A DNA stretch of 64,000 nucleotides from Paenibacillus sp. JNUCC32 (GTDB lineage: Bacteria; Bacillota; Bacilli; Paenibacillales; Paenibacillaceae): the NCBI RefSeq assembly GCF_014863545.1, contig NZ_CP062260.1, forward strand, positions 4,287,001 through 4,351,000, written 5' to 3'. The notes beneath the pieces were generated by a model. It was given only the letters and a program-made list of their open reading frames with translations. It did no database searches and had not been told where the DNA came from. The translations under genes were made by a program, and so were the position numbers. Below are positions 1 through 64,000 of this stretch, in pieces. Positions within the stretch are counted from its first letter, which is position 1. The number at the start of each line of letters is the position of its first letter.

Positions 1-1038
1 CCGTTCAATCGCCGCCGGCGTCTTAAATAGGCCCAGCTGATTCCCGATGCCGCCGTATACGAACAGCAGATTGCCGGTCTCGTCGTATGTGAAGACGCGA
101 CCTTGGGTAGAGTCCAGCGCGCTGTACATCCCGTCGCCGAGCACCTTAATATCAACGAACTTGGACGGCCCCACCGTTCTTCGATAATAAATATCTCCCG
201 CAACCGGAAAGTAGCCGAAGCGCTTTAGCACATCCTCTCCCGACGGATTGAGGCGTTTCATCGGTTCCCTGGATCCGACGTCAATATTCGTGGCATAGAC
301 GAACCCCTTGCCGTCCATATCCAGATTGGAGAACTCGGTCGGGATGAACAGTCTCATCTGGGCTTTCTGCGCGTTCGTCGATACCAATCTCCAGAAATAA
401 TCGCCATAATCGCGCTTTACCTTAATCGTTCCGACGTACCCGAGAAAGGTACCGTCCTCCTCGAACTGCATAATGCCTTCGTAAACGCCGCGGGCGACAA
501 CGAATACCCGTTTGGCTTCATCCACCGCTACTTTCAGGGGAATGAATTGAAAGCCTTGTGGCAGCACATCCGACTCCGGCTGCTCCATGATGCGGACAAG
601 CGACCCTTCCGTCGTCAACACGACAACCCGTTGATGGTCCGTATCCGCAACATAGATTTGCTCGTCCCCGTCAATGAAGATGCCGGCAGGATTTGCAAAA
701 CCGTCCTCTTTCCCTTCGTTCATGAATGAATCAATCACCCGGATCACGTTCCACGTGTCGTCCAGGACGACGATCCGTTTGTTGCCGCTGTCCAGCACGT
801 AGACGTTTCCGGCTTCCGACACATGCATATCGCTCGGATCCAAAAAATCCCCAATGCCCAGCTCCTTCCCCGTAACGGCGCGTTCCGGCAAATAAGCCGC
901 AGGCACGGCAACCGTTTCCTCCCAATAATTGTAGATATAGCTCTCGTACGGAGCACTGGCGGAGACGCTCCCCGGCATCAGGCCGGTAAGCAGCAGGGAG
1001 GCCGCCGCGAGAGTTAGCAACCATTTTTTCGCTGACAT
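1..1038 (-). CDS. Secreted NHL-repeat beta-propeller protein (partial, C-terminus off window)
   Basis: The first 346 residues are visible; the 3' end lies beyond base 1. The ATG at 1036-1038 follows a strong GGAGGGG site. A signal peptide is clear (KK, then a hydrophobic run, then S-V-S-A-S-A near residue 28). From about residue 65 there are at least five NHL-type blades with the pattern hydrophobic-x-V-D/G-x-x-G-x-hydrophobic-Y-V-x-D followed by R-I/V-V-V-L, for example around D-S-G-N-K-R-I and D-T-D-H-Q-R-V. This fold usually binds proteins or glycans at the surface. It is the last visible gene of the sugar importer operon (12 bp after the permease), which suggests an extracellular role connected with the same substrate. 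The ligand is unknown. Confidence 0.85.
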   Translation of the reverse strand, partial: MSAKKWLLTLAAASLLLTGLMPGSVSASAPYESYIYNYWEETVAVPAAYLPERAVTGKELGIGDFLDPSDMHVSEAGNVYVLDSGNKRIVVLDDTWNVIRVIDSFMNEGKEDGFANPAGIFIDGDEQIYVADTDHQRVVVLTTEGSLVRIMEQPESDVLPQGFQFIPLKVAVDEAKRVFVVARGVYEGIMQFEEDGTFLGYVGTIKVKRDYGDYFWRLVSTNAQKAQMRLFIPTEFSNLDMDGKGFVYATNIDVGSREPMKRLNPSGEDVLKRFGYFPVAGDIYYRRTVGPSKFVDIKVLGDGMYSALDSTQGRVFTYDETGNLLFVYGGIGNQLGLFKTPAAIER

Positions 1039-1050
1039 CTGATCCCCTCC

Positions 1051-1974
1051 CTAATCCTTCATCCCGGAGGTCGCCATCGTCTCGATGATCCGGCTCTGCG
1101 AGAACAGAAAGAGCACAATCGGCACACTCATCAGGATGACTGCCACGGCCGCGCCCGCGCCGGCCCGGGAAATACCGCCCAGAATGATCTGATTGGATGC
1201 ATAATGCAGGGTCTTAAGCTGTTCGCTGTAAATAAAGCCGTTGCCGTCGGTTCCCCACAGGATCTGGAACAGCAATATGATCAGCGTGAGCCACGCCGGC
1301 TTCACGTTCGGCATCACGATGGACCAGAAGATCCGGTATTCGCTCGCTCCGTCGATTTTGGCCGCTTCCAATAGGGCATCCGGTATCTGTTCCATGAACT
1401 GCTTCATCAGATATAACCCTAGCGAATAGCCGAAAGCCGGTATAATGACGGCCCAGTAGGTGTCGATGAGCCCCAGCCACGACAGGATCATATAATTCGG
1501 CGTCGCCGTAACGACCGGCGTGAACATCAGCGAGAGCACGACGACCTGGAAGAGGAATACCTTGCCCGGAAACTTGTGTTTGGCCAGCGGATAAGCCGCC
1601 GCGGATGCAAAGATCACATGACCGACAATGCCGACCCCGGTTATGAAGACCGTATTGAAGATATACCGCGAGAACGGTACCCAGGACTGGCCGAGCAGAT
1701 TGATCAAATCGGAAAAGTTATTCCATGTCGGATTGCGGACAAACAGCGTCGGCGGGAACAGGAAAATTTCGTCCAGCGGTTTGAACGCGTTGTTGATGGC
1801 GTACACCAGGGGCAGCGCCATGAAAGCGCCGAACACCGCCAGCAGCGCAAACAGGGAGAAGGTCCCCATGAACGAGCGGTTTACCCGTTTGCTGCGAGCT
1901 TTAAGCCTGACGTTCAGCAGGCGGCCGTCCCGTTTTTTCGGAAGTTCGTATGTAACCCTCACGCGTCTACTCAC
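1051..1974 (-). CDS. Carbohydrate ABC transporter permease, MalG type
   Basis: 307-residue inner permease of a CUT1 sugar importer. Six membrane segments are evident after a basic cytoplasmic N-terminus, and the EAA loop (E-A-A-K-I-D-G-A-S-E) that docks the ATPase is near residue 205. The listed GTG start at 1972-1974 overlaps the end of the upstream permease by 8 bp; a second GTG at 1960-1962 has better spacing from AGGTAGGTGAG and may be the true start. It pairs with the upstream permease (1967-2935) and the two solute-binding proteins. No ATP-binding subunit is encoded nearby, so a shared MsmX-like ATPase is expected from family knowledge. The substrate cannot be read from the sequence. 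Confidence 0.9.
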   Translation of the reverse strand: MSRRVRVTYELPKKRDGRLLNVRLKARSKRVNRSFMGTFSLFALLAVFGAFMALPLVYAINNAFKPLDEIFLFPPTLFVRNPTWNNFSDLINLLGQSWVPFSRYIFNTVFITGVGIVGHVIFASAAAYPLAKHKFPGKVFLFQVVVLSLMFTPVVTATPNYMILSWLGLIDTYWAVIIPAFGYSLGLYLMKQFMEQIPDALLEAAKIDGASEYRIFWSIVMPNVKPAWLTLIILLFQILWGTDGNGFIYSEQLKTLHYASNQIILGGISRAGAGAAVAVILMSVPIVLFLFSQSRIIETMATSGMKD

Positions 1975-2935
1975 CTACCTTGCGCAGCAATTTTTGGACG
2001 ATCAGGTTGGTTCCCACCATCAGGATGAACAGCACGGTCGCAATCGCCGACGCAAAACCCATCTCAAAGCGCGTCGTACCGAAATCGATGAGATGCGTGA
2101 CGATGGTTTCCGCCGCGTAGTTCACGCTCGGGAAACCGGCCAGCGCAATCGATACGTCGGCCACGGCAAACGATGTCGTAAGCTGGATGACCGCGCCGAA
2201 CATAAGCTGCGGCCGCATCGAAGGCAGCGTTATGAACCACAGCTCCTGCCAGCGGTTGCGGACCCCGTCCACGGCACCCGCTTCGTAGAGTGTTTTATCC
2301 ACGGTTTGAAGTCCGGCGATAAAGGCCAGGAAGCCGGTTCCGAGGCTGAGCCACAGCTGGACCAAAATGATAATCGGCATGATCATCGCTTCGGTTTTCA
2401 GCCATTGGATCGGCTCCAGGATGATGCCCAGCTTAATCAGCATGCCGTTCGCTATGCCGTAGCGGTCTCCCGAGAAGATCATCAGCCAGATGAAGTAAAT
2501 GTTCCCCGAGATCGAAGGCGCATAGAAGATCAGGGTCATGAACGCCCGCAGCCGCGGACCCAGCTCATTGATGACCCAAGCAAACAGGAAGCAGGCCAAG
2601 TAACTGATGGGTCCCGTTATGGCTGCAAAGAGCAGCGTGTTCTTCAGCGCGACCAGAAAGATATCGTCCTCCAGGAACAGGCGCGTATAATTATCCCAGC
2701 CGACAAACCGCGGAAACTCCAGCATATTGAAGTACGTAAAGCTGAGAATCATCGAAATGACGACCGGAAAAACGGTAAACAGCGTGAACAGGATCATATA
2801 AGGCGCAAGCAAAATATAGGAATGCTTGCTGGCCTTCATCTCCGCCAGCTTCCGCCTCCACCAGGATTGCGGCTTGACGGGGCGGATTGCGGCTGACATC
2901 GTAACTTCAGGATCCTGAAGGCTGGCATTATGCAA
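1967..2935 (-). CDS. Carbohydrate ABC transporter permease, MalF/LplB type
   Basis: 322-residue permease with about six membrane segments starting near residue 40, and an EAA motif (Y-E-A-G-A-V-D-G-V-R) near residue 215. The start is a TTG at 2933-2935 with GGGGGAG six bases upstream; the later ATG at 2897-2899 is a weaker alternative. It lies 12 bp downstream of the giant binding protein and overlaps the next permease, so the two permeases are almost certainly translated together and form the heterodimeric channel. It belongs to the CUT1 (MalFG-like) family. Confidence 0.9.
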   Translation of the reverse strand: MHNASLQDPEVTMSAAIRPVKPQSWWRRKLAEMKASKHSYILLAPYMILFTLFTVFPVVISMILSFTYFNMLEFPRFVGWDNYTRLFLEDDIFLVALKNTLLFAAITGPISYLACFLFAWVINELGPRLRAFMTLIFYAPSISGNIYFIWLMIFSGDRYGIANGMLIKLGIILEPIQWLKTEAMIMPIIILVQLWLSLGTGFLAFIAGLQTVDKTLYEAGAVDGVRNRWQELWFITLPSMRPQLMFGAVIQLTTSFAVADVSIALAGFPSVNYAAETIVTHLIDFGTTRFEMGFASAIATVLFILMVGTNLIVQKLLRKVGE

Positions 2936-2947
2936 ATTGGACTCCCC

Positions 2948-5905
2948 CTATTCCTGCAGCTCGCCGAATTCTGCTTGCTTGGTTCGGATTTCGTCGTGAA
3001 TATACTGCACCGAATCCATCAAGGCCTCCCGCGGCTCGATGCCGCTGATGACCGCACGATAGAAGGCATTGAACAAATGCCTGCCCGTCGAATAACCGCC
3101 CGGCACCTCGGGTATTCCCTGAACCCATTCGAATTGGGATTTCAAATTCTCGTAGTCGGCTACCGGCCACGGCAGACTATCCAGCGCCTTGATGTTGGCG
3201 GTCGGATAGCGGGCCGCCGCGCCCATCAGCCCTTCCATTTCGCGGCCGAAATTCGTCTGCGTCGCATCTCTGGTCCACCATTTCAAGAATTCCCAGGCCG
3301 CATCCTTGTCCTTCGCATCGTCCAGCATCAGCACGGCGCTGCCGCCGCTCGGTACGGTGCGGTCAATCGTGCCGTCCGCCTGAACGGTTCCCGGAACGGG
3401 GGCGAACCCCCATACGCCGCGGATTTCCGGCGCGAACACCGACAGCTGGTTATAAGTGGTGTAATCGGAAATGCCGATCGGCATCTGTCCGGTACGGAAC
3501 CGGTTCGCAAAATCGTATTCCCGTTCCAGCTTGTAGTCGGTGTAATACTCCGTCCACTGTTTAAATGCTTCCAGCCCGATCTTGGAATCCAGATCCGACT
3601 CCCGGCCGTTGTTGCGGTAGAATTGTCCGCCGGATTGCATCAGGAGCGCCGCATACATCGAATTCGGCGGCAGCGTGGTCCACTGATCCGGTGCCTGCGC
3701 CACGACGGGAAGACCGAATTGCATATGATTTTTGTTCAATACGGCAAGCAGGCTGGCCACATCGTCCCAAGTCTTCGGAACTTCAAGACCCAGCTCCTCC
3801 AGCACGTCCTTCCGATAGAACATCATGTTGAAGGTTTGCGTCTCCGGCAGCGCATATACGCCGCTGCGGTATCGGTATGGCACCAAGGCGCTGTCCCGGA
3901 ATCTGGCCGCTACCGATTCGAAGTCAGGGAATTGCATCAGGTCCGCTGCGGCATTTCGCATGGCAAAGTTCACGGGGAGGTCATTGCCGATCTGCATCGC
4001 GACCTCCGGTCCTTGTCCCGACAAAGTGGCGGGGAGCAGCGTCCCCATGTTCACCAGCTTCAGATTGACGTTGATGCCGGTCTCCGGCGTAAAGGTCTCG
4101 TCGATCATCGCCTTGATGGTATTGGCCTGATCACGGCCGCTGCCGATCCATACGGTGATCGAACGCTGGTTCTTCTCATCCGTGACGTTACCGATATTGT
4201 TGTAATCGATGAAGAAGGAGCTGAAGAACGTCGACGCCTCATGCTTCACCTTATCGGCAGCCCCCATTCCGCTCTTCGGCAGCTTGGCATCGGCTGATGC
4301 AACATAGAGGGCATCGATCTCCAGCGGCTGCTCCCTTGCCTGCTGCAGCCATGTTCCGAGTCCGCCGGTATTCGTCTTGTAGGCCTCCAGCCTGCGCGGA
4401 ATCGTATCCGGCTTCTCGATCATCTCATCCAGCTGAAGCGCCATGGTCTTCAGCAGCGCCTCCTGGTCGCCGGATTGACCCGACAGCTCAACCAATCTGG
4501 CCGCGACCGCTTTCAGTCTGCCGCTTTCGTACCGGAAGGCTTCCAGCAGTTCCGGTATCCGCTGCTCTACGCGGTAATCCCTGAATTCATCCGGATTCGT
4601 GCCGGTGATCATCAATATTTTGCGGTACATGGCATTCAGGTTGAGCAGACTGTCCTCCACCTCATGAATGAGGGGAGCGAATTCACCCAGACTCGCCTCG
4701 AGGCGTAACACATGCTTGCCTTGCTCCAACCGGAACAGATAAGGTTCATCGCCCCCAAGCTCGTCCATGCGATATCCGTTCTTGAAGCGGAAAGCGACGT
4801 GGTTCATTTCTTCAAACGGAACCTTCCCGTCGATCGTCAGCTTTCGCGTCGAGTACATGCCCCTCACAAAATTTTGCTGCGATTTGAACGCTATCCTATA
4901 GAGCCCGCTCTCCGGGACGTCCAGTTCCCATTCGATCCACTGTCCGGGCAGCCGCCAGTTGAAGCCGCCGATGGTGTTGATTCGGACTTTCGACGCACTG
5001 TAAGGGCTGACGCTCGGACTCGAACGCTCGCTTAGCGGATACAGGGTCGGCGAGGATTTGGCGACTGCGTCTTCTCCCTGAATCGCCAGCAAGGCGCCTT
5101 CGGTTCTTCGAATCCCTTCAGCCTCATACTGCCGGTACAGCTCGGCATACGTCGGCGGACTCTCCTGCTGGAACAGCTTGAGTTCCCCGATAACCATCGG
5201 TTCCCGCGCGGCCGTTAAAGATACGGTATGCTCCCCCTCCTCAAAGTAAAAAAGAAGCGGCTCCGTGATGTAACCATCCGCATCCTTCAGCACCGCCGTG
5301 GTCCAAGCGGGGCGTTCGATTTGCTTCGGCCTCAGGTCATTGCCCTGGTTATCCTGATCGATGCCGTCCTTGGCGTTATCCCATATGCGGTCGAATTGCA
5401 AATAAGCGGCCTCCTGGAATGGAACCTCCCCGTCGATGCGGATGGAACGCTCAATGGAGGAACTCTTTCCTTCCACCGGATAATAGAGCAGGGACAGATT
5501 GTACAATCCCTCCTCCTCTACATGAACCTTCCATTCCACCTCACCCTTCTCCCCCGTGAACAACGAGGTTCCGGGATGACCCTCATAGGCTTCCAGCCTG
5601 CGGAATTCCCCGCCCTCGGCACGGCTGTAATCCGCCGCGGGAATCGTGATCTCACGATCAGGTCGACCTTTTCCGTCATGATCCGACAAATATTGGACAT
5701 AGGAAATGCTTTTCCCCGGCTGCGTGCTGAGATTGACCAGCGATGCGGGACGTTCCAATGTAAGCCCTGTCCCGCCGTGTTCCGGCCTCCCCCCGGCTCC
5801 GGACTCATTCCCCCCTCTATTAAAGAACACCGTCAAAGCGGTGAAGATTGCAGCAAGAACCAATAACCGGGTCATCCATTTTTTTAGCTGCGTTTGATGT
5901 GTCAA
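2948..5905 (-). CDS. Giant solute-binding protein fused to tandem beta-sandwich modules
   Basis: 985 residues, about twice the length of a normal CUT1 binding protein. A TTG start at 5903-5905 follows AGGGGG at 7 bp; an in-frame ATG lies 10 codons later. Residues 11-28 form a membrane segment without a lipobox cysteine, so the protein is probably signal-anchored. Residues about 80-250 and 300-415 look like two related beta-sandwich modules: each contains the pattern I-D-G-x-V-P-F-x-E (positions 157-165 and 358-366). Residues 415-530 are helical. Residues about 580-985 are a family-1 binding-protein fold (I-T-V-W-I-G-S-G at the start). The operon also encodes an ordinary binding protein, so this fusion may present or pre-bind polymeric substrate. 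That role is inference. Confidence 0.85.
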   Translation of the reverse strand: MTHQTQLKKWMTRLLVLAAIFTALTVFFNRGGNESGAGGRPEHGGTGLTLERPASLVNLSTQPGKSISYVQYLSDHDGKGRPDREITIPAADYSRAEGGEFRRLEAYEGHPGTSLFTGEKGEVEWKVHVEEEGLYNLSLLYYPVEGKSSSIERSIRIDGEVPFQEAAYLQFDRIWDNAKDGIDQDNQGNDLRPKQIERPAWTTAVLKDADGYITEPLLFYFEEGEHTVSLTAAREPMVIGELKLFQQESPPTYAELYRQYEAEGIRRTEGALLAIQGEDAVAKSSPTLYPLSERSSPSVSPYSASKVRINTIGGFNWRLPGQWIEWELDVPESGLYRIAFKSQQNFVRGMYSTRKLTIDGKVPFEEMNHVAFRFKNGYRMDELGGDEPYLFRLEQGKHVLRLEASLGEFAPLIHEVEDSLLNLNAMYRKILMITGTNPDEFRDYRVEQRIPELLEAFRYESGRLKAVAARLVELSGQSGDQEALLKTMALQLDEMIEKPDTIPRRLEAYKTNTGGLGTWLQQAREQPLEIDALYVASADAKLPKSGMGAADKVKHEASTFFSSFFIDYNNIGNVTDEKNQRSITVWIGSGRDQANTIKAMIDETFTPETGINVNLKLVNMGTLLPATLSGQGPEVAMQIGNDLPVNFAMRNAAADLMQFPDFESVAARFRDSALVPYRYRSGVYALPETQTFNMMFYRKDVLEELGLEVPKTWDDVASLLAVLNKNHMQFGLPVVAQAPDQWTTLPPNSMYAALLMQSGGQFYRNNGRESDLDSKIGLEAFKQWTEYYTDYKLEREYDFANRFRTGQMPIGISDYTTYNQLSVFAPEIRGVWGFAPVPGTVQADGTIDRTVPSGGSAVLMLDDAKDKDAAWEFLKWWTRDATQTNFGREMEGLMGAAARYPTANIKALDSLPWPVADYENLKSQFEWVQGIPEVPGGYSTGRHLFNAFYRAVISGIEPREALMDSVQYIHDEIRTKQAEFGELQE

Positions 5906-5929
5906 TGTTCATCCCCCTGTTCAGGAGAA

Positions 5930-5958
5930 GGGGGCGCGGCTTAAGCTTTAACGCCCCC
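5930..5958 (-). other. Intercistronic stem-loop between the two binding-protein genes
   Basis: GGGGGCG at 5930-5936 can pair with CGCCCCC at 5952-5958. There is no T-run after it on the minus strand, so it is not a typical terminator. Such hairpins between a binding-protein gene and downstream genes commonly protect upstream mRNA; that function is inferred here. Confidence 0.5.
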
Positions 5959-5965
5959 GTCCATC

Positions 5966-7333
5966 TTATTTGCCCATTTTATCGACAGCAGCCTGTGCCT
6001 GTTGTTTATATTTCTCGGCCGTAGCGGTTACCGATTGATTGTTCACGATAATGTCCTCAATGAAAGCGCCCGTAGGGTAATCCGTGTAGGCTTCGTCGAC
6101 CGTGATGACGCCGGTTCCGGCAATATGCTCGCGAATCATGTCGATGTCTTCCTGATTGGTATAGATGCTCTCCAGGTAATCCTGTCCCGGGTATTCCTCG
6201 GTCGGCGGTATATCGAACGTCTCTTCGTAAATTTGGTAGACGATGGCCGGATCTTTCACGCCCTTGGCAATGAACTTCGCGGACGCGGCGGTATTGGCAT
6301 ACGTTGTTTCTGCCGATCCCTGCGGGCCGGCAGGAATCGGAACCACGCCAACCTCGAACGTAATGTCGCCCAGCATCCATTCCGCCGCCGTAAACATGGC
6401 TACGTCGCCGTCTTTGAAGGTGTTGGTTTCTTCCCAATTCGTTTTGTTGCCGCTCTTGACTTTCACAACCTTCTCCACGTTGTAGAGGCGGTTCACGAAC
6501 TCGGCTGCTTCCAATGTCTTCGGATCGGACAAGCCTTCTTTGCCGTTGGAATCGTCTACGATTTTGCCCCCGTTAGCGGCGGTGAAATGCTTTACCGCAT
6601 CAATGGCCCAACCGGAGAAGCCCCATACGTCCGTTTTCCCGTCGTTATTCGTATCTTTGGTTGCCTGTTTGGCAAGCTCCATGAATTTATCCCAGTTCCA
6701 TTCTCCCTTGGCATACAGCTCCTGAAGATCCGGAAGCCCGTTCTTCTTAAACAGGTCGCGGTTGTAATGAAGTCCGAGCCCGATGGAGGTCGGATTATCG
6801 AAGCCGTATTCCCCTCCGCCAATGGATGGATATTTCGTCTGCAGATCCGCTTCGTTATTGATGTTGTTTTTGTCCGTGGTAAATTCGCTGATCGGCAGGA
6901 TCTGTCCCTTCATAATCGCCGGCAATGCCGACTTGTACTCCAACTGCACGATATCGGCGAACGGCTCGCCTGCCAGCACGCTTGTCGTGAATTTATTCAT
7001 GTACTCCTCAAAGGGAACGTTGACGAATTCGATTTTGCAATTGTATTTCTTCTCGATTTCGGCGATCTTCTCCAGGCGTGCCTTCTCACCGGCCGTTGTG
7101 CCTGCCGGCTTCAGGTCCCACCAAGCGGCTACCTTAATCACGCGGCCGCCCAGATCAACAGGTTCTGCTTCAGGTTCGGCGGGTTCTTCTTTAGGAGTCT
7201 CTGCCGCGGTTTCCGTGCTGGGAGCCGGGGTCGCCGGCGGCGCCTCCGCCTGCTTGGCCCCTCCGCCGCTGCAAGCGGTAATCAAAAATAACAAACAGAT
7301 AAGCAATAAAGAAAGCCCTTTCATTTTTCTCAC
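5966..7333 (-). CDS. Sugar-binding lipoprotein of CUT1 ABC transporter
   Basis: 455-residue extracellular binding protein of family 1. The GTG start at 7331-7333 has AGGGGAGG eight bases upstream. A lipoprotein signal is present: short basic N-terminus, hydrophobic stretch, lipobox I-T-A-C with the cysteine at residue 21, then a Ser/Gly linker and an acidic Pro/Glu-rich spacer. The mature domain begins near residue 60 (I-K-V-A-A-W-W-D). It is the first gene of the operon, with a good promoter, a cre box and a candidate LacI operator upstream. It is followed by the second, giant binding protein, which is unusual because one permease pair normally has one binding protein. Confidence 0.92.
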   Translation of the reverse strand: MRKMKGLSLLLICLLFLITACSGGGAKQAEAPPATPAPSTETAAETPKEEPAEPEAEPVDLGGRVIKVAAWWDLKPAGTTAGEKARLEKIAEIEKKYNCKIEFVNVPFEEYMNKFTTSVLAGEPFADIVQLEYKSALPAIMKGQILPISEFTTDKNNINNEADLQTKYPSIGGGEYGFDNPTSIGLGLHYNRDLFKKNGLPDLQELYAKGEWNWDKFMELAKQATKDTNNDGKTDVWGFSGWAIDAVKHFTAANGGKIVDDSNGKEGLSDPKTLEAAEFVNRLYNVEKVVKVKSGNKTNWEETNTFKDGDVAMFTAAEWMLGDITFEVGVVPIPAGPQGSAETTYANTAASAKFIAKGVKDPAIVYQIYEETFDIPPTEEYPGQDYLESIYTNQEDIDMIREHIAGTGVITVDEAYTDYPTGAFIEDIIVNNQSVTATAEKYKQQAQAAVDKMGK

Positions 7334-7465
7334 GCTAAAAACCTCCCCTATTTGTTTAACGCCCTGTTAACGTCATGCAAGTACCCCCAAGATGATGTCG
7401 ATGCTTCATTCCCGGCAATCCTGTTGTTCCCCCGCCCCCAATCCGTTATCCCTGTTTGCCAAAAA

Positions 7466-7494
7466 ATATAACACCAGGATCGTAATTACGTCAA
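7466..7494 (-). promoter_or_regulatory. Sigma-A promoter with internal palindrome for the 1-7.3 kb sugar operon
   Basis: Reading the minus strand, -35 TTGACG (7489-7494), a 17-bp spacer and -10 TTATAT (7466-7471) precede the first binding-protein gene by about 130 bp. A perfect palindrome CGTAATTACG occupies 7481-7490, inside the spacer. This is the position expected for a repressor operator, and the LacI-type gene next door is the obvious candidate. Confidence 0.7.
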
Positions 7495-7558
7495 TATATT
7501 TTATGATAATAATAACAAACAACCTAAATATTATTTTATAAATAACCTAAATAATTAG

Positions 7559-7572
7559 CGACAGCGTTTACA
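7559..7572 (-). promoter_or_regulatory. CcpA cre box
   Basis: Minus-strand TGTAAACGCTGTCG matches the cre consensus TGNAANCGNTNNCA at every fixed position except the last base. It lies about 65 bp upstream of the -35 of the sugar operon. The direct repeat AACCTAAATA at 7521-7530 and 7544-7553 (top strand) lies between cre and promoter and could be another protein site. Confidence 0.5.
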
Positions 7573-7702
7573 TTTTAATTCAGCAAAAATCGGACTTGTT
7601 CGCTATAAATCCCTATATATCAACTGAAATTACTGTTATTTTATCTTAATTGACTATCATAGAATCCGTACATTTGTTATTTGTTTGTTATGAATACAAA
7701 AA

Positions 7703-7730
7703 GGCCCCGATGTCTTTAAGACATCGGGGC
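7703..7730 (-). terminator. Rho-independent terminator of the LacI-type gene
   Basis: GCCCCGATGTCTT and its complement form a 13-bp stem with a two-base loop. On the minus strand the stem is followed by CTTTTTGT. It ends transcription 24 bp past the regulator's stop codon. Confidence 0.85.
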
Positions 7731-7753
7731 TAACTTAACATTACATGTACAGC

Positions 7754-8797
7754 TTATAGTTCGTCGGTATCCCGCGCAGCGTTATTCAATTCCCTAACAA
7801 TGACATCGGCTTGAATAAGGAGACGCTCATAATTGGAATCCGGGTTCACGATCCGCCAGAGCAATTGATCGACGGCACGCATTCCCAGCAATTCCTTGTC
7901 GATGTTCACCGTTGCCATAATCGGCAGGCTGTCGTACGTATTATCGAACCCTGTCACCTGTACGTGACCCGGTACGTCGATACCCTGATTCCCGAGCGCC
8001 TCCATGGCAAACATGGCGGTGATATCATTAGCGCAAACGAACACTTCCGGAAGCTCGTTTCCGGCAAGAGCCTTGCCTAACGTTTCGTGTATGTTCTCTA
8101 TCTCCGGGCTGATCAGAGAAGGCAGCTGCCGATGCTCGATTTTGTAATCGGCCAGCGCGGACGAGAAACCGATCCAGCGCTCGTAAAAGCTCTGGGCATC
8201 TTCGATGTTGCCGATGAACTGATATTTTTTATATCCTTTGCTGATCAGTTTGGTCATGATTTGTTTCATGCTGTGCATATTGTCGGTGAACACCGTGTCC
8301 GATTGGAACGCGGGGTCCATGTGGTCTACCATGACCACGGGAATGTTCAGCTTCTTGATATCCATTAAATTTTGCGTGGACACGGCTCCCACCGTTACGA
8401 TCCCGAGAATGCCCTGGGGATTCAGGAGGGAGAACATGTGGTCATTCGAAGGCTCCGTCAGCGTCAGGATGTCGAGCCCTTTCTGATTAAGGCGGGTCGA
8501 TATTCCGTCAAAAACCGGCCCCCAATAGAGCGATTCGCGATTCTGATATCGGACATTCGGGAACAGGACCAGTACCGCCCCCGCCCATTTTCGGTTCTCC
8601 GGCTCCTGGAGCTGCTGGTTTCTTCCTGCCGCTTGGCCTGGCTGATCCTTGAAATACCCAAGCTGTCCGGCGGCCTTCAGGATCATGTCCCTGGTCTGCG
8701 GGCTGACGCCGGATTTCCCCGACAAGGCCCGGGATACAGCGAATTTAGACACGCCCGTGAAATCGGCGATTTCCTGAATCGTCACTTTCGTTTTCAT
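7754..8797 (-). CDS. LacI/GalR family transcriptional regulator
   Basis: 347 residues from the ATG at 8795-8797, which sits nine bases after AGTAGG; the in-frame TTG three codons upstream is too close to that site. The N-terminal helix-turn-helix (T-I-Q-E-I-A-D-F-T-G-V-S-K-F-A-V-S-R-A-L, residues 6-25) is typical of LacI, including the hinge-side L-G-Y. The rest is a periplasmic-binding-protein-like sensor domain with the usual V-D-H and T-G-F-D-N motifs. It has its own terminator and lies just upstream of the sugar operon, facing the same way, so it probably senses the imported sugar or a derivative. The effector is unknown. Confidence 0.92.
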   Translation of the reverse strand: MKTKVTIQEIADFTGVSKFAVSRALSGKSGVSPQTRDMILKAAGQLGYFKDQPGQAAGRNQQLQEPENRKWAGAVLVLFPNVRYQNRESLYWGPVFDGISTRLNQKGLDILTLTEPSNDHMFSLLNPQGILGIVTVGAVSTQNLMDIKKLNIPVVMVDHMDPAFQSDTVFTDNMHSMKQIMTKLISKGYKKYQFIGNIEDAQSFYERWIGFSSALADYKIEHRQLPSLISPEIENIHETLGKALAGNELPEVFVCANDITAMFAMEALGNQGIDVPGHVQVTGFDNTYDSLPIMATVNIDKELLGMRAVDQLLWRIVNPDSNYERLLIQADVIVRELNNAARDTDEL

Positions 8798-8872
8798 CGT
8801 TATCAACCTACTTAAGTGCGAATTTGTCGTTCAGCTTCCGTGTTATTTATGTTAGTTTTTGTTAGGTTACTG

Positions 8873-8886
8873 ACATAATATTATGT
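8873..8886. promoter_or_regulatory. Palindrome upstream of the LacI-type gene
   Basis: ACATAATATTATGT is a perfect 14-bp palindrome about 76 bp upstream of the regulator's start codon, in an AT-rich promoter region. It may be an autoregulatory operator, although it differs in sequence from the palindrome in the target promoter. Confidence 0.35.
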
Positions 8887-8949
8887 GAAATAATCGTTAA
8901 AGTCAAAGAATATCCTGCATTTTCTTGTTTTCATTTTTACAAAAACAAA

Positions 8950-8989
8950 AGCTGCCCCTATGGTCATGTTAGGACCATCTGGGGCAGCT
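8950..8989 (-). terminator. Terminator after the YLNS-repeat protein gene
   Basis: AGCTGCCCC pairs with GGGGCAGCT, with an inner ATGGTC/GGACCAT stem. On the minus strand it is followed by TTTTGTTTTTGT. Confidence 0.85.
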
Positions 8990-9019
8990 CTTTTCTTGTA
9001 GGCTTAAAAATATAGATAA

Positions 9020-9934
9020 TTACGGTTTCTCCACGAGCAGCGCTTCCCATTTCAAGCCTTCTCCGGCAATTTCGATCCGCAGGTCGGAGATGCTCTTCAA
9101 CGCCTCCTCGCGACGTGTCTCAAGTATAACCACCGTTTCCTTATATAGCTCGTCTATCTTCTTCTGCGTACCGCTTGCCATTTTCGTTATTTCGGATTTT
9201 CTTGCAGCATTGCCTTTGGAGATCGCGGTTGTCTGTTCCTTAAACAGCTTGCCGTATTGGCTCTTAGCTGTTGCTTTGCTGATTTTCCCTTGTTTGTACT
9301 TCCACATCGGACTGTTCAGGTACGACGTACTGGATCCGTTACGGAGCTTCCACATCGGGCTGTTCAAATAGCTTTCACTGACCGTTTTGCTGAATTTCCA
9401 TGCGGAACTGTTCAAATAGCTCGGGGTGATCGTCTTCTTGTATGTCCACATCCAGCTGTTCAAATAATCCTCGTTCATTTCTTTGCTTAGTTTCCATAGG
9501 GTACTGTTCAAATAATTGCGGTTAGCGGCATTCGCATACTTCCACATCGGACCGTTTAAATAACTTGGATTGATGAACCGTTCATATTGTGCCAGCTTAT
9601 CCTTTAGGTCGCGGTTTCCCTCATACTTCAGCTTCAGCTGCTCCAAATCGGCTCGAAGCTTCTCGTCCCACTGCTTTTGATCCTCCAGCACTTTTTTCTC
9701 GAGCTGGTCCAGGGAGGCATGGCTGGCATTATAAAACGCCTTATATTTCTTGTCTGCTTGTTTCTGGTAATTGTTATACGCATTTACCGTCTTCTTGTTA
9801 TAGGATTTATACTCGCTCCATACTTGATTGATCCATTTCTGATCCGCTGCATGAATCGTTGTTAGCGGCACCATAACCGAGACGGCAAGCAAAAGGCTGC
9901 ATAAGGTTAATAACGATTTTCGCATCAATCTCAT
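9020..9934 (-). CDS. Secreted protein with six tandem 16-residue YLNSxMWK repeats
   Basis: 304 residues with a Sec signal peptide (R-K, hydrophobic core, cleavage likely after T-I-H-A-A near residue 30) and no lipobox. GAGAGG lies nine bases before the first ATG. Residues 31-120 are charged and probably helical or coiled-coil, rich in Tyr, Lys and Gln. Residues 125-220 are six back-to-back repeats of exactly 16 residues starting Y-L-N-S/G-x-M/L-W-K. Residues 221-304 are again helical and Lys/Glu-rich. I do not recognise the family. The regular Trp/Tyr repeat between helical arms suggests a cell-wall or polymer-binding surface protein. It stands alone, with its own terminator. Confidence 0.85.
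   Translation of the reverse strand: MRLMRKSLLTLCSLLLAVSVMVPLTTIHAADQKWINQVWSEYKSYNKKTVNAYNNYQKQADKKYKAFYNASHASLDQLEKKVLEDQKQWDEKLRADLEQLKLKYEGNRDLKDKLAQYERFINPSYLNGPMWKYANAANRNYLNSTLWKLSKEMNEDYLNSWMWTYKKTITPSYLNSSAWKFSKTVSESYLNSPMWKLRNGSSTSYLNSPMWKYKQGKISKATAKSQYGKLFKEQTTAISKGNAARKSEITKMASGTQKKIDELYKETVVILETRREEALKSISDLRIEIAGEGLKWEALLVEKP
9275..9562 (-). repeat. Six 48-bp in-frame coding repeats
   Basis: Six consecutive 48-bp units encode residues 125-220 of the secreted protein. All units keep the codons for Tyr-Leu-Asn and a Trp at position 7, while positions 9-16 vary. The exact periodicity without insertions points to recent or selected tandem duplication. Confidence 0.9.
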
Positions 9935-10241
9935 CGATTTTCGCCTCTCTTCTGTAGATAGTAAACAAGGGATATTTTACCTAATGGCAAGGCATCTTCC
10001 AATAGGAACTCCGAACCCCTAACTTTTAGACTAGATCCGATTTCTGGAACCTCCGGATATTTTCGCACGGCAGCGTGTCTCACTCCCTGGATGCTTCATG
10101 AAAAACATGTCTTCCCTTCGTATATCCCACATCAAAAACGGAAGATTTATGCACTTCCTTGGTCCTGTAGTCCCTTAGTATCGCTAAAGTTAGTTAGCTA
10201 GTTATAACAGCCCATCTTTGTTCGGAACCGCTTTCTGATGC
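9935..10241. other. Intergenic region without a recognisable gene
   Basis: Divergent upstream region between the repeat-protein gene (minus) and the SLH protein gene (plus). I see no ribosome-bound ORF, RNA gene or strong hairpin. It must contain the promoter for the minus gene; TTGCCA at 9984-9989 (minus strand) is a possible -35 but its spacing is poor. Confidence 0.4.
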
Positions 10242-10271
10242 TTGACCGCCCGAAAAATAGGCCTATACAAT
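10242..10271 (+). promoter_or_regulatory. Probable promoter of the SLH protein gene
   Basis: -35 TTGACC (10242-10247) and -10 TACAAT (10266-10271) with an 18-bp spacer, 44 bp before the ATG at 10315. TACAA and TTGTA also form an inverted repeat across the -10. Confidence 0.5.
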
Positions 10272-10314
10272 GTATTTTGTAGTATTTTAGCAAATTATAG
10301 ATGGAGGATTGCAG

Positions 10315-11364
10315 ATGTTGAAGTTCAGGACACTATGTGCGCCTATACTCCTGGCTGTCTCTTTGTTCGTAGGAGCTGGCAGCGCTTTTGCCGGGGTTAC
10401 TTTTCGGGATATTGATAACCACTGGGCAAAAACGACCATCGAATGGGGCGTCGACAAGGGGATTGTCAACGGCTATGCGAACGGAATGTTCATGCCTAAT
10501 CAGAATGTGACCGAGGCCGAATTCATCCGCATGCTGGTTGTCGGCATTACGGGCAAGGACCTGCAGGAGAACTATTTGACCGAACTATGGTCGGATAAAT
10601 ATTATCATTTTCTGCACTTCAAGAACTATCCTGTACACGGATTCGCTGACAAAACCAAGCGCAGCCAATACATAACGCGGGCCCATGTGGCCGAGCTGAT
10701 ATCCAGCGCCGACGGCGTGAACTACGGTGGGAATCAGGCCATTCAATACGTTCTGGGGAAAAAGTACGCGCAGGGCCGGATCAAAGGTGAAAATACGATT
10801 GAAGGCTATGTAGGCAGCGGCACCATCACGCGGGCCGAAGTGCTTCAGCTGATCAAAAACCTGACCGATCGCGGAATGTCGAACCTGTACGACCGCCCTA
10901 CCGCGCCAAGCGCGGAGGCCATGCTGCCGAAGCTGCCAACCCCTTGGGACGTTTACCGGGACGAGATGTACCTCGTGATCCGCCAGAAGGTATTTCCGAA
11001 GTACAGCGGCTACCGCATTTATGACGACGGATCGAATAAAATCGTGATGACCAGCACGAAGCAAACCGGTGAGACGGATTACGCCGTGTCCGTTCAATTC
11101 GAGCCGCAGATTATGCAGTTCAGCGGAATCGCGCTTTCCAATGCCGCCGATAAAACCCAGCGCGGCATGCTGATCGAACTCCTCCAGCTGTATGGCTTCC
11201 AAGTCGATTCCGCCTTCCTCGCGAAAATAGACTCCGCGGAGAAGAACAAGAAGGTGATCGAGTTGAAGGTGAGCGGCAAAACACTCGTTATCGATCCGCT
11301 CGTGGCAAGCCCCGCCGGGCATGTCCATATCTACTATAAGTGGTGGGACGGATCTCGGGCATAA
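10315..11364 (+). CDS. Secreted S-layer-homology (SLH) domain protein
   Basis: 349 residues from the ATG at 10315, seven bases after GGAGG. A signal peptide ends near A-F-A-G at residue 25. Residues about 28-75 form a clear SLH motif (F-R-D-I-D-N-H-W-A-K-x-x-I-E-W-G, then G-I-V-N-G-Y-A-N-G-M-F-M-P-N). Two weaker SLH-like segments follow to about residue 185, with T-R-A-H-V-A-E-L and T-R-A-E-V-L-Q-L matching the third SLH helix. SLH domains bind pyruvylated secondary cell-wall polymers, so the protein is probably surface-attached. The C-terminal 150 residues are an unrecognised domain ending in an aromatic Y-Y-K-W-W-D tail. It is monocistronic. Confidence 0.88.
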   Translation: MLKFRTLCAPILLAVSLFVGAGSAFAGVTFRDIDNHWAKTTIEWGVDKGIVNGYANGMFMPNQNVTEAEFIRMLVVGITGKDLQENYLTELWSDKYYHFLHFKNYPVHGFADKTKRSQYITRAHVAELISSADGVNYGGNQAIQYVLGKKYAQGRIKGENTIEGYVGSGTITRAEVLQLIKNLTDRGMSNLYDRPTAPSAEAMLPKLPTPWDVYRDEMYLVIRQKVFPKYSGYRIYDDGSNKIVMTSTKQTGETDYAVSVQFEPQIMQFSGIALSNAADKTQRGMLIELLQLYGFQVDSAFLAKIDSAEKNKKVIELKVSGKTLVIDPLVASPAGHVHIYYKWWDGSRA

Positions 11365-11395
11365 TTCAGGAAACTCGACTGCGCTGCAACCGAAC

Positions 11396-11430
11396 AAAAA
11401 GCCCTGACGGCAAATCGTCAGGGCTTTTTG
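11396..11430. terminator. Bidirectional terminator between convergent genes
   Basis: AGCCCTGACG and CGTCAGGGCT form a 10-bp stem with a six-base loop, flanked by an A-run on the left and a T-run on the right. It can end both the SLH gene and the opposing VOC gene. Confidence 0.9.
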
Positions 11431-11449
11431 TTCATTTATATATCAGCTT

Positions 11450-11875
11450 CTACGCTTCCGCTTCCGTGGAGATATTCCAGTTCACGCCGAATTTGTCAGC
11501 CACGATGCCGTACGCCGGGCTCCAGAACGTCTCCTGAAGGGGCATAACCACTTGACCGTCCTCCCGCAGCGCTTCATATATCCGCTTGGCCTGTTCGGCC
11601 TGATCGGTCATGATACAGATCTGAACCTGATTGCTGGATTGAACCGGTTGACCGGGAAACGTATCGGAGAACATCAAATCCGTCTCTCCTACCTTCAGCA
11701 AAGCGTGGGAAATGCGATCTCTCGCGCTATCCGGCAGCGGAAAATCAGGGTTCGCCGGCATCTCGCCGAAGGTCTGAACCATGATGACCTGGGCATCCAA
11801 CGCCTTCTCATAGAATTGAATAGCTTCCTTAGCATTCCCGTCCATCACGAGATATGGATTCATTCGAAGTGCCAT
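11450..11875 (-). CDS. VOC/PhnB-like glyoxalase-fold protein
   Basis: 141 residues from the ATG at 11873-11875; the GTG five codons earlier lies inside the AAGGTGG binding site. The sequence has the PhnB-type pattern of the vicinal-oxygen-chelate family: N-P-Y-L-V-M-D-G-N-A-K-E-A-I-Q-F-Y at the start, H-A-L-L-K-V-G near residue 60, and F-W-S-P-A-Y-G-I-V-x-D-K-F-G-V-N-W at the end. Members of this group often have no known substrate; some are metal-dependent enzymes and some bind small ligands. It is a single-gene unit facing the SLH gene. Function beyond fold is not assignable. Confidence 0.85.
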   Translation of the reverse strand: MALRMNPYLVMDGNAKEAIQFYEKALDAQVIMVQTFGEMPANPDFPLPDSARDRISHALLKVGETDLMFSDTFPGQPVQSSNQVQICIMTDQAEQAKRIYEALREDGQVVMPLQETFWSPAYGIVADKFGVNWNISTEAEA

Positions 11876-11983
11876 ATGATCGTCAACCACCTTATTTTCA
11901 TATTTACAACGTTACTCCTATTATCGCCCAACTGGATCACTTTAGCAAAATATGAGGCATTTTCGGCTGAAGGACCGTTATGG

Positions 11984-12880
11984 TTATCCCTCATTCCATC
12001 CATACAGGATTTTGAAGTCCGCCGTGACCTCCATCGCTTCATCCAGCATTTGTCCGATGGCCTCGGGCGAAGCGCTCCAGGATAACGGCGTCATGCGAAT
12101 CAACTGTTTCATCTGATCGTTATCCAGGATGACTCGATACTGCACCCGCTCGGCTTCGATTTGCTCAAAGTGGCGGCTGAATAGCTCTATTGTGCTGTCA
12201 TTGGAGTAATTCTCCTTGCCTGTGCCTGTATAGAACAAGGTTCTAAGCTCCTGCAAATACAGGCTGTCCGGGATTACCTTCACCAATGATCCGCCACTCG
12301 CAAGCAGCCGCCTGAACTCCGAATAATTGGACGGGGACAGAATGTTCAGGATGTAATCGAACTGTTGGTCGGCAAACGGGCTCCGGGACAAATCGGCCAC
12401 GCACCATATAGAATCAGGGGATATCTTGGCGGCCATAACGATGCCCTCTTTGGCAATATCCATGCCTACGCCGAGAACATCCGGCACCAAAGGGTGCTCC
12501 CGAAGCTTATGTCCGATGGCGGATAGATGGGAGCCCTCCCCGCAGCCTGCATCAAGCAGTTTTACAGGCTTCACGGATTCCCGGGACTTCAGCTCCTGGA
12601 TCAGGCGATTCGTTACCGCTTCTACCATGGGGCCGAAGAAGCCGCTGCCGCTGATCGTGTTTCGGGCCTCAAACAAAGCCTTATCATATTTGGTTTTGGA
12701 TGAATGGTTCAGCAGGTTTACGTATCCCTGTCTGGATATATCATAGCAATGCCTGTTCTCGCATTCCAGGCTGGCCATGCGTTCTACCTTCATGGCACCG
12801 CCGCAGATCGGGCATTGAAACATCTTCTCGTGTATCGAAAGTTTTTGTGCTTTTTTTAACAATTTTTCGTTGTTGGACAC
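11984..12880 (-). CDS. rlmA: 23S rRNA (guanine) N1-methyltransferase, RlmA family
   Basis: 298 residues from a GTG start with AAAGGATG upstream. An N-terminal zinc finger (C-P-I-C-G-G near residue 23, then C-x-x-x-H-C near 39) is followed by a SAM-dependent Rossmann domain with motif I L-L-D-A-G-C-G-E-G-S-H near residue 107. This layout is characteristic of RlmA, which methylates G745 or G748 in helix 35 of 23S rRNA. In Gram-positive species the RlmA-II form (TlrB) modifies G748 and affects tylosin and telithromycin sensitivity; the sequence alone does not tell which position is used here. It is a single gene, between several other resistance-like genes. Confidence 0.88.
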   Translation of the reverse strand: MSNNEKLLKKAQKLSIHEKMFQCPICGGAMKVERMASLECENRHCYDISRQGYVNLLNHSSKTKYDKALFEARNTISGSGFFGPMVEAVTNRLIQELKSRESVKPVKLLDAGCGEGSHLSAIGHKLREHPLVPDVLGVGMDIAKEGIVMAAKISPDSIWCVADLSRSPFADQQFDYILNILSPSNYSEFRRLLASGGSLVKVIPDSLYLQELRTLFYTGTGKENYSNDSTIELFSRHFEQIEAERVQYRVILDNDQMKQLIRMTPLSWSASPEAIGQMLDEAMEVTADFKILYGWNEG

Positions 12881-13237
12881 AGCAAATCATCCTTTCATTC
12901 GATTGATCGCAATAAAAAAGGCACAGATAAATAAACTCAAGCCGCAGTTGTCAAAAAAAAGGGCCGAGCCTACTTGGATCTGTACCTCACATTAGCGTAA
13001 ACGAATGAAATGGATCATGAGAAAAAACACGCTCCCGACATCAATTTGGGCAAGAGAGATGCCCTAATTCAATTCTAACACGCGAGCACAGAATGTAAAC
13101 CTCCAGGGCAAGCGTCCGGTTCAGCAAAATATATCAAGAATAAGTTCCTCCTATAGACTATGATGAGTGTTTGAGACTCTTTTATCCACCTTCTCACCTT
13201 AAAAGACAAATATTAAATTCAAAATGACATATATATA
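12881..13237. other. Divergent intergenic region, no gene seen
   Basis: It separates the rRNA methyltransferase gene (minus) from the membrane protein/XRE operon (plus). It contains AT-rich promoter-like sequence on the right but no ORF with a credible ribosome binding site and no clear RNA structure. Confidence 0.4.
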
Positions 13238-13266
13238 TTGCAAAAAGACGTAAATACTATTACAAT
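13238..13266 (+). promoter_or_regulatory. Sigma-A promoter of the membrane protein/XRE operon
   Basis: -35 TTGCAA (13238-13243), 17-bp spacer, -10 TACAAT (13261-13266), about 50 bp before the start codon. Confidence 0.65.
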
Positions 13267-13318
13267 GCATGTATCCAGAAAATCTCAGGAACGTATCTCT
13301 AACCAAAAGGAAGGAATG

Positions 13319-13834
13319 ATGAGCTTGAATTGGCTTAAGAAAAACTCGGTTGAGGATGAGCGTATCGTCAATTTGAAGAACAAGTTATATAAAGAGGTGT
13401 ATACCTTGATCATGGTCATTTGCAGCATTTCCGTCATCATCAAATCTTTTGTGCTGCCGCGAACGGAACCCGTCTGGCTGGAAATGCTGATCATTCTGGG
13501 AGGAAGCTTATATTTCGGGATACGCAGCGTGGCGCTGGGGATTTACTCGGATGAAGTGGAGGTCCATGACCAGCGGAGCAAAATTTCGTTCAGCATGCGT
13601 ACGGCGATATGGGGGCTTGTTATCGGTGTCGCACTTGCTCTTTTTTTCGGTATCCGCAGCGCGGTTCTGTTTGGCAATGACAACAGCGCGACCGAGCTCA
13701 AATATTTCTTTAGCGTTTTCCTCGTCTCACTGATCATCTACATCCCGCTCTTTGTCGGGGGGAATTGGTTGATCCACTACGGCGCCAACAAGGTAAGCCA
13801 AAAAATGTCGCAGAACGATCCATTCGACTCGTAG
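13319..13834 (+). CDS. Four-helix membrane protein partnered with an XRE regulator (DUF6773-like)
   Basis: 171 residues from the ATG at 13319, four bases after AAGGAAGG (another ATG is directly upstream). A cytoplasmic start with E-D-E-R-I-V-x-L-K-N-K-L-Y-K-E is followed by four membrane segments (about residues 28-48, 53-70, 92-115 and 125-150). The basic C-terminus is short. Small membrane proteins of this layout are typically encoded in one operon with a tiny Cro/C1-type repressor, as here (25 bp gap). The pair may form a membrane-linked sensing switch, but no ligand or target is known. Assignment to the DUF family is from general resemblance. Confidence 0.75.
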   Translation: MSLNWLKKNSVEDERIVNLKNKLYKEVYTLIMVICSISVIIKSFVLPRTEPVWLEMLIILGGSLYFGIRSVALGIYSDEVEVHDQRSKISFSMRTAIWGLVIGVALALFFGIRSAVLFGNDNSATELKYFFSVFLVSLIIYIPLFVGGNWLIHYGANKVSQKMSQNDPFDS

Positions 13835-13859
13835 AAAGGGATATTAGGGGGACTGCCGC

Positions 13860-14057
13860 ATGAAAAACATCAAATTGAAGATGGCCCGCGTCGAGAAGGA
13901 TTTATCGCAGGAAGAACTGGCCCAGATCGTCGGCGTCTCCAGGCAGACCATCGGCCTGATCGAGCTTGGGAAATATAATCCGTCCCTCAGCCTGTGCGTT
14001 GCCATATGCAAGGCATTATCGCGTACGCTGAACGATCTGTTCTGGGAAGAAGACTAG
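13860..14057 (+). CDS. Small XRE-family helix-turn-helix regulator
   Basis: 65 residues, consisting of a single HTH_3 domain: Q-E-E-L-A-Q-I-V-G-V-S-R-Q-T-I-G-L-I-E-L-G-K-Y-N-P-S-L. AGGGGG lies upstream of the ATG. The size and sequence match the YvaO/YozG-like repressors that sit next to membrane proteins. It is the second gene of a two-gene operon and probably autoregulates it. Confidence 0.9.
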   Translation: MKNIKLKMARVEKDLSQEELAQIVGVSRQTIGLIELGKYNPSLSLCVAICKALSRTLNDLFWEED

Positions 14058-14185
14058 GGCAGGGCTGCATTTCAATTCACTAACGCCGCCAGACAGCAAT
14101 TGCCGACAAGGTTAAGGAGGTGACGCCAACGTTTCAAGGCAAGAACTAATAACCAATCATCATATAAGGAGTGACCTAATCTATC

Positions 14186-15637
14186 ATGCCATTACATAAA
14201 GCTAGAAAAGCATTCACCGTGTTTTTGCTCACCGCTTCCCTATTGGGAACCACCTTCATCCCTGAAGGAAAAACATATGCTTCTGCCGCCGATCCCATCC
14301 AAGGGCAGGTTACCGAGGTTACGACTGCACGAACGTCGGATGAAAAAATTGCCGAGTGGGAGAATTGGGCCAAAGACCATGTATATCGACTGGATACGAT
14401 TCACCCGGCCAACACAGCCAACGGCACTAACCAGTATAGGGATCTGGCTATGCTGAAGCCCTTGCTGCATGACAAACGTTTCGTGTTTCTAGGGGAGAGC
14501 TCCCACGGGGTTGGCGAGTTCAATCTGGCGAAGACCCGCTTGATCCAGTTCCTGCATCAGGAGATGGGGTACAACGTTCTGGCCTTTGAGAGCGGTCTTG
14601 GCAACAGCTCCTTGGCTTACGGCAGGGCCGGGCAGCGGAGCGCGGAACAAACGATGAAGGATTCCATCTTCGGCGTCTGGTGGTCCAAGGAGATTTTGCC
14701 GTTGTTCGACTACATTAAAACAGCACAACAGAGCAAGCAGCCGCTCGTGCTGACCGGTTTTGACATGCAGCTGCAGCATCCGCTGTTGGACGGACAATGG
14801 CTGCAGGATCAGGCCATGGCTAAGCGTCTATCGGAAGCTGAGAAGAAACTGTCCGACTACTCTCTTGGTACGGATCTAGACGCTTACCGCAAAGAGAAAC
14901 ATCAGCTGATTCAAGTGTACAAGGATGCTCTGGAATCATTAAAGACGGAGGCAAACGAAGCTCATCTGAAACGGCTGTACCCGGATAACCCCAAACTGTC
15001 CATGCTGCTCGAGCGGACCCTGAACGACCGGATTCGGGTAGCCCGGGAATATGTGGAGCTCTCCATTCAATCAACGCTTGGTATGGAAAGCGGGGATTAT
15101 GTCCCGTTCCTGGAATCGATGGAATGGCGGGACCAGGCGATGCATGACAATCTCATGTGGCTGGCAACCGAAGTATACCCGATGGAAAAATTCATCGTGT
15201 GGGGACATAACGACCACATCCGCAAAGCTCAAACCGAGGTGATGGGTACGCCATATCCGGTGACTTTAATGGGAGAGAAACTCTCGGATGAAATGAAGAA
15301 ATACAGTTACGTGCTTGGCCTGTATCCGGCCAGCGGCCAAACCGCGGATAATATGGGGAATGTGCATGACGTCCTGCCGGCAGAGCCGGGCTCCATTGAA
15401 TCGATCCTCTCGGCCGCAGGCTCGCCGTATACCTTCGTTGATCTGCGTTACCAAAAACGCGAGGCAGGCAACTCGTGGATGTTTGAGCCGCGTTTTGCCT
15501 ATAGCTGGGGGATGATTCCGGAAAGCTTAATCGCCCGCGACCAGTACGACGGTATTCTGCTGATCGATGACGTAAACCCGCCCCAATATATGAGATCCTC
15601 CGCTTCATCCAAGGCTTCTGTGCCTGCTGAAGAATAA
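14186..15637 (+). CDS. Secreted erythromycin-esterase family protein
   Basis: 483 residues. The N-terminus is a Sec signal peptide (K-A-R-K, hydrophobic core, T-Y-A-S-A near residue 33), unlike cytoplasmic EreA and EreB. The family signature F-L-G-E-S-S-H-G-V-G-E-F (Glu104, His107) is present, as are the later F-E-S-G and V-W-G-H-N-D-H-I-R-K motifs, so the catalytic set looks complete. Ere enzymes hydrolyse the lactone of 14-membered macrolides, but many chromosomal homologues have other or unknown substrates. Ribosome binding is through AAGGAG at a rather long 14 bases. A perfect orphan Shine-Dalgarno (AAGGAGGTGA) lies at 14114-14123. It is monocistronic with a strong terminator. Confidence 0.85.
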   Translation: MPLHKARKAFTVFLLTASLLGTTFIPEGKTYASAADPIQGQVTEVTTARTSDEKIAEWENWAKDHVYRLDTIHPANTANGTNQYRDLAMLKPLLHDKRFVFLGESSHGVGEFNLAKTRLIQFLHQEMGYNVLAFESGLGNSSLAYGRAGQRSAEQTMKDSIFGVWWSKEILPLFDYIKTAQQSKQPLVLTGFDMQLQHPLLDGQWLQDQAMAKRLSEAEKKLSDYSLGTDLDAYRKEKHQLIQVYKDALESLKTEANEAHLKRLYPDNPKLSMLLERTLNDRIRVAREYVELSIQSTLGMESGDYVPFLESMEWRDQAMHDNLMWLATEVYPMEKFIVWGHNDHIRKAQTEVMGTPYPVTLMGEKLSDEMKKYSYVLGLYPASGQTADNMGNVHDVLPAEPGSIESILSAAGSPYTFVDLRYQKREAGNSWMFEPRFAYSWGMIPESLIARDQYDGILLIDDVNPPQYMRSSASSKASVPAEE

Positions 15638-15689
15638 GGTGCTATCATTCCTTGCTGTCATATAAGAATTTTTCATAGGTTAAGATGAC

Positions 15690-15762
15690 AAGCATCCTCT
15701 GACGATCTGCTCCAAGAGTCCGGAAGCAATGAACTCTTGGAAAGGACCGAACGGGGATGCTT
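15690..15762 (+). terminator. Long terminator after the erythromycin-esterase homologue
   Basis: AGCATCC (15691-15697) pairs with GGATGCT (15755-15761), enclosing a second stem CCAAGAGT/ACTCTTGG. A T-tract (TTTTTTTCTT) follows. Confidence 0.8.
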
Positions 15763-15788
15763 TTTTTCTTACGCTCAGTTCCGCATGG

Positions 15789-16460
15789 TTATTTTATCGA
15801 GATGTTCCCCGAGGAGGTTTTGAGCTTCACCTCAAACTCCCCGTCACCGGTGCGCCCTTCCGTCTTCCGGTTGCTCTCGTTCCTGTCCTGGATCGGAACG
15901 GCAATGGACCTCCGTCCGCTCCCGGATTGCAGCACCCATGTCGCATCAGGCGTCTCTTCATCGAGCTGAATGTTCACGTTTCCGCTAGTCGCCGATACAT
16001 CCACATCGTTGTTCAAACGGGCGAACGCAAGGGAGATATTCCCGCTTTTACCCTTCACCTGAAGGCTGTGATTCTGCAAGCCGGTTCCCGTTACCTTGCC
16101 GGAAGAACCGTCAATTTCGACCTTCCCTGCATAGTCCGCGGGAATTTTCACGCGAAGCTGCGGCATCCGGCCGATATTGAACATCCGAGTGATATCGTTA
16201 TCTAAAGAAATCTTCACCCGATTATCTTTTTGATCGACAACGGCTCCTGCGGAACTGCCGCTTCGGAGCAGCGAAACCTCCAATGCTTCCGCATCCGCTG
16301 TCTCCACGAACAAGGTCGTGCTGCCATGGTCGATCTCCAGCACTTCAACCTCCTCCAGCGTTACGCGTTGGAGTTCCTCTTCTTCATCCCTTGAACCGCA
16401 TGCGCTGAGCAAGAACATGCCGAGGATCCATAGGATTGCAGCTGGTGCATATCGTTTCAT
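15789..16460 (-). CDS. Lipoprotein with DUF4097 adhesin-like beta-helix domain
   Basis: 223 residues from the ATG at 16458-16460, after GGTGGAGG. The lipobox is L-S-A-C (cysteine near residue 19), followed by an acidic spacer D-E-E-E-E. The body shows the repeated G-S/T-S-G-x-V/I and S-G-N-I/V-x-I pattern of DUF4097 (for example G-S-S-G-K-V, K-S-G-N-I-S, T-S-G-N-V-N and the final S-S-G-N-I-S-I-K). DUF4097 proteins often act in envelope stress or polarity circuits with LiaI/PspC-like partners, but no such partner is nearby. The longer ORF upstream overlaps a terminator hairpin and was not used. Confidence 0.85.
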   Translation of the reverse strand: MKRYAPAAILWILGMFLLSACGSRDEEEELQRVTLEEVEVLEIDHGSTTLFVETADAEALEVSLLRSGSSAGAVVDQKDNRVKISLDNDITRMFNIGRMPQLRVKIPADYAGKVEIDGSSGKVTGTGLQNHSLQVKGKSGNISLAFARLNNDVDVSATSGNVNIQLDEETPDATWVLQSGSGRRSIAVPIQDRNESNRKTEGRTGDGEFEVKLKTSSGNISIK

Positions 16461-16562
16461 TGCTTTACCTCCACCCCTTTTCAACATTGAAGTCATTGTA
16501 CAGGATGACGCAGCGTCACTTTCAAGCGATTTTTCAAGTTTGGTAAACAACAGGAAAAAAGA

Positions 16563-16580
16563 CACCGCCATGTGGCAGTG
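16563..16580 (-). terminator. Terminator after the helix-hairpin-helix/DinB operon
   Basis: CACTGCCA and TGGCGGTG (one G-T pair) form an eight-bp stem; on the minus strand TCTTTTTT follows. Confidence 0.75.
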
Positions 16581-16606
16581 CCTCCTGCTAGGTCAAGGTA
16601 GGGACC

Positions 16607-17095
16607 CTATGGTTGTCCATCTTTTTTGTCGTACCACGATAAAGTTGGACGGGTTGGAGGGTATCCGTGCTGCTCCCTGAATTGCTTACGCACTTCGGTA
16701 AAGTCATGCCAGCTCTTCCCGCTCCCCGGATGATTGGCATGATGTACGATGCAGCGAAACGCATCCTCCACGCAAGGATCCACCCAGAAACCGCTGCTCG
16801 CTTCCATCCGGTCCGTTAAAGAGGCAGCGTCTTCATCCTTGATATCTTCCAATGCGTAATACCCTAACTGGACTACGCGTTCAGCCACTTTCGGTCCGAT
16901 CGAAGGAACCGTCTGAAACTGTGCCAGTCCCCGGATATATTGGGCACGGCTATCCGAAACACCAAGCACGCCGGACAATAACTCGATATCCATTTGCGCA
17001 ATATCGATAAGCTTCATTTTGTTTGACCGCAGCTTCGCCAGCTCCTCGCCGGTTAACGGCAGCTTCGGCGATTTTCTCGGTACATGCCGCTGCAT
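16607..17095 (-). CDS. Helix-hairpin-helix protein of the Cdd1 (pathogenicity locus) family
   Basis: 162 residues from the ATG at 17093-17095 with GGGGGGAGAAGG directly upstream. The middle holds a helix-hairpin-helix segment (F-Q-T-V-P-S-I-G-P-K-V-A-E-R-V-V-Q-L-G-Y) and the C-terminus has the conserved D-P-C-V-E-D-A-F-R-C-I-V-H-H-A and P-T-R-P-x-L-S-W-Y patterns of the Cdd1 family. HhH motifs bind DNA without sequence specificity; the biochemical role of this family is not established. It lies 38 bp after the DinB gene on the same strand, so the two may be cotranscribed. Confidence 0.82.
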   Translation of the reverse strand: MQRHVPRKSPKLPLTGEELAKLRSNKMKLIDIAQMDIELLSGVLGVSDSRAQYIRGLAQFQTVPSIGPKVAERVVQLGYYALEDIKDEDAASLTDRMEASSGFWVDPCVEDAFRCIVHHANHPGSGKSWHDFTEVRKQFREQHGYPPTRPTLSWYDKKDGQP

Positions 17096-17133
17096 CCTTC
17101 TCCCCCCTGTTCTCACTTTTGCATACCTGACGT

Positions 17134-17622
17134 TTAATATAGATCGAACATATTTACTTCATAGCCTTGGGCTTTCAGGTAATTGAACATTTGCGCCCGA
17201 TGATGCTGGGCATGCGTGACGATTTCAATCAGCCACTTGGCTTGGGTTGAACCGTGCTCCAAATAGAAGGGTCTCGTAGTCTTCTGCATAAATTCTTCAT
17301 CTGTCAGCCCATTCATGTAGGATTTTACATCGGCAAGTCCCTTTGTCATCCAAGAGATCAGCTTGTCCTTGTCCGTGCCGTCAGCGGCGATGCTTGCCTC
17401 CAGCTCCCGGACCTCCGCTTCGCTCTTCTCTTGCAGAATCAACAGGTCCGTCGCAGGCACCGAAACCAGATGATGCACGAGTTCCTGCAGCGATCTCATA
17501 TTGTGGGCAGGTCTGTAATCCCAATGGGCTTCTGTAATTTTGCCGATCAGATTCGAACTGGTACGAACGATAAGCTCCAGCTCCTCGAACAACAGCTGCT
17601 TCATTTCATGCAATTGACTCAC
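17134..17622 (-). CDS. DinB-family four-helix protein
   Basis: 162 residues from a GTG start with GGAG nine bases upstream. The three metal-ligand histidines of the DinB/YfiT fold are visible: H-H-L near residue 50 and H-A-Q-H-H-R-A-Q near 136-139. Members are metal-dependent enzymes, including thiol transferases (bacillithiol-type), but most have no known reaction. It is divergent from a WYL-type regulator, with a shared inverted repeat in the 111-bp gap. This suggests that the regulator controls it. Confidence 0.85.
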   Translation of the reverse strand: MSQLHEMKQLLFEELELIVRTSSNLIGKITEAHWDYRPAHNMRSLQELVHHLVSVPATDLLILQEKSEAEVRELEASIAADGTDKDKLISWMTKGLADVKSYMNGLTDEEFMQKTTRPFYLEHGSTQAKWLIEIVTHAQHHRAQMFNYLKAQGYEVNMFDLY

Positions 17623-17681
17623 GTTTCATCACTCCATTTATTAGTTATAAGGGGTCTCTAGGTTCTACGGCAAGTATAGCG

Positions 17682-17704
17682 TATAATAGTGACAACTATT
17701 GTCA
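17682..17704 (+). promoter_or_regulatory. -10 box and inverted-repeat operator between dinB-like and WYL genes
   Basis: TATAAT at 17682-17687 is followed immediately by the perfect inverted repeat TGACAA-CTA-TTGTCA (17690-17704). The operator would cover the transcription start of the WYL gene, giving autorepression, and lies about 70 bp upstream of the divergent DinB gene. Confidence 0.6.
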
Positions 17705-17733
17705 TAGTCATCCAACGATTCGGAGCTGATCCT

Positions 17734-18681
17734 ATGTCCAAATCCAAACGTCTCATCGAGCTGATGATGACCGTTAACCGAATGCGAAAATTCACGGTAC
17801 GAGAACTGGCCGATCAATTCGGCGTGTCGTCCCGCACGATTTTGCGGGACCTGCAGGAGCTCAGCGAACTGGGAGTCCCCCTCTATTCCGAGGTAGGACC
17901 GCACGGCGGCTACCAGGTGCTGAAGGAACGGGTTCTCCCGCCGATCGCCTTCAGCGAGGAAGAAGCCGTCGCGATGTTTTTTGCCAGCCACGCCCTGCGT
18001 CACTATCTATTTCTTCCCTTTGAAGCCGAGTCCTCTACCGCACTTCAGAAATTTTATTATTACATGCCCGGGGATGTGCGCGACCGGATTGACCAGATGA
18101 AGAACCGGGTGGATTTTCTGACGCATACCAGACAGCAGAAGGCTGAATCTCTCGGGGCTCTGCTGGATGCCGCCGTCGACCAGCGGGTCGTTACGGTGTT
18201 ATACGAGAGCAGGGACGGCTATCCCGCGCGAAGCATCCAGCCCGTGGGCATCTATGCAAGCAACGGCTTCTGGTATTGTCCCGCATATTGTTTTCTGCGC
18301 GATGATTTCCGTCTGTTCCGCTGCGACCGCATGCAGTCCGTGGCTGAGGATGCAACCGGCATCGAGCCGCGGGATCACCGGCACATCCATCTGGGGAACT
18401 GGAGGGAATACGGGACGGAGAAATCGGTCTATGTCCGGATGGTCGTGGATTTGAGCCGGGAAGGCGTTCAGCGCTGCGAATCTGAGTTATGTCCTGTCCC
18501 CCATATCGCTATGCGGCCGGATGGAAGCGGACGGCTTGATCAGAACGTCCCTGCCAGCGAACTTTTGTATTTTGCTAAATTTTTTATCGGATTAGGGAAT
18601 GAAGCCACCGTGAAGGCGCCGCAGGAGCTGGTGGTTCGCATCAAGGGGATGCTCGCGGAGATGATGGCGAAGTATGGTTAG
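17734..18681 (+). CDS. HTH/WYL-domain transcriptional regulator (YafY type)
   Basis: 315 residues from the ATG at 17734, with GGAG eight bases upstream. An N-terminal winged helix (F-T-V-R-E-L-A-D-Q-F-G-V-S-S-R-T-I-L-R-D-L, residues about 20-40) is followed by a WYL domain around residues 140-240 and a WCX-type C-terminal extension. The WYL motif itself appears as W-Y-C at the expected position. WYL proteins respond to small ligands or nucleic acids and are linked to stress and defence regulation. The DinB gene on the other side of the shared operator is the likely target. Confidence 0.88.
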   Translation: MSKSKRLIELMMTVNRMRKFTVRELADQFGVSSRTILRDLQELSELGVPLYSEVGPHGGYQVLKERVLPPIAFSEEEAVAMFFASHALRHYLFLPFEAESSTALQKFYYYMPGDVRDRIDQMKNRVDFLTHTRQQKAESLGALLDAAVDQRVVTVLYESRDGYPARSIQPVGIYASNGFWYCPAYCFLRDDFRLFRCDRMQSVAEDATGIEPRDHRHIHLGNWREYGTEKSVYVRMVVDLSREGVQRCESELCPVPHIAMRPDGSGRLDQNVPASELLYFAKFFIGLGNEATVKAPQELVVRIKGMLAEMMAKYG

Positions 18682-18747
18682 AGGCAGCTGACTCTCCTTT
18701 GGGCTAAGAGTATGGATTATTTTATCGGAACCCTGCACCCGCGTACG

Positions 18748-18776
18748 TTGACGAAAAGAACACGCCTTGCTACAAT
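18748..18776 (+). promoter_or_regulatory. Strong promoter of the acetyltransferase attenuator
   Basis: -35 TTGACG (18748-18753), 17-bp spacer, -10 TACAAT (18771-18776). The predicted start near 18783 leaves about 118 nt of leader RNA before the acetyltransferase, enough for the leader ORF and hairpin. Confidence 0.75.
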
Positions 18777-18807
18777 TTCATCAACAATTAGGAAAAGGAT
18801 GAGGACG

Positions 18808-18861
18808 ATGGTTCGTCGTTTGATCAGGTTTAAGAATGTAGCTACTGTATTCAGCTTCTAA
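18808..18861 (+). CDS. 17-residue leader peptide of putative attenuator
   Basis: The ORF encodes MVRRLIRFKNVATVFSF and has a Shine-Dalgarno AAAAGGATGAGG ending four bases before the ATG. Its stop codon (18859-18861) lies inside the 5' arm of a perfect 11-bp hairpin. This is the arrangement of erm and cat leader peptides, where a drug-stalled ribosome melts the hairpin and frees translation of the resistance gene. The peptide contains R-F-K, which fits the +x+ motif known to arrest macrolide-bound ribosomes, although a stall there may be too far upstream to open the stem. The role is inferred from layout; no homologous leader is recognised. Confidence 0.6.
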   Translation: MVRRLIRFKNVATVFSF

Positions 18862-18889
18862 GTAAAAATGATCTATTCTACTTAGAAGC
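18854..18889 (+). promoter_or_regulatory. Attenuator hairpin before the xenobiotic acetyltransferase
   Basis: GCTTCTAAGTA (18854-18864) pairs perfectly with TACTTAGAAGC (18879-18889) around a 14-base loop. The acetyltransferase Shine-Dalgarno GAGGAAA begins at the next base (18890), so the folded stem would obstruct ribosome access. There is no T-run, which favours translational over transcriptional attenuation. Confidence 0.65.
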
Positions 18890-18900
18890 GAGGAAATAGA

Positions 18901-19563
18901 ATGAAACAACATCGATTTGAACACTGGTCCGAGATTAAGTATCTGAAGGATATCGTCACAAACCCGATGATAAGCGTAGGAGAATACTCATACTATTCCG
19001 GTTATTACGATCATCATGATTTTGAAGATGGCTGCGTTAGGTATCTATGGGGGGATGCAAAATCCAGAAGGTTGTTTAATCCCATTGAAGACTATGGTTG
19101 GCATATCGATAAATTGATTATCGGAAATTACGTATGCATCGCAAGCGGCGTCATTATTTTAATGGGTGGAAATCACAACCATCATCCTGAATGGGTAACC
19201 GTGTACCCGTTTGTCGATCAGATTGAGGCTTCTTTCGCGCCAAAAGGCGATACCGTCATCGAAAGCGATGCTTGGATTGGAATGAATGCCATGATTATGC
19301 CAGGTGTGACCATTGGCGAAGGCGCCATTGTTGCGGCTGGTTCGGTTGTTACTAGAGATGTCCCGCCCTACAGCATCGTAGGCGGTAACCCTGCCAAAGA
19401 GATAAAGAAACGCTTTGCGGACGAAGACATCGAAAAGTTAATGGAAATGCGATGGTACGATTGGGAACGCGAGCAAATTGAACGAGCCGCACATATCTTG
19501 TCCAGTTCTTCCGTCCATCGATTATATGACTATTATCAAAAAGAAATAAAACCCTGCGTTTAA
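18901..19563 (+). CDS. Xenobiotic O-acetyltransferase, Vat/CatB family
   Basis: 220 residues of left-handed beta-helix with hexapeptide repeats ([37 protein letters not shown]). The Vat/CatB active-site region is present as [10 protein letters not shown] with His92 in the catalytic position, and the end has the [13 protein letters not shown] signature. Vat enzymes acetylate streptogramin A and CatB enzymes acetylate chloramphenicol, both in the cytoplasm with acetyl-CoA; which drug is used cannot be decided. The inducible-looking leader upstream supports an antibiotic role. Confidence 0.88.
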
Positions 19564-19594
19564 ATTTCTGATGCCTCCCTATAAATAGGAATGC

Positions 19595-19628
19595 AAATAT
19601 CCCTTCTTGAATTCAAGAAGGGATATTT
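19595..19628 (+). terminator. Perfect 34-bp palindrome, probable terminator
   Basis: AAATATCCCTTCTTGAA and its exact complement form a 17-bp stem ending in TTT, followed by GTTGTCTTGG. It lies between the acetyltransferase and the opposing nagA, and could stop transcription from either side. Confidence 0.7.
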
Positions 19629-19681
19629 GTTGTCTTGGCCTCAAGCTTGTCGTTCATCGTTCAAAACTCATAACATCCTGT

Positions 19682-20860
19682 TTATGATTTCAACATCGAT
19701 CGATCCGCACGGTAAACCGAACGCCCTCCCTTGACGGTCTCCACGATGAGAAGGCCCTCCTCGCGCTTCTCCAGAAGCACGAAGTCGGCCTGGGCTCCTT
19801 TCTTCAGCCCATAGCGTTCCCCTTGCCCCATGGCCTGGGCGGGTAGCACCGAAGCCATGTCCCAAGCTTCGGAAAACGTGCACAGTCCCGACCGAGCCAG
19901 CCGCCAAACCGCATCGGCAAGCATCATGGCCGAGCCGGCCAGCAGCTCGGGCTTGCGGGCGAGATGCAGTCGGCCTTCGGGAGTCAAGACGACATGACCG
20001 CCGATATGGGTCTCGTATTCGCCTGGCGGCATTCCGCTTAAATAGACGGCATCGCTGACCAGCACCACTTTGGATTGCTTGGCGCGGAGCATCACCTTGA
20101 TGACCGAATCCGGCAGATGGTACCCGTCCGCGATCATGCCTGCCCACAGCTGATCTTGCGCAAGCTGCTCCCATATATAATTCGGATGCCGCGGCAGCGT
20201 CAGATGCGCGCCATTGCCCAGATGGGTGGACATCGTCGCTCCTGCTTCCACGGCTTCCCGGATTTGCTCGGGTGTAGCGGCGCTGTGCCCGATCGATACG
20301 ATGATTCCCGATTCGACGCACGCCCGGATAAAACCCGCAGCTTCCGGCCACTCCGGCGATAGGGTGACGATCCGAATCCGGTTCCCCGATGCCGCCTGCC
20401 ATCTCGTAAACAATGCCCAGTCCGGTGCCTTGATGTGCCGGGAATCATGGGCTCCCCTGGGCCCCTCCTCCGGAGAAAGAAAGGGGCCTTCCAAATGAAT
20501 CCCGCCTATGGTTGAACCGACCGCTTCATCCTCCAGGCAAGCCGCGTCGATAACCCTCAGCAGTTGTTCGACCTCTTCGTCTCCGTTGGTAATGACGGTG
20601 GGGTAGAACAGGGTTAGACCCTTTTCCCATAACCGCCGGGTTGCCTGGATGACCGTATCCGTTGTAAGCGGCAGCGAATTGAAGTCATATCCGTAACCGC
20701 CGTTAATCTGAAGATCGATCAATCCGGGAGCAACCCATATTTCCTCGTCCGCGCCGCGTGGAAGGACTCGCTCGATCCGGCCGTCCGGATTCCATGCCAG
20801 CTCCATTGGCTCGCCTGTTGCATAATGGCGGCCTGCCCGAACCCGATCGTGGCTATCCAT
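19682..20860 (-). CDS. nagA: N-acetylglucosamine-6-phosphate deacetylase
   Basis: 392-residue amidohydrolase. NagA motifs are present in order: P-G-L-I-D-L-Q-I-N-G near residue 45, H-L-E-G-P-F (metal-binding Glu) near 124, I-G-H-S near 194, T-H-L-G-N-G near 215 (the usual motif is T-H-x-F-N-A), and V-L-V-S-D-A near 270 with the catalytic Asp. The enzyme converts GlcNAc-6-P to glucosamine-6-P and acetate. The start overlaps nagB by 8 bp, with a weak GGGGAA site, so translation is probably coupled. The N-terminal beta-sandwich is shorter than in E. coli. It is the last gene of the importer operon. Confidence 0.88.
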   Translation of the reverse strand: MDSHDRVRAGRHYATGEPMELAWNPDGRIERVLPRGADEEIWVAPGLIDLQINGGYGYDFNSLPLTTDTVIQATRRLWEKGLTLFYPTVITNGDEEVEQLLRVIDAACLEDEAVGSTIGGIHLEGPFLSPEEGPRGAHDSRHIKAPDWALFTRWQAASGNRIRIVTLSPEWPEAAGFIRACVESGIIVSIGHSAATPEQIREAVEAGATMSTHLGNGAHLTLPRHPNYIWEQLAQDQLWAGMIADGYHLPDSVIKVMLRAKQSKVVLVSDAVYLSGMPPGEYETHIGGHVVLTPEGRLHLARKPELLAGSAMMLADAVWRLARSGLCTFSEAWDMASVLPAQAMGQGERYGLKKGAQADFVLLEKREEGLLIVETVKGGRSVYRADRSMLKS

Positions 20861-21644
20861 TCCGAATTTCCCCGTACGACTCCAGGTCGACGTACAGCGT
20901 GCAATCCGGATGCCGCCGAAGAATGCTGGCAGGACAAGCCTCGCTTATCTCGCCTTGCAGCGTCCGCTGCACCGCTGCCCGCTTGCTTGCGCCCGGCACG
21001 ACGCAGAACAGATGGGCACCCGACATTAACGCCGGAACGGTGAGCGTAAGCGCGTATGCCGGAACCTCCTGCAAGCTCGCAAAACAGCCGTCATTCACCT
21101 GCTGAAGGCGACAAGCCTCGTCCAGCATGACCCGCTTCACCCATAAAGGGTCGGCAAAATCGGCAACAGGCGGATCGTTGAAGGCGATATGCCCGTTCTC
21201 GCCAATGCCCAGGACCACCATATCGATCGGCGCGGCGGCGACCAGTCGACTGTATCTATCGCACTCAACTTCAGGATCATTCAAACCGTCGATCAGATGC
21301 ACCTCTCCCGGAGATATCCGATCAAACAGCCGCCGGGATAAAAAGTTCCCGAACCGCTGCGGGGCCGACGGGGGGAGGCCGATGTATTCATCCATATGAA
21401 ATGCAATTACCCGGCTCCAGTCCAGTCCTTCCGCTTGAACCAGCGCCGCCAGGCACTCATTCTGGGACGGGGCGGCCGCAAAGACGATGCGAATGCGCTC
21501 TTTCTCGGCCAGCAGGCGCTGCATGGTCTCGAGGATATCGGCGGCCGCCGCTTTCCCCATCGCTTCGCGCTGGTCATAAACGCGGACCTTCAGTTGATCT
21601 TGAGCTTTTTCAAGAACAGGCTTGATGTTTCCCTCAGTCCTCAT
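20853..21644 (-). CDS. nagB: Glucosamine-6-phosphate deaminase (NagB-like)
   Basis: 263 residues with GGAGGTGA before the ATG. Signature segments are F-H-M-D-E-Y (Asp85) and G-I-G-E-N-G-H-I-A-F-N-D-P-P (His152). In E. coli NagB the latter reads D-G-H-I-A-F-N-E-P, so both the Asp and the catalytic Glu are conservatively swapped (E149, D157). The normal reaction is glucosamine-6-P to fructose-6-P plus ammonia. The substitutions place it in a NagB-like subgroup, and a related amino sugar phosphate is possible. It is followed by an overlapping nagA, which supports the amino-sugar assignment. Confidence 0.85.
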   Translation of the reverse strand: MRTEGNIKPVLEKAQDQLKVRVYDQREAMGKAAAADILETMQRLLAEKERIRIVFAAAPSQNECLAALVQAEGLDWSRVIAFHMDEYIGLPPSAPQRFGNFLSRRLFDRISPGEVHLIDGLNDPEVECDRYSRLVAAAPIDMVVLGIGENGHIAFNDPPVADFADPLWVKRVMLDEACRLQQVNDGCFASLQEVPAYALTLTVPALMSGAHLFCVVPGASKRAAVQRTLQGEISEACPASILRRHPDCTLYVDLESYGEIRNG

Positions 21645-21661
21645 AAAGTCACCTCCATCCC

Positions 21662-22690
21662 TTACAACGCCGGCGTTCCGGTCAACAATTGAATTTCCTT
21701 GCGCTGCCTGGAAGCCTCGTAGGTACCGAGAATGATCTCCAGGGAATGTCGGCCGTCCTCCCCGGTGACGATAGGCTCGCGGCCTTCGCGAACGGCAAGC
21801 GCCATATCTTGAATTTGCAGGCGGTGGCCGTCAGGTATAACTTTGAACGCATCGAATTCAGGCAGCTGAACTTGTTCACCATCGATTTCAAAGGATACGA
21901 TCGTATCTTCTTCCATGACAAGCACGCCCTTCTCTCCATGAATGACCAGCCGCTGCCCTTTGCCGTCGCAGGCCGTCGTCGTGATCTCCATGACCCCGAG
22001 CGCGCCGTTCGCAAATTCAAGGGCGGCGATAACGGTATCTTCGACTTCGATATTTCGCAGCACGGCTTTGGCCTTCGCCGACAGGGATGCTACGGGCCCA
22101 ACGAGCCATTGGAGCATATCCACCGTGTGTATTCCCTGATTCATCATCGCCCCGCCGCCGTCCATCGCCCAGGTCCCGCGCCAGCCCGCACTGTCATAAT
22201 AGGCTTGATCGCGGTAGAGCATGACATACGCCGAGCATAAACTGAGCTTCCCGAGGCGTCCTTCTTGAATGACCTGGCGGGCATACCCGGCCTGCGGGGA
22301 CATGCGCCTCGGAAAGACGGTGGCGAGCAGCACCCCGTTCTCCGCACATACCTTGATCATGCGCTCGATATCGTCAAGCTTGATCGCCATCGGCTTTTCC
22401 ACCAGCACATGCTTGCCCGCCCGGGCAACCATCGCCGTTTGCTCTGCATGCATGCCGCTTGGCGTGCAAATGCAGACCACTTCCACATCTTCGCGCGCCA
22501 GCAGCTCCTCCAATGTGTCGCAGACATCTCCTCCATACGTTTCAGTCAGCTTGACCGCCGATTCCCGTTTCGTATCGAACACGGCGGCAAGCGCGGCTTC
22601 TTCCGTGTTCATGATGCCCTTGGCATGGATATCCGCAATAATTCCGCAGCCGATGATCCCGAATCGAACCGGCAGCTTTTCCTTCGTCAT
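21662..22690 (-). CDS. Gfo/Idh/MocA family sugar dehydrogenase
   Basis: 342 residues from the ATG at 22688-22690 (GGGGGCTAGGG upstream). The N-terminal Rossmann fold begins F-G-I-I-G-C-G-I-I-A, followed by V-C-I-C-T-P-S-G-x-H and the family's E-K-P-M-A near residue 96 (Lys is the usual catalytic residue). The C-terminal domain contains the G-I-H-x-V-D region (N-Q-G-I-H-T-V-D-M-L). Members oxidise a sugar hydroxyl with NAD(P). Together with the following paralogue and the TIM-barrel gene, it may oxidise or epimerise the imported sugar; the exact substrate is unknown. Confidence 0.88.
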   Translation of the reverse strand: MTKEKLPVRFGIIGCGIIADIHAKGIMNTEEAALAAVFDTKRESAVKLTETYGGDVCDTLEELLAREDVEVVCICTPSGMHAEQTAMVARAGKHVLVEKPMAIKLDDIERMIKVCAENGVLLATVFPRRMSPQAGYARQVIQEGRLGKLSLCSAYVMLYRDQAYYDSAGWRGTWAMDGGGAMMNQGIHTVDMLQWLVGPVASLSAKAKAVLRNIEVEDTVIAALEFANGALGVMEITTTACDGKGQRLVIHGEKGVLVMEEDTIVSFEIDGEQVQLPEFDAFKVIPDGHRLQIQDMALAVREGREPIVTGEDGRHSLEIILGTYEASRQRKEIQLLTGTPAL

Positions 22691-22744
22691 GTTCCCTAGC
22701 CCCCTCAATTCCCGTTCTGTTTGCATCGAAGCCCGTGCTTTCTT

Positions 22745-23755
22745 CTATTCCCTAATCAGGATCCGTGCTCCCTCATCGGCCATCACCGTAGCCTCCGAGG
22801 CTTTGTAAATATCGTCATGCGTGATCAGGCCCGCCTCTCCCGCCACCCGGTTCAGAAAATCCTGCGAGAGGGAGAACGCCGGAGCCGTTAAAGGCAAAGA
22901 ACGCAGCTCCTGATCGGTGATTACAAGCGCTACCTCATCGCTGGACAGCAAGGGATCGCCTTCCAGCCGAATTTCGGCAATGCCGCGCGTCCCCGTAATG
23001 AATATCCGGCCGTCTCCCCAAGTCCAGCTGCCGGCGGGCGTGTGCCAGTCCGCGTATAGCTGTGCCGTGATCCCGCCAGCCATGAATACCTGCACGCCGG
23101 CCGCATCGTAAAAGGTCGGGTATTCAGGCAGAATATGCTTCGCCAGATAACCGGATGACGTCTCCACTTCCCGGCCGGTCAGCCACCTTAACAGGTCGAA
23201 GTCATGCACGAAAAGATCGTTGATGATGCCGCCGGACTGCCCTCTGTCAAAATGCCAGGCCGGACGGGTTTCCGGATTCAGCCGATGCGGCTTACGCATC
23301 GAGATATGGATGATGTCCCCCAATTCACCAGCTCGAATCATCCCGTGGACGGTATGGATAGAAGGACGGAAACGTTCGGTCAGCATCATGCCTACCTCGA
23401 TTCTTCCCCGATCCAACAAGCCGCGTAGCCGGATGAGTCCGGCCCGATCCGTTACGGCAGGCTTATCGATCATGACAGGCTTGCCGTGCAGCTCGCACAG
23501 CTCCATGACATCCATCTTCTCATCGTTGATGGCCGCGCAGCCGATGATTCCTACGCCTTCGTCTGCCAGCATCGACTCCCGATCCCCCGTCAGCTCCAGG
23601 CCGTACCGGTCGGCGAGGGTGCGGGCTAACGTCTGATTGTCCGGTTCGTACACTCCTGCACATTCGTAGCCCAGAGCCAGCATCTCCTCGATAAACATGC
23701 CGATGTGGGCATGCTGGCAGCCGATGATTCCAAATTTCCGTGCGTTCCCCGTCAT
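22745..23755 (-). CDS. Gfo/Idh/MocA family dehydrogenase (second copy, divergent)
   Basis: 336 residues from the ATG at 23753-23755 (GGAGGTGTCG upstream), overlapping the TIM-barrel gene's stop as ATGA. The Rossmann start is F-G-I-I-G-C-Q-H-A-H-I-G, with His residues in place of the usual G-x-G, and the catalytic region is D-K-P-A-V-T (Lys kept). It is only distantly similar to the next gene, so the two probably act on different substrates or steps. The variant glycine motif suggests altered cofactor handling, perhaps a tightly bound NAD(H). Confidence 0.85.
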   Translation of the reverse strand: MTGNARKFGIIGCQHAHIGMFIEEMLALGYECAGVYEPDNQTLARTLADRYGLELTGDRESMLADEGVGIIGCAAINDEKMDVMELCELHGKPVMIDKPAVTDRAGLIRLRGLLDRGRIEVGMMLTERFRPSIHTVHGMIRAGELGDIIHISMRKPHRLNPETRPAWHFDRGQSGGIINDLFVHDFDLLRWLTGREVETSSGYLAKHILPEYPTFYDAAGVQVFMAGGITAQLYADWHTPAGSWTWGDGRIFITGTRGIAEIRLEGDPLLSSDEVALVITDQELRSLPLTAPAFSLSQDFLNRVAGEAGLITHDDIYKASEATVMADEGARILIRE

Positions 23756-24618
23756 CCGGTCGACACCTCCACAGCCTGCAGCCACTCCTTAATGACGAGC
23801 AGATCATAAGCGAGCCGTTCCTTCGGCGGATAGGGAGCTGCGCATTCCAGCGTAAGCCAACCCGCGTACCTCTGTTCCCGTAATCCCCTAAGCAGCCCGC
23901 CGTGATCCACTTCTCCTTCGCCAAGGCGGCAATGCAGGAAGAACTCTTCCCCGTGACGGGTCAAATTCTTGAACGTTCCCGGGGCGCCTCCTTGCCCGAT
24001 CCGCCGTTCATCCTTGATATGCACATGGAACAAACGGCTTCCTAGCTGCCTTACCGACTCTTCCCCAAATTCCGTGTCCGTGATGTACATATTTCCTGCA
24101 TCATGAATCAGGCCAACCTGATCATCGCCGATCAATTCCAAGAGCCGCAGTGCGCTGTCCGTCGTCTCCACCAGGCTCTGGTTGTGAATCTCCAGGACGA
24201 TCCGTTTTCCTGCAGCGCGGGCTTCCTCCGCGCATTTCCGAATCCAGAAAGCCGCCTTGGCATAATGATAATCCTCCGCCAGGAAGGCATTCGGGCCTCC
24301 CTGAAAGATCCGGATCATGCCGGCTTCAAGCATCACCGCGCGTTCAAGCAGGCCCATGAACTGATCATAGGCCCCGGCACATTCGGCATCCCCGCTTGTC
24401 GAGAAATGCCCCATGTAACCCGCCAATGCCGGAATCTCCAAACCGTGCCCATCCGCAAGTGCCTTCATTTCGCGAACCCGGGGAAGCGATGCCTCCGGGC
24501 TCAAATGCGGTTCGCGGCAGGCGATTTCGATGCCGTCAAAACCGAGTTCGGCCGTGATCGACATCGCTTCATGGATGCTGTAATCGATGAGTGATCCGCT
24601 GAATGCCGCTATTTTCAT
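23752..24618 (-). CDS. Sugar phosphate isomerase/epimerase-like TIM barrel
   Basis: 288 residues from the ATG at 24616-24618; the ATG four codons earlier directly abuts AAAGG and is less likely. The xylose isomerase-like (AP_endonuc_2) barrel shows G-F-D-G-I-E-I-A at strand 1, I-V-L-E-I-H-N with the metal Glu, L-I-H-D-A-G-N, F-H-V-H-I-K-D and a final L-T-L-E-C-A Glu. The four metal ligands therefore appear complete. Such proteins accompany Gfo/Idh/MocA dehydrogenases in inositol and keto-sugar pathways, acting as isomerases, epimerases or dehydratases. Here it is co-encoded with two of them. Confidence 0.85.
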   Translation of the reverse strand: MKIAAFSGSLIDYSIHEAMSITAELGFDGIEIACREPHLSPEASLPRVREMKALADGHGLEIPALAGYMGHFSTSGDAECAGAYDQFMGLLERAVMLEAGMIRIFQGGPNAFLAEDYHYAKAAFWIRKCAEEARAAGKRIVLEIHNQSLVETTDSALRLLELIGDDQVGLIHDAGNMYITDTEFGEESVRQLGSRLFHVHIKDERRIGQGGAPGTFKNLTRHGEEFFLHCRLGEGEVDHGGLLRGLREQRYAGWLTLECAAPYPPKERLAYDLLVIKEWLQAVEVSTG

Positions 24619-24673
24619 CTCGTCTTTCATCCTTTCGTCTGCATTTTCGCCTTCTCAAGCGCTGAATACGCCG

Positions 24674-25498
24674 TTATTTAATCCCGGCCATATTATGGTT
24701 CTGCACAAAATATTTCTCGGCGAACAGGAATACCAGCAGGATCGGAACGAGACTGACCAAGGCCGCCGCAATCATGAGCTGTTCATTGCCGGTCCACTGT
24801 CCGGACAAGGAGAGTATGCCGATAGGCAGCGTATACTTCTCGTTCGAGGTCAAATAAATGACAGGCGTCAGAATCTCGTTCCACTTGCCCATGAACGTAA
24901 AGATCGCCAGCGTCGCCAGCGTGGGCCTGGCCATTGGAATGAAGATCCACAGATAAATCTGGAACGGATTGCAGCCCTCCATCTTGGCCGCTTCCTCATA
25001 CTCTTTAGGTATATTCATAAAAGCTTGCCTCATGAGGAAAATGCCAAACGGTTGAGCCAGCCATTCGATGATCCACAGCGGCGTGAGCGTATCTAGCATG
25101 TTCAGTTTGTTAAAAATGATGAAATGCGGGATGATGATGACCACCGCCGGAATCATCATCGTCCCCAGCACCATCACGAACAGCGCGCCTTTCAGCGGAA
25201 AGCGCAGTCTCGCGAACGCATAGCCGACCATCGAGCAAGAGATTAGTGCGCCGATGACGGACAACGCGGCCACGAAGATGCTGTTTAGCGTGTAGCCGCC
25301 AATATTCCCAAGCTGGAACACCTGGGCGTAATTGGACCATTGGAATACTTCGGGAATCCAACGGGGCGGAACCGTTGTATATTCCCTGTAGGTTTTCAAT
25401 GAATTCATAAGCGCCGACAGAAACGGCACGATCATGATGAGCGAGCTGATCCCGATCAGTACGTATCCGATACTTTTTCCCAGCAGTCTTCTTCTCAT
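24674..25498 (-). CDS. Carbohydrate ABC transporter permease, MalG type
   Basis: 274 residues, six membrane segments, EAA loop E-E-A-A-K-M-E-G-C-N-P near residue 175. The start is the ATG after GGAGGAGCC. It is the partner of the permease at 25562-26527; no ATPase gene is present. From its neighbours (nagA, nagB) the substrate is most likely an N-acetylglucosamine-containing sugar. Confidence 0.9.
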   Translation of the reverse strand: MRRRLLGKSIGYVLIGISSLIMIVPFLSALMNSLKTYREYTTVPPRWIPEVFQWSNYAQVFQLGNIGGYTLNSIFVAALSVIGALISCSMVGYAFARLRFPLKGALFVMVLGTMMIPAVVIIIPHFIIFNKLNMLDTLTPLWIIEWLAQPFGIFLMRQAFMNIPKEYEEAAKMEGCNPFQIYLWIFIPMARPTLATLAIFTFMGKWNEILTPVIYLTSNEKYTLPIGILSLSGQWTGNEQLMIAAALVSLVPILLVFLFAEKYFVQNHNMAGIK

Positions 25499-25561
25499 TT
25501 GAGGCTCCTCCTTCCCCCGATGCCGTTCCGCACTTGCAGTAGTTCCATCTTGAACGCCGGA

Positions 25562-26527
25562 TCAGTCATAATGCACCCATTTCTTTTGAGCGCGAAGCTG
25601 GATGAGCGTCAGCAGGAACAGGATCATGAACAGCACCCAGGCAATGGCGGAAGCATAGCCCATCCTCATAAACGTGAACCCTTCGCGATATAAATACAGC
25701 ATCATGACCAGGCTCGAGTTATTCGGGCCTCCCGCCGAGCTGATGTCGCCCCTGCCGGTCAGCACGTAGATCTGTTCGAATGCCTGGAAGGTAGAAATCG
25801 TGCTCATGATAACAACCAGGAAGGTCGTCGGCGAGATCAATGGAACCGTAATGTACCGGAATTTACGCAGGGCTCCTGCGCCGTCGATCTCCGCGGCTTC
25901 GTACAAATCCCCTGGAACGCTCTGAAGTCCCGCCAGATAAATGACCATGATATAACCGATCCCTTTCCAAACCGCAATGAAGACGAGCAGCGGGATGGCC
26001 AGCTTCGGGTCCTGCAGCCAGCCTTGCCCTTCCAGCCCCAGCTTGGCGAGCAGCGTATTGGCCAGGCCGAAGCGAGGATTGAATACGGCGTCGGCGACGT
26101 AGAGGATGACGGTCCATGAGGAGATCACCGGGATGAAGTGAGCCATCCGAAACCATTTAAGCCCTTTCAATCGCTGGTTTAACGCGACGGCCAGCACGAG
26201 CGCGAGAAAGGTCTGGAGCGGTACGAACAGAACCGCAAAATACAGGGTGTTCCACAGGGAACGCCAGAACATCGAATCCTCGGCCATGCGCCGGAAATTA
26301 TCCAGTCCGCTCCACTCGGGCGGATTCAGCATATCGTAATCGGAAAAGCTGAAGTACAGGGATGCGGCGAGGGGACCCGCCACAAAAATGATAAAGTGGA
26401 GAAGATAAGGGGAGGCCATGAGCAGCCCCCATCTCCCCTCATGATCCCATTTCCGTTTTCGGGCGGGCTTTCCATGCGGCATCGGATCGGCTTTGAGTGC
26501 TGCATTGTCGTTTAGCGTATTGTCCAT
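25562..26527 (-). CDS. Carbohydrate ABC transporter permease, MalF type
   Basis: 321 residues with a basic cytoplasmic N-terminus (K-P-A-R-K-R-K), six membrane segments and an EAA motif (E-A-A-E-I-D-G-A-G-A) near residue 210. GGGAG precedes the ATG. It sits 29 bp after the binding-protein gene. The translocation channel is completed by the next permease, 63 bp downstream. Confidence 0.9.
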   Translation of the reverse strand: MDNTLNDNAALKADPMPHGKPARKRKWDHEGRWGLLMASPYLLHFIIFVAGPLAASLYFSFSDYDMLNPPEWSGLDNFRRMAEDSMFWRSLWNTLYFAVLFVPLQTFLALVLAVALNQRLKGLKWFRMAHFIPVISSWTVILYVADAVFNPRFGLANTLLAKLGLEGQGWLQDPKLAIPLLVFIAVWKGIGYIMVIYLAGLQSVPGDLYEAAEIDGAGALRKFRYITVPLISPTTFLVVIMSTISTFQAFEQIYVLTGRGDISSAGGPNNSSLVMMLYLYREGFTFMRMGYASAIAWVLFMILFLLTLIQLRAQKKWVHYD

Positions 26528-26556
26528 TTCACTCCCGCCTTTCTTCCACCCTTGAT

Positions 26557-27921
26557 TTATTTTTTATAAAAATCATCGAGGACCGCCTGAACGGCTGCGT
26601 CCGCTTCGCTTAACGCCTGATCGACGGTTGCATCGCCCAGGAAGGCTCGCTCCGCATGTTCGTTGAATTTGCCCACCCATTCTTCCCATACCGCGTTGTT
26701 GTCGAGCGTTTGGGCGAACTCCAGACTGTCCAGGAAGGCCTGGCGGTTAGCCGGCTGCTCTCCCGCTTTGAGGAACACTTCGGATTCCGCTACGGATTTT
26801 TTCACGGGCACGGCTTCGCCAAGCTCCGTCCACTGCTTCTGCACATCGTCTTCCGTAGCCCAGTATTTAATCCACTCCCAGGCAGCTTGCGCCTTCTCGT
26901 CGCTCGACTTCTGGTTAATCACCCATGAATTGGCGATGACCGGGGACACCCGCTTGCCGTCAGGTCCCTTCGGCAGCAGCGTCACGTCGTAATTCAGCCC
27001 GGCTTCATTCGCTGCCTGCACCCGGGCATAAATGCCGATCCGCATGGCGGCCGATCCGCTTGGGAACACGGCGGTATTGCTCTGGAAGCTCTTCAGGTCG
27101 ACCGGATCCGTAATAATGCCGCGCTGCATGCCGTCGACCATCCATTCGAACGCCTGCTTGTTCTCCGGGGAATTGATGATCGAGTTCTCCGCCTTCTCGT
27201 CAAGGGCACCGCCGCCGTAGGATTTCATCACGGAGAACCAGCCCTCGGTAATGCTGAAGAAGGTAAGCCCGAACTGATTCACGCTGGCTGCGTCAAATCC
27301 GGTGTCCTCGGCTGTTTTTCCGCCGGCGTCCACCGTCAGCTTGGCTGCCGACGCTTTCAGGTCTTCCCAGGTCCATTCGTTCGTAGGATACGCTACGCCT
27401 GCTTTATCGAACAGATCCTTGTTGTAAAACAGCACGCCGACCTGAATGCCCTGCGGCACGCCCCAATAGCGTCCGTCCGCGTCCTTGTTGAAATCGAGGC
27501 CGTAGTACTCGTCGGCTTTCAGATCCTTGGCAATCCAATCGGTCAGATCCTTGGCGGCACCGCGCTGGGCATATTTCATGACGTAGACGCCGTCGGACAG
27601 CCATACGTCCGGCGCCTGGCCGGCCGCGATCTGCGTATCCAGCTTCTGATAGAACTGCCCGTAAGGGGCGCTCTGCGTCTTCACCGTAATGTTCGGATGC
27701 TTTTCCTCGAACTGCTCGATCAGCTCCTTCATCTTCGCATCGGAGCTGTCGCTCGAATAATATCCGAGCAGGATTTCTACCTTCTTATCTTCCTCGCCGC
27801 CTCCGGTGCCGGGAGATGCGGTGCCGGTCTTACCATCGCTGGCATTGCCGCATCCGCTTACAATGATGGATATCAGCAATAAGGCCGTTACCCAGCTGTA
27901 GAACCCTTTTCTCTTTTTCAC
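26557..27921 (-). CDS. Amino-sugar-binding lipoprotein of CUT1 ABC transporter
   Basis: 454 residues from a GTG start with GGGGGG nine bases upstream. The lipobox is V-S-G-C (cysteine at 24), then a Gly/Ser linker. The mature family-1 binding domain starts near residue 48 (K-V-E-I-L-L-G-Y-Y). It begins the eight-gene operon that runs to nagA and lies divergent from a YesM/YesN-type pair, which in related bacteria activates the neighbouring importer. Substrate prediction (GlcNAc or a GlcNAc oligosaccharide) rests on nagA and nagB only. Confidence 0.9.
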   Translation of the reverse strand: MKKRKGFYSWVTALLLISIIVSGCGNASDGKTGTASPGTGGGEEDKKVEILLGYYSSDSSDAKMKELIEQFEEKHPNITVKTQSAPYGQFYQKLDTQIAAGQAPDVWLSDGVYVMKYAQRGAAKDLTDWIAKDLKADEYYGLDFNKDADGRYWGVPQGIQVGVLFYNKDLFDKAGVAYPTNEWTWEDLKASAAKLTVDAGGKTAEDTGFDAASVNQFGLTFFSITEGWFSVMKSYGGGALDEKAENSIINSPENKQAFEWMVDGMQRGIITDPVDLKSFQSNTAVFPSGSAAMRIGIYARVQAANEAGLNYDVTLLPKGPDGKRVSPVIANSWVINQKSSDEKAQAAWEWIKYWATEDDVQKQWTELGEAVPVKKSVAESEVFLKAGEQPANRQAFLDSLEFAQTLDNNAVWEEWVGKFNEHAERAFLGDATVDQALSEADAAVQAVLDDFYKK

Positions 27922-28044
27922 TAAACGTCGCCCCCCTATTAATGTTGAAATGGATTAATGAGATTGTAGTTGATAACGACCGTCAGCGCCCATGTACTTT
28001 CTTATCCCACTTGTGATTTCTTGCCGCGGCATCATGGTTTTTTA

Positions 28045-28072
28045 TTTACAACTTGTGTTTTTTTGCTACAAT
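28045..28072 (+). promoter_or_regulatory. Promoter of the amino-sugar two-component operon
   Basis: -35 TTTACA (28045-28050), 16-bp spacer, -10 TACAAT (28067-28072), about 45 bp before the kinase start. The remaining divergent region (27922-28044) must hold the importer promoter; no clear operator was recognised there. Confidence 0.6.
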
Positions 28073-28116
28073 GTTCCTTACATTCCCTACTTCAAAGCCA
28101 GGAAGGCGGAAGAGCG

Positions 28117-29985
28117 ATGAACATCCAAGGCGTTTCCATCGGTAATCTGACCATTAACCAACGATTGTTCGTGCTGATCATCCTATTCATTGGCCTCCCT
28201 TTCTTTCTGCTCGGCAGCTTCTGGTACCAGTCGTCCACCGAAGCGATTGAACAGTTTGCCGCAGGCGCCAACAAGCGTATCATCGAGCAAACCAACGTCT
28301 CGCTGGATTCTTACATATCCAATCTGGAGAATTCCACCTATCCCTTTATCCATAACCCGCAGATCCAGCAATTTCTCTCGACCACGGAGCTCACTCCCTA
28401 TGCCTATTTTCAGCTTGCCAAAAAAGTGGAGGACGACTTGTTCGCCCAGATGATCTACGGGAGATCGGATATCATCGGGATCTCGCTCGTCGCCGAGAAC
28501 AAGCGGCAAATTACCGATTACGAAAGCGCGCCGGGACTGCTCGATATGAGCGAAATCCGCAAACGCAACCGCTCCTTTCAAGCGCAGCTGGACCAATACA
28601 ACGATTTTCAGATCATCGGCCTCAGCCGGGTAGGAAACACGCCATCCCTCACCGTCGCCCGGAAGCTCTATGACAATTCATCCTTTCTATATAAGGGCTT
28701 ATTGATCGTCGACCTCAATCTGAAGCAGATTGGCGCCATCTGCTCCAACGATTCGCTGGGCGGCTTTGACGTCTGGATTATGGGCGGCGACGGGCATATG
28801 ATCTACCATCCGAATCCGAAACAGATCGGGGCCGAAGTCGAGCCCGGGCTGTTATCGCGTATTCGGAACCGGGACTCCTCCTTCTTCCGGCATCAAGACG
28901 CGGTATCGGGCACCGAGAAGATGGTCCTCCATGAACGATCGCAGATCACCGGCTGGACGGTTGTCGCCGATCTGCCGCTGAACAATCTCATCGGCGATTT
29001 AATCACCCAGCGGAACTACTCGCTTGCGGCCGCGTCGATGCTCTTGATCATCGCATTGGCGCTTGTTGGCGGTTTTTCCTTGTCATTGACAAGGCCGCTC
29101 TCCATGCTGCAGAAGTTGATGGCCCGCGTCGAACGGGGCGATTTCGTTCTTCCCACCCATATGAACCGGTTCCGCAACAATGAAATGACGGCCGTGTTTC
29201 AAAGCTTCTACAGCATGACGGGAGAGCTGAAGCGGTTGATCCGGGAGGTGCAGGATTCCCAGCTGAAGGAGCGGGAGCTCATAATCAAGCAGAAGGAATC
29301 CGAGCTCCGCTCCATGCAGTCCCATATCAACCCGCACTTTTTGTACAATTCGCTGGAGATTATTAATTCATATGCCATCGCGGACGATCATATGGAAATC
29401 AGTCGCATGACGCGGGCGCTGGCCCATATGTTCCGCTACAATATCGGCCATGCCGGATCCGTTGTGCCGCTCCGGGAGGAAATGACGCATGTCCAGTATT
29501 ATCTGGATCTTCAAAGCGCCCGCTTCCGCAAGCTGCGGATCGATATGGACGTGAACGAACGGGATCTGGATCGCGTGAACGCCGTCAGGCTGACGCTGCA
29601 GCCGATCGTGGAGAATGTGTTCATCCACGGATACAGGGGCAAGAAGCCTTCCTACCTCGGGATAAGCTCACGCGCGGAGGCTGGTTATTATGCGATCGTG
29701 ATCCGGGACAAAGGGGTGGGCATGACGGCGCAAACGCTGCGGCAGATCAGGCGAATTCTGAATTCCGGCAAGAAGCCGGAAGCTGGCGTCCTGCGAAACG
29801 ACGGGGACGAAACCACCAGCGGCATCGGCCTCTTGAACGTCCATCAAAGGCTCCAGCTTACCTTCGGGGACGAGTATGGACTGTACCTTGTGGAATCCGT
29901 GCCCTCGGAAGGCACGATATTTGAAATCAGACTGCCATATAGGACTAGCGAGGAGGGACATTATGTACCGGATCATGATGATTGA
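28117..29985 (+). CDS. YesM-type sensor histidine kinase
   Basis: 622 residues from the ATG at 28117 (AGGAAGGCGGAAG upstream). Membrane segments at about 17-38 and 302-325 flank an extracellular dCACHE-like sensor; a HAMP linker (T-R-P-L-S-M-L-Q-K-L) follows. The His_kinase box is S-H-I-N-P-H-F-L-Y-N-S-L with phospho-acceptor His403. The ATPase part has L-Q-P-I-V-E-N-V-F-I-H-G, D-K-G-V-G-M and G-I-G-L-L-N-V. It probably senses the sugar itself or the liganded binding protein. Its last 23 bp overlap the response-regulator gene. Confidence 0.92.
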   Translation: MNIQGVSIGNLTINQRLFVLIILFIGLPFFLLGSFWYQSSTEAIEQFAAGANKRIIEQTNVSLDSYISNLENSTYPFIHNPQIQQFLSTTELTPYAYFQLAKKVEDDLFAQMIYGRSDIIGISLVAENKRQITDYESAPGLLDMSEIRKRNRSFQAQLDQYNDFQIIGLSRVGNTPSLTVARKLYDNSSFLYKGLLIVDLNLKQIGAICSNDSLGGFDVWIMGGDGHMIYHPNPKQIGAEVEPGLLSRIRNRDSSFFRHQDAVSGTEKMVLHERSQITGWTVVADLPLNNLIGDLITQRNYSLAAASMLLIIALALVGGFSLSLTRPLSMLQKLMARVERGDFVLPTHMNRFRNNEMTAVFQSFYSMTGELKRLIREVQDSQLKERELIIKQKESELRSMQSHINPHFLYNSLEIINSYAIADDHMEISRMTRALAHMFRYNIGHAGSVVPLREEMTHVQYYLDLQSARFRKLRIDMDVNERDLDRVNAVRLTLQPIVENVFIHGYRGKKPSYLGISSRAEAGYYAIVIRDKGVGMTAQTLRQIRRILNSGKKPEAGVLRNDGDETTSGIGLLNVHQRLQLTFGDEYGLYLVESVPSEGTIFEIRLPYRTSEEGHYVPDHDD

Positions 29986-31024
29986 TGACGAATACGCCAT
30001 TCATTTGAGTTTGCGAAAGCTTGTCGAGAGGTCGGGGCTTCGGATTGAGGTTGCCGGCGAAGCCGAAGACGGGGTTGAAGCCTTAGAAATGCTGGAGAAC
30101 AGCCGTCCGGACATCATCGTGACCGATATTTGCATGCCTGAAATGGATGGGCTGGAATTTATCCGCCGTGTCCGGGAATCCCATGCACAGATGCATTTCA
30201 TTATCCTGTCGGGCCACGACAACTTCGAATTCGCGCGTCAGGCCATGCGTTATGGCGTATCGGATTTCCTGCTGAAGCCCATCGACCCGGCCCAGTTCCA
30301 TGCAACGCTGGAACGTGCCTGCAGGGAGCTGGACGAGCGGAAAGCGCGATTCTCCCAGCAGACGAAATGGACGCTTGCGCAGCAGCGCCATAAAGCCAGG
30401 CTCGCCGAGCTGCTGTGGTCTGCCGAGGAGCGGGAGGCCTTGGAACAAACCCATGAGATCATGGCCCTTTTTGAGACGATGGGACCGAAAGAGGTCAGCC
30501 TGTCACGGTACGCCCATATGCTGATATCGGAACTGCTGTCTGCGCTTGAAGAACGCGGGTTGATGCTGAACATGGACACCGGCGAGGAGCAGTGGGCGCA
30601 GGATGATCCCCTTGCCTGCCGCCGCCAAACAGAGGATAAGGTCAAGGAAATGCTGGCATTGATTAAAGGCTCCAGAAATCTGGGATCCCGCCATAATATC
30701 CAAAAAGCCCAACGATTCATTGAAGAAAACTATGCGATGGAGGATTTGTCCTTGCAGGAGGTAGCCGATTCGGTGGGGATGTCGGTGACGTATTTAAGCC
30801 GTACCTTCAAAAACGAAACCAATATGAACTTCGTGAAATACCTGGTGCAGGTTCGCATGGAAAAAGCGAGGGAATTGCTTGCGGAGTCGGAGCTTTCCGC
30901 TCAGGAAGCAGCCTACCGCGTCGGCTTCTCGGACTATGTCCATTTCAGCAAGACGTTCAAAAAATTTCATGGCCTCACCCCTTCGGCGTACCGAAAGCAA
31001 TGCAAGGCCATGAAAGGAGAATGA
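29963..31024 (+). CDS. YesN-type AraC-family response regulator
   Basis: 353 residues from the ATG at 29963 (GAGGAGGG upstream, inside the kinase gene). The receiver domain has D-D-E at 8-10, phospho-acceptor Asp55 in V-T-D-I-C-M-P-E-M-D-G, and Lys in L-L-K-P-I-D. Residues about 250-350 form two AraC helix-turn-helices (L-Q-E-V-A-D-S-V-G-M-S-V-T-Y-L-S-R-T-F-K and A-A-Y-R-V-G-F-S-D-Y-V-H-F-S-K-T-F-K-K). It is the likely activator of the divergent amino-sugar importer operon. It is convergent with the GrpB gene, with only 13 bp between. Confidence 0.92.
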   Translation: MYRIMMIDDEYAIHLSLRKLVERSGLRIEVAGEAEDGVEALEMLENSRPDIIVTDICMPEMDGLEFIRRVRESHAQMHFIILSGHDNFEFARQAMRYGVSDFLLKPIDPAQFHATLERACRELDERKARFSQQTKWTLAQQRHKARLAELLWSAEEREALEQTHEIMALFETMGPKEVSLSRYAHMLISELLSALEERGLMLNMDTGEEQWAQDDPLACRRQTEDKVKEMLALIKGSRNLGSRHNIQKAQRFIEENYAMEDLSLQEVADSVGMSVTYLSRTFKNETNMNFVKYLVQVRMEKARELLAESELSAQEAAYRVGFSDYVHFSKTFKKFHGLTPSAYRKQCKAMKGE

Positions 31025-31037
31025 GACAGGCAGGAGT

Positions 31038-31577
31038 TTAATTAGCTTGTTCTCCTGTTCTCCCGTTCTTCCACTCCTTCGCTCTGGCAAGAAGCTTCTC
31101 CATGAACGCATTCTTCTCATCGGAGTATCGAAGAAGGGTCCGGGCTCCTTGCGAAACGATCCTTTGTTTGATCTCGCTGTATCGCTCGGATTCCACGGCA
31201 TGAGCCCGGAGGTAATCCCGAATTATGATGTTATGGTTCCAGATGTCGCCACGGTACGACACGATATGAACGTTATAGGCGAGCTCTCCTCTTTTACGGA
31301 GGTAAATGCGGCCGATGATCCCGGATTCGCCCAAGTTCTCGTAACCCATAGCGGCCAGTTTGGGAAGGATTTCATCCGTATGCCGGGCGGTCTCCACGCC
31401 CACCAGTATATCGACGATGGGTTTGGCCGTCATGCCCGGTACGGACGTGCTTCCGAAATGTTCGATTGCACCCGTATAAGGACCGATCTCCCCGATCAAG
31501 AGCCGATGTTCGTCGTTAAACCGATCCGCCCACTGCTTGTCATAGGGCTCCAAGTGGATGGCTTCGTCAATGGTCAT
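31038..31577 (-). CDS. GrpB/UPF0157 nucleotidyltransferase-fold protein
   Basis: 179 residues with AAGGAGG before the ATG. The diagnostic segment H-F-G-S-T-S-V-P-G-M-T-A-K-P-I-V-D-I lies near residue 40; this is the minimal nucleotidyltransferase G-S and D-x-D-like core of the family. The reaction is not established; some relatives are fused to CoaE (dephospho-CoA kinase). It is a single gene and shares no operon with its neighbours. Confidence 0.85.
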   Translation of the reverse strand: MTIDEAIHLEPYDKQWADRFNDEHRLLIGEIGPYTGAIEHFGSTSVPGMTAKPIVDILVGVETARHTDEILPKLAAMGYENLGESGIIGRIYLRKRGELAYNVHIVSYRGDIWNHNIIIRDYLRAHAVESERYSEIKQRIVSQGARTLLRYSDEKNAFMEKLLARAKEWKNGRTGEQAN

Positions 31578-31719
31578 GAAGGAACCTCCTTCGAATGGGT
31601 ACGTGCGTGCTGGTGAAGCTCCTCAAGCCAAAAGTAGCGGGCCACGTATGACTCCATCATGCCCTATATGGTTTTAATCGACAAGAGCCAGTGTGCTATG
31701 GTTTATGGTCAAGCATGCC

Positions 31720-32268
31720 TTAATATCGACTTTCCACGACGGCAGGTGCTAGAACCTGCCGCGCATACCTTCCGGCCTCCGCCCGAAGTGTTTCATCGCT
31801 TACCCGTTCTACGTTATAGGTCACGAAGGCAGGCAGATAATGGACCTTGCACCGCTTCAACGTGGCTTGAATCGGCCGCAGCAGCTCACTTGCGGTGTAC
31901 CAATTGTCCCCGCCTGCCTGATACCCTTGCTCCAATCCTGCCGCCGTCGTGGCCAGCATGAATTCCTTGCCCTTCAGATTGTTGCCTTCCGGCCCGAACG
32001 CCCAACCGAAGGTCAGCACGTCATCCATCCATTTCTTCAGCAGAGGCGGGCAGCTGTACCAGTAAAACGGGAATTGGAACACCACCCGATCGTATTGAAG
32101 AAGGAGCTGCTGCTCGCGCTCGATATCGATAGTCCAATCCGGGTACTCCTTGTAAAGATCCCGGACATCTACATTTCCATTCGCATACAGCCCGTCGTGC
32201 TCCATCAGCATCCGATTCGCACGCGAGTTGTCTAAATTCGGATGAGCCACAATCACCATGGTTTTCAT
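31720..32268 (-). CDS. NAD(P)H-dependent flavin quinone reductase (KefF/MdaB type)
   Basis: 182 residues of flavodoxin-2 fold. Typical motifs are the start V-I-V-A-H-P-N-L-x-x-S-R (FMN phosphate loop), F-Q-F-P-F-Y-W-Y-S-C-P-P-L-L-K-K-W-M-D-D-V, and G-W-A-F-G-P-E-G-N-N-L-K-G-K. Enzymes of this type reduce quinones by two electrons and protect against electrophiles. It is divergent from an HxlR regulator, a pairing well known for quinone- and diamide-responsive YodB-type control. GGAGAG precedes the ATG. Confidence 0.88.
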   Translation of the reverse strand: MKTMVIVAHPNLDNSRANRMLMEHDGLYANGNVDVRDLYKEYPDWTIDIEREQQLLLQYDRVVFQFPFYWYSCPPLLKKWMDDVLTFGWAFGPEGNNLKGKEFMLATTAAGLEQGYQAGGDNWYTASELLRPIQATLKRCKVHYLPAFVTYNVERVSDETLRAEAGRYARQVLAPAVVESRY

Positions 32269-32394
32269 ACTCAGGTCTCTCCTGTCTCATTTGATTTGTT
32301 TGACACCCCCATTATGTTTCGGATCGGTTTCGTTGAAAAGTACGCTCTTTTTCTGTACTTAGTCCGCTCTGGCGTACCTAATCATCCCATGCAT

Positions 32395-32419
32395 AGTACG
32401 ATAAAACGTACTAAGTACG
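32395..32419. promoter_or_regulatory. Overlapping inverted repeats, probable HxlR operator
   Basis: AGTACG-N6-CGTACT (32395-32412) overlaps the perfect repeat CGTAC-TAA-GTACG (32407-32419). Further GTAC-containing half sites lie at 32355-32376 and 32429-32432. The cluster is in the middle of the 248-bp divergent region between the quinone reductase and its HxlR regulator. Confidence 0.55.
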
Positions 32420-32516
32420 AATAAGAATAGTACTGGGTTTAAACCGAATCCTGTGCTACATTACTATCATCCAAGAAACAAGATCGATCACACACTTCCA
32501 CGCGGGAGATGAGAAT

Positions 32517-32900
32517 ATGAGAACAAACGATCAACGGCCTAACACCGACGGCATCCTGACCACGCTGCAATTAATCGGAGGCAAGTGGAAACCGCTGATT
32601 CTGTTCATTCTGCTGCAGGACGGAACCAAACGGTTCGGGGAGCTTCGGCGTCTGCTTCCGGGCGTGACCCAAGGCATGCTGACAAATCAGCTCCGTGAAC
32701 TGGAACAGGATGGGCTGGTCGTACGCAAGGTATATCAGGAGATCCCGCCCAAGGTGGAGTATTCCGTCTCGGAGCACGGGAAGAGCTTGGACAGCGTACT
32801 CACCGACATGTGCACCTGGGGATTTCAGCATCAGGAATATGTCAACAAGGTCAACGAACAGTCTGATGAGAGCCCAGGAAAAAATGCAGGCGGACTGTAA
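32517..32900 (+). CDS. HxlR/MarR-like transcriptional regulator
   Basis: 127 residues, single winged-helix domain: G-G-K-W-K-P-L-I-L-F-I-L-L near residue 20, R-F-G-E-L-R-R-L-L-P-G-V-T-Q-G-M-L-T-N-Q-L-R-E-L-E (recognition helix), then a V-E-Y-S-V-S-E-H-G wing. YodB-type members sense quinones through an N-terminal cysteine, but this protein has no Cys before the helix-turn-helix; its only cysteine is near residue 100 in D-M-C-T-W-G. Redox sensing by the usual Cys6 is therefore unlikely. It probably controls the divergent reductase and itself. Confidence 0.9.
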   Translation: MRTNDQRPNTDGILTTLQLIGGKWKPLILFILLQDGTKRFGELRRLLPGVTQGMLTNQLRELEQDGLVVRKVYQEIPPKVEYSVSEHGKSLDSVLTDMCTWGFQHQEYVNKVNEQSDESPGKNAGGL

Positions 32901-32963
32901 CGAAAACAGCAAGCCGGAACAAGGGGCCGGGGATTGCTCAAAATATCGATCTCTTCGCATTCT

Positions 32964-33062
32964 TCAAGCCGTTCCTCTTGGGATCGGCTTCACCGGCTGC
33001 TCCTCTGCAGGCTGGTATTTCGTATAGTGCGTTTCATCATAAAACTCCGTTTTAACCCGCAA
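32964..33062 (-). CDS. Possible 32-residue small protein, not recognised
   Basis: On the minus strand a TTG at 33060-33062 opens a 32-codon frame; the segment AAGGTAAGGGAG ends three bases before it. The product starts M-R-V-K-T-E-F-Y-D-E-T-H-Y-T-K-Y and continues with a Glu/Pro-rich Q-P-A-E-E-Q-P-V-K-P-I-P-R tail. The frame stays open upstream to a stop at about 33104. The balanced, hydrophilic composition is protein-like rather than random, but the start is weak. It lies opposite the 3' flank of the HxlR gene. Function is unknown. Confidence 0.35.
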   Translation of the reverse strand: MRVKTEFYDETHYTKYQPAEEQPVKPIPRGTA

Positions 33063-33218
33063 ATACTCCCTTACCTTTTTTTCGTGTATGGAAAAAACAT
33101 TTCAAACCGCTCTCTGCTTATCTTCACCTGTCACATGTCTGAATGAATAAGGGGCAAGCGGGTGGACCGCAGCTTGAAAATGAATCACGGAAAATTCACT
33201 TCCACGTATTGCTTTTTT

Positions 33219-33254
33219 ATGTCGATACGATATATATTTATATCGTATCGACAT
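33219..33254. promoter_or_regulatory. PadR operator: perfect 16-bp inverted repeat
   Basis: ATGTCGATACGATATA and its exact complement are separated by four bases (TATT). ATGT...ACAT ends are typical of PadR-family operators. The repeat ends 19 bp before the PadR start codon, so it lies over the promoter or 5' leader and should mediate autorepression. Confidence 0.7.
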
Positions 33255-33273
33255 ATCGTTGGAGGCGGTCTGT

Positions 33274-33819
33274 ATGTATGAAATTTTTGTTCTGGGCGAA
33301 TTAATGACCGGGGACAAACACGGTTACATGCTTCAAGAGATTCTTAAAAATGCAGGCGGGCCTTACCGCCAGATCAGTTCCGGAACGTTGTATCCCCTGC
33401 TCTCCCGGATGGTGGATCACGAGTGGATCCATCTCAGTCTGGACGGGTCCGGCGGAGGCAAACGCCCCCGAAAAATCTACGGGATTACCGATTCCGGCCG
33501 GCGGAAGTTTTTCGAGCTCATGGAGAAACCACTGGAATACAACATGGATACGGAGCAGATGTTCCATTTCAAAGTGGTCTATTTCCGGTATGTTCCGAAA
33601 AGGGTTCGACTCGACTGCCTGCAGCAGTATTTGATTTATCTGGAGACCAACCTGAAGCATGTGACGGATTTTGAAGCGGAGATCGCGTTCTATAAACCCG
33701 AACCTGAGAAACAGCGATTACAATTGCTGAGGGTGCTGGATCACCGGAAACAGATGGGGATTGAGAATATCGAGTGGATCAAGAAAGAAATAGCGGCTGT
33801 TAAGTCCGAAGAGGACTAG
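33274..33819 (+). CDS. PadR-family transcriptional regulator
   Basis: 181 residues from the ATG at 33274 (GGAGGCGG upstream). The N-terminal winged helix shows L-G-E-L-M-T-G-D-K-H-G-Y-M-L-Q-E-I-L, S-S-G-T-L-Y-P-L-L-S-R-M-V and the wing G-K-R-P-R-K-I-Y-G-I-T-D-S-G-R. The C-terminal part (Vir_C_ter-like, residues about 90-180) is a helical dimerisation arm with E-x-E-I-A-F-Y. PadR repressors of this size often control multidrug efflux. The MFS transporter 44 bp downstream is its probable target, in one operon. Confidence 0.92.
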   Translation: MYEIFVLGELMTGDKHGYMLQEILKNAGGPYRQISSGTLYPLLSRMVDHEWIHLSLDGSGGGKRPRKIYGITDSGRRKFFELMEKPLEYNMDTEQMFHFKVVYFRYVPKRVRLDCLQQYLIYLETNLKHVTDFEAEIAFYKPEPEKQRLQLLRVLDHRKQMGIENIEWIKKEIAAVKSEED

Positions 33820-33863
33820 CGTTCAAGCGTTGTCGCATTTGATATCAAGGAGGGGATTACTGG

Positions 33864-35015
33864 ATGGAACGTTTATGGACGAAGCCGTTTATTCAGATGA
33901 CGGTCGGAATGCTGTTTCTGTTTACGGGCTTCTATCTGCTGCTGCCCACGCTTCCGCTGTATATCAAGCATCTGGGCGGCTCCGAGACCCAGGTGGGCTT
34001 GGCGGCCGGCGCGTTTACGCTGACGGCGGTGGTCTTTCGCCCGATGGTCGGGGGATTGGTGGACCGGTACGGCAGAAGAGCTTTTTACGTTTGGGGTCTT
34101 ATCTTCTTTGTTCTTTCGATGTACCTCTACGATTGGGTCGGCAGCATTCTGCTTCTGCTTGCGCTGCGGATCCTGCACGGCGCGAGCTGGGCTTTCTCGA
34201 CAACCTCCATCGGGACGGTCATCACGGATTTAATCCCGATCTCCCGCCGCGGGGAAGGCATGGGCTGGTACGGTATGGCGATGACGGTAGCGATGGCCAT
34301 CGGCCCGATGCTGGGTACTTATATCGTGAGCGGGTATTCGTTTCGGACGTTGTTTCTGGTCGCTACCGGGCTCTCCCTGATTGCCTTCATACTGGCCTAC
34401 ATGACCAGAGCCCCTTACCAAGCCAAACCTTCGGCAGGGCGAATTCAGCTGGTCGAGAAATCCGTTCTGCCTGTCACGGCCGCGATCTTTTTCCTGGCGG
34501 TTGCCTACGGTGGAATTACGACCTTTCTCCCGCTGTTTGCCGAGTCCATCCGGGTCAATCCGGGAACCTTTTTCCTGGTGTACGCCGTCGCTCTTACCTT
34601 GATCAGGCCCTTTGCCGGGAAGCTGTCGGACCGTTTCGGCGAAGCGGCCGTCATCATTCCGTCCCTTGTCATAACGGCCGGTGCCCTGATCGTCTTAAGC
34701 CAATCGAGCGGATTGCCCGGACTGATTACCGCCGCCATTCTGTACGGCATCGGTTTCGGTTCAGCCCAGCCCGCCCTTCAAGCGGCCACCCTGCGCATTG
34801 CGCCCGAGAACCGAAGAGGCGCAGCCAACGCCTCGTTCATGACGGCGTTCGATCTCGGCATCGGACTTGGCGCTATCCTGTTGGGCCTGGTCTCCGAGCG
34901 CATCGGCTATGCCTATCTGTTTACGGTTACGGCAGTGTCTGTTGTCGTATCCTTGGTCATATTCGCGGTCTTTGTAAGAAGACTGCTTACGTCTGTCGCT
35001 GCAGAGAAGGAGTGA
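33864..35015 (+). CDS. MFS efflux transporter
   Basis: 383 residues, 12 predicted membrane segments. The family motif A is D-R-Y-G-R-R near residue 70 and is repeated in the second half as G-K-L-S-D-R-F-G. AAGGAGGGG lies before the ATG. The sequence resembles drug/proton antiporters of the YfcJ/YhhS group rather than sugar symporters. Cotranscription with the PadR gene suggests substrate-induced efflux of a toxic compound. No terminator was found after it. Confidence 0.88.
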   Translation: MERLWTKPFIQMTVGMLFLFTGFYLLLPTLPLYIKHLGGSETQVGLAAGAFTLTAVVFRPMVGGLVDRYGRRAFYVWGLIFFVLSMYLYDWVGSILLLLALRILHGASWAFSTTSIGTVITDLIPISRRGEGMGWYGMAMTVAMAIGPMLGTYIVSGYSFRTLFLVATGLSLIAFILAYMTRAPYQAKPSAGRIQLVEKSVLPVTAAIFFLAVAYGGITTFLPLFAESIRVNPGTFFLVYAVALTLIRPFAGKLSDRFGEAAVIIPSLVITAGALIVLSQSSGLPGLITAAILYGIGFGSAQPALQAATLRIAPENRRGAANASFMTAFDLGIGLGAILLGLVSERIGYAYLFTVTAVSVVVSLVIFAVFVRRLLTSVAAEKE

Positions 35016-35247
35016 AGGCTCCCCGTTCTCAAGCAGACACGCCCGCGGACTTGGACCGCCGCGTCGTATTGGAGCGTTCTGTCGCAGTGGAGCACTCTGC
35101 CTGACCGAAGCCGTTCTGCCGGGTTGACCGGACTGCCGTCCCTCTAAACCCGCCAGCCTCGGAAATCCGTACTTCCGCCCCCTCCGGCTTGGTAACCTCC
35201 GAGTCCGCTTCCGAATAGGCTAACGTATCTGATGTTAGATTGGAGCG

Positions 35248-35883
35248 ATGGTACGCATGGCGCAATATGTACCGCCGGTGAGCATCCATACTCTCACGCA
35301 TACGGCACCCGGTCTCGTGATTCATTATCCGCAGGTATACGGCCGCATGAATCCTGGAGCAGAAGAAGCCATCAACCGGGCCATTATTCTTCAAATCCAG
35401 GATATGCAGCGTGAACAGCAGCAGGTTCAGACCGGCACCAACCCGCAAACGACGGGCACCTTTGAGATTAAAACGAACGAGCGCGGCATTCTTAGCCTTG
35501 TGCTGACCAACTACACCTACTCCGAGCATATGGCGCACGGGTATACGGTGACAAAAGGACTGACCTTCTCCACGGCCACCGGACAATCCTATGCCTTATC
35601 CGATCTGTTCCGCCCTGGCTCCGGCTATCAAGCCGTCTTGGCCGCCGAAGTGAACCGTCAGATCAAGGAACGCGGCATTCCCGTGCTGGAGAACGTTCCG
35701 GTTACCGTTTCGCCGAATCAAGACTTCTATCTGGCCGATAAGTCGCTGGTCATCTTCTATCCGCTGTATGCCATCACGCCATACTATGTCGGCTTTCCGA
35801 TGTTCCCCATATCGGTATACGACCTCTTGGGCTTGGCGCCCGAGAACGGATTGTTATCGGATCTTGCTGCGGACGTGGCGTAG
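35248..35883 (+). CDS. DUF3298/RsiV-like domain protein
   Basis: 211 residues from the ATG at 35248 with GGAG three bases upstream (tight spacing). There is no signal peptide, which is unusual since DUF3298 domains normally lie outside the membrane. Motifs fit the DUF4163/DUF3298 pair: an N-terminal I-H-Y-P-Q-V...N-x-A-I, then H-G-Y-T-V-T-K-G-L-T-F-S-T-A-T-G-Q-S-Y-A-L-S-D-L-F, and the C-terminal F-Y-L-A-D-K-S-L-V-I-F-Y-P-L-Y-A-I-T-P-Y. RsiV uses this fold to bind lysozyme. Function here is unknown; no sigma factor is adjacent. Confidence 0.8.
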   Translation: MVRMAQYVPPVSIHTLTHTAPGLVIHYPQVYGRMNPGAEEAINRAIILQIQDMQREQQQVQTGTNPQTTGTFEIKTNERGILSLVLTNYTYSEHMAHGYTVTKGLTFSTATGQSYALSDLFRPGSGYQAVLAAEVNRQIKERGIPVLENVPVTVSPNQDFYLADKSLVIFYPLYAITPYYVGFPMFPISVYDLLGLAPENGLLSDLAADVA

Positions 35884-35922
35884 TAAGCAGCAGCGCATTC
35901 AGGCGATATGCAGCAAAAAAAA

Positions 35923-35965
35923 CAAACCCGACTCCCTGGCGCCTTACGCCAAAGCATCGGGTTTG
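35923..35965. terminator. Bidirectional terminator between DUF3298 gene and htpG
   Basis: CAAACCCGA/TCGGGTTTG outer stem with inner TGGCG/CGCCA stem. The A-run at 35915-35922 becomes a T-run for the minus-strand htpG transcript. Confidence 0.8.
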
Positions 35966-35998
35966 TTAGTTATCATCGCATGAGTTTGCTACTACGGT

Positions 35999-37876
35999 TT
36001 ACACCATGATTTTGCAAATATCGTTCGTGAATTCCACCGGATCGGCAATCGGCAGGCCTTCGATCAGCAGCGCCTGATTGTACAGCAGATTCGTGTAGAG
36101 CTTCAGCTTATCCTGATCCGCTTGCAGCGCCTTAAGGGACTGGAACACCTCATGGTTCGTGTTGATCTCCAGCACCTTGTCGGCTTGGATATCCTGCCCG
36201 TTCGGCATCGCCTTCAGGATTTTCTCCATCTCGATCGAGACTTCGCCTTCCGTGGACAGGCACACCGGATGGGATTTCAGTCGTTTGGAGGCTTTGACGG
36301 ACTTCACTTTGCCGGCCAAGAGGCTGCCCATGGCTTCAAAGAGCTCCTTGTTGTCGCTCTCCTCGGCTTCATTCTCCTGTTTGTCGGCCTCGGAATCGAT
36401 GCCGAGATCCCCGCTGGATACCGATTTGAATTCCTTCTCCTTGTATTTCATGAGCATCTTGATCGCAAACTCGTCGACATCGTCCGTAAAGTACAGGATT
36501 TCATAGCCTTTGTCCAGCACCATTTCGGTCTGCGGGAGCTTCTCGATCCGGTCGATGGAGTCGCCGGAAGCATAATAGATATACTTCTGATCCTCCGGCA
36601 TTCTGGACACGTACTCATCCAGCGAAACCAGCTTCTTCTCCTTGGAGGACGTGAACAGCAGCAGGTCCTGAAGATCTTCCTTGTTCATGCCGTAATCGTT
36701 GTAAACGCCGAATTTCAGGCCTCGGCCGAAGGATGCGAAGAATTTCTCGTAATTCTCCCGCTCGTCCTTCATCATGCCCTGCAGCGCGCTTTTCACTTTG
36801 TTCTTGATGTTCTTCGCGATCAGCGTCAGCTGGCGGTCATGCTGCAGCATCTCCCGGGAAATGTTCAGCGACAGATCCTCCGAATCGACCATCCCTTTCA
36901 CGAAGCTGAAATAGTCCGGCAGGAGGTCTCCGCATTTATCCATGATCAGAACGCCGTTGGAATAGAGCTCAAGCCCTTTTTCGTATTCCTTGGTGTAATA
37001 ATCGAACGGCGTATTCTCGGGAATGAACAGAATCGCGTTATATACCACGGCACCATCCGCTTTGACGTGAATGTGTTTGAGCGGTTTATCGAAACCGTAA
37101 CGCTTCTCGTTATAGAAGTTGACGTAATCTTCGTCCGTCAGCTCGCCTTTGTTCTTGCGCCAGATCGGCACCATGCTGTTGATGGTCTGCTCTTCCTGAA
37201 CTTCCTCGAACTCGTTCTCGGCATCTGCCTTCGGACGCTGCGTTTTCACGTCCATTTTGATCGGATAACGGATAAAATCGGAGTACTTCTTAATGATCGC
37301 TCTTAGGCGGTATTCTTCCAAATACTCGTCATACTGATCGTCTTCCGTGTTCTCCTTGATCTTCAGCACGATCTCGGTTCCGACGGAATCCTTATCGGCA
37401 GGCGTAATGGTATACCCGTCCGCGCCTTCGGATTCCCATTTATATGCCTCATCGCTGCCCAGGGCACGGCTCGTCACGGTAACGACGTCGGCCACCATGA
37501 AGGCGGAGTAGAAGCCCACGCCGAATTGGCCGATGATATTGTGTCCGTCCTTCGCTTCATTCTCGCTCTTGAATGCAAGGGAACCGCTCTTCGCGATGAC
37601 GCCGAGGTTGTTCTCAAGGTCTTCCTTGGTCATCCCGATCCCCGTGTCGGCAATGGTCAGCGTGCGGTTGGCTTTATCCGCGGTAATCTTAACGTAGTAA
37701 TCCTCTTTATTAAAGGTCAGGCTGTCGTCGGTCAGCGCTTTATAATAAATCTTGTCGATTGCGTCGCTGGCATTCGAAATCAGCTCGCGCAGGAATATCT
37801 CGCGCTGCGTATAGATGGAGTTGATCATCATCTCGAGCAGCCGTTTGGATTCAGCTTTAAACTGTTTTTTCGCCAT
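35999..37876 (-). CDS. htpG: Hsp90 chaperone
   Basis: 625 residues, full length for bacterial Hsp90. The N-terminal GHKL ATPase shows [20 protein letters not shown] and [13 protein letters not shown]. The middle domain has the conserved [15 protein letters not shown], and an acidic insert precedes the C-terminal dimerisation domain. AAAGGAG lies upstream of the ATG. A perfect CIRCE element lies 35 bp before the start, so HrcA control is expected. It is a monocistronic heat-shock gene. Confidence 0.97.
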
Positions 37877-37910
37877 GAAAAAATCTCCTTTCCAATCTGA
37901 ACGAGGTTTC

Positions 37911-37937
37911 TTTTAGCACTCTTTACAATAGAGTGCT
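37911..37937. promoter_or_regulatory. CIRCE element (HrcA operator) upstream of htpG
   Basis: TTAGCACTC-N9-GAGTGCTAA, identical to the consensus in both arms and in spacer length. It is 35 bp upstream of the htpG start codon. Confidence 0.95.
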
Positions 37938-38080
37938 AACACTTCTTCTATTTAAACATGTACCAATTTTTGATGTCAATATGTTTGGAGACTTTCATGA
38001 CTCAAACGCGGCAGCAACCTTTGATCGGCGATGCAGATGATTTCGGATGAATCTCTGGAGAACGGGCAGCAAGCGCCGAA

Positions 38081-38119
38081 AGGGCCGTCTAAAAAGGAAT
38101 CCCCTTTTTAGACAGCCCT
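38081..38119 (-). terminator. Probable terminator of the MFS gene
   Basis: AGGGC-C-GTCTAAAAAGG pairs with CCTTTTTAGAC-A-GCCCT (one mismatch) seven bases past the MFS stop. The T-run lies inside the stem and the 3' flank is only weakly T-rich. Confidence 0.6.
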
Positions 38120-38125
38120 CCACAT

Positions 38126-39367
38126 TCATGACTCGATGCTGCTATTTAATCTCTTGGATAAAACCGGACGAATCCACCATACGTAATACAAACCGCATAA
38201 GAGCAGCACGCCGGCGGTGGCCAGAAAGGGAAGCCGGTAATCCTGCCGGGCCAGGATCAGTCCGGCGACAAAGGTTGCCCCGGACGAACCTAAACTCCGG
38301 AATACCGACCGCATGCCGGCGTACAGGTTTCGTTCCTTCTCATTGAAAGCCGACATCAGCAGACTGTCCAGCAGATTGGACAGCATGGTCACGCCGCCGC
38401 CCCGCAACAGAAACAGCCCGACGAACAGCCATACGGGGAGAATCATGTACAGCGCGGCAAACAGCAAAATATTGACGATAAATACCGAGATAATGGCCGT
38501 GTTATAACCGAACCGCTCCATGACGTACGGCGTCATCAATGAGCATATAAACAGCAGGATCGCGCCGATGGCCAGAATCAGGGATACCTGGTCGTCCATC
38601 CAATCCAGGCGGAACTTCACGATGACGTTCAGGAAGGAGCCCGTCATGGCGATACAGCCGCCAAGCAGCGCGGTAAACACGGCGAACAGCCATAAGGTCC
38701 CGGACGATAGAGGTCCCATTAACCTGAACCATCCTCTTGAAGGCGAAGCTGCCGGCGCTGCCTCTTCCAAAGCCTTGTGCTCGACAGGCAACCAGAACGC
38801 CCGGATGACGCCGTGAAGCACAAGCACCAGCCCGGTCAGCAGAAGCGACACTTCATAACCCCTGCTTCCTTCGAGCCCCTTCGAGATATATCCGGCCGCG
38901 AGCGTTCCGAGTCCCGTAAAAGCCGTAAAGACGGCAAACATCAGGGAGAATGCACGGGCTTCCTCTTTACGGGACCGGCAATAATGGAAGAGAAGCTGGA
39001 TCTCCGTTGTTTCCACCAGCGTCAACCCGGCAGACACCATGACTTGAGCGGCATAGAACCACAGCAAATCATCGCTGACGGCAAACAGCACATTGCCTGC
39101 GGCGATAAAGAATACGCCGGTAACCAGCAGTTTTTTTCTTCCTCTCCGGTTGGCGAGCAGGGATACCGGAATGGCGAGCACGCCCATAATCAGAATGCCC
39201 GTCGACACCAACGCGCCGATCTCGTCTTCCCTTAGCCCCCGGAAGAGCAGATGCAGATTCAGGACGAGTGTATAGAGGCCGATGCCGATGCCGTAGAAGG
39301 CCTCGCTTATCAGGAACCGGCGCGCCCCCGTAGACAGCTGCAGCAGGTCTTTGATGTAAAAGGACAT
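38126..39367 (-). CDS. MFS transporter of unknown substrate
   Basis: 413 residues with about 12 membrane segments. Motif A-like A-N-R-R-G-R-K-K-L-L-V-T-G lies near residue 67. The central loop (E-H-K-A-L-E-E-A-A-P-A-A-S-P-S-R-G-W) divides the two six-helix halves. GAGAAGGGG precedes the ATG. It starts 54 bp downstream of the beta-galactosidase gene on the same strand, so read-through is possible, but no sugar-symporter signature is evident. It could export a metabolite or serve as a set-like efflux pump. Confidence 0.82.
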   Translation of the reverse strand: MSFYIKDLLQLSTGARRFLISEAFYGIGIGLYTLVLNLHLLFRGLREDEIGALVSTGILIMGVLAIPVSLLANRRGRKKLLVTGVFFIAAGNVLFAVSDDLLWFYAAQVMVSAGLTLVETTEIQLLFHYCRSRKEEARAFSLMFAVFTAFTGLGTLAAGYISKGLEGSRGYEVSLLLTGLVLVLHGVIRAFWLPVEHKALEEAAPAASPSRGWFRLMGPLSSGTLWLFAVFTALLGGCIAMTGSFLNVIVKFRLDWMDDQVSLILAIGAILLFICSLMTPYVMERFGYNTAIISVFIVNILLFAALYMILPVWLFVGLFLLRGGGVTMLSNLLDSLLMSAFNEKERNLYAGMRSVFRSLGSSGATFVAGLILARQDYRLPFLATAGVLLLCGLYYVWWIRPVLSKRLNSSIES

Positions 39368-39421
39368 GTTATTCCCCTTCTCCAGAAAATCCGGTAACGA
39401 TATGAGATGAACATCACCGGG

Positions 39422-42556
<3,135 letters not shown>

Positions 42557-42670
42557 CTAGAGGTCGTTCAAAGAGCCATCTTTCCATGACTTTTTGAACA
42601 CGCACTTCTATGTTCTGATGCTGCTTCAAGCTCCATATCCATTGTGGATGCCGCTTATCGCCGGCACCGT

Positions 42671-43483
42671 TTACCCCTTGATCCCCGTTGTGGCGATGCC
42701 GCCAACGATATAACGCTGCGCGAAGAAAAAGACGGCCAGCGGCGGAATCGAGATCAGGCAGGTGATGGCCATAATGGATTGCATGTCGACGCCGTGCATG
42801 CCCTTGAATTGGGATAACCCCAGCGTCAGCGTATATTTCGTCTGGTCGTTCAGGAAGATGAGCGGGCCCAGGTAATCGTTCCAGCAGCTCATCATATGGA
42901 ACACGGCCACCAGGATGAGCGACGGACCCATCAGCGGCACGATGATCCGCAGCAGAACCGTCATTTTGCCCGCCCCGTCAATCGTTGCCGCTTCATCCAG
43001 CTCCTTCGGCAAGGTCATGATGAACTGGCGCAGCAGAAAAATGAAATAAGCGGAGCCGAACCAGGACGGAACGATGAGCGGTTTGAGCGTATTGATCCAG
43101 CCCAGGTAATTGAACTCCATATACTGCGGAATCATGGTCACTTCCCAAGGAATCATCATGGTGGCAAGCACGATCAGAAACAGCGCGTCCCGCCCCTTGA
43201 ATTGAAACCGGGCAAACCCGTAAGCTACCAGCGTGCACGAGACGAGCTGCCCGAGCGTCGACAGCAGCGTCACGATCAGCGTATTTTTCAAAAACAGGTT
43301 AAACGGCTGAATGCTCCAGGCCTCCGCGAAATTGCTGAACCTCCACACGGAAGGAAACCATTTCGGAGGAAACAGATACAGCTCCTGCTGCGACTTCAGC
43401 GCCGTCGTGACGGCCCAGAAGAGCGGAGCAATGAACAGCAGCGAGCACAGAATGAGCAGTGCGTACGTGATCACCTTTTTCAT
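42671..43483 (-). CDS. Carbohydrate ABC transporter permease, MalG type
   Basis: 270 residues, six membrane segments, EAA loop L-D-E-A-A-T-I-D-G-A-G near residue 165. GGGAGG lies before the ATG. It overlaps the upstream permease by four bases (ATGA), so translation is coupled. It belongs to the beta-galactoside importer. Confidence 0.92.
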   Translation of the reverse strand: MKKVITYALLILCSLLFIAPLFWAVTTALKSQQELYLFPPKWFPSVWRFSNFAEAWSIQPFNLFLKNTLIVTLLSTLGQLVSCTLVAYGFARFQFKGRDALFLIVLATMMIPWEVTMIPQYMEFNYLGWINTLKPLIVPSWFGSAYFIFLLRQFIMTLPKELDEAATIDGAGKMTVLLRIIVPLMGPSLILVAVFHMMSCWNDYLGPLIFLNDQTKYTLTLGLSQFKGMHGVDMQSIMAITCLISIPPLAVFFFAQRYIVGGIATTGIKG

Positions 43484-44499
43484 ACGGAACCTCCCTCCCT
43501 GCTGGCTTGAACCCCTTGCTTGGCACGCTTCGGCTTCGCCTTCTCTTTCTCCTTCTTTGTCTTCATCTCGCCCTCATAGAACACCCAGGCCTCCGAAGAC
43601 TTGAACACGAGGAACGTCAGCGTCAGCACGATCAGGAACATGAACCAGGCGTTGGCTGCGGAATACCCCATCTTGAAATATTTGAACGCATTCTCGTACA
43701 TGTACATCGCATAGAAAAACGTCGACTTCAGCGGGCCTCCGCCCGTGAGCAGAAGCGCCAGCGTCAGCTGCTGGAACGCGGCGATGATGGACGTAATCAG
43801 GTTGAACAGCAGCGTCGGCGTGATCATCGGAATGGTCACATTGAAGAACTGCCGAATCTTGCCCGCCCCGTCCATCGAGGCCGACTCATACAGGTCCTTC
43901 GGAATTCCCTTGAGACCCGCCAGAAAAATAAGCATCATCGAGCCCTGTCCCCATAGGCTTGCAATGACCATGGCGACCAGGGACCACTTCGTATCGTTCA
44001 GCCAGTCCGGCCCTTCGATGCCGACCAGCGATAAGAAATAGTTCAGGATTCCGTAATCTCCGCTGTATACCCAGGACCAGATCATAGCGAGGGCGACGCC
44101 GGAAATGACCGACGGCAGGTAGAAGGCTGTGCGGAAGAATGCGCTCCCTTTTACCTTCTGATTCAGCAGCATAGCGAGTCCCAAAGCCACGACGATGTTC
44201 AACGGCACGAACAAAGCCGCGAATTTCAGCGTAACCAGCAGCGATTTCCAGAACAGCGGATCGTTCGAGAACATCTCCACATAGTTGTCGATGCCGACAA
44301 AAGTCACTTGGCCTACGATCGGCCAATCAAAAAACGAAATGACGAGGGAGAACAGCAGCGGGCCAAGCGTGAAAACCAGGAATCCGAATATCCATGGAAA
44401 AATGAAGAGGTAGGGCACGGCCCCACCCCAACGTTTTGGTCCAAGTCGCTTCGGGGCCGCTGTCTGCTGTTGTGGGTAAGGCACTTGCGTTTGGGCCAT
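43480..44499 (-). CDS. Carbohydrate ABC transporter permease, MalF type
   Basis: 339 residues with a Pro/Gln-rich cytoplasmic head, six membrane segments (first near residue 29) and an EAA-like loop (Y-E-S-A-S-M-D-G-A-G) near residue 212. The C-terminal tail is very basic (K-T-K-K-E-K-E-K-A-K-P-K-R-A-K). GAAGG lies upstream. Gene order binding protein, MalF-type, MalG-type, beta-galactosidase supports import of a galactoside. Confidence 0.92.
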   Translation of the reverse strand: MAQTQVPYPQQQTAAPKRLGPKRWGGAVPYLFIFPWIFGFLVFTLGPLLFSLVISFFDWPIVGQVTFVGIDNYVEMFSNDPLFWKSLLVTLKFAALFVPLNIVVALGLAMLLNQKVKGSAFFRTAFYLPSVISGVALAMIWSWVYSGDYGILNYFLSLVGIEGPDWLNDTKWSLVAMVIASLWGQGSMMLIFLAGLKGIPKDLYESASMDGAGKIRQFFNVTIPMITPTLLFNLITSIIAAFQQLTLALLLTGGGPLKSTFFYAMYMYENAFKYFKMGYSAANAWFMFLIVLTLTFLVFKSSEAWVFYEGEMKTKKEKEKAKPKRAKQGVQASREGGSV

Positions 44500-44522
44500 T
44501 TTCGCGAACCTTCTTTCTTCGA

Positions 44523-45800
44523 TTATTTCAAATAGCGTTCGCTATCCTTCACCGCCTGGTTCAGAACCTCCTGCGCATCGCTGCCGAACATGACGGATTC
44601 CACGGCTGCCGACAGTTGGCGGTTCACTTCGTTCCATTTTGGATTCAGCAGAAAGGCCGGCGTATTGTCCGAGCGCTCCAGCATCGTGTAATACGGCTTG
44701 TAGAGCGGATCCTGGTCCTTCTTCAGCTCGTTGACCACGCTGACCCGGACCGGCAGGTCGGCCACGCGCATTTTGATCGCTTCATCCGATACGTAGAATT
44801 TAATGAACTCCCACGCCAGATCCTTGTTCTTGGAATCCTTCGCTATGGATAACGCGGATTCGGCCAATACGCCCTTCACTGGCTTGCCCTCGAAGGCCGG
44901 CATCTCTACCGTGCCCACATCGATTCCGGCTTCCCTGAAGGATTCCAGCGGCCAGATGCCGCTCTCCCACATGGCAATCTTGCCGGCTTTGAAAATATCC
45001 TCCCCGCTCTGCTGCCCTTTGCCTCCGGTCAGGACCGCCGAGCCGTTCTTGAGCATATCGCCCAGCATCTGAATGGCTCCCGCCGTTTCCTTGCTGTTCA
45101 TGTAGCCTTCGATCGTTTTGCCGTCCTCCGAGATGAAGGATCCGCCGTTGCTCCATACGAACCCTTGAAGGTCATACGTATCGTTCTCGGCCCGCACGCC
45201 GAAGCCGTACTGCTTCTTCGATTTATCCGTCAGCTTCTGGGCGATTTCCTGGAATTCCGCCCATGTCCATCCATCGCTCGGGTAAGCAATGCCCGCATCG
45301 TCGAACATCTTCTTGTTGTAGTACACCACCCGGGTCGTAAAGCCCGCCGGGATTCCGTACAGCTGATCGTCGATCTTGCCGTAGTTGAACAATCCTTGGT
45401 AAAAATCATCGATGTTCAAATCCTCGTCCTTGGACGCGTAACCGTCCAGCGGCTCCAAGGACTGGTGATACGTCGGAAAATCCCACATGTACATCACGTC
45501 CGGCTGATTGGCTGCGCCGAATCCGGCGGCCAGCTTCTGATCGAATCCGTCGGCATAGGCCTCGACCTGCACCTTCGTGCCGGGATGCGACTCTTCGAAC
45601 TTCTTGGCGATCTCCTGCTCGATCTTCAGCGCATCTCCCGTATCCCATGTCGCGAAACGAAGCGTGGTTGCCGCCTCCGATGAGCTGCCGTCCGGCTGCT
45701 TCGCACTGCCGGTCCCGCCGCTGCCGCCGCATGCGGCCAGCAGCGATGCCATTAACGTCATAACCGAAACCATTGCGATCCATGACATTTTCTTTTTCAT
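44523..45800 (-). CDS. Galactoside-binding lipoprotein of CUT1 ABC transporter
   Basis: 425 residues from the ATG at 45798-45800 with AGGGGAG eight bases upstream; the longer reading frame extends into the promoter. The lipobox is L-A-A-C followed by G-G-S-G. The mature family-1 binding fold starts near residue 45 (T-L-R-F-A-T-W-D). It heads the operon that ends with lacZ. Its promoter region contains an inverted repeat with cre-like arms, and the two-component system just upstream is the probable activator. Confidence 0.92.
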   Translation of the reverse strand: MKKKMSWIAMVSVMTLMASLLAACGGSGGTGSAKQPDGSSSEAATTLRFATWDTGDALKIEQEIAKKFEESHPGTKVQVEAYADGFDQKLAAGFGAANQPDVMYMWDFPTYHQSLEPLDGYASKDEDLNIDDFYQGLFNYGKIDDQLYGIPAGFTTRVVYYNKKMFDDAGIAYPSDGWTWAEFQEIAQKLTDKSKKQYGFGVRAENDTYDLQGFVWSNGGSFISEDGKTIEGYMNSKETAGAIQMLGDMLKNGSAVLTGGKGQQSGEDIFKAGKIAMWESGIWPLESFREAGIDVGTVEMPAFEGKPVKGVLAESALSIAKDSKNKDLAWEFIKFYVSDEAIKMRVADLPVRVSVVNELKKDQDPLYKPYYTMLERSDNTPAFLLNPKWNEVNRQLSAAVESVMFGSDAQEVLNQAVKDSERYLK

Positions 45801-45836
45801 ATTGTCAGCTCCCCTAAAGTATTGAGTTGATATGAA

Positions 45837-45876
45837 TTGAACCGCTTTCATCATAACTCGGATGAAAGCGGTTCAA
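45837..45876 (-). promoter_or_regulatory. Inverted repeat with cre-like arms at the galactoside operon promoter
   Basis: TTGAACCGCTTTCATC (45837-45852) and its exact complement (45861-45876) are separated by eight bases. Read on the minus strand, TATGAT (a possible -10) is directly followed by GAAAGCGGTTCAA, close to a cre box. A TTTGAA 16 bp upstream could be the -35. No T-run follows, so it is not a terminator. Confidence 0.55.
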
Positions 45877-45941
45877 AACGTGCGCTGATTCGCAGATGAT
45901 CGTATTTTTGTTCGAACTTTAGCCCGCGGGTGTTCATTTGT

Positions 45942-47117
45942 TTACGATGATTCCCCTTTTTGTTCGGCACGGTATTGGCTTGGCGTCTGACCCGTGCAGC
46001 GCTTGAACCATTTGCTGAAATATTTGCTGTCTCCGAGTCCCGTCTTCTCGGCGATCTCCTGCATCGTTAAGGAGGTTTCGCGCAGTAGGCCGTAAGCAAG
46101 GCGGAGCTTGCGCTTATATTGGAACGCGATGAAGCTGTCGCCGACCGTTTTCTTGAACAGGATCGAAAAATGGCTGCGGCTCAGCCCCACCTGTTGGGCC
46201 AGCTCCGCTGCCGACCACTCGTCCGCGGGATGTTCGTGCAGCAGATGAACCGCCTGCAGGATCGGCTCCGGCCACTGCGCTCCGCTCAGACCGTACGCCC
46301 GCTCCAGCTCGGCTTCCTTGTGCAAGGATTGAAAGGCTTTCTGCACATCCTCCGAGTCCTGAAGACCTCCCCGCCAATTCCAGGCAAGCTTCCCGCATCG
46401 GCTCTTAATCTCCACCAGCAGCCCGTCCGCCGCTTCCTTATATTCCTCCGGCACGGCCCAATAGCAGCTGTCCGCGCCGTACGGGACCCGCTTGCTGCTG
46501 CGCAATCCCGGCTCCTTGGAGCCCTGCTCCTTCAGCAGGTGCTCCCAACTGCCGCTGCAGCCCGCCGTTTTGATCAGATACAGCGAAATGGGCTTGCCCT
46601 CTTCCAGCCCGGCGCGGCTGCAAAGCTCCCAGAGTTCTCCGGGGAAACGGTCGCTGTGCCCGTTAAGCCAAGCAAACAAATGGGCGGAAACCTGTTCTTC
46701 CAGCCCGTACACGTTGGCCGGCGCATCAGACAGCTCGCGTTGAAATTTACCCAGCATCGCTTCGAACTCTTCGTCCTCGAAGGCGGTTTTCAGCAGATAC
46801 CCGGACGCGCCAAGCCGCATCCCTTCCTGGGCATATTCGAAATCCCGGTGGCAGCTGAGCAGAATGATCCGGGTTTCCGGCGCAGCCTCCTTCACCTTCC
46901 GGGAGAGCTCGATCCCATCCATCTCCGGCATGACGATATCCGTAATGACGACCTGCGGCCGAAACTCCAGAAAAGCCTCCCAGGCTGCCTGGCCGTTGGG
47001 GCTGTCCGCCACAACCTCCATCCCGAACCGTTCCCAGGGCACCGTGGAGCGGAGTCCCTTGCGCACAATGCTTTCGTCGTCGGCAATCATCACTTTAATG
47101 TTCCCTGTATTCATCAT
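45942..47117 (-). CDS. YesN-type AraC-family response regulator
   Basis: 391 residues; GGAGG lies nine bases before the first of two ATGs. The receiver domain has D-D-E at 13-15, Asp60 as acceptor in V-I-T-D-I-V-M-P-E-M-D-G, and Lys in L-L-K-T-A. A variable middle part (130-280) links to two AraC helix-turn-helices at about 290-385 (A-A-E-L-A-Q-Q-V-G-L-S-R-S-H-F-S and A-E-K-T-G-L-G-D-S-K-Y-F-S-K-W-F-K-R). The gene start overlaps the kinase gene by 23 bp. It probably activates the galactoside importer operon that begins 142 bp downstream. Confidence 0.92.
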   Translation of the reverse strand: MMNTGNIKVMIADDESIVRKGLRSTVPWERFGMEVVADSPNGQAAWEAFLEFRPQVVITDIVMPEMDGIELSRKVKEAAPETRIILLSCHRDFEYAQEGMRLGASGYLLKTAFEDEEFEAMLGKFQRELSDAPANVYGLEEQVSAHLFAWLNGHSDRFPGELWELCSRAGLEEGKPISLYLIKTAGCSGSWEHLLKEQGSKEPGLRSSKRVPYGADSCYWAVPEEYKEAADGLLVEIKSRCGKLAWNWRGGLQDSEDVQKAFQSLHKEAELERAYGLSGAQWPEPILQAVHLLHEHPADEWSAAELAQQVGLSRSHFSILFKKTVGDSFIAFQYKRKLRLAYGLLRETSLTMQEIAEKTGLGDSKYFSKWFKRCTGQTPSQYRAEQKGESS

Positions 47118-48840
47118 CGAAAGACTCCTCCCTTTTCGGCCAGCGTATGATGATCGTTGTTCCTTCTCCCTTAACCGAATGCACCTTCAGTCCGTAGAGC
47201 GGACCGAAATGCAGCTTGAATTTCTGGTCCGCGTTCCGCACGCCAAGCCCGCCGCGGCCCTTCCGCTTCGTCTCCGGCGAAAACAACCGCGCCAGTTTGT
47301 CCTCCCTGATGCCGGCTCCGTTATCGCGGAGCGTGAGCACAAGCTCGTCATGATCCTCCTCGACCTTGACATGGATCTCTCCCTGCCCGTCCGTAAAGGC
47401 ATGGAAAAATATATTCTCGAACAGCGGCTGAAGCGTCATCCGCGGAATCAAATACGGCAGAAGCGAATCATCGCAATCCAGGCGATAACGAAATACTTCA
47501 CCGTACCGGATTTCCTGAATCTTCAGGAAGTGGCCGATCATGCGCAGCTCCCTGTTTAGGGTAACGAGCTCCTGGGAAATATCCAGATTTCCCTCCAGCA
47601 CCATCGTCAGATGGTACAGCATCTGGCGAATGTCCTCCGCGCCTTGCAGCCGGGCCTTCCACTGGATGGAATTCAGGGTGTTGAACAGCAGATGGGGGTT
47701 GATCTGATAATGGAATGCGCGCAGCTCGGCCTCTTTTTTCAGCCGCTCGCTCTGCTCCACCTCGCCAATCAGGGTCTGCACGCCCGTTACCATCCGGTTA
47801 AAACTCATGTCGAGGCTGCCCAGCTCATCCCTGCCCTCGATCGGCGTACGGGTATCCAGCTTGCCGAAGCTTACCTTCTGCATCGAGTCCTTCAAGGTCC
47901 GGATCCGCGAAGTGAACCGGGAGGAGAACAGATAGGCGATGCCAAATGCGAGCAGGCAGGAGACGATGGCAACAACCATCGTGTTCGCCCGGATCACGTC
48001 CGAGGATTGATAGAACGCCTTGGCGGGAATTCTGGCTTCCATGGTCCATTGGTTGGCGTCAATCGTCCGGGTCCAGGCCACATCGCTGTCATGGGGCGTA
48101 TACGGAGCGTCCGTCTCATACACGACCGTGCCGTCCGGCGATGTAATAAGCAGGTGGGCATGCGTGTCGGCCTCGAACTTGGCATAACTTCGCAGCAGCT
48201 CCTCGGCGTTCTCCTCGATCAGGATGACGCTGCCGTCCTGAGCCTTGTCCGGGTGATGGATCGGCACCGCCAATCCCAGGACAGGCACGTTGTTGCTATC
48301 GCTGTTATTAATGGAATGATCCTGCGGATAGAAGCCCAGCCAATAGGTGCCGGCATAGGCTTTCGGCCTGGCGTTCCACGCCGGGATATTGCCGAGTTTG
48401 TTCACGTCCAGGTTGTTCTCCCCATAGTAATAACCGGAGCTCGTTATGATGTAGATCCCGGCTGTCAGCTGCGTCCGCAGGGACTTCAACAACGATTCGA
48501 AATCGTTCTTCTCCATGATGTCGCCATAGGTGGACGGCGTCCCGTTCCCGATTCCCGAATGGCTCGGGTCCAGCAGGTAGGAATAAATCGTCTCCGCCGT
48601 CTGCTTCATCCGCCCCAAAGCCGAACTGGTCTGCTGCTCCAGCTGCGCCACGGCATTATCGCCGTATTTGCCGAACTGGGAATTAATCACTTTAGCGGAT
48701 TGCACATAGGAAAGTCCGCCAAGCGAGAACAGCGGAATCAGGGTGACGACTAAAAAACAGGTAAGCAGCTTGGTCCTTATACTGTGATAGGTGCCGGTGA
48801 ACATCCGTCCGGCTCGGTCTTTGATTCCCTGAAAATTCAT
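47095..48840 (-). CDS. YesM-type sensor histidine kinase
   Basis: 581 residues from the ATG at 48838-48840 (GGGGAGAG upstream). The longer open frame upstream runs through the promoter and was rejected. Membrane segments at about 25-45 and 285-305 enclose an extracellular dCACHE-like sensor; a HAMP region follows. The kinase box is F-H-Y-Q-I-N-P-H-L-L-F-N-T-L with acceptor His377, and the ATPase has M-T-L-Q-P-L-F-E-N-I-F-F-H, D-N-G-A-G-I and G-L-G-V-R-N-A. It probably senses extracellular galactoside or its binding protein. Confidence 0.92.
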   Translation of the reverse strand: MNFQGIKDRAGRMFTGTYHSIRTKLLTCFLVVTLIPLFSLGGLSYVQSAKVINSQFGKYGDNAVAQLEQQTSSALGRMKQTAETIYSYLLDPSHSGIGNGTPSTYGDIMEKNDFESLLKSLRTQLTAGIYIITSSGYYYGENNLDVNKLGNIPAWNARPKAYAGTYWLGFYPQDHSINNSDSNNVPVLGLAVPIHHPDKAQDGSVILIEENAEELLRSYAKFEADTHAHLLITSPDGTVVYETDAPYTPHDSDVAWTRTIDANQWTMEARIPAKAFYQSSDVIRANTMVVAIVSCLLAFGIAYLFSSRFTSRIRTLKDSMQKVSFGKLDTRTPIEGRDELGSLDMSFNRMVTGVQTLIGEVEQSERLKKEAELRAFHYQINPHLLFNTLNSIQWKARLQGAEDIRQMLYHLTMVLEGNLDISQELVTLNRELRMIGHFLKIQEIRYGEVFRYRLDCDDSLLPYLIPRMTLQPLFENIFFHAFTDGQGEIHVKVEEDHDELVLTLRDNGAGIREDKLARLFSPETKRKGRGGLGVRNADQKFKLHFGPLYGLKVHSVKGEGTTIIIRWPKREESFDDEYREH

Positions 48841-48927
48841 GGTTACTCTCCCCATTGTCGTATCGAATCGTATCGTGAACATCCATCCGATCGTTCGCCA
48901 TGCGGCTGTACTGCTTACGAGATCCCG

Positions 48928-48968
48928 TGATACCGCTTTCATTATAAACCTGAACAAAGGGCTTGTAA
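48928..48968 (-). promoter_or_regulatory. Promoter of the two-component operon with overlapping cre box
   Basis: On the minus strand, -35 TTACAA (48963-48968), 16-bp spacer, -10 TATAAT (48941-48946). TGAAAGCGGTATCA at 48928-48941 matches TGNAANCGNTNNCA at every fixed base and shares one base with the -10, so bound CcpA would block initiation. Confidence 0.75.
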
Positions 48969-49057
48969 TTAGGCGGCAACTGGAAAATGAGAGGAAACGG
49001 AAAAAGCACCTCCTCCGCAAGGCCAAAAGCCCGGGAAGAAGTGTGATTCCGTGACAG

Positions 49058-50764
49058 TTATAACGTGTATTCATGTCCCAAAATCAAAAATACGCTGGAG
49101 GTCCAGGTGAACGCCCGATCGCGCAGCCCGGCTCCGGTCAGGGCATCAAAATTCTCGGCCATGCCGCTGAGACTGACCATTCGGCAGTACCGCTGCGCAA
49201 TCTCCATGGCCAGCTCCTTATCGCCGGCCGCCGCCACCCCTTCGACCAGCAGCATCGTGGAAGGAGCCCAGATCGGGCCGCGCCAATATCCGTCCGGCTT
49301 ATAGTATGGGCTGCTTACGCTTTCGGTCGCCCAGCCGTTGCTCGTCAGAAATCGGCTTTCATCCCGAAGCCCTTCCAGCAGAGCCATGCGGATATGCTCG
49401 GGTAGGCGTTTACCCAGCAGAATAGGAACGAACAGCAGCAGGCTGTCCCCTTCGGACGGCTCATGCGTTCCCGAACGGCAGGCCGTAAACCGGCCGTCCT
49501 TCCAGAAGTGCCGAATCATATTGTCCAGCGTATCATCCGCTCTCCGTCTCCAATCGGCCGATTCCTCCGACAGGCCCAGCAAGCCCGCGATTTCGGCCAG
49601 CGTCTCCATCTGGATAATCAGATAAGCGGCAAGGTCGGGACTCTCGACGGGAATGCCGTTATTGAACGCCGTGCTGTTGTCCCAGCCCGAGTCGTTGCCG
49701 TGGTTATACTGGGGAATGCCGTCGCCGTCATGATCCCGGTGCGTGAACCACCACTGCGTCCATTTCGCTAGAGGGCCATAGACCTCGCGGAGCTGGTTCT
49801 CCTTGATATAATCGGTCCGACGCATCATCCAGGCCAGCGTCCAGCCGTGAATCGGCGGTTTGTTGCAATTCCAAAGCTCGTATTTATCGTTCACGAAGTC
49901 CGGGATCAGGCCGCTCTCATCCTGCCGGTCAAAAAAGATCATGAACTGGTCCCAAGCCAGCTCCGGCTGATGCCGCACGAGAGCCATCGCGTTAAAGCAG
50001 TTGTCCCAGCTCCAGATGTTGGTCATCCAATTCTTGGACATGTACATGGCCGGGCGGGTCAGGCAGCCTTCGGCGGGAACCACGCAGGACCAGGTAATAT
50101 AGGCGGCCAGCTCCCTGGCTTCCTGCCACTGCTCAGAGACGGCAAGGGTATTGTTCAGCCATCTGGCGTAATCCTCGCGAGCGCTTACAACCGCATCGTC
50201 GAAGGACTCCCATTCGCCGCGCGGCTTCAAGACGGTCATGAACTCTTCGACCGCAAATTCGGCCACATTGGATGCAGGATCCACGGAAAAGTCGGCGGTC
50301 ACACGCGAGCTCTTGATCTCGTTCCATTCAACCTCCATGCCCATCTGGCCCGCAAGCCGGGTCAGCATGAAGCGGCAGCCATGCGTGAAGCTGTTCACCT
50401 CCCAGCCGTCCGGATGGGTCTCATAGGCATAATCATACGCGGCGGGGAAAAAGGTAAGCCGGATGCCGCAGCCTTCCGAGCGGAATCGCACGGTCCGGGA
50501 GTCCGATAAACAAATATCCGCATGGCCTAACGAATCGGATGCCGTTAGCCTGATGTTGTCAGGTGATGCAATAGGTTCAAACGGAACCGGCTCGTTCTGC
50601 CGGTTTAGCAGTTCTATCAGAAACGCCTCGCCAAACTTGTCATCCCCTCCGCGGACGGTTCGCAGGTAAAGACCTTGTCTGCGATCCTTGGCCGCTGGCA
50701 GGAGGGATATCGCCAAGAAGGACGCTCTTCGGCTGAAAGGTACGATATTCAGATCAAAATTCAT
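49058..50764 (-). CDS. GH63-like (MGH1-type) alpha-glycoside hydrolase
   Basis: 568 residues from the ATG at 50762-50764 (GAAGGAG upstream). After an N-terminal beta-sandwich (1-200), the alpha/alpha barrel shows N-I-W-S-W-D-N-C-F-N-A (general acid Asp region), G-N-D-S-G-W-D-N-S, E-S-P-D-L-A-A-Y, and near the end G-Y-W-R-G-P-I-W-A-P-S. These are typical of the GH37/GH63 clan G enzymes (trehalase, glucosidase, mannosylglycerate hydrolase). No signal peptide is present, so it is cytoplasmic. Its promoter carries a cre box like the neighbouring kinase operon, so it probably works on sugars imported by the same system. Exact specificity is unknown. Confidence 0.85.
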   Translation of the reverse strand: MNFDLNIVPFSRRASFLAISLLPAAKDRRQGLYLRTVRGGDDKFGEAFLIELLNRQNEPVPFEPIASPDNIRLTASDSLGHADICLSDSRTVRFRSEGCGIRLTFFPAAYDYAYETHPDGWEVNSFTHGCRFMLTRLAGQMGMEVEWNEIKSSRVTADFSVDPASNVAEFAVEEFMTVLKPRGEWESFDDAVVSAREDYARWLNNTLAVSEQWQEARELAAYITWSCVVPAEGCLTRPAMYMSKNWMTNIWSWDNCFNAMALVRHQPELAWDQFMIFFDRQDESGLIPDFVNDKYELWNCNKPPIHGWTLAWMMRRTDYIKENQLREVYGPLAKWTQWWFTHRDHDGDGIPQYNHGNDSGWDNSTAFNNGIPVESPDLAAYLIIQMETLAEIAGLLGLSEESADWRRRADDTLDNMIRHFWKDGRFTACRSGTHEPSEGDSLLLFVPILLGKRLPEHIRMALLEGLRDESRFLTSNGWATESVSSPYYKPDGYWRGPIWAPSTMLLVEGVAAAGDKELAMEIAQRYCRMVSLSGMAENFDALTGAGLRDRAFTWTSSVFLILGHEYTL

Positions 50765-50782
50765 AGGACATCTCCTTCGCTG

Positions 50783-50801
50783 AGGTATCGCTTTCATTGT
50801 A
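50783..50801 (-). promoter_or_regulatory. -10 box and cre-like site of the GH63-like gene
   Basis: On the minus strand TACAAT (50796-50801) is followed directly by TGAAAGCGATACCT (50783-50796), which matches the cre consensus except for the last base. The arrangement repeats that at 48928-48946. No convincing -35 is visible. Confidence 0.6.
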
Positions 50802-50959
50802 AAACTTCTCAAGGAAGGAGAGGACTGACGGATGTCTTGCCGATAGAGGGATATTGTTCGGGGCACGCTTGCTTTAGCGAGGGAGGTGTCATTTTGTTCG
50901 ATATGAGGGGATACAAATGTGCGGGCGAATGTCTGGGGTGACCGCAGCCGATGACGGTC

Positions 50960-51010
50960 ATCCCGGTCGGAGGATTCAATCTCCGTCCGGGATCGTCCGT
51001 TTATCGGACC
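50960..51010. other. Two adjacent stem-loops downstream of the yqeB-like gene
   Basis: ATCCCGG/CCGGGAT with inner CGGAG/CTCCG (50960-50993), then GTCCG/CGGAC (50996-51010). No T-run is present on either strand, so they may be weak terminators or mRNA 3'-end stabilisers of the gene at 51038. Confidence 0.35.
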
Positions 51011-51037
51011 AGCCAGCCCTCATGGTTGCTATGCCTG

Positions 51038-51730
51038 TTATGGCTTCTGCCCGTGCTGACGCCAATATTGTCTTTTTCCGTCATCGCGCACGGTAATGCC
51101 CAGCTTCGAGAGCTCCCGGCGCAGATCAGCCGCGTCCTCTCGATCCTCGTTCTCGATGGCCTTCTCCCGTGCCAGGAAGAGCGCGTTCATGCTAGGCGTC
51201 AGTTCCGGCGAATCGGCAACCCATCTGACGTAATGGTCGGCGAACGGATCGCGGTCTCTCCAGGAGTAACCGTGCCGCTTGAAGGCTTCGGCCACCGTTT
51301 CCCGCTTGGCTTCGGGTTTCTCGCGATAGAGCTCCTCCCCCATGTTGCCCAACAGGACCAGCTGCTTGCCGTCCATAAAGGCAGCGGAAACTTCTTCTCT
51401 CGTAAAGGTTTGTTCAGCTTCATGAATGCGGAGTGTAATCTCCTTGTCCGACAGGCGAACCGCAAGGCTTTCTTTAATGGCTAAGTGAGAGAGCACCGTC
51501 CCAGCAAGCAGCCCCACGAGAGCGGTTACGATAACAACCCATGGGCCCTGGATCGATGCGATCAACTCCAAGGGTCCTTGAAATGGCACCCAAGCCAGGC
51601 CCGTTGCCCAATCCGCAATGGCAGGCAAAAACCAGCCGACCACCGCGCCTAATAAAGGCGGCACCGCCCATACCAGCATCCGGTCTGCCCATGATAATCC
51701 GAGATCACTGTATTCCCTCTCGTTATTCAA
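51038..51730 (-). CDS. YqeB-like membrane protein
   Basis: 230 residues from a TTG start with AAAGGAG ten bases upstream. Two N-terminal membrane hairpin segments (about 19-40 and 62-84) are followed by a cytoplasmic soluble domain with R-L-S-D-K-E-I-T-L-R-I-H-E-A-E-Q-T-F and D-P-F-A-D-H-Y-V-R-W, resembling Bacillus YqeB. No biochemical function is known. It overlaps the TetR gene by 8 bp and is surely cotranscribed with it, so the regulator controls its level. Confidence 0.78.
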   Translation of the reverse strand: MNNEREYSDLGLSWADRMLVWAVPPLLGAVVGWFLPAIADWATGLAWVPFQGPLELIASIQGPWVVIVTALVGLLAGTVLSHLAIKESLAVRLSDKEITLRIHEAEQTFTREEVSAAFMDGKQLVLLGNMGEELYREKPEAKRETVAEAFKRHGYSWRDRDPFADHYVRWVADSPELTPSMNALFLAREKAIENEDREDAADLRRELSKLGITVRDDGKRQYWRQHGQKP

Positions 51731-52322
51731 TGGGGTCCGCTCCTTTCCTGAGAACGCTGTTCACCGCTTCTTTCCAGACCGCTTGATAGTCCAGCGGAAT
51801 CTCCATCATGATATAACTCGTGATATTATCGATGACCAGAGCCAGAACATAGGCCTTGGAATCCGCATGCTGACGATCGACGAGCCCGAAGTCGACCCCC
51901 AGATTCATGAATTCCCGAAAGCCGTCCAGGAACGATTGCTGCATGGCAGCTACCCGCTGGCCGTAATTGGCATTCCGGTTTGCGGTCAGCATGAACTCGC
52001 TCAATAAGCGCATCACCGGCACGAAAGCTTCTTCCTCCTCGGGAAACATGCGCAGCCCGCCCTGGTACAGCTGCTCTGCAAAGTTAAACGCATTTAGCCC
52101 GGTCAGGGAGAAATAATGATCGAAATGATAATCGCTGAACATGTATTCAAAGACCCGCTCCACCAATTCATCCTTGGACGCAAAGTGATAGTAAATCGAC
52201 GGTTTCGTAATGCCCACTTCGCCGGCAATCATCGCCAGGCTGGTCTTCTCGATGCCATGTGTCGCAAACAATCCGATGGCAGCCTCGACGATTTGCTGCG
52301 AGGTTAAATCCTTCTTTTTCAC
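51723..52322 (-). CDS. TetR-family regulator of the yqeB-like operon
   Basis: 199 residues from a GTG start (GGAG eleven bases upstream). The N-terminal helix-turn-helix is T-S-L-A-M-I-A-G-E-V-G-I-T-K-P-S-I-Y-Y-H-F-A-S-K-D-E-L. The C-terminal ligand domain is of the TetR_C type, with no known effector. Two related operators bracket its promoter, a textbook layout for autorepression. The downstream membrane protein is the only other gene in the operon. Confidence 0.9.
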   Translation of the reverse strand: MKKKDLTSQQIVEAAIGLFATHGIEKTSLAMIAGEVGITKPSIYYHFASKDELVERVFEYMFSDYHFDHYFSLTGLNAFNFAEQLYQGGLRMFPEEEEAFVPVMRLLSEFMLTANRNANYGQRVAAMQQSFLDGFREFMNLGVDFGLVDRQHADSKAYVLALVIDNITSYIMMEIPLDYQAVWKEAVNSVLRKGADPIE

Positions 52323-52345
52323 GCTGTCATCCGCTCCTTTTTTAC

Positions 52346-52413
52346 CTACCGATAGGTAGAATTTTAAGATGGATGATGAAGGATGTCAATATTTTTTAAC
52401 TACCGGCAGGCAA
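52346..52413 (-). promoter_or_regulatory. TetR gene promoter bracketed by two operators
   Basis: On the minus strand, -35 TTGACA (52384-52389), 17-bp spacer, -10 TAAAAT (52361-52366). CTACC-GATA-GGTAG at 52346-52359 lies just downstream of the -10, and CTACC-GGCA-GGCA at 52400-52412 lies just upstream of the -35. Confidence 0.75.
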
Positions 52414-52423
52414 AAAAACTAAA

Positions 52424-52452
52424 AATCGCCGATGCTTATCACATCGACGATT
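52424..52452 (-). terminator. Terminator of the sigma-factor operon
   Basis: AATCG-C-CGATG pairs with CATCG-A-CGATT (one mismatch); on the minus strand it is followed by TTTAGTTTTTTT. It lies 40 bp past the small protein gene. Confidence 0.75.
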
Positions 52453-52491
52453 CATAAGAATTAGGATTTGTCGCTTAACCGGCTCAACCGA

Positions 52492-52689
52492 TTAAAGCAT
52501 TCTTCTTCCCATCATGATGATGGTTTCAAGCAGCGCCTTCCACTTTCCTTCGACCGTGCGTGCGGTCTTTGCGGCGTGGGCCGCTGCATTGCGTTTCGAG
52601 CGCAATTTCGTTGCCATCCGGCATCGTTCCAGTTCCTGACGGAGATCGCGAACATGCTGTTTGGCAATATCTTCATTATTGATATTCAT
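52492..52689 (-). CDS. Small basic protein of the sigma-factor operon
   Basis: 65 residues, strongly basic and helical, with many Arg, Lys and Ala residues (R-S-K-R-N-A-A-A-H-A-A-K-T-A-R) and no membrane segment. GAGGAATG lies before the ATG. It follows the repetitive protein by 20 bp and precedes the operon terminator. I do not recognise a family. The charge suggests nucleic acid or acidic-protein binding. Its place in the operon suggests a role with the sigma factor or its partner. Confidence 0.65.
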   Translation of the reverse strand: MNINNEDIAKQHVRDLRQELERCRMATKLRSKRNAAAHAAKTARTVEGKWKALLETIIMMGRRML

Positions 52690-52709
52690 GTTTCATTCCT
52701 CATTTCTTT

Positions 52710-53918
52710 TTATAGCGACAACATTCCGACATTACCAATACCTGCAAGCTCCTCTTCCGTCCCCTTCACTATAATACTTCCATTGTTTGCCCGAAGGTAA
52801 GGGTACAAAATGCCTTTAATTCTTTTTTCCCCTACAACGACTTCGCCGAAGAGATCCAGGGAGGACATCGAAGCCTTAATATCTTCCTCGGTGACGTCAT
52901 CGTCAAAGGTCAGCGTCCCGTCAACAATGAAGCTCGCCGGCTGGCCCAAAGCCGCCAGCTGATCCCTCGACCAGGTCTCCTCGCCGCTGATGAACACAAA
53001 CAGCCGCTCATAACTTACGATTTCCGTATTCAGGTTGGGGCAGCGCTCCCAGACCAGATCTTCGATCTCTTCGCCGCAAATGATGAACGAAGTTGACTGT
53101 ATCTCCGACACGGCCTGGCTGAAGGCGTCCCGGGTCACGTCCGCCTCGAGAATGAGCGGCTTATTCGTGTAGAGCTTATGGCCTTTAAAGCGCCGTACGC
53201 TTCTTGCGTTTAGCCGTAACGGTTTGGTTACATACTCGAATCCTGCCGGGATCACCTCGACCAAGCCGTTGATCTTTTTCAATTTATCGTAGAAATACGG
53301 AGATTGATGTTCATGGATAATCGCCTTGCCGTTGACTTGGATCTTTTCAATCCGGGCCGAGAACTGCTCCATATCCAGCTCCTTATCCAGATGAACCATG
53401 CCGTTCAGGACCAGCTCCATAGGCTCGCTGTTGGAGGCCAGATATGCATTGTTCAGTTGCACTTTCCCGGACTCGAACCGGGGTTCGTATTCGTAAGCGT
53501 GAATCTCCGCGCTGGCGCCTCCCGCTTTGAGGAGTGCAGAGGTAACGGCAGCGGCCAGATGCCGTGGAGCATAGACCTCGCCGTTAACCACCAAGTGCAG
53601 CGTGCCGCTCTGGAATGCTTCAAGGGATACTCCTTTATCGATGATGACCGTGCCGTTAACGAATACGCGGTCCGGCTGCTCCAAGAGCTGAAAATATTCC
53701 TCGTTCAGCCGCAGCGTGCCGCTGTAATAACGGTGTCCCTCGGGGATTTCAAGCGTCTTGCCGATATTGCCTGCGTTTTTCAACAGCGTGAGGAGGTGTG
53801 CCGTCTCTGCCCGGTATATTACCAGACCTACGTTTCCGATCCGCTCGATGCTTGTTACGGTTTCCTCCGTTGCCTGCGTAAGATCCAACATCCCTACATT
53901 CTCGATGATTCTGCTCAT
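52710..53918 (-). CDS. Unrecognised repetitive beta-rich protein coupled to an ECF sigma factor
   Basis: 402 residues from the ATG at 53916-53918, which overlaps the sigma gene stop as ATGA; GGGAGG is inside the sigma gene. It is soluble with no signal peptide. Short repeated units recur: V-N-G-x-V/M-x-x-D/H-K near residues 90, 200 and 235, L-x-L-N-x-x-Y/Y-F and S-G-x-L/V-x-L-N near 67 and 172, plus a matching G-x-V-G-M-L-x-L at both ends (E-N-V-G-M-L-D-L near 6 and G-N-V-G-M-L-S-L at the C-terminus). This suggests a solenoid-like fold, perhaps bactofilin-like. As the gene directly after the sigma factor it could be an anti-sigma or effector; there is no helix-bundle anti-sigma domain. Confidence 0.75.
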   Translation of the reverse strand: MSRIIENVGMLDLTQATEETVTSIERIGNVGLVIYRAETAHLLTLLKNAGNIGKTLEIPEGHRYYSGTLRLNEEYFQLLEQPDRVFVNGTVIIDKGVSLEAFQSGTLHLVVNGEVYAPRHLAAAVTSALLKAGGASAEIHAYEYEPRFESGKVQLNNAYLASNSEPMELVLNGMVHLDKELDMEQFSARIEKIQVNGKAIIHEHQSPYFYDKLKKINGLVEVIPAGFEYVTKPLRLNARSVRRFKGHKLYTNKPLILEADVTRDAFSQAVSEIQSTSFIICGEEIEDLVWERCPNLNTEIVSYERLFVFISGEETWSRDQLAALGQPASFIVDGTLTFDDDVTEEDIKASMSSLDLFGEVVVGEKRIKGILYPYLRANNGSIIVKGTEEELAGIGNVGMLSL

Positions 53919-54382
53919 TTCATATCTTCCTCCCATAGTTTTCTCAATTTTTTGATGGCGGTTTGCAATTTGTAACGAACCGTGGCTGACGGCATACCCA
54001 GCTGATCGCCGATTTCCTGGCTGGACATCCCGAGCCAAAAGCGCTTAAACACGATATCGCTCTGCGATTGCGGCAAACGGGCGAGCCATTCCGTCATTTC
54101 TATATTGCGGCTTGAAACGGGGAGCTCGGCGAAGACCAGATCATCCTCCCACGATACGAGCCGCTTCTCCCGGCGGCTAATATCGATCATGCGATTTTTG
54201 ACGACTCTGAAGAACCAGGCCTTTTGCTTGTGAAGGGGCAGCGCTGCCAGGTTCGGCTCCTTGATGGCTTTCATAAAGGCATCCTGGACCAGATCATCCG
54301 CTTCGTAAGCATGCTTGGCGATGGATCTGGCATAACGCTGGACATCGTCCTTCAGGTTTTCATAGAGATCACATACTTGCAT
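53915..54382 (-). CDS. ECF-type RNA polymerase sigma factor
   Basis: 155 residues from the ATG at 54380-54382 (GAGAGG upstream). Sigma region 2 shows A-Y-E-A-D-D-L-V-Q-D-A-F-M-K-A and W-F-F-R-V-V-K-N-R-M-I-D. Region 4 shows L-P-Q-S-Q-S-D-I-V-F-K-R-F-W-L-G-M-S-S-Q-E-I-G-D-Q-L-G-M-P-S-A-T-V-R-Y-K-L. No membrane anti-sigma factor follows; instead there is a soluble repetitive protein. This is unlike the usual ECF/anti-sigma pair, so the control mechanism may differ. Confidence 0.92.
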   Translation of the reverse strand: MQVCDLYENLKDDVQRYARSIAKHAYEADDLVQDAFMKAIKEPNLAALPLHKQKAWFFRVVKNRMIDISRREKRLVSWEDDLVFAELPVSSRNIEMTEWLARLPQSQSDIVFKRFWLGMSSQEIGDQLGMPSATVRYKLQTAIKKLRKLWEEDMK

Positions 54383-54483
54383 TAGCCAACCTCTCACTTT
54401 TCGTTTTGTCTTTTCTGTTAATATAACGTTTGGGAAAAAGAAACTGATGGATATTCTCGAAAATTATTTTTCAACCAATCAAA

Positions 54484-54514
54484 AACACGCCGACCGTCTT
54501 CGCGGTCAGCGTGT
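54484..54514 (-). terminator. Terminator of the two-small-protein operon
   Basis: AACACGC-C-GACCG pairs with CGGTC-A-GCGTGTT (one mismatch, six-base loop); on the minus strand it continues GTGTTTTTGATT. It is ten bases past the 31-residue peptide gene and separates it from the sigma-factor gene. Confidence 0.75.
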
Positions 54515-54523
54515 TAACGAACA

Positions 54524-54619
54524 TTAATCCCACATGGAGAACAGCACCAGCAGTACGGCTACTGCGCCCAGCAAGAGCGAGTGCCTGGAAAACCATATCG
54601 AACGCATCTCTTCCTTCAT
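54524..54619 (-). CDS. 31-residue single-pass membrane peptide ending in S-M-W-D
   Basis: Minus-strand ATG at 54617-54619, preceded by GAAGGAGG at a good distance. The N-terminal ten or so residues are charged (M-K-E-E-M-R-S-I-W-F), then comes a membrane segment H-S-L-L-L-G-A-V-A-V-L-L-V-L-F and the end S-M-W-D. The end and overall layout match the 26-residue peptide 57 bp upstream. Function unknown. It is not recognised as a cytochrome bd or MetS-type subunit. Confidence 0.7.
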   Translation of the reverse strand: MKEEMRSIWFSRHSLLLGAVAVLLVLFSMWD

Positions 54620-54676
54620 GCTTGCATCCTCCTTCTATTTTCATTCAGCCGCTAACAACTCCTCTTCCCTGATGCT

Positions 54677-54757
54677 TTAATCCCACCAGCTAAGCATGCA
54701 CACCAGCATAACCGCCGCAAAGAAACCGTCCATAAACTTGAGCTGAAGTTTAGCCAT
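54677..54757 (-). CDS. 26-residue single-pass membrane peptide ending in S-W-W-D
   Basis: Minus-strand ATG at 54755-54757, with AAGGAGGTG at a good distance. It begins M-A-K-L-Q-L-K-F-M-D, followed by a hydrophobic stretch G-F-F-A-A-V-M-L-V-C-M-L and S-W-W-D. It shares the S-x-W-D end with the 31-residue peptide, suggesting duplication. A TetR-type operator lies 60 bp upstream, so the pair forms a regulated mini-operon. Possible roles are membrane-complex accessory subunit, stress regulator or toxin; none is supported directly. Confidence 0.7.
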   Translation of the reverse strand: MAKLQLKFMDGFFAAVMLVCMLSWWD

Positions 54758-54816
54758 ATTGGATTCACCTCCTTCGAAGAGACAACAACTCGAGAGAGAA
54801 ACCCTCGATTTATTAT

Positions 54817-54830
54817 TGATTGATCAATTA
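54817..54830. promoter_or_regulatory. TetR operator copy 1, upstream of the small membrane peptides
   Basis: TGATTGATCAATTA within TTATTATTGATTGATCAATT. It nearly repeats the sequence at 56537-56550 including the flanks, and the core equals the one at 55888-55901. Confidence 0.65.
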
Positions 54831-54902
54831 CTAATATCTAAAAAATAATCCCTTCGCATATCATGATATCGCTGCTGCGCCACTCTTCATGGCTTCCGCT
54901 GC

Positions 54903-55862
54903 TCATGCGCGTTTTTTCATTAAACTCCTCATGGTCGCCGCAATCGCCTGCTCATGAGGCGTCCATTGAATCGGACCGATCAGGCGCTCGTATTTCTCGC
55001 CGCTCAGCACCAAAGGCTCCTCGGTCAAATACAGCATCTCAACCACCTCTTTCATCACCGGATTGAATAACCCGATCAGGGAGAGCCCGATTCGTCCGAG
55101 CGGCATTACCGCCTTGCGCTTTCCGGCGGTCTGCTGCGCAATTCGCACCAGCTCATGGCCTGAAATCACGCCCGGTCCGGGGATATGCCAGTTCTGCCCG
55201 TAGGACTCCTCTCTCTCGGCAATCTCTACGATCATGCGGGCGGCATCCGGCAAATAGACGTATTCGCGGGGAACGCTCATGTTGCCGATGAAGGCGGTTG
55301 GCTTCCCGGCCGCAATGGCTTCCATCGTGACGGATAAATAGGATGCCTGCGCGGAAGGGCCATAGTAGTCGGGCAGCCTTACGATAAGAGGGTTTGCTTT
55401 ATGCCAGCGCGACGAGAAGATCAGCTGCTCGTAGGCCAATCTTATTTTGCCCTTACGGGTATGCGGTTTTTTGGGATGATCCTCCGTTGCCTTTTCCATT
55501 AAGCGTCTGCCATAAGGATAGATTCCATCTACCACCACAACCTTGGTCCCCAGCTTCTCTGCAGCCGTCATGACCGATTCACCCAGCGGCAGCAGCCTGG
55601 ATTCCATCTCGTGGTAAGGAATATTGGCACTTTGAAAAATAACGTTGGCCCCATCCGCGGCTCTTCGGATATCCTCCGGATTAAAGGCATCTCCCGTTTC
55701 CAGCGTAAGCAGAGGAGAATAGTCCAGCTGCTCAGCCAGCTCATTCAGCTTCTTAACGGAACGGCCGAAGGCTACCGTTTGAATTCCGCGCTTCACCAGC
55801 TCCGCCGTCAATGGGGCCCCTACGCCGCCTGTCGCACCCAAAACAATCGCTTTTTTCATCAT
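54903..55862 (-). CDS. NAD(P)-binding epimerase/dehydratase-like protein (extended SDR)
   Basis: 319 residues from the ATG at 55860-55862 (GAGGAGAGA upstream). The Rossmann start is V-L-G-A-T-G-G-V-G-A-P-L, an NADP-type glycine loop, followed by G-D-A-F-N-P-E-D-I near residue 58. The usual active-site Y-x-x-x-K is not evident at the expected place (there is Y-E-Q-L-I-F), so it resembles atypical SDRs of the NmrA-like group. Substrate unknown. A TetR operator lies just upstream and the TetR gene is next, so it is a likely target of that repressor. Confidence 0.85.
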   Translation of the reverse strand: MMKKAIVLGATGGVGAPLTAELVKRGIQTVAFGRSVKKLNELAEQLDYSPLLTLETGDAFNPEDIRRAADGANVIFQSANIPYHEMESRLLPLGESVMTAAEKLGTKVVVVDGIYPYGRRLMEKATEDHPKKPHTRKGKIRLAYEQLIFSSRWHKANPLIVRLPDYYGPSAQASYLSVTMEAIAAGKPTAFIGNMSVPREYVYLPDAARMIVEIAEREESYGQNWHIPGPGVISGHELVRIAQQTAGKRKAVMPLGRIGLSLIGLFNPVMKEVVEMLYLTEEPLVLSGEKYERLIGPIQWTPHEQAIAATMRSLMKKRA

Positions 55863-55887
55863 CAATCTCTCCTCATATTAAAATAAT

Positions 55888-55901
55888 TGATTGATCAATT
55901 A
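55888..55901. promoter_or_regulatory. TetR operator copy 2, upstream of the epimerase-like gene
   Basis: TGATTGATCAATTA, 26 bp before the epimerase-like start codon and downstream of the TetR stop. Confidence 0.65.
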
Positions 55902-55981
55902 CAATTGATTAAAAAAGAAATGCCCTTTCTCCACCGCGCACAACCTGATGCAGTACGCGGTGCGGCACATCGACGCGCGCC

Positions 55982-56500
55982 TTATCTTTTGGGCATCATA
56001 TTCGGCATATCCATCGCCATGGCTACATTGCACAGCATCCCCCGGGCCAGAAAATCGGAGGTTTTCTTGTCGGCATCCTCGAATCCCGCTTTCACGAAAG
56101 CATTCTGAACCAGGTCCTTCACCTCGTTCATTCCCTGCTGCATCGCTTCGCGGATGGGCGCTTCCTGGATCGTCTGTGCCTGCATCTGCAGCAAGATTTC
56201 GCTGCGATGGGATTGCACGATCCCTTCGTACGCCCGGATCAGGCCCGTCTCCAATTCCTCCGGAGCAGCGGACTCGATGACCCCCTGAAATGCCTGCACG
56301 ATGCGCTTCCAGGAAACCGTCAGCGATTCCACGAGCAGCGATTCCTTGGTAAAGAACCGATAGACGTAAGGCTGGGATATCGCTGCCCGTTCGGCAACCT
56401 GAGCCGTGGTCGCGCGATAGTATCCGATCTCTGCAAACACTTCGATTGCTGCTGCTACAATCTCATTTCGCCGATTCGCAGAGGTTGAAGCTCTAGCCAT
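55982..56500 (-). CDS. TetR/AcrR-family repressor of a three-promoter regulon
   Basis: 172 residues. The N-terminal helix-turn-helix is T-T-A-Q-V-A-E-R-A-A-I-S-Q-P-Y-V-Y-R-F-F-T-K-E-S-L-L. The C-terminal half is a short helical ligand domain. GAGGTTGG lies upstream. The same 14-bp operator core occurs in front of this gene, the epimerase-like gene and the small-peptide operon, which indicates one local regulon. The ligand is unknown. Confidence 0.9.
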   Translation of the reverse strand: MARASTSANRRNEIVAAAIEVFAEIGYYRATTAQVAERAAISQPYVYRFFTKESLLVESLTVSWKRIVQAFQGVIESAAPEELETGLIRAYEGIVQSHRSEILLQMQAQTIQEAPIREAMQQGMNEVKDLVQNAFVKAGFEDADKKTSDFLARGMLCNVAMAMDMPNMMPKR

Positions 56501-56536
56501 TCAACCAACCTCCTCTCACTCGTTATAATTTATTAT

Positions 56537-56550
56537 TGATTGACCAATCA
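56537..56550. promoter_or_regulatory. TetR operator copy 3, upstream of the TetR gene
   Basis: TGATTG-AC-CAATCA, a perfect inverted repeat, 36 bp before the TetR start codon. Confidence 0.7.
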
Positions 56551-56746
56551 CTAATTGAACTCAGTATATACGGTCCGTTTTCCTTTTGCAACTGTTTTCT
56601 TCCAATATTATTGAATTCAACACCTGGGATAGCTTGAGCATAGGGGAGGAATCCGCTATTTCTTATCGAATTGTGTTTATGAACCGCAAATAAGACGGGA
56701 GCCTATTCCAAGACTTTATCCTGTAATCGATCAAGGAGGATCAACC

Positions 56747-57217
56747 ATGAGTCATGAAGGTCAACAGCAATTCGAACGATGGCATAGACACCGTACGGTC
56801 TTGCTTCAGCTGCTGCAGGACGTACAGAGCGAGCATTTGGATTATAAACCGTGGGAAAATGCCTATACCTTGGGCGTATTAGCTGTTCATATTGCGGCAG
56901 CCTCGGATATGTTCCTGCGTTCCATCCAAAACGGCTCGTTTACTCCACCCTCGATTTCCACCCAATTCGAGACTATCGATGACATTCGAAATATCGTGCA
57001 AGCGTCGACCGAATCGACCACGGCCCTTTTTGCCGAATTGTCCGACAGCCAGCTTGAGCAGCCGCTCGACTTCAATGGGTTCACAGCGCCCGGCAACGTG
57101 TGGTTAAACAATATGGTCGACCATGAAATCCACCATAAAGGACAGTTGTTTACTTACGTGCGGGCTGTCGGAATCGAGAAGGTTCCCTTCTTCACGCTTC
57201 AGCCGGCCAAGCAGTAA
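56747..57217 (+). CDS. DinB-family four-helix protein
   Basis: 156 residues with AAGGAGG before the ATG. The metal-binding histidines occur in the DinB pattern: H-I-A-A-A near residue 48 and D-H-E-I-H-H-K-G-Q near 125-130. It is a different subgroup from the DinB protein at 17134-17622. Metal-dependent thiol or hydrolase chemistry is known for some members only. It is a single gene with its own terminator; no linked regulator. Confidence 0.88.
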   Translation: MSHEGQQQFERWHRHRTVLLQLLQDVQSEHLDYKPWENAYTLGVLAVHIAAASDMFLRSIQNGSFTPPSISTQFETIDDIRNIVQASTESTTALFAELSDSQLEQPLDFNGFTAPGNVWLNNMVDHEIHHKGQLFTYVRAVGIEKVPFFTLQPAKQ

Positions 57218-57282
57218 AAACAAGACACGGCTGGATTTGCTGTTTTAAGTTATCAAAAGGAAGTGCATCTTACTCAAAATAG

Positions 57283-57326
57283 AAAGCCGGATTTCCTGCA
57301 GCTTACGCTGAGGTAAATCCGGCTTT
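57283..57326. terminator. Bidirectional terminator between DinB and nucleoside phosphorylase genes
   Basis: AAAGCCGGATTT and AAATCCGGCTTT form a 12-bp stem with a 20-base loop. The plus strand continues with CTTC after TTT. Confidence 0.8.
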
Positions 57327-57338
57327 CTTCATCCCTGG

Positions 57339-58070
57339 CTAGCCTTGCTTCGCCAGCTTCACCACGGCCTGCAAAGCGGTGTTAATCTCGCGCTCCACCG
57401 CGTCGGCAACCACGTTTGTGTTCGGGTCGTACTCGGCCGCAAGGTCGGCGTCGGCAAAGCCGTCCATGGCCACAATCGCGCCGGCGCGAACGCCGCGGAT
57501 CGCCGCAACGACGTACAGCGCCGCAATTTCCATCTCGACGCCGAGCGCGCCCGCCGCTTTATATTTCTGGTGCGGCACTTCCTCGACTCCGTTAAAGAAC
57601 ACGTCCAGCGTGACGGTTATGCCCTTGCGCACGACGCCTTCGCCGATCGCGAGCGCGGATTCGTACAACGCCTCCGCCACCTGGCTGTCCGCAACCGCCG
57701 GAAAACCGTCCGGTACCAGCTGCTTCGTCAGACCGTCCGTACGGATTGCCGCGGTGCTGACCACAAGGCTCCCCGCAGGAGTGTCCGCCCGATAAGACCC
57801 GGCGGTCCCCACGCGAATCAAGGTCTTCGCGCCCGCGCGGATCAGCTCCTCGAAGCAAACGGCCGCTCCCGGGCAGCCGACGCCATGGCTGGTTACCGCC
57901 AGCTCAACGCCTTCATACGTCCCTACAAAAGTGCGGTACTCGCGGCTGAACGCCAGCTCGCGCGCATTTTCGAGCTTACGGGATATCGTCTCCGCGCGTT
58001 TCGGATCGCCGCAGACGATCACAAATTCAGGTATATCCTCCGAGTTCACTTGCAAAATAGGCATCAACAT
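57339..58070 (-). CDS. Uridine/purine nucleoside phosphorylase (PNP-UDP family 1)
   Basis: 243 residues from the ATG at 58068-58070, GGAG ten bases upstream inside the preceding gene. Family motifs: C-G-D-P-K-R-A-E-T-I near residue 21 (phosphate), V-G-T-A-G-S-Y near 88, V-E-M-E-I-A-A-L near 178 (ribose) and the base-binding D-G-F-A-D region. It cleaves a nucleoside with phosphate to the free base and ribose-1-P. It ends the operon that imports nucleosides, which fits intracellular use of the transported substrate. Whether uridine or a purine nucleoside is preferred is not certain. Confidence 0.88.
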   Translation of the reverse strand: MLMPILQVNSEDIPEFVIVCGDPKRAETISRKLENARELAFSREYRTFVGTYEGVELAVTSHGVGCPGAAVCFEELIRAGAKTLIRVGTAGSYRADTPAGSLVVSTAAIRTDGLTKQLVPDGFPAVADSQVAEALYESALAIGEGVVRKGITVTLDVFFNGVEEVPHQKYKAAGALGVEMEIAALYVVAAIRGVRAGAIVAMDGFADADLAAEYDPNTNVVADAVEREINTALQAVVKLAKQG

Positions 58071-58071
58071 A

Positions 58072-58746
58072 TTAGTCAAACTCCTTACGTGTCCATTCGT
58101 CTTCGGGTATATCCAGCGCCTCGCCGCTAAACCGCTCTTCCTTGAACGGGTCCGCTTCATTGTGGAAGCCGTTGCGTTCCCAGAAGCCCGGGCGGTCTTC
58201 CTTCATAAACTCGATGCCGCGCAGCCACTTGGCGCTCTTCCAGAAATAGCGGTGCGGCACGACCGTGCGCAGCGGCCAGCCGTGCTTGTCCGTCAGCGGC
58301 TCGCCGTTGAAACGATAGGCCAGCAGCACATCGTCACGGAGCAAATCCTCGATCGGCACATTCGTGTCATAATCGGGATCGGCATGAAACATGACGTATT
58401 TGGCATCCGGCTTGATCCGAAGCCCTGCTATGAAATCCCGGAACAGGATGCCCTCCCATACCGTATCGAACTTGGACCAGCGCGTGACGCAGTGAATGTC
58501 AGTGTTCACGGTTACCGTTGGCAACGCCAGAATATCATCATACGTAAAGGTCCGTTCCTCTTCCACTTCGCCGAAAACCCGGAGGGTCCATTCCGACATG
58601 TCGTAATGGGGAACCTCCCCTTCATGCAAAATCGGGAACTTCTCGGTCAGCGTCTGCCCCGGCGGCAGCTTGGCCCGCTGCTCTTCGGTCAGGTTGCCCA
58701 CCGCCACCGGCTTCATTTTTTTCAAACGTTCTGCTTTTTTATGCAC
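58072..58746 (-). CDS. Sulfite-oxidase-like molybdopterin oxidoreductase
   Basis: 224 residues from a GTG start with AAAGGAG eight bases upstream. The Moco-binding Cys86 lies in I-H-C-V-T-R-W-S-K-F-D, and P-L-R-T-V-V-P-H-R-Y-F-W-K-S-A-K-W and G-F-W-E-R-N-G-F-H fit the YuiH/YedY-like oxidoreductase_molyb domain. No Tat signal or heme domain is present, so it is cytoplasmic and needs an unknown electron partner. It sits between the permease and phosphorylase genes of the nucleoside operon, with its stop one base from the phosphorylase start. This context is unexpected for a sulfite-oxidase homologue. Confidence 0.88.
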   Translation of the reverse strand: MHKKAERLKKMKPVAVGNLTEEQRAKLPPGQTLTEKFPILHEGEVPHYDMSEWTLRVFGEVEEERTFTYDDILALPTVTVNTDIHCVTRWSKFDTVWEGILFRDFIAGLRIKPDAKYVMFHADPDYDTNVPIEDLLRDDVLLAYRFNGEPLTDKHGWPLRTVVPHRYFWKSAKWLRGIEFMKEDRPGFWERNGFHNEADPFKEERFSGEALDIPEDEWTRKEFD

Positions 58747-58818
58747 ATGTTCATCTCCTTTACGCTTGATCGCTTTCGCATCCGCTTATCGACGGGATGA
58801 CTTCAATCACAGGTTGTC

Positions 58819-58836
58819 GCGTAGCGGACTACGCGC
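58819..58836 (-). other. Small stem-loop in the permease-oxidoreductase gap
   Basis: CGCGTAG-CGGA-CTACGCG forms a seven-bp stem immediately after the permease stop. Without a T-run it may only partly reduce read-through or protect the upstream mRNA. Confidence 0.4.
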
Positions 58837-59760
58837 TTATCTGGAACTGGATCCCTGCTTCAGCGCGTCCTGCTGGAAGCTTTTATCCTTAAAGAAGAAC
58901 ATCGCCAGAATCGTTACGACATAAGGCAGCATCTGCGTAAAATGCGTAGGCAGCGCCAGCCCCTGGAACCGGATGCTGAGTGCATCCATAAAGCCGAACA
59001 GCAGGCTTGCCGCCGTTACCCCAAGCGGACCCGATTGGCCCAGCATCGTGGCGACGAGCGCGATAAAGCCGCGGCCGGCCGTCATGCCTTCCGTAAACAT
59101 CGTCACCTGTCCAAGCGACAGCTGCGCGCCTGCAAGCGCACATAACACGCCGCTCGCGAGCACGGCTCCATACTGATACCGTCTTACACGGATGCCCACG
59201 CTTTTGGCAGCGAGCGGATTCTCGCCGGCAGCCAGAAAACGGAAGCCGTTCTTCGTGCGATAGAAATAATACCACATGAGGCCCGCAATCAAAAACGACA
59301 GATACACAAGCGGCGTCAGGCCCGCCAAAATGGGACCGATCACCGGAATATCCTCGATAATCGGAATGTTCCATTTCGGCAGCCCGACCATCGTATTATC
59401 ATAAAATGCACCTTTCACATCAAAAATAGCCCGCAAGCTGAATGTGGTCAACCCTGCCGCCAGCGCATTCATCGCGATACCGACCACGATGACGTTGGCC
59501 TGCAGATTAATGCTGAGGTAAGCAAAGATAAAGGAGAAGATCGACACGATCGCAATCGCGAACAAAATCGCGTAAAACACGTTGCCGAAAAAGTGGTTCC
59601 CCACCACGGCTGAGAAAGCCCCCAGCAGCATAAAGCCTTCCAAACCGACGTTGAACAATCCGACGCGCGAACACAGGGCACCGCCGAGAGCCGCAAGCAG
59701 GATCGGAGTGAGCACGCGGAGGGCCGAGTTGATTAAAGCAAGGTCAAACAGCTGTTCCAT
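58837..59760 (-). CDS. nupQ: Nucleoside ABC transporter permease (NupQ/YufQ type)
   Basis: 307 residues with about eight to ten membrane segments and the BPD_transp_2 signature (G-G-A-L-C-S-R-V-G-L-F-N-V-G-L-E-G-F-M-L near residue 25). AAAGGGG precedes the ATG. It overlaps the previous permease gene by 17 bp. Together the two permeases form the channel of a BmpA-type nucleoside importer. The symbol follows the Bacillus operon. Confidence 0.88.
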   Translation of the reverse strand: MEQLFDLALINSALRVLTPILLAALGGALCSRVGLFNVGLEGFMLLGAFSAVVGNHFFGNVFYAILFAIAIVSIFSFIFAYLSINLQANVIVVGIAMNALAAGLTTFSLRAIFDVKGAFYDNTMVGLPKWNIPIIEDIPVIGPILAGLTPLVYLSFLIAGLMWYYFYRTKNGFRFLAAGENPLAAKSVGIRVRRYQYGAVLASGVLCALAGAQLSLGQVTMFTEGMTAGRGFIALVATMLGQSGPLGVTAASLLFGFMDALSIRFQGLALPTHFTQMLPYVVTILAMFFFKDKSFQQDALKQGSSSR

Positions 59761-60811
59761 CGGATTTGTTCCCCTTTCTGCGCTTCAGGAAGCTGTATGT
59801 GAATCGGGCGGAGATAAACAGAATCAGCACGGCTTGGATGATCGCTCCTACCTCAAGCGGCACTTCCGTATTCCGTTCCACGCCCATGCCGCCCGTCTGC
59901 AGCGCGGCCAAGAAAATCGATGCAATCAGCGTGCCGATCGGATGCGACCCTGCCAGCAATGCTGCCATGATGCCCGTCCAGGCATAGTCGGCCGTAGATA
60001 ACGCACCATCGATATAACGATACTGGGAGCCCAGGATTTCAACGGCCCCGCCAAGTCCGGCCAAGCCGCCGCTGAAGAACATCGCGCCAAGCATCATCGG
60101 CCCGCGCTTAACCCCGCCGAACAGGGCAAACAGCGGATTGCCGCCTAGCATCCGTACTTCGTAGCCGATCACGGAGCGCTTCAACAAGACAAATATAATC
60201 AACGCAGCCAGCACCGCGAGCACAAAGCCGACATGCAGCGGCATGCCGGAGATCAGCTTCGGCAGCCAGACGCTGTTATCGAGCATTTCGGATTGCGCCA
60301 TCGCGGCCGAACCCGAGCGGTCCTTCAGCGGATAGGCGACCAGATACCCTGCAAACAATACGGCCACATAGTTCAGAAGCAGCGTGGAGATCAGCAGGTT
60401 CACCCGGAACCGGGCATCAAAATATCCGGCCATTACCGACCATAATCCCCCTGCGACAACGCCGGCAAGAATCGCAACGATGCACACCAGCCAGCCCGGA
60501 CCCGGCATATACAATCCGATCAACGCGGCGGAAAGCGCGCCAAACACCATTTGTCCTTCCGCGCCTAGGTTAAAGAAGCCTGCACGGAAGGCAAACGCCG
60601 CGCCCAGACCGATCAGAATGATCGGGGTCGCGCGGGACAGCGTATTCGTAAAGAAATACATCCCGCCGAAGGCACCCTTCCACATCTCCGCGTAGGTCTG
60701 CAGGATATCGCCGCCGGCAATCAGGATCGCGATGGCTCCGGCAAGCAGCCCCACGATGATTGCGGCAATCGGCTGAAGCAGCGGAAGCGTAAATTTAGTC
60801 CATTTGTTCAT
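59744..60811 (-). CDS. nupP: Nucleoside ABC transporter permease (NupP/YufP type)
   Basis: 355 residues, BPD_transp_2 family, with the family motif F-R-A-G-F-F-N-L-G-A-E-G-Q-M-V-F near residue 72. The start codon overlaps the ATPase stop as TAATG, so translation is coupled. The basic C-terminus is K-R-R-K-G-N-K. It follows the Bacillus order BMP lipoprotein, ATPase, permease, permease. Confidence 0.88.
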   Translation of the reverse strand: MNKWTKFTLPLLQPIAAIIVGLLAGAIAILIAGGDILQTYAEMWKGAFGGMYFFTNTLSRATPIILIGLGAAFAFRAGFFNLGAEGQMVFGALSAALIGLYMPGPGWLVCIVAILAGVVAGGLWSVMAGYFDARFRVNLLISTLLLNYVAVLFAGYLVAYPLKDRSGSAAMAQSEMLDNSVWLPKLISGMPLHVGFVLAVLAALIIFVLLKRSVIGYEVRMLGGNPLFALFGGVKRGPMMLGAMFFSGGLAGLGGAVEILGSQYRYIDGALSTADYAWTGIMAALLAGSHPIGTLIASIFLAALQTGGMGVERNTEVPLEVGAIIQAVLILFISARFTYSFLKRRKGNKSDGTAV

Positions 60812-62304
60812 TACAGAGTTCCCCCCGCCATCAGCAGTCCCAATTTCTCTTCTGTCGCTTCCTTCGCCGACAGTTCGCCCGCGATCCGGCCTTCATACAT
60901 GACCAGAACACGGTCGGACAGTTTCAAGATTTCCGTTAATTCCGACGATACCAGCAAAATTCCCGTGCCCTCTTCGCGCCGCTTGAGCAGTTCGCCATGA
61001 ATCGTCTCCATGGCACCGATATCGACGCCTCGCGTCGGTTCCGCCGCGATCAGGAACGGAGTTCCCTGCTCCAGTTCCCGTGCCACGATCAGCTTCTGCA
61101 GATTGCCGCCGGACAAATACTGCGTGCTGGTCTCCAGAGAGCCCGTCTTGATGGAGAATTTCTGAACCCATCCGGATACGAGCGAACGAATGTCCTTGAG
61201 TTTGAGGAAGCCGCCCTGCTGCAAGCGACGTTGGTGCCCCATAAGCCCGGTATCCATCACGGTTGCCGTTCGATTGGCACCCCATACGTAGCGATCCTCC
61301 GGAATATGGGCTAACCCGTGTTCCCGTATTTCTCTTGTCGACATGCCGGTTACGTCCTTGCCCGACACGGCAATCCGGCCGCTGTCCGGCTGAGCCAGGC
61401 CCGAGATCACTTGAAGCAGCTCGGATTGCCCGTTGCCTGAAATACCGGCGATCCCGACAACCTCGCCGGCCCGTACCTCCAGGTTTACGCCGTCCAGAAC
61501 CGGCTTGCCTTTCGTTCCGCGGATCGAGACGTCCGATACTTCCAGCACCTTCTCGCCCGGCGTGATCGGCTTGCGGTCCAGTTCCATCAGCTCGCGGCCG
61601 ACCATGAGACGGGAGAGCTGGTGGGCATCGGTGTTCCCCTTCTCCACCACGCCCGTGACGGCACCGTCACGGAGCACCGTAATGCGATCGGCCACGTCAA
61701 GGACCTCGTTCAGCTTATGGCTAATCAGGATAAAGCTTTTTCCCTGTTTGGAGAGCTGTTTAATGGCATCCAGGAGCTCTTGCACCTCGAGCGGCGTCAG
61801 CACGCCCGTCGGCTCATCCAGAATGATGATTTCGGCTCCCTGATACAGCACCTTCAATATTTCAACCCGCTGCTGCACGCCGGGGGCGCTGCTGCTTACG
61901 GTGGCGCGCGGGTCCACCTTCATGCCGTATTTTTCGCAGAGTCCTTCCACGATCTTCACGGCTTGCTTGCGGTCAAACCCGGCACCTGAGCCCGGCTCAT
62001 TGCCGATCACGATATTCTCGGCGATCGTAAACGTAGGAAACAGCATGAAGTGCTGATGCACCATGCCGATTCCGCCTTGAATCGCGTCAAGCGGGCTTGC
62101 AAACGAAACTTCCTTGCCATTCAGCCGAATCGTACCCGAGGTTGGCTGCTCCATCCCGTACAATATCCGCATCAGCGTCGTTTTGCCTGCACCGTTTTCC
62201 CCGACTATCGCATGAACCTCACCCGCGCGCAGCGAAAAATCAATGCCGCGGTTTGCGCTGAACTCGCCATACTTCTTCGTAATATTGTCCATCTGGAGTA
62301 GCAT
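60811..62304 (-). CDS. nupO: Nucleoside ABC transporter ATPase, double-domain (NupO/YufO type)
   Basis: 497 residues with two ABC domains. The first has Walker A G-E-N-G-A-G-K-T-T (35-43), Q-loop near 85 and Walker B I-I-I-L-D-E-P-T, but a weak signature S-A-P-G-V-Q-Q-R. The second has a degenerate Walker A G-I-S-G-N-G-Q-S-E with the Lys replaced by Gln and a good signature L-S-G-G-N-L-Q-K. So only one site should be fully active, as usual in sugar and nucleoside importers of this type. AAGG lies upstream. Confidence 0.92.
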   Translation of the reverse strand: MLLQMDNITKKYGEFSANRGIDFSLRAGEVHAIVGENGAGKTTLMRILYGMEQPTSGTIRLNGKEVSFASPLDAIQGGIGMVHQHFMLFPTFTIAENIVIGNEPGSGAGFDRKQAVKIVEGLCEKYGMKVDPRATVSSSAPGVQQRVEILKVLYQGAEIIILDEPTGVLTPLEVQELLDAIKQLSKQGKSFILISHKLNEVLDVADRITVLRDGAVTGVVEKGNTDAHQLSRLMVGRELMELDRKPITPGEKVLEVSDVSIRGTKGKPVLDGVNLEVRAGEVVGIAGISGNGQSELLQVISGLAQPDSGRIAVSGKDVTGMSTREIREHGLAHIPEDRYVWGANRTATVMDTGLMGHQRRLQQGGFLKLKDIRSLVSGWVQKFSIKTGSLETSTQYLSGGNLQKLIVARELEQGTPFLIAAEPTRGVDIGAMETIHGELLKRREEGTGILLVSSELTEILKLSDRVLVMYEGRIAGELSAKEATEEKLGLLMAGGTL

Positions 62305-62373
62305 CGAGTCATGCCTTCCTTTCGTTTCTGAATGAAAGACCGACTGCCCATGTGCAGCCGGTCCAGGTAAGAA

Positions 62374-63411
62374 CTAATTTTGTTCCAATGCGTTCGTTAC
62401 TTTAATCTTTCCGGCGATGATATCGTCGGAAATCACCTTAAGCTGATCCACGATGTCTTGTCCAATGAATGGGTTAAGCGGCGTTTTGCTCTCATGCGTA
62501 ACGTAAGTGAGACCTACGGCGCCTTCTTTCAGGCCGTAGTCGCGAATATCGAAAGTATAGTTGCCCTCTGCAAAATCCTTCACCGTTTCGTATACGACAG
62601 CGTCGGTACCTTTCAACTGCGCAAGCACCACATGCTCAGGCTCGGTGTTGTCCGTATCTTGTCCGGAAGTGTAGAAGCCCTTCTCTTTCGCTGCTTCGAA
62701 CACGCCCAGATCGCCAACGGCGGACATGCCGGCTACGAAATCCGCGCCCTTGGAGTTCTGCAGGAGCGCAAGCTCCTTCGCTTTTGCCGGATCGTCGAAT
62801 CCGCCTACGAAGTTAACGAAAACTTCGATGTTCGGATTGACCGATTTCGCGCCTTCCTCAAAGCCGGTCATATATTTATGCATAATCGGAATGTCGTTGG
62901 CCACAACGTTGCCGACCTTGTTCGTTTTCGTTGCCAATCCTGCAGCCGCCCCCAGAAGATAAGCAGCCTCATGCTCGCGGAATCCGACGCTGCGGACGTT
63001 CGGCAAATCCACGACCGTGTCAATGATCGCAAACGGCACGTCCGGATTCTCCGGTGCAACCTTCTTCAATGCATCCTCCATCTGGAAGGTGGATGTGATG
63101 ATCAGATCATACTTCTCGGCAACCGCCGTGCGGAGGTTCTGCTCGATCGAAGCAGGGTCTGTCGATTCAATCGTTTTGACTTCAACGTTGAAATCGGCAG
63201 CAGCCTTTTGCAATCCTTCGTCCATCAAGGCAAAGAATGGATTCACGCCGATCTTCTCAGGAAGAACTAGTGCAATGCGTTTCTTATCTTGAGATCCTTC
63301 GGAACCGCCATTAGCTGCACCACTGTCAGTAGACTTATCATCGTTGCCGCAACCTGCAAGCAATCCAACGGATAATACGAGTGTTAATAGAATTGACCAT
63401 GTCTTTTTCAT
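62374..63411 (-). CDS. nupN: BmpA-family nucleoside-binding lipoprotein (NupN/YufN type)
   Basis: 345 residues with a lipobox L-A-G-C (cysteine at 21) and an acidic Ser/Gly linker. The BMP domain begins I-A-L-V-L-P-E-K-I-G near residue 46 and contains G-F-R-E-H-E-A-A-Y-L-L-G-A-A-A-G-L, a family hallmark. BMP proteins bind purine or pyrimidine nucleosides. GTCAGGAA precedes the ATG. It is the first gene of a six-gene operon whose promoter region holds PurR-like boxes. Confidence 0.92.
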   Translation of the reverse strand: MKKTWSILLTLVLSVGLLAGCGNDDKSTDSGAANGGSEGSQDKKRIALVLPEKIGVNPFFALMDEGLQKAAADFNVEVKTIESTDPASIEQNLRTAVAEKYDLIITSTFQMEDALKKVAPENPDVPFAIIDTVVDLPNVRSVGFREHEAAYLLGAAAGLATKTNKVGNVVANDIPIMHKYMTGFEEGAKSVNPNIEVFVNFVGGFDDPAKAKELALLQNSKGADFVAGMSAVGDLGVFEAAKEKGFYTSGQDTDNTEPEHVVLAQLKGTDAVVYETVKDFAEGNYTFDIRDYGLKEGAVGLTYVTHESKTPLNPFIGQDIVDQLKVISDDIIAGKIKVTNALEQN

Positions 63412-63453
63412 TTCCTGACCTTATCCTCCTAAGTGAGCACTTTTTATACTATT

Positions 63454-63482
63454 ATCCTATGGTATAGACAAGCAGATGTCAA
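63454..63482 (-). promoter_or_regulatory. Promoter of the nucleoside importer operon
   Basis: On the minus strand, -35 TTGACA (63477-63482), 17-bp spacer, -10 TAGGAT (63454-63459), about 40 bp before the lipoprotein start. Confidence 0.65.
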
Positions 63483-63551
63483 AACAAAAATTTTAGCGTT
63501 TTATGTAGTTTAATGTGTTTTTTAGCAAAAATTTGGTGGAAAACTGCGTAT

Positions 63552-63596
63552 ATCACAGAACATTACCTTATCAAAATGTCGATAATGTTCGGAAAT
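63552..63596. promoter_or_regulatory. PurR-like box pair
   Basis: AATGTTCGGAAAT at 63584-63596 matches the Bacillus PurBox in inverted orientation (AWWGTTCGGWWWT) exactly. ATCACAGAACATT at 63552-63564 is a weaker, oppositely oriented copy, 19 bp away. The pair lies about 70 bp upstream of the -35. Confidence 0.5.
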
Positions 63597-63702
63597 TGCC
63601 AACATTTGATCAAACGCTTCCGGCATGGATCCAGGTTGAAAACGCATTATTTTCAAATTCCTGGCATCACGCAAACCTGAATTCTCTCTATCTATATAAA
63701 AA

Positions 63703-63722
63703 AGGATGCCGTTAGGCATCCT
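63703..63722 (-). terminator. Terminator of the right-edge SLH gene
   Basis: AGGATGCC-GTTA-GGCATCCT forms an eight-bp stem; the minus strand continues with TTTTTATATAG. It lies 80 bp after the stop of the SLH gene. Confidence 0.8.
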
Positions 63723-63802
63723 CTCTCTTGCATGATTCTATTTAGATGAAGCAGCATACGAAATGTTGAATTCTTCAACCCCAGCCTGCTTCCACCGCCG
63801 AT

Positions 63803-64000
63803 TCAATCGATCAGCTCCGAACCTTTCAATAACCGCTGCAGCATGACCGCTGCTTCGCCGCGGGATAACTTCTGGAGCGGCTTAAGCCCAGCACCCGATC
63901 CCAGGACAATTCCTTGCTTCACTAGGGCGGCCGCAGCCGGTCTGGCCCAGTCGGACAGGTCCTCGCGGTCCTGGTAAGGGGAGAGGATGGCTGCCGCCTC
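63803..64000 (-). CDS. C-terminal end of an SLH-domain protein (partial)
   Basis: The last 65 residues of a protein whose start lies beyond base 64000. They read as an SLH module: Y-Q-D-R-E-D-L-S-D-W-A-R-P-A-A-A-A-L-V-K-Q-G-I-V-L-G-S-G, then L-K-P-L-Q-K-L-S-R-G-E-A-A-V-M-L-Q-R-L-L. A terminal SLH domain suggests attachment to the cell-wall polymer. The gene is read toward the window and ends with TGA at 63803-63805, followed by a terminator. Confidence 0.82.
   Translation of the reverse strand, partial: EAAAILSPYQDREDLSDWARPAAAALVKQGIVLGSGAGLKPLQKLSRGEAAVMLQRLLKGSELID

Follow-up and report, generated by a model that had tools for sequence, protein, structure and literature searches.

The window, a 64,000-nucleotide stretch of the Paenibacillus sp. 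JNUCC32 genome, carries on its forward strand a gene for a 220-amino-acid CatB/Vat-like hexapeptide acetyltransferase (18901..19563). Upstream of it, the promoter scan called a sigma-70 type promoter (TTGACG-17-TACAAT with an extended -10 TG; 18748..18776, + strand), followed by a leader ribosome binding site, AGGAAAAGGATGAG (18790..18803, +), and a 17-codon leader ORF, MVRRLIRFKNVATVFSF (18808..18861, +), recognised from the sequence and from homologous leaders, which opens with ATG at 18808 and closes with TAA at 18859-18861. An extra in-frame ATG lies three codons upstream at 18799; the conserved start is 18808. The leader stop falls within the 5' arm of a hairpin, GCTTCTAAGTA (18854..18864, +), whose 3' arm, TACTTAGAAGC (18879..18889, +), matches it in 11 of 11 pairs across a 14-nt loop. 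The core of the acetyltransferase Shine-Dalgarno (SD) sequence, GAGG (18890..18893, +), is flush with this hairpin, and the gene start at 18901 is 39 nt from the leader stop. The promoter, the 17-codon leader with its own ribosome binding site, the stop-containing 11-bp hairpin and the SD abutting it all lie where the initial annotation of this DNA had placed them. Beyond the gene, a palindromic 16-pair inverted repeat (19594..19629), called on the - strand by the terminator scan, is a probable terminator.

The promoter scan returned four promoter-like sites in 3 kb against 3.1 expected, which is not significant alone, and a scan of the window against Rfam 15 gave no match at gathering score. 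Folding of 18783-18920, a check proposed in the initial annotation, bore out the hairpin as moderately better than shuffles (7 of 200 as good), with a z of only -1.95. The promoter scan is at background and the fold only moderately unusual; it is conservation that carries the significance. One motif, CUUAGAAGC, which we take to resemble a sequence of the 23S GTPase centre, was set aside as probably a chance likeness.

The acetyltransferase matches Pfam PF00132 at 51 bits (cut-off 27). It scores 213.7 bits against the NCBIfam CatB model NF000490 (cut-off 350) and 157.1 bits against the Vat model NF000311 (cut-off 300). The earlier label of a Vat/CatB-like acetyltransferase is right, but the protein falls under both family cut-offs; by score, it is nearer to CatB than to Vat. 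Among solved structures, the best matches in sequence are CatB8 (8j40; E 8.3e-54) and 5ux9, whose chain is named chloramphenicol acetyltransferase. The closest protein in the database, at 97% identity, carries the name CatB-related O-acetyltransferase [Paenibacillus lautus]. We know of no activity for this clade. The same genome holds a second CatB/Vat-like acetyltransferase (L002; G000:C1:1855166-1855717), which shares 48% identity and lacks this leader. A second possible drug-modifying gene in the window lies some 3 kb upstream of the acetyltransferase and encodes a 483-amino-acid protein of the erythromycin-esterase family (14186-15637, +; PF05139, 130.7 bits). The gene for a WYL/HTH_11 transcriptional regulator (17689-18681, +) stops 66 nt short of the promoter; only 3 of 59 loci have a relative of it within 3 kb of the acetyltransferase, so it is probably not the regulator of that gene.

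Relatives of the acetyltransferase were collected in two scans. The genus scan (E<=1e-40) hit 26 of 100 genomes, where 17 places, including two partial ones, reach at least 81% identity and nine lie at 46-51%; the genome-contig scan gave 78 loci, 60 of which (L032-L091) had 65-92% identity. Defining close relatives by at least 65% protein identity yielded 77 loci (17 and 60, respectively), or 71 distinct loci after removal of six duplicates. The leader is present in 70 of these 71 protein-found relatives (69 located by script, plus L021) and is absent only in L087, and a hairpin with nearly the same letters is present in 69. Conservation upstream of homologous acetyltransferases, which the initial annotation had named as a check, is thus borne out. 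The promoter is represented as well: 61 of 71 relatives have a best site that scores 10/12 or higher, a count without shuffle control, and in 57 of the 64 with a score of at least 9/12, 30-32 nt lie between the end of the -10 element and the leader start. GG[AG]TGA or a near form stands at the leader ribosome binding site in most aligned relatives.

Records of close relatives are named Paenibacillus, Cohnella, Brevibacillus, Bacillus, Peribacillus, Sporosarcina, Oceanobacillus, Lysinibacillus, Metabacillus, Enterococcus, Vagococcus, and Erysipelothrix. A strict hairpin pattern searched in 398 genomes of the class was found in six, always before the acetyltransferase, and its reversed control in one. 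Neither leader nor hairpin accompanies the nine more distant acetyltransferases from the genus scan (L023-L031; 46-51% identity), and the control loci (the relatives L002-L006 from the same genome, L023-L031, L087, the distant L092-L109, and L164-L168) gave no covariance-model match. Within 3-kb flanks, the genes that neighbour the acetyltransferase in the window recur at only 2-3 of 59 loci, so promoter, leader, hairpin, and gene move as one unit.

Several acetyltransferase copies have interrupted or gapped frames (L021, L022/L090, L087, L091), which may reflect either real decay or sequencing error. The leader is retained in L021, where the gene is frame-shifted, in L022/L090 and in L091; L087 has lost the leader and the 5' arm and has kept the 3' arm and SD before a gene with an internal gap. 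Across the phylum (E<=1e-45), the acetyltransferase was found in 2 of 398 genomes, namely its own and one of the same genus; database relatives named Clostridium or Peptostreptococcus lie outside the reach of that scan. The leader DNA had no match among plasmids. The acetyltransferase matched 2985 plasmid records, with 45-50% identity among the 20 matches listed; a further 20 records fall in the 60-80% identity band. In viral contigs, the strict hairpin pattern matched once, at an acetyltransferase locus (L153), and a looser pattern matched six times, at L153 and at five places without such a leader, which gauges the rate of chance matches.

A covariance model (R1) was built from 60 loci out of the 71 that make up the leader sample below. 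In the family, it matched 33 of 295 genomes at 35 places, and in the class 9 of 398 genomes, in scans that overlap each other and the earlier loci. Among the family places examined, all but G650:C18, 30 loci carry the acetyltransferase (28 by script; L139 and L140 by their N-terminus), as does G690. At one locus (L148, genome G612) the leader-hairpin module stands before a 388-amino-acid MFS transporter (PF07690), and the class scan placed it twice (L151 and L152, in G283 and G310) before a 386-amino-acid homologue of that transporter. In the second family, to which these two genomes belong, a protein search found the transporter in 10 of 151 genomes, G283 and G310 included, and leader and hairpin precede it in all ten (7 of 10 leaders fit a strict pattern, 10 of 10 a looser one). 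The module therefore accompanies 11 of 11 MFS loci (L148 and the ten; L148, L154-L163), where the leaders start with TTG. Standing in many Bacilli and before two unrelated genes, it is likely a switch that can be transplanted.

Among the 120 of 268 MFS protein relatives listed, names include MFS transporter, antibiotic resistance protein, arabinose efflux permease, and MdtG; some of the matches listed are named in Peribacillus, Viridibacillus, Bacillus atrophaeus, and Paenibacillus larvae. Plasmids (five records) and phages (two records) hold only relatives of 32-35% identity. A combined model (R2) matched 9 of 250 genomes of the class; its sole new place was spurious, and no third class of downstream gene was seen there. 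Two weak R1 matches (G681:C57 and G650:C43; 30-33 bits) were likewise spurious, preceding a 460-amino-acid protein and showing no such hairpin, and L177 (28 bits) was rejected because it lies within a gene with a LysR-like start.

Conservation of the leader was tabulated over 71 acetyltransferase loci that have it by selection (the 69 found by script, plus L111 and L112 found by the hairpin pattern) and over the 11 MFS loci. Residue 3 is R in 71 of the 82 leaders and K in 11; residue 5 is L in 81 and I in one; residue 9 is K or R in all 82; residue 10 is N in 79, D in two, and Q in one; and residue 11 is V in all 82. Residue 12 is A in 67 and S in 15 overall, divided as 65 A and 6 S among the acetyltransferase leaders and 2 A and 9 S among the MFS leaders; among the former, one switch on the tree accounts for the alternation (69 of 71 rows), a point against the mechanism proposed below. 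Val11, Leu5, and Arg3 each use four codons and are unchanged as residues across the 71 acetyltransferase leaders. Synonymous codons are free while residues are fixed, which argues for protein-level selection on the leader. The C-termini vary: they read ..VFSF; ..ATA in L046 and L067, which stop before the hairpin; ..TASK in L079; and ..QALLI in the MFS leaders.

The hairpin is conserved on other terms. GCTTCT of the 5' arm is present in 70 of 71 acetyltransferase loci and 11 of 11 MFS loci, and the downstream string AGAAGCGAGG in 66 of 70 acetyltransferase loci (variants of one to three letters in the rest) and again in 11 of 11 MFS loci. The leader is read through the hairpin in frame +1 in 69 loci, 0 in L079, and +2 in the 11 MFS loci. 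Conservation as a by-product of a peptide ending S-F-stop was rejected, since the hairpin letters persist in other reading frames. Over 60 loci, 97.7% of cells are paired, with a covariation of 0.084 against 0.046 in shuffles (0 of 500 as high); in a set of 27 loci including the MFS loci, the values are 96.3% and 0.135 against 0.064 (0 of 500). In that set of 27, the number of double-changed pairs was not above shuffles (320 of 500). Pairing, covariation, and frame-independent letters together point to RNA-level selection on the hairpin.

Codon 12 lies 13 nt from the hairpin in 69 loci, 12 nt in one, and 14 nt in 11, and the offset of the leader stop relative to the 5' arm is +5 in 67 loci, -4 in two, +9 in one, and +10 in 11 (L085 left out of both counts). 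With the codon-12 spacing near-fixed while the stop offset varies, a stall rather than termination looks to be the positioned event. The Erysipelothrix locus L085 keeps the leader peptide (MVRRLKQMRNVAT..) and has an AT-rich hairpin of other letters by the SD, which could be chance.

We propose that, without drug, the hairpin would lock AGAAGC of its 3' arm, which we read as the upstream half of an extended SD, AGAAGCGAGG. When bound by the drug, a ribosome translating the leader would stall once Ala or Ser12 is the penultimate residue; at the window locus, the predicted stall site covers the Ala12 codon (E site, residue -1) and the Thr13 codon (P site) at 18841..18846 (+), a placement suggested by the conservation of residue 12. 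The stalled ribosome would cover about half of the hairpin 5' arm, and the gene would be freed for translation. Translational attenuation by a stall at codons 12-13 is, in our judgement, the probable mechanism; we infer the stall, its codon, the drug class, and the induction itself. A leader-peptide attenuator before the acetyltransferase, as the initial annotation had suggested, draws support from conservation, covariation, spacing, and folding.

Folding calculations on 81 loci (L085 left out) bear on where a ribosome would have to stop. We assumed that the ribosome covers the RNA as far as +16, counted from the first P-site nucleotide, presumably the usual toeprint offset. The mean cost of freeing AGAAGCGAGG is 11.6 kcal/mol in free RNA, and 12.8, 12.9, 6.8, and 2.7 kcal/mol with codon 8, 11, 12, or 13 in the P site; at codon 13, it is lower by more than 2 kcal/mol in 81 of 81 loci. 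The cost drops at P-site codons 12-13 only, which suggests that codon 8 is too far upstream and that a ribosome with Ala/Ser12 at -1 just reaches the hairpin. Because the leaders of L046 and L067 stop after residue 14, a stall shared by all loci would have to lie at or before P-site codon 14. One point against the mechanism is that the 3' arm at codon 13 has a mean unpairedness of 0.56, with some loci near 0 (0.92 in the window, 0.0 in the worst locus). Paired with what we take to be the Bacillus 16S tail, AGAAGCGAGG gives -9.3 kcal/mol and the core alone -5.9 kcal/mol; such extended pairing would explain the frozen letters of the 3' arm and hence those of the 5' arm. Also counting against the mechanism, the GAGG core is unpaired in the hairpin, and its mean unpairedness falls from 0.63 in free RNA to 0.40 at codon 13 in a longer fold.

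The identity of the inducer is approached through residue 12. Ala, then Ser or Thr, at -1 is reported to favour arrest by chloramphenicol and linezolid (PMC11832420; PMC13410324), a penultimate rule also reported in Bacillus and Lactobacillus for chloramphenicol and in Enterococcus for linezolid (PMC8987054). A penultimate preference of Ala over Ser follows this phenicol/oxazolidinone rule and points to a phenicol-like inducer. Chloramphenicol is also reported hardly to inhibit with Gly at +1 (PMC11832420). Gly is absent from codon 13 in every leader, and Gly14 occurs in 3 of 71 acetyltransferase leaders and 0 of 11 MFS leaders, so a phenicol rule of no Gly at 0 or +1 fails in three of the 71. 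Residue 13 is T, V, I, S, or Q, not Asp, and Lys stands at -4, not -3. The proposed inducer binds the peptidyl-transferase centre and obeys the Ala/Ser penultimate rule; with Gly14 in three leaders and the reported helpers Lys-3 and Asp0 missing, the chances that it is of the phenicol type look about evenly balanced. The high conservation of residues 3-5 and 9-11 suggests arrest by a specific peptide sequence rather than the bare phenicol rule.

The alternative that survives best keeps the stall at codons 12-13 and changes the drug, with arrest specific to the peptide. Streptogramin A, a lincosamide, a pleuromutilin, a hygromycin-like compound, or a macrolide acting on N-V-[AS] are candidates; to our knowledge, the sequence preferences of several such drugs are unmapped. 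Another drug would be suited by a conservation of residues 3-5 and 9-11 that roughly equals that of residue 12, by Gly14 in the three leaders mentioned, and by the score of the enzyme against the Vat streptogramin A acetyltransferases (157 bits). Against it, residue 12 is confined to two of the three residues that favour phenicol/oxazolidinone arrest and CatB is the better-scoring family (213.7 bits). We regard this alternative as possible and somewhat doubtful, with a probability that overlaps that of the preferred explanation.

A macrolide or ketolide sensor of the erm/msr type, in which arrest at R-F-K would open the hairpin, is very unlikely. The initial annotation had read R-F-K as a +x+ arrest motif, +x+ is a known macrolide arrest motif (PMC12121999), and every one of the 71 acetyltransferase leaders has at least one, starting at residue 4 (65 of 71) or 7 (63 of 71). 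However, no +x+ position is constant: residue 7 is R or K in 63 of 71 leaders and Q, M, or L in eight, and 3 of 11 MFS leaders have no +x+ anywhere. Furthermore, a P site at codon 5 or 8 leaves the 3' arm paired (mean unpairedness 0.00), and at codon 8 the opening cost is not lowered; a ribosome stopped at R-F-K would thus tend to leave the gene silent. Since a ribosome there falls short of the hairpin and three MFS leaders have no such motif, R-F-K is probably not the stall site. A macrolide could conceivably cause arrest elsewhere.

Two further explanations are very improbable, each a little more so than the macrolide sensor. A leader-controlled transcription terminator or antiterminator has precedent in the Gram-positive resistance genes bmrCD, lmo0919, and mef/mel (PMC5418344), but no T run follows the hairpin (GAGGAAATAG stands there), the terminator scan made no call there, and the 3' arm runs directly into GAGG in 80 of 81 loci and into GAAT in L084. 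Action through termination, by stop-codon arrest or re-initiation of the msrD type, would suit the stop lying inside the 5' arm in the window and in 67 of 71 loci and has a known counterpart in the stop-codon arrest of MsrDL (PMC12121999), but stop offset and C-terminal residues vary while codon-12 spacing hardly does, and the gene starts as far as 39 nt beyond the leader stop.

Attenuation by a stall at codons 12-13 thus remains our preferred reading. No description of this leader or hairpin was found in the open literature, among the matches listed and at the level of titles and the beginnings of abstracts, a collection that holds few subscription papers. The element itself is real and conserved widely, and it probably works in the manner of the cat and cmlA attenuators; its leader family is new to the literature searched, its hairpin does not depend on the reading frame, and it stands before two unrelated genes. 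We give about an even chance to a broader hypothesis: that it is an undescribed, portable RNA cassette of Bacilli, in which a leader [KR]x[LI]xxx[KR][NDQ]V[AS] and a near-invariant hairpin stand before at least two unrelated detoxification genes and move with the gene, sensing a drug of the peptidyl-transferase centre through the small residue 12 and gating the extended SD; a soil antibiotic as yet unknown could be its natural inducer.

Two poorly characterised families, the acetyltransferase related to CatB in Bacilli and the MFS transporter, share a putative regulator that can be tested. The drug that stalls the leader is probably what the acetyltransferase and transporter remove, which offers a route to their substrates. 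The 82 natural leaders, with their Ala/Ser alternation and change of frame through the hairpin, should be useful for work on context-dependent antibiotics, and the covariance model can help annotate hidden inducible resistance.

Among known systems, VatI and CatU of Paenibacillus sp. LC231 are likewise Paenibacillus drug acetyltransferases (PMC5155152); the main text of that paper contains neither "leader" nor "inducib". The window enzyme scores 137 bits against the VatI model (cut-off 415). Erm leaders and MsrDL also control a resistance gene by drug-dependent arrest on a leader (PMC12121999), whereas here there is a single hairpin and neither a conserved +x+ position nor a conserved C-terminus. 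By description, fexA of staphylococci is similar, an attenuator acting on translation of a phenicol exporter (PMC5418344). The CmlA leader stands upstream of a chloramphenicol exporter, and the MFS gene described here may likewise encode an exporter; it has a chloramphenicol-dependent arrest motif, K-N-A-D, with Ala next to last (PMC10192921). Compared by motif only, the present leaders read K-N-V-[AS]-x, with Lys at -4 rather than -3 and a residue 0 other than Asp. Cat attenuators of Gram-positives are exemplified by cat-86 and the plasmid cat genes, and the cat-86 enzyme is not known to belong to the CatB/Vat hexapeptide family. These attenuators likewise combine a short leader, a structure at the ribosome binding site of the gene, and a drug acetyltransferase (PMC12190993, PMC5418344), with a leader of 9 codons (PMC12190993) against 17 here. 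The present element differs in its CatB/Vat hexapeptide enzyme, in hairpin letters kept in three reading frames, and in an SD core that lies outside the stem.
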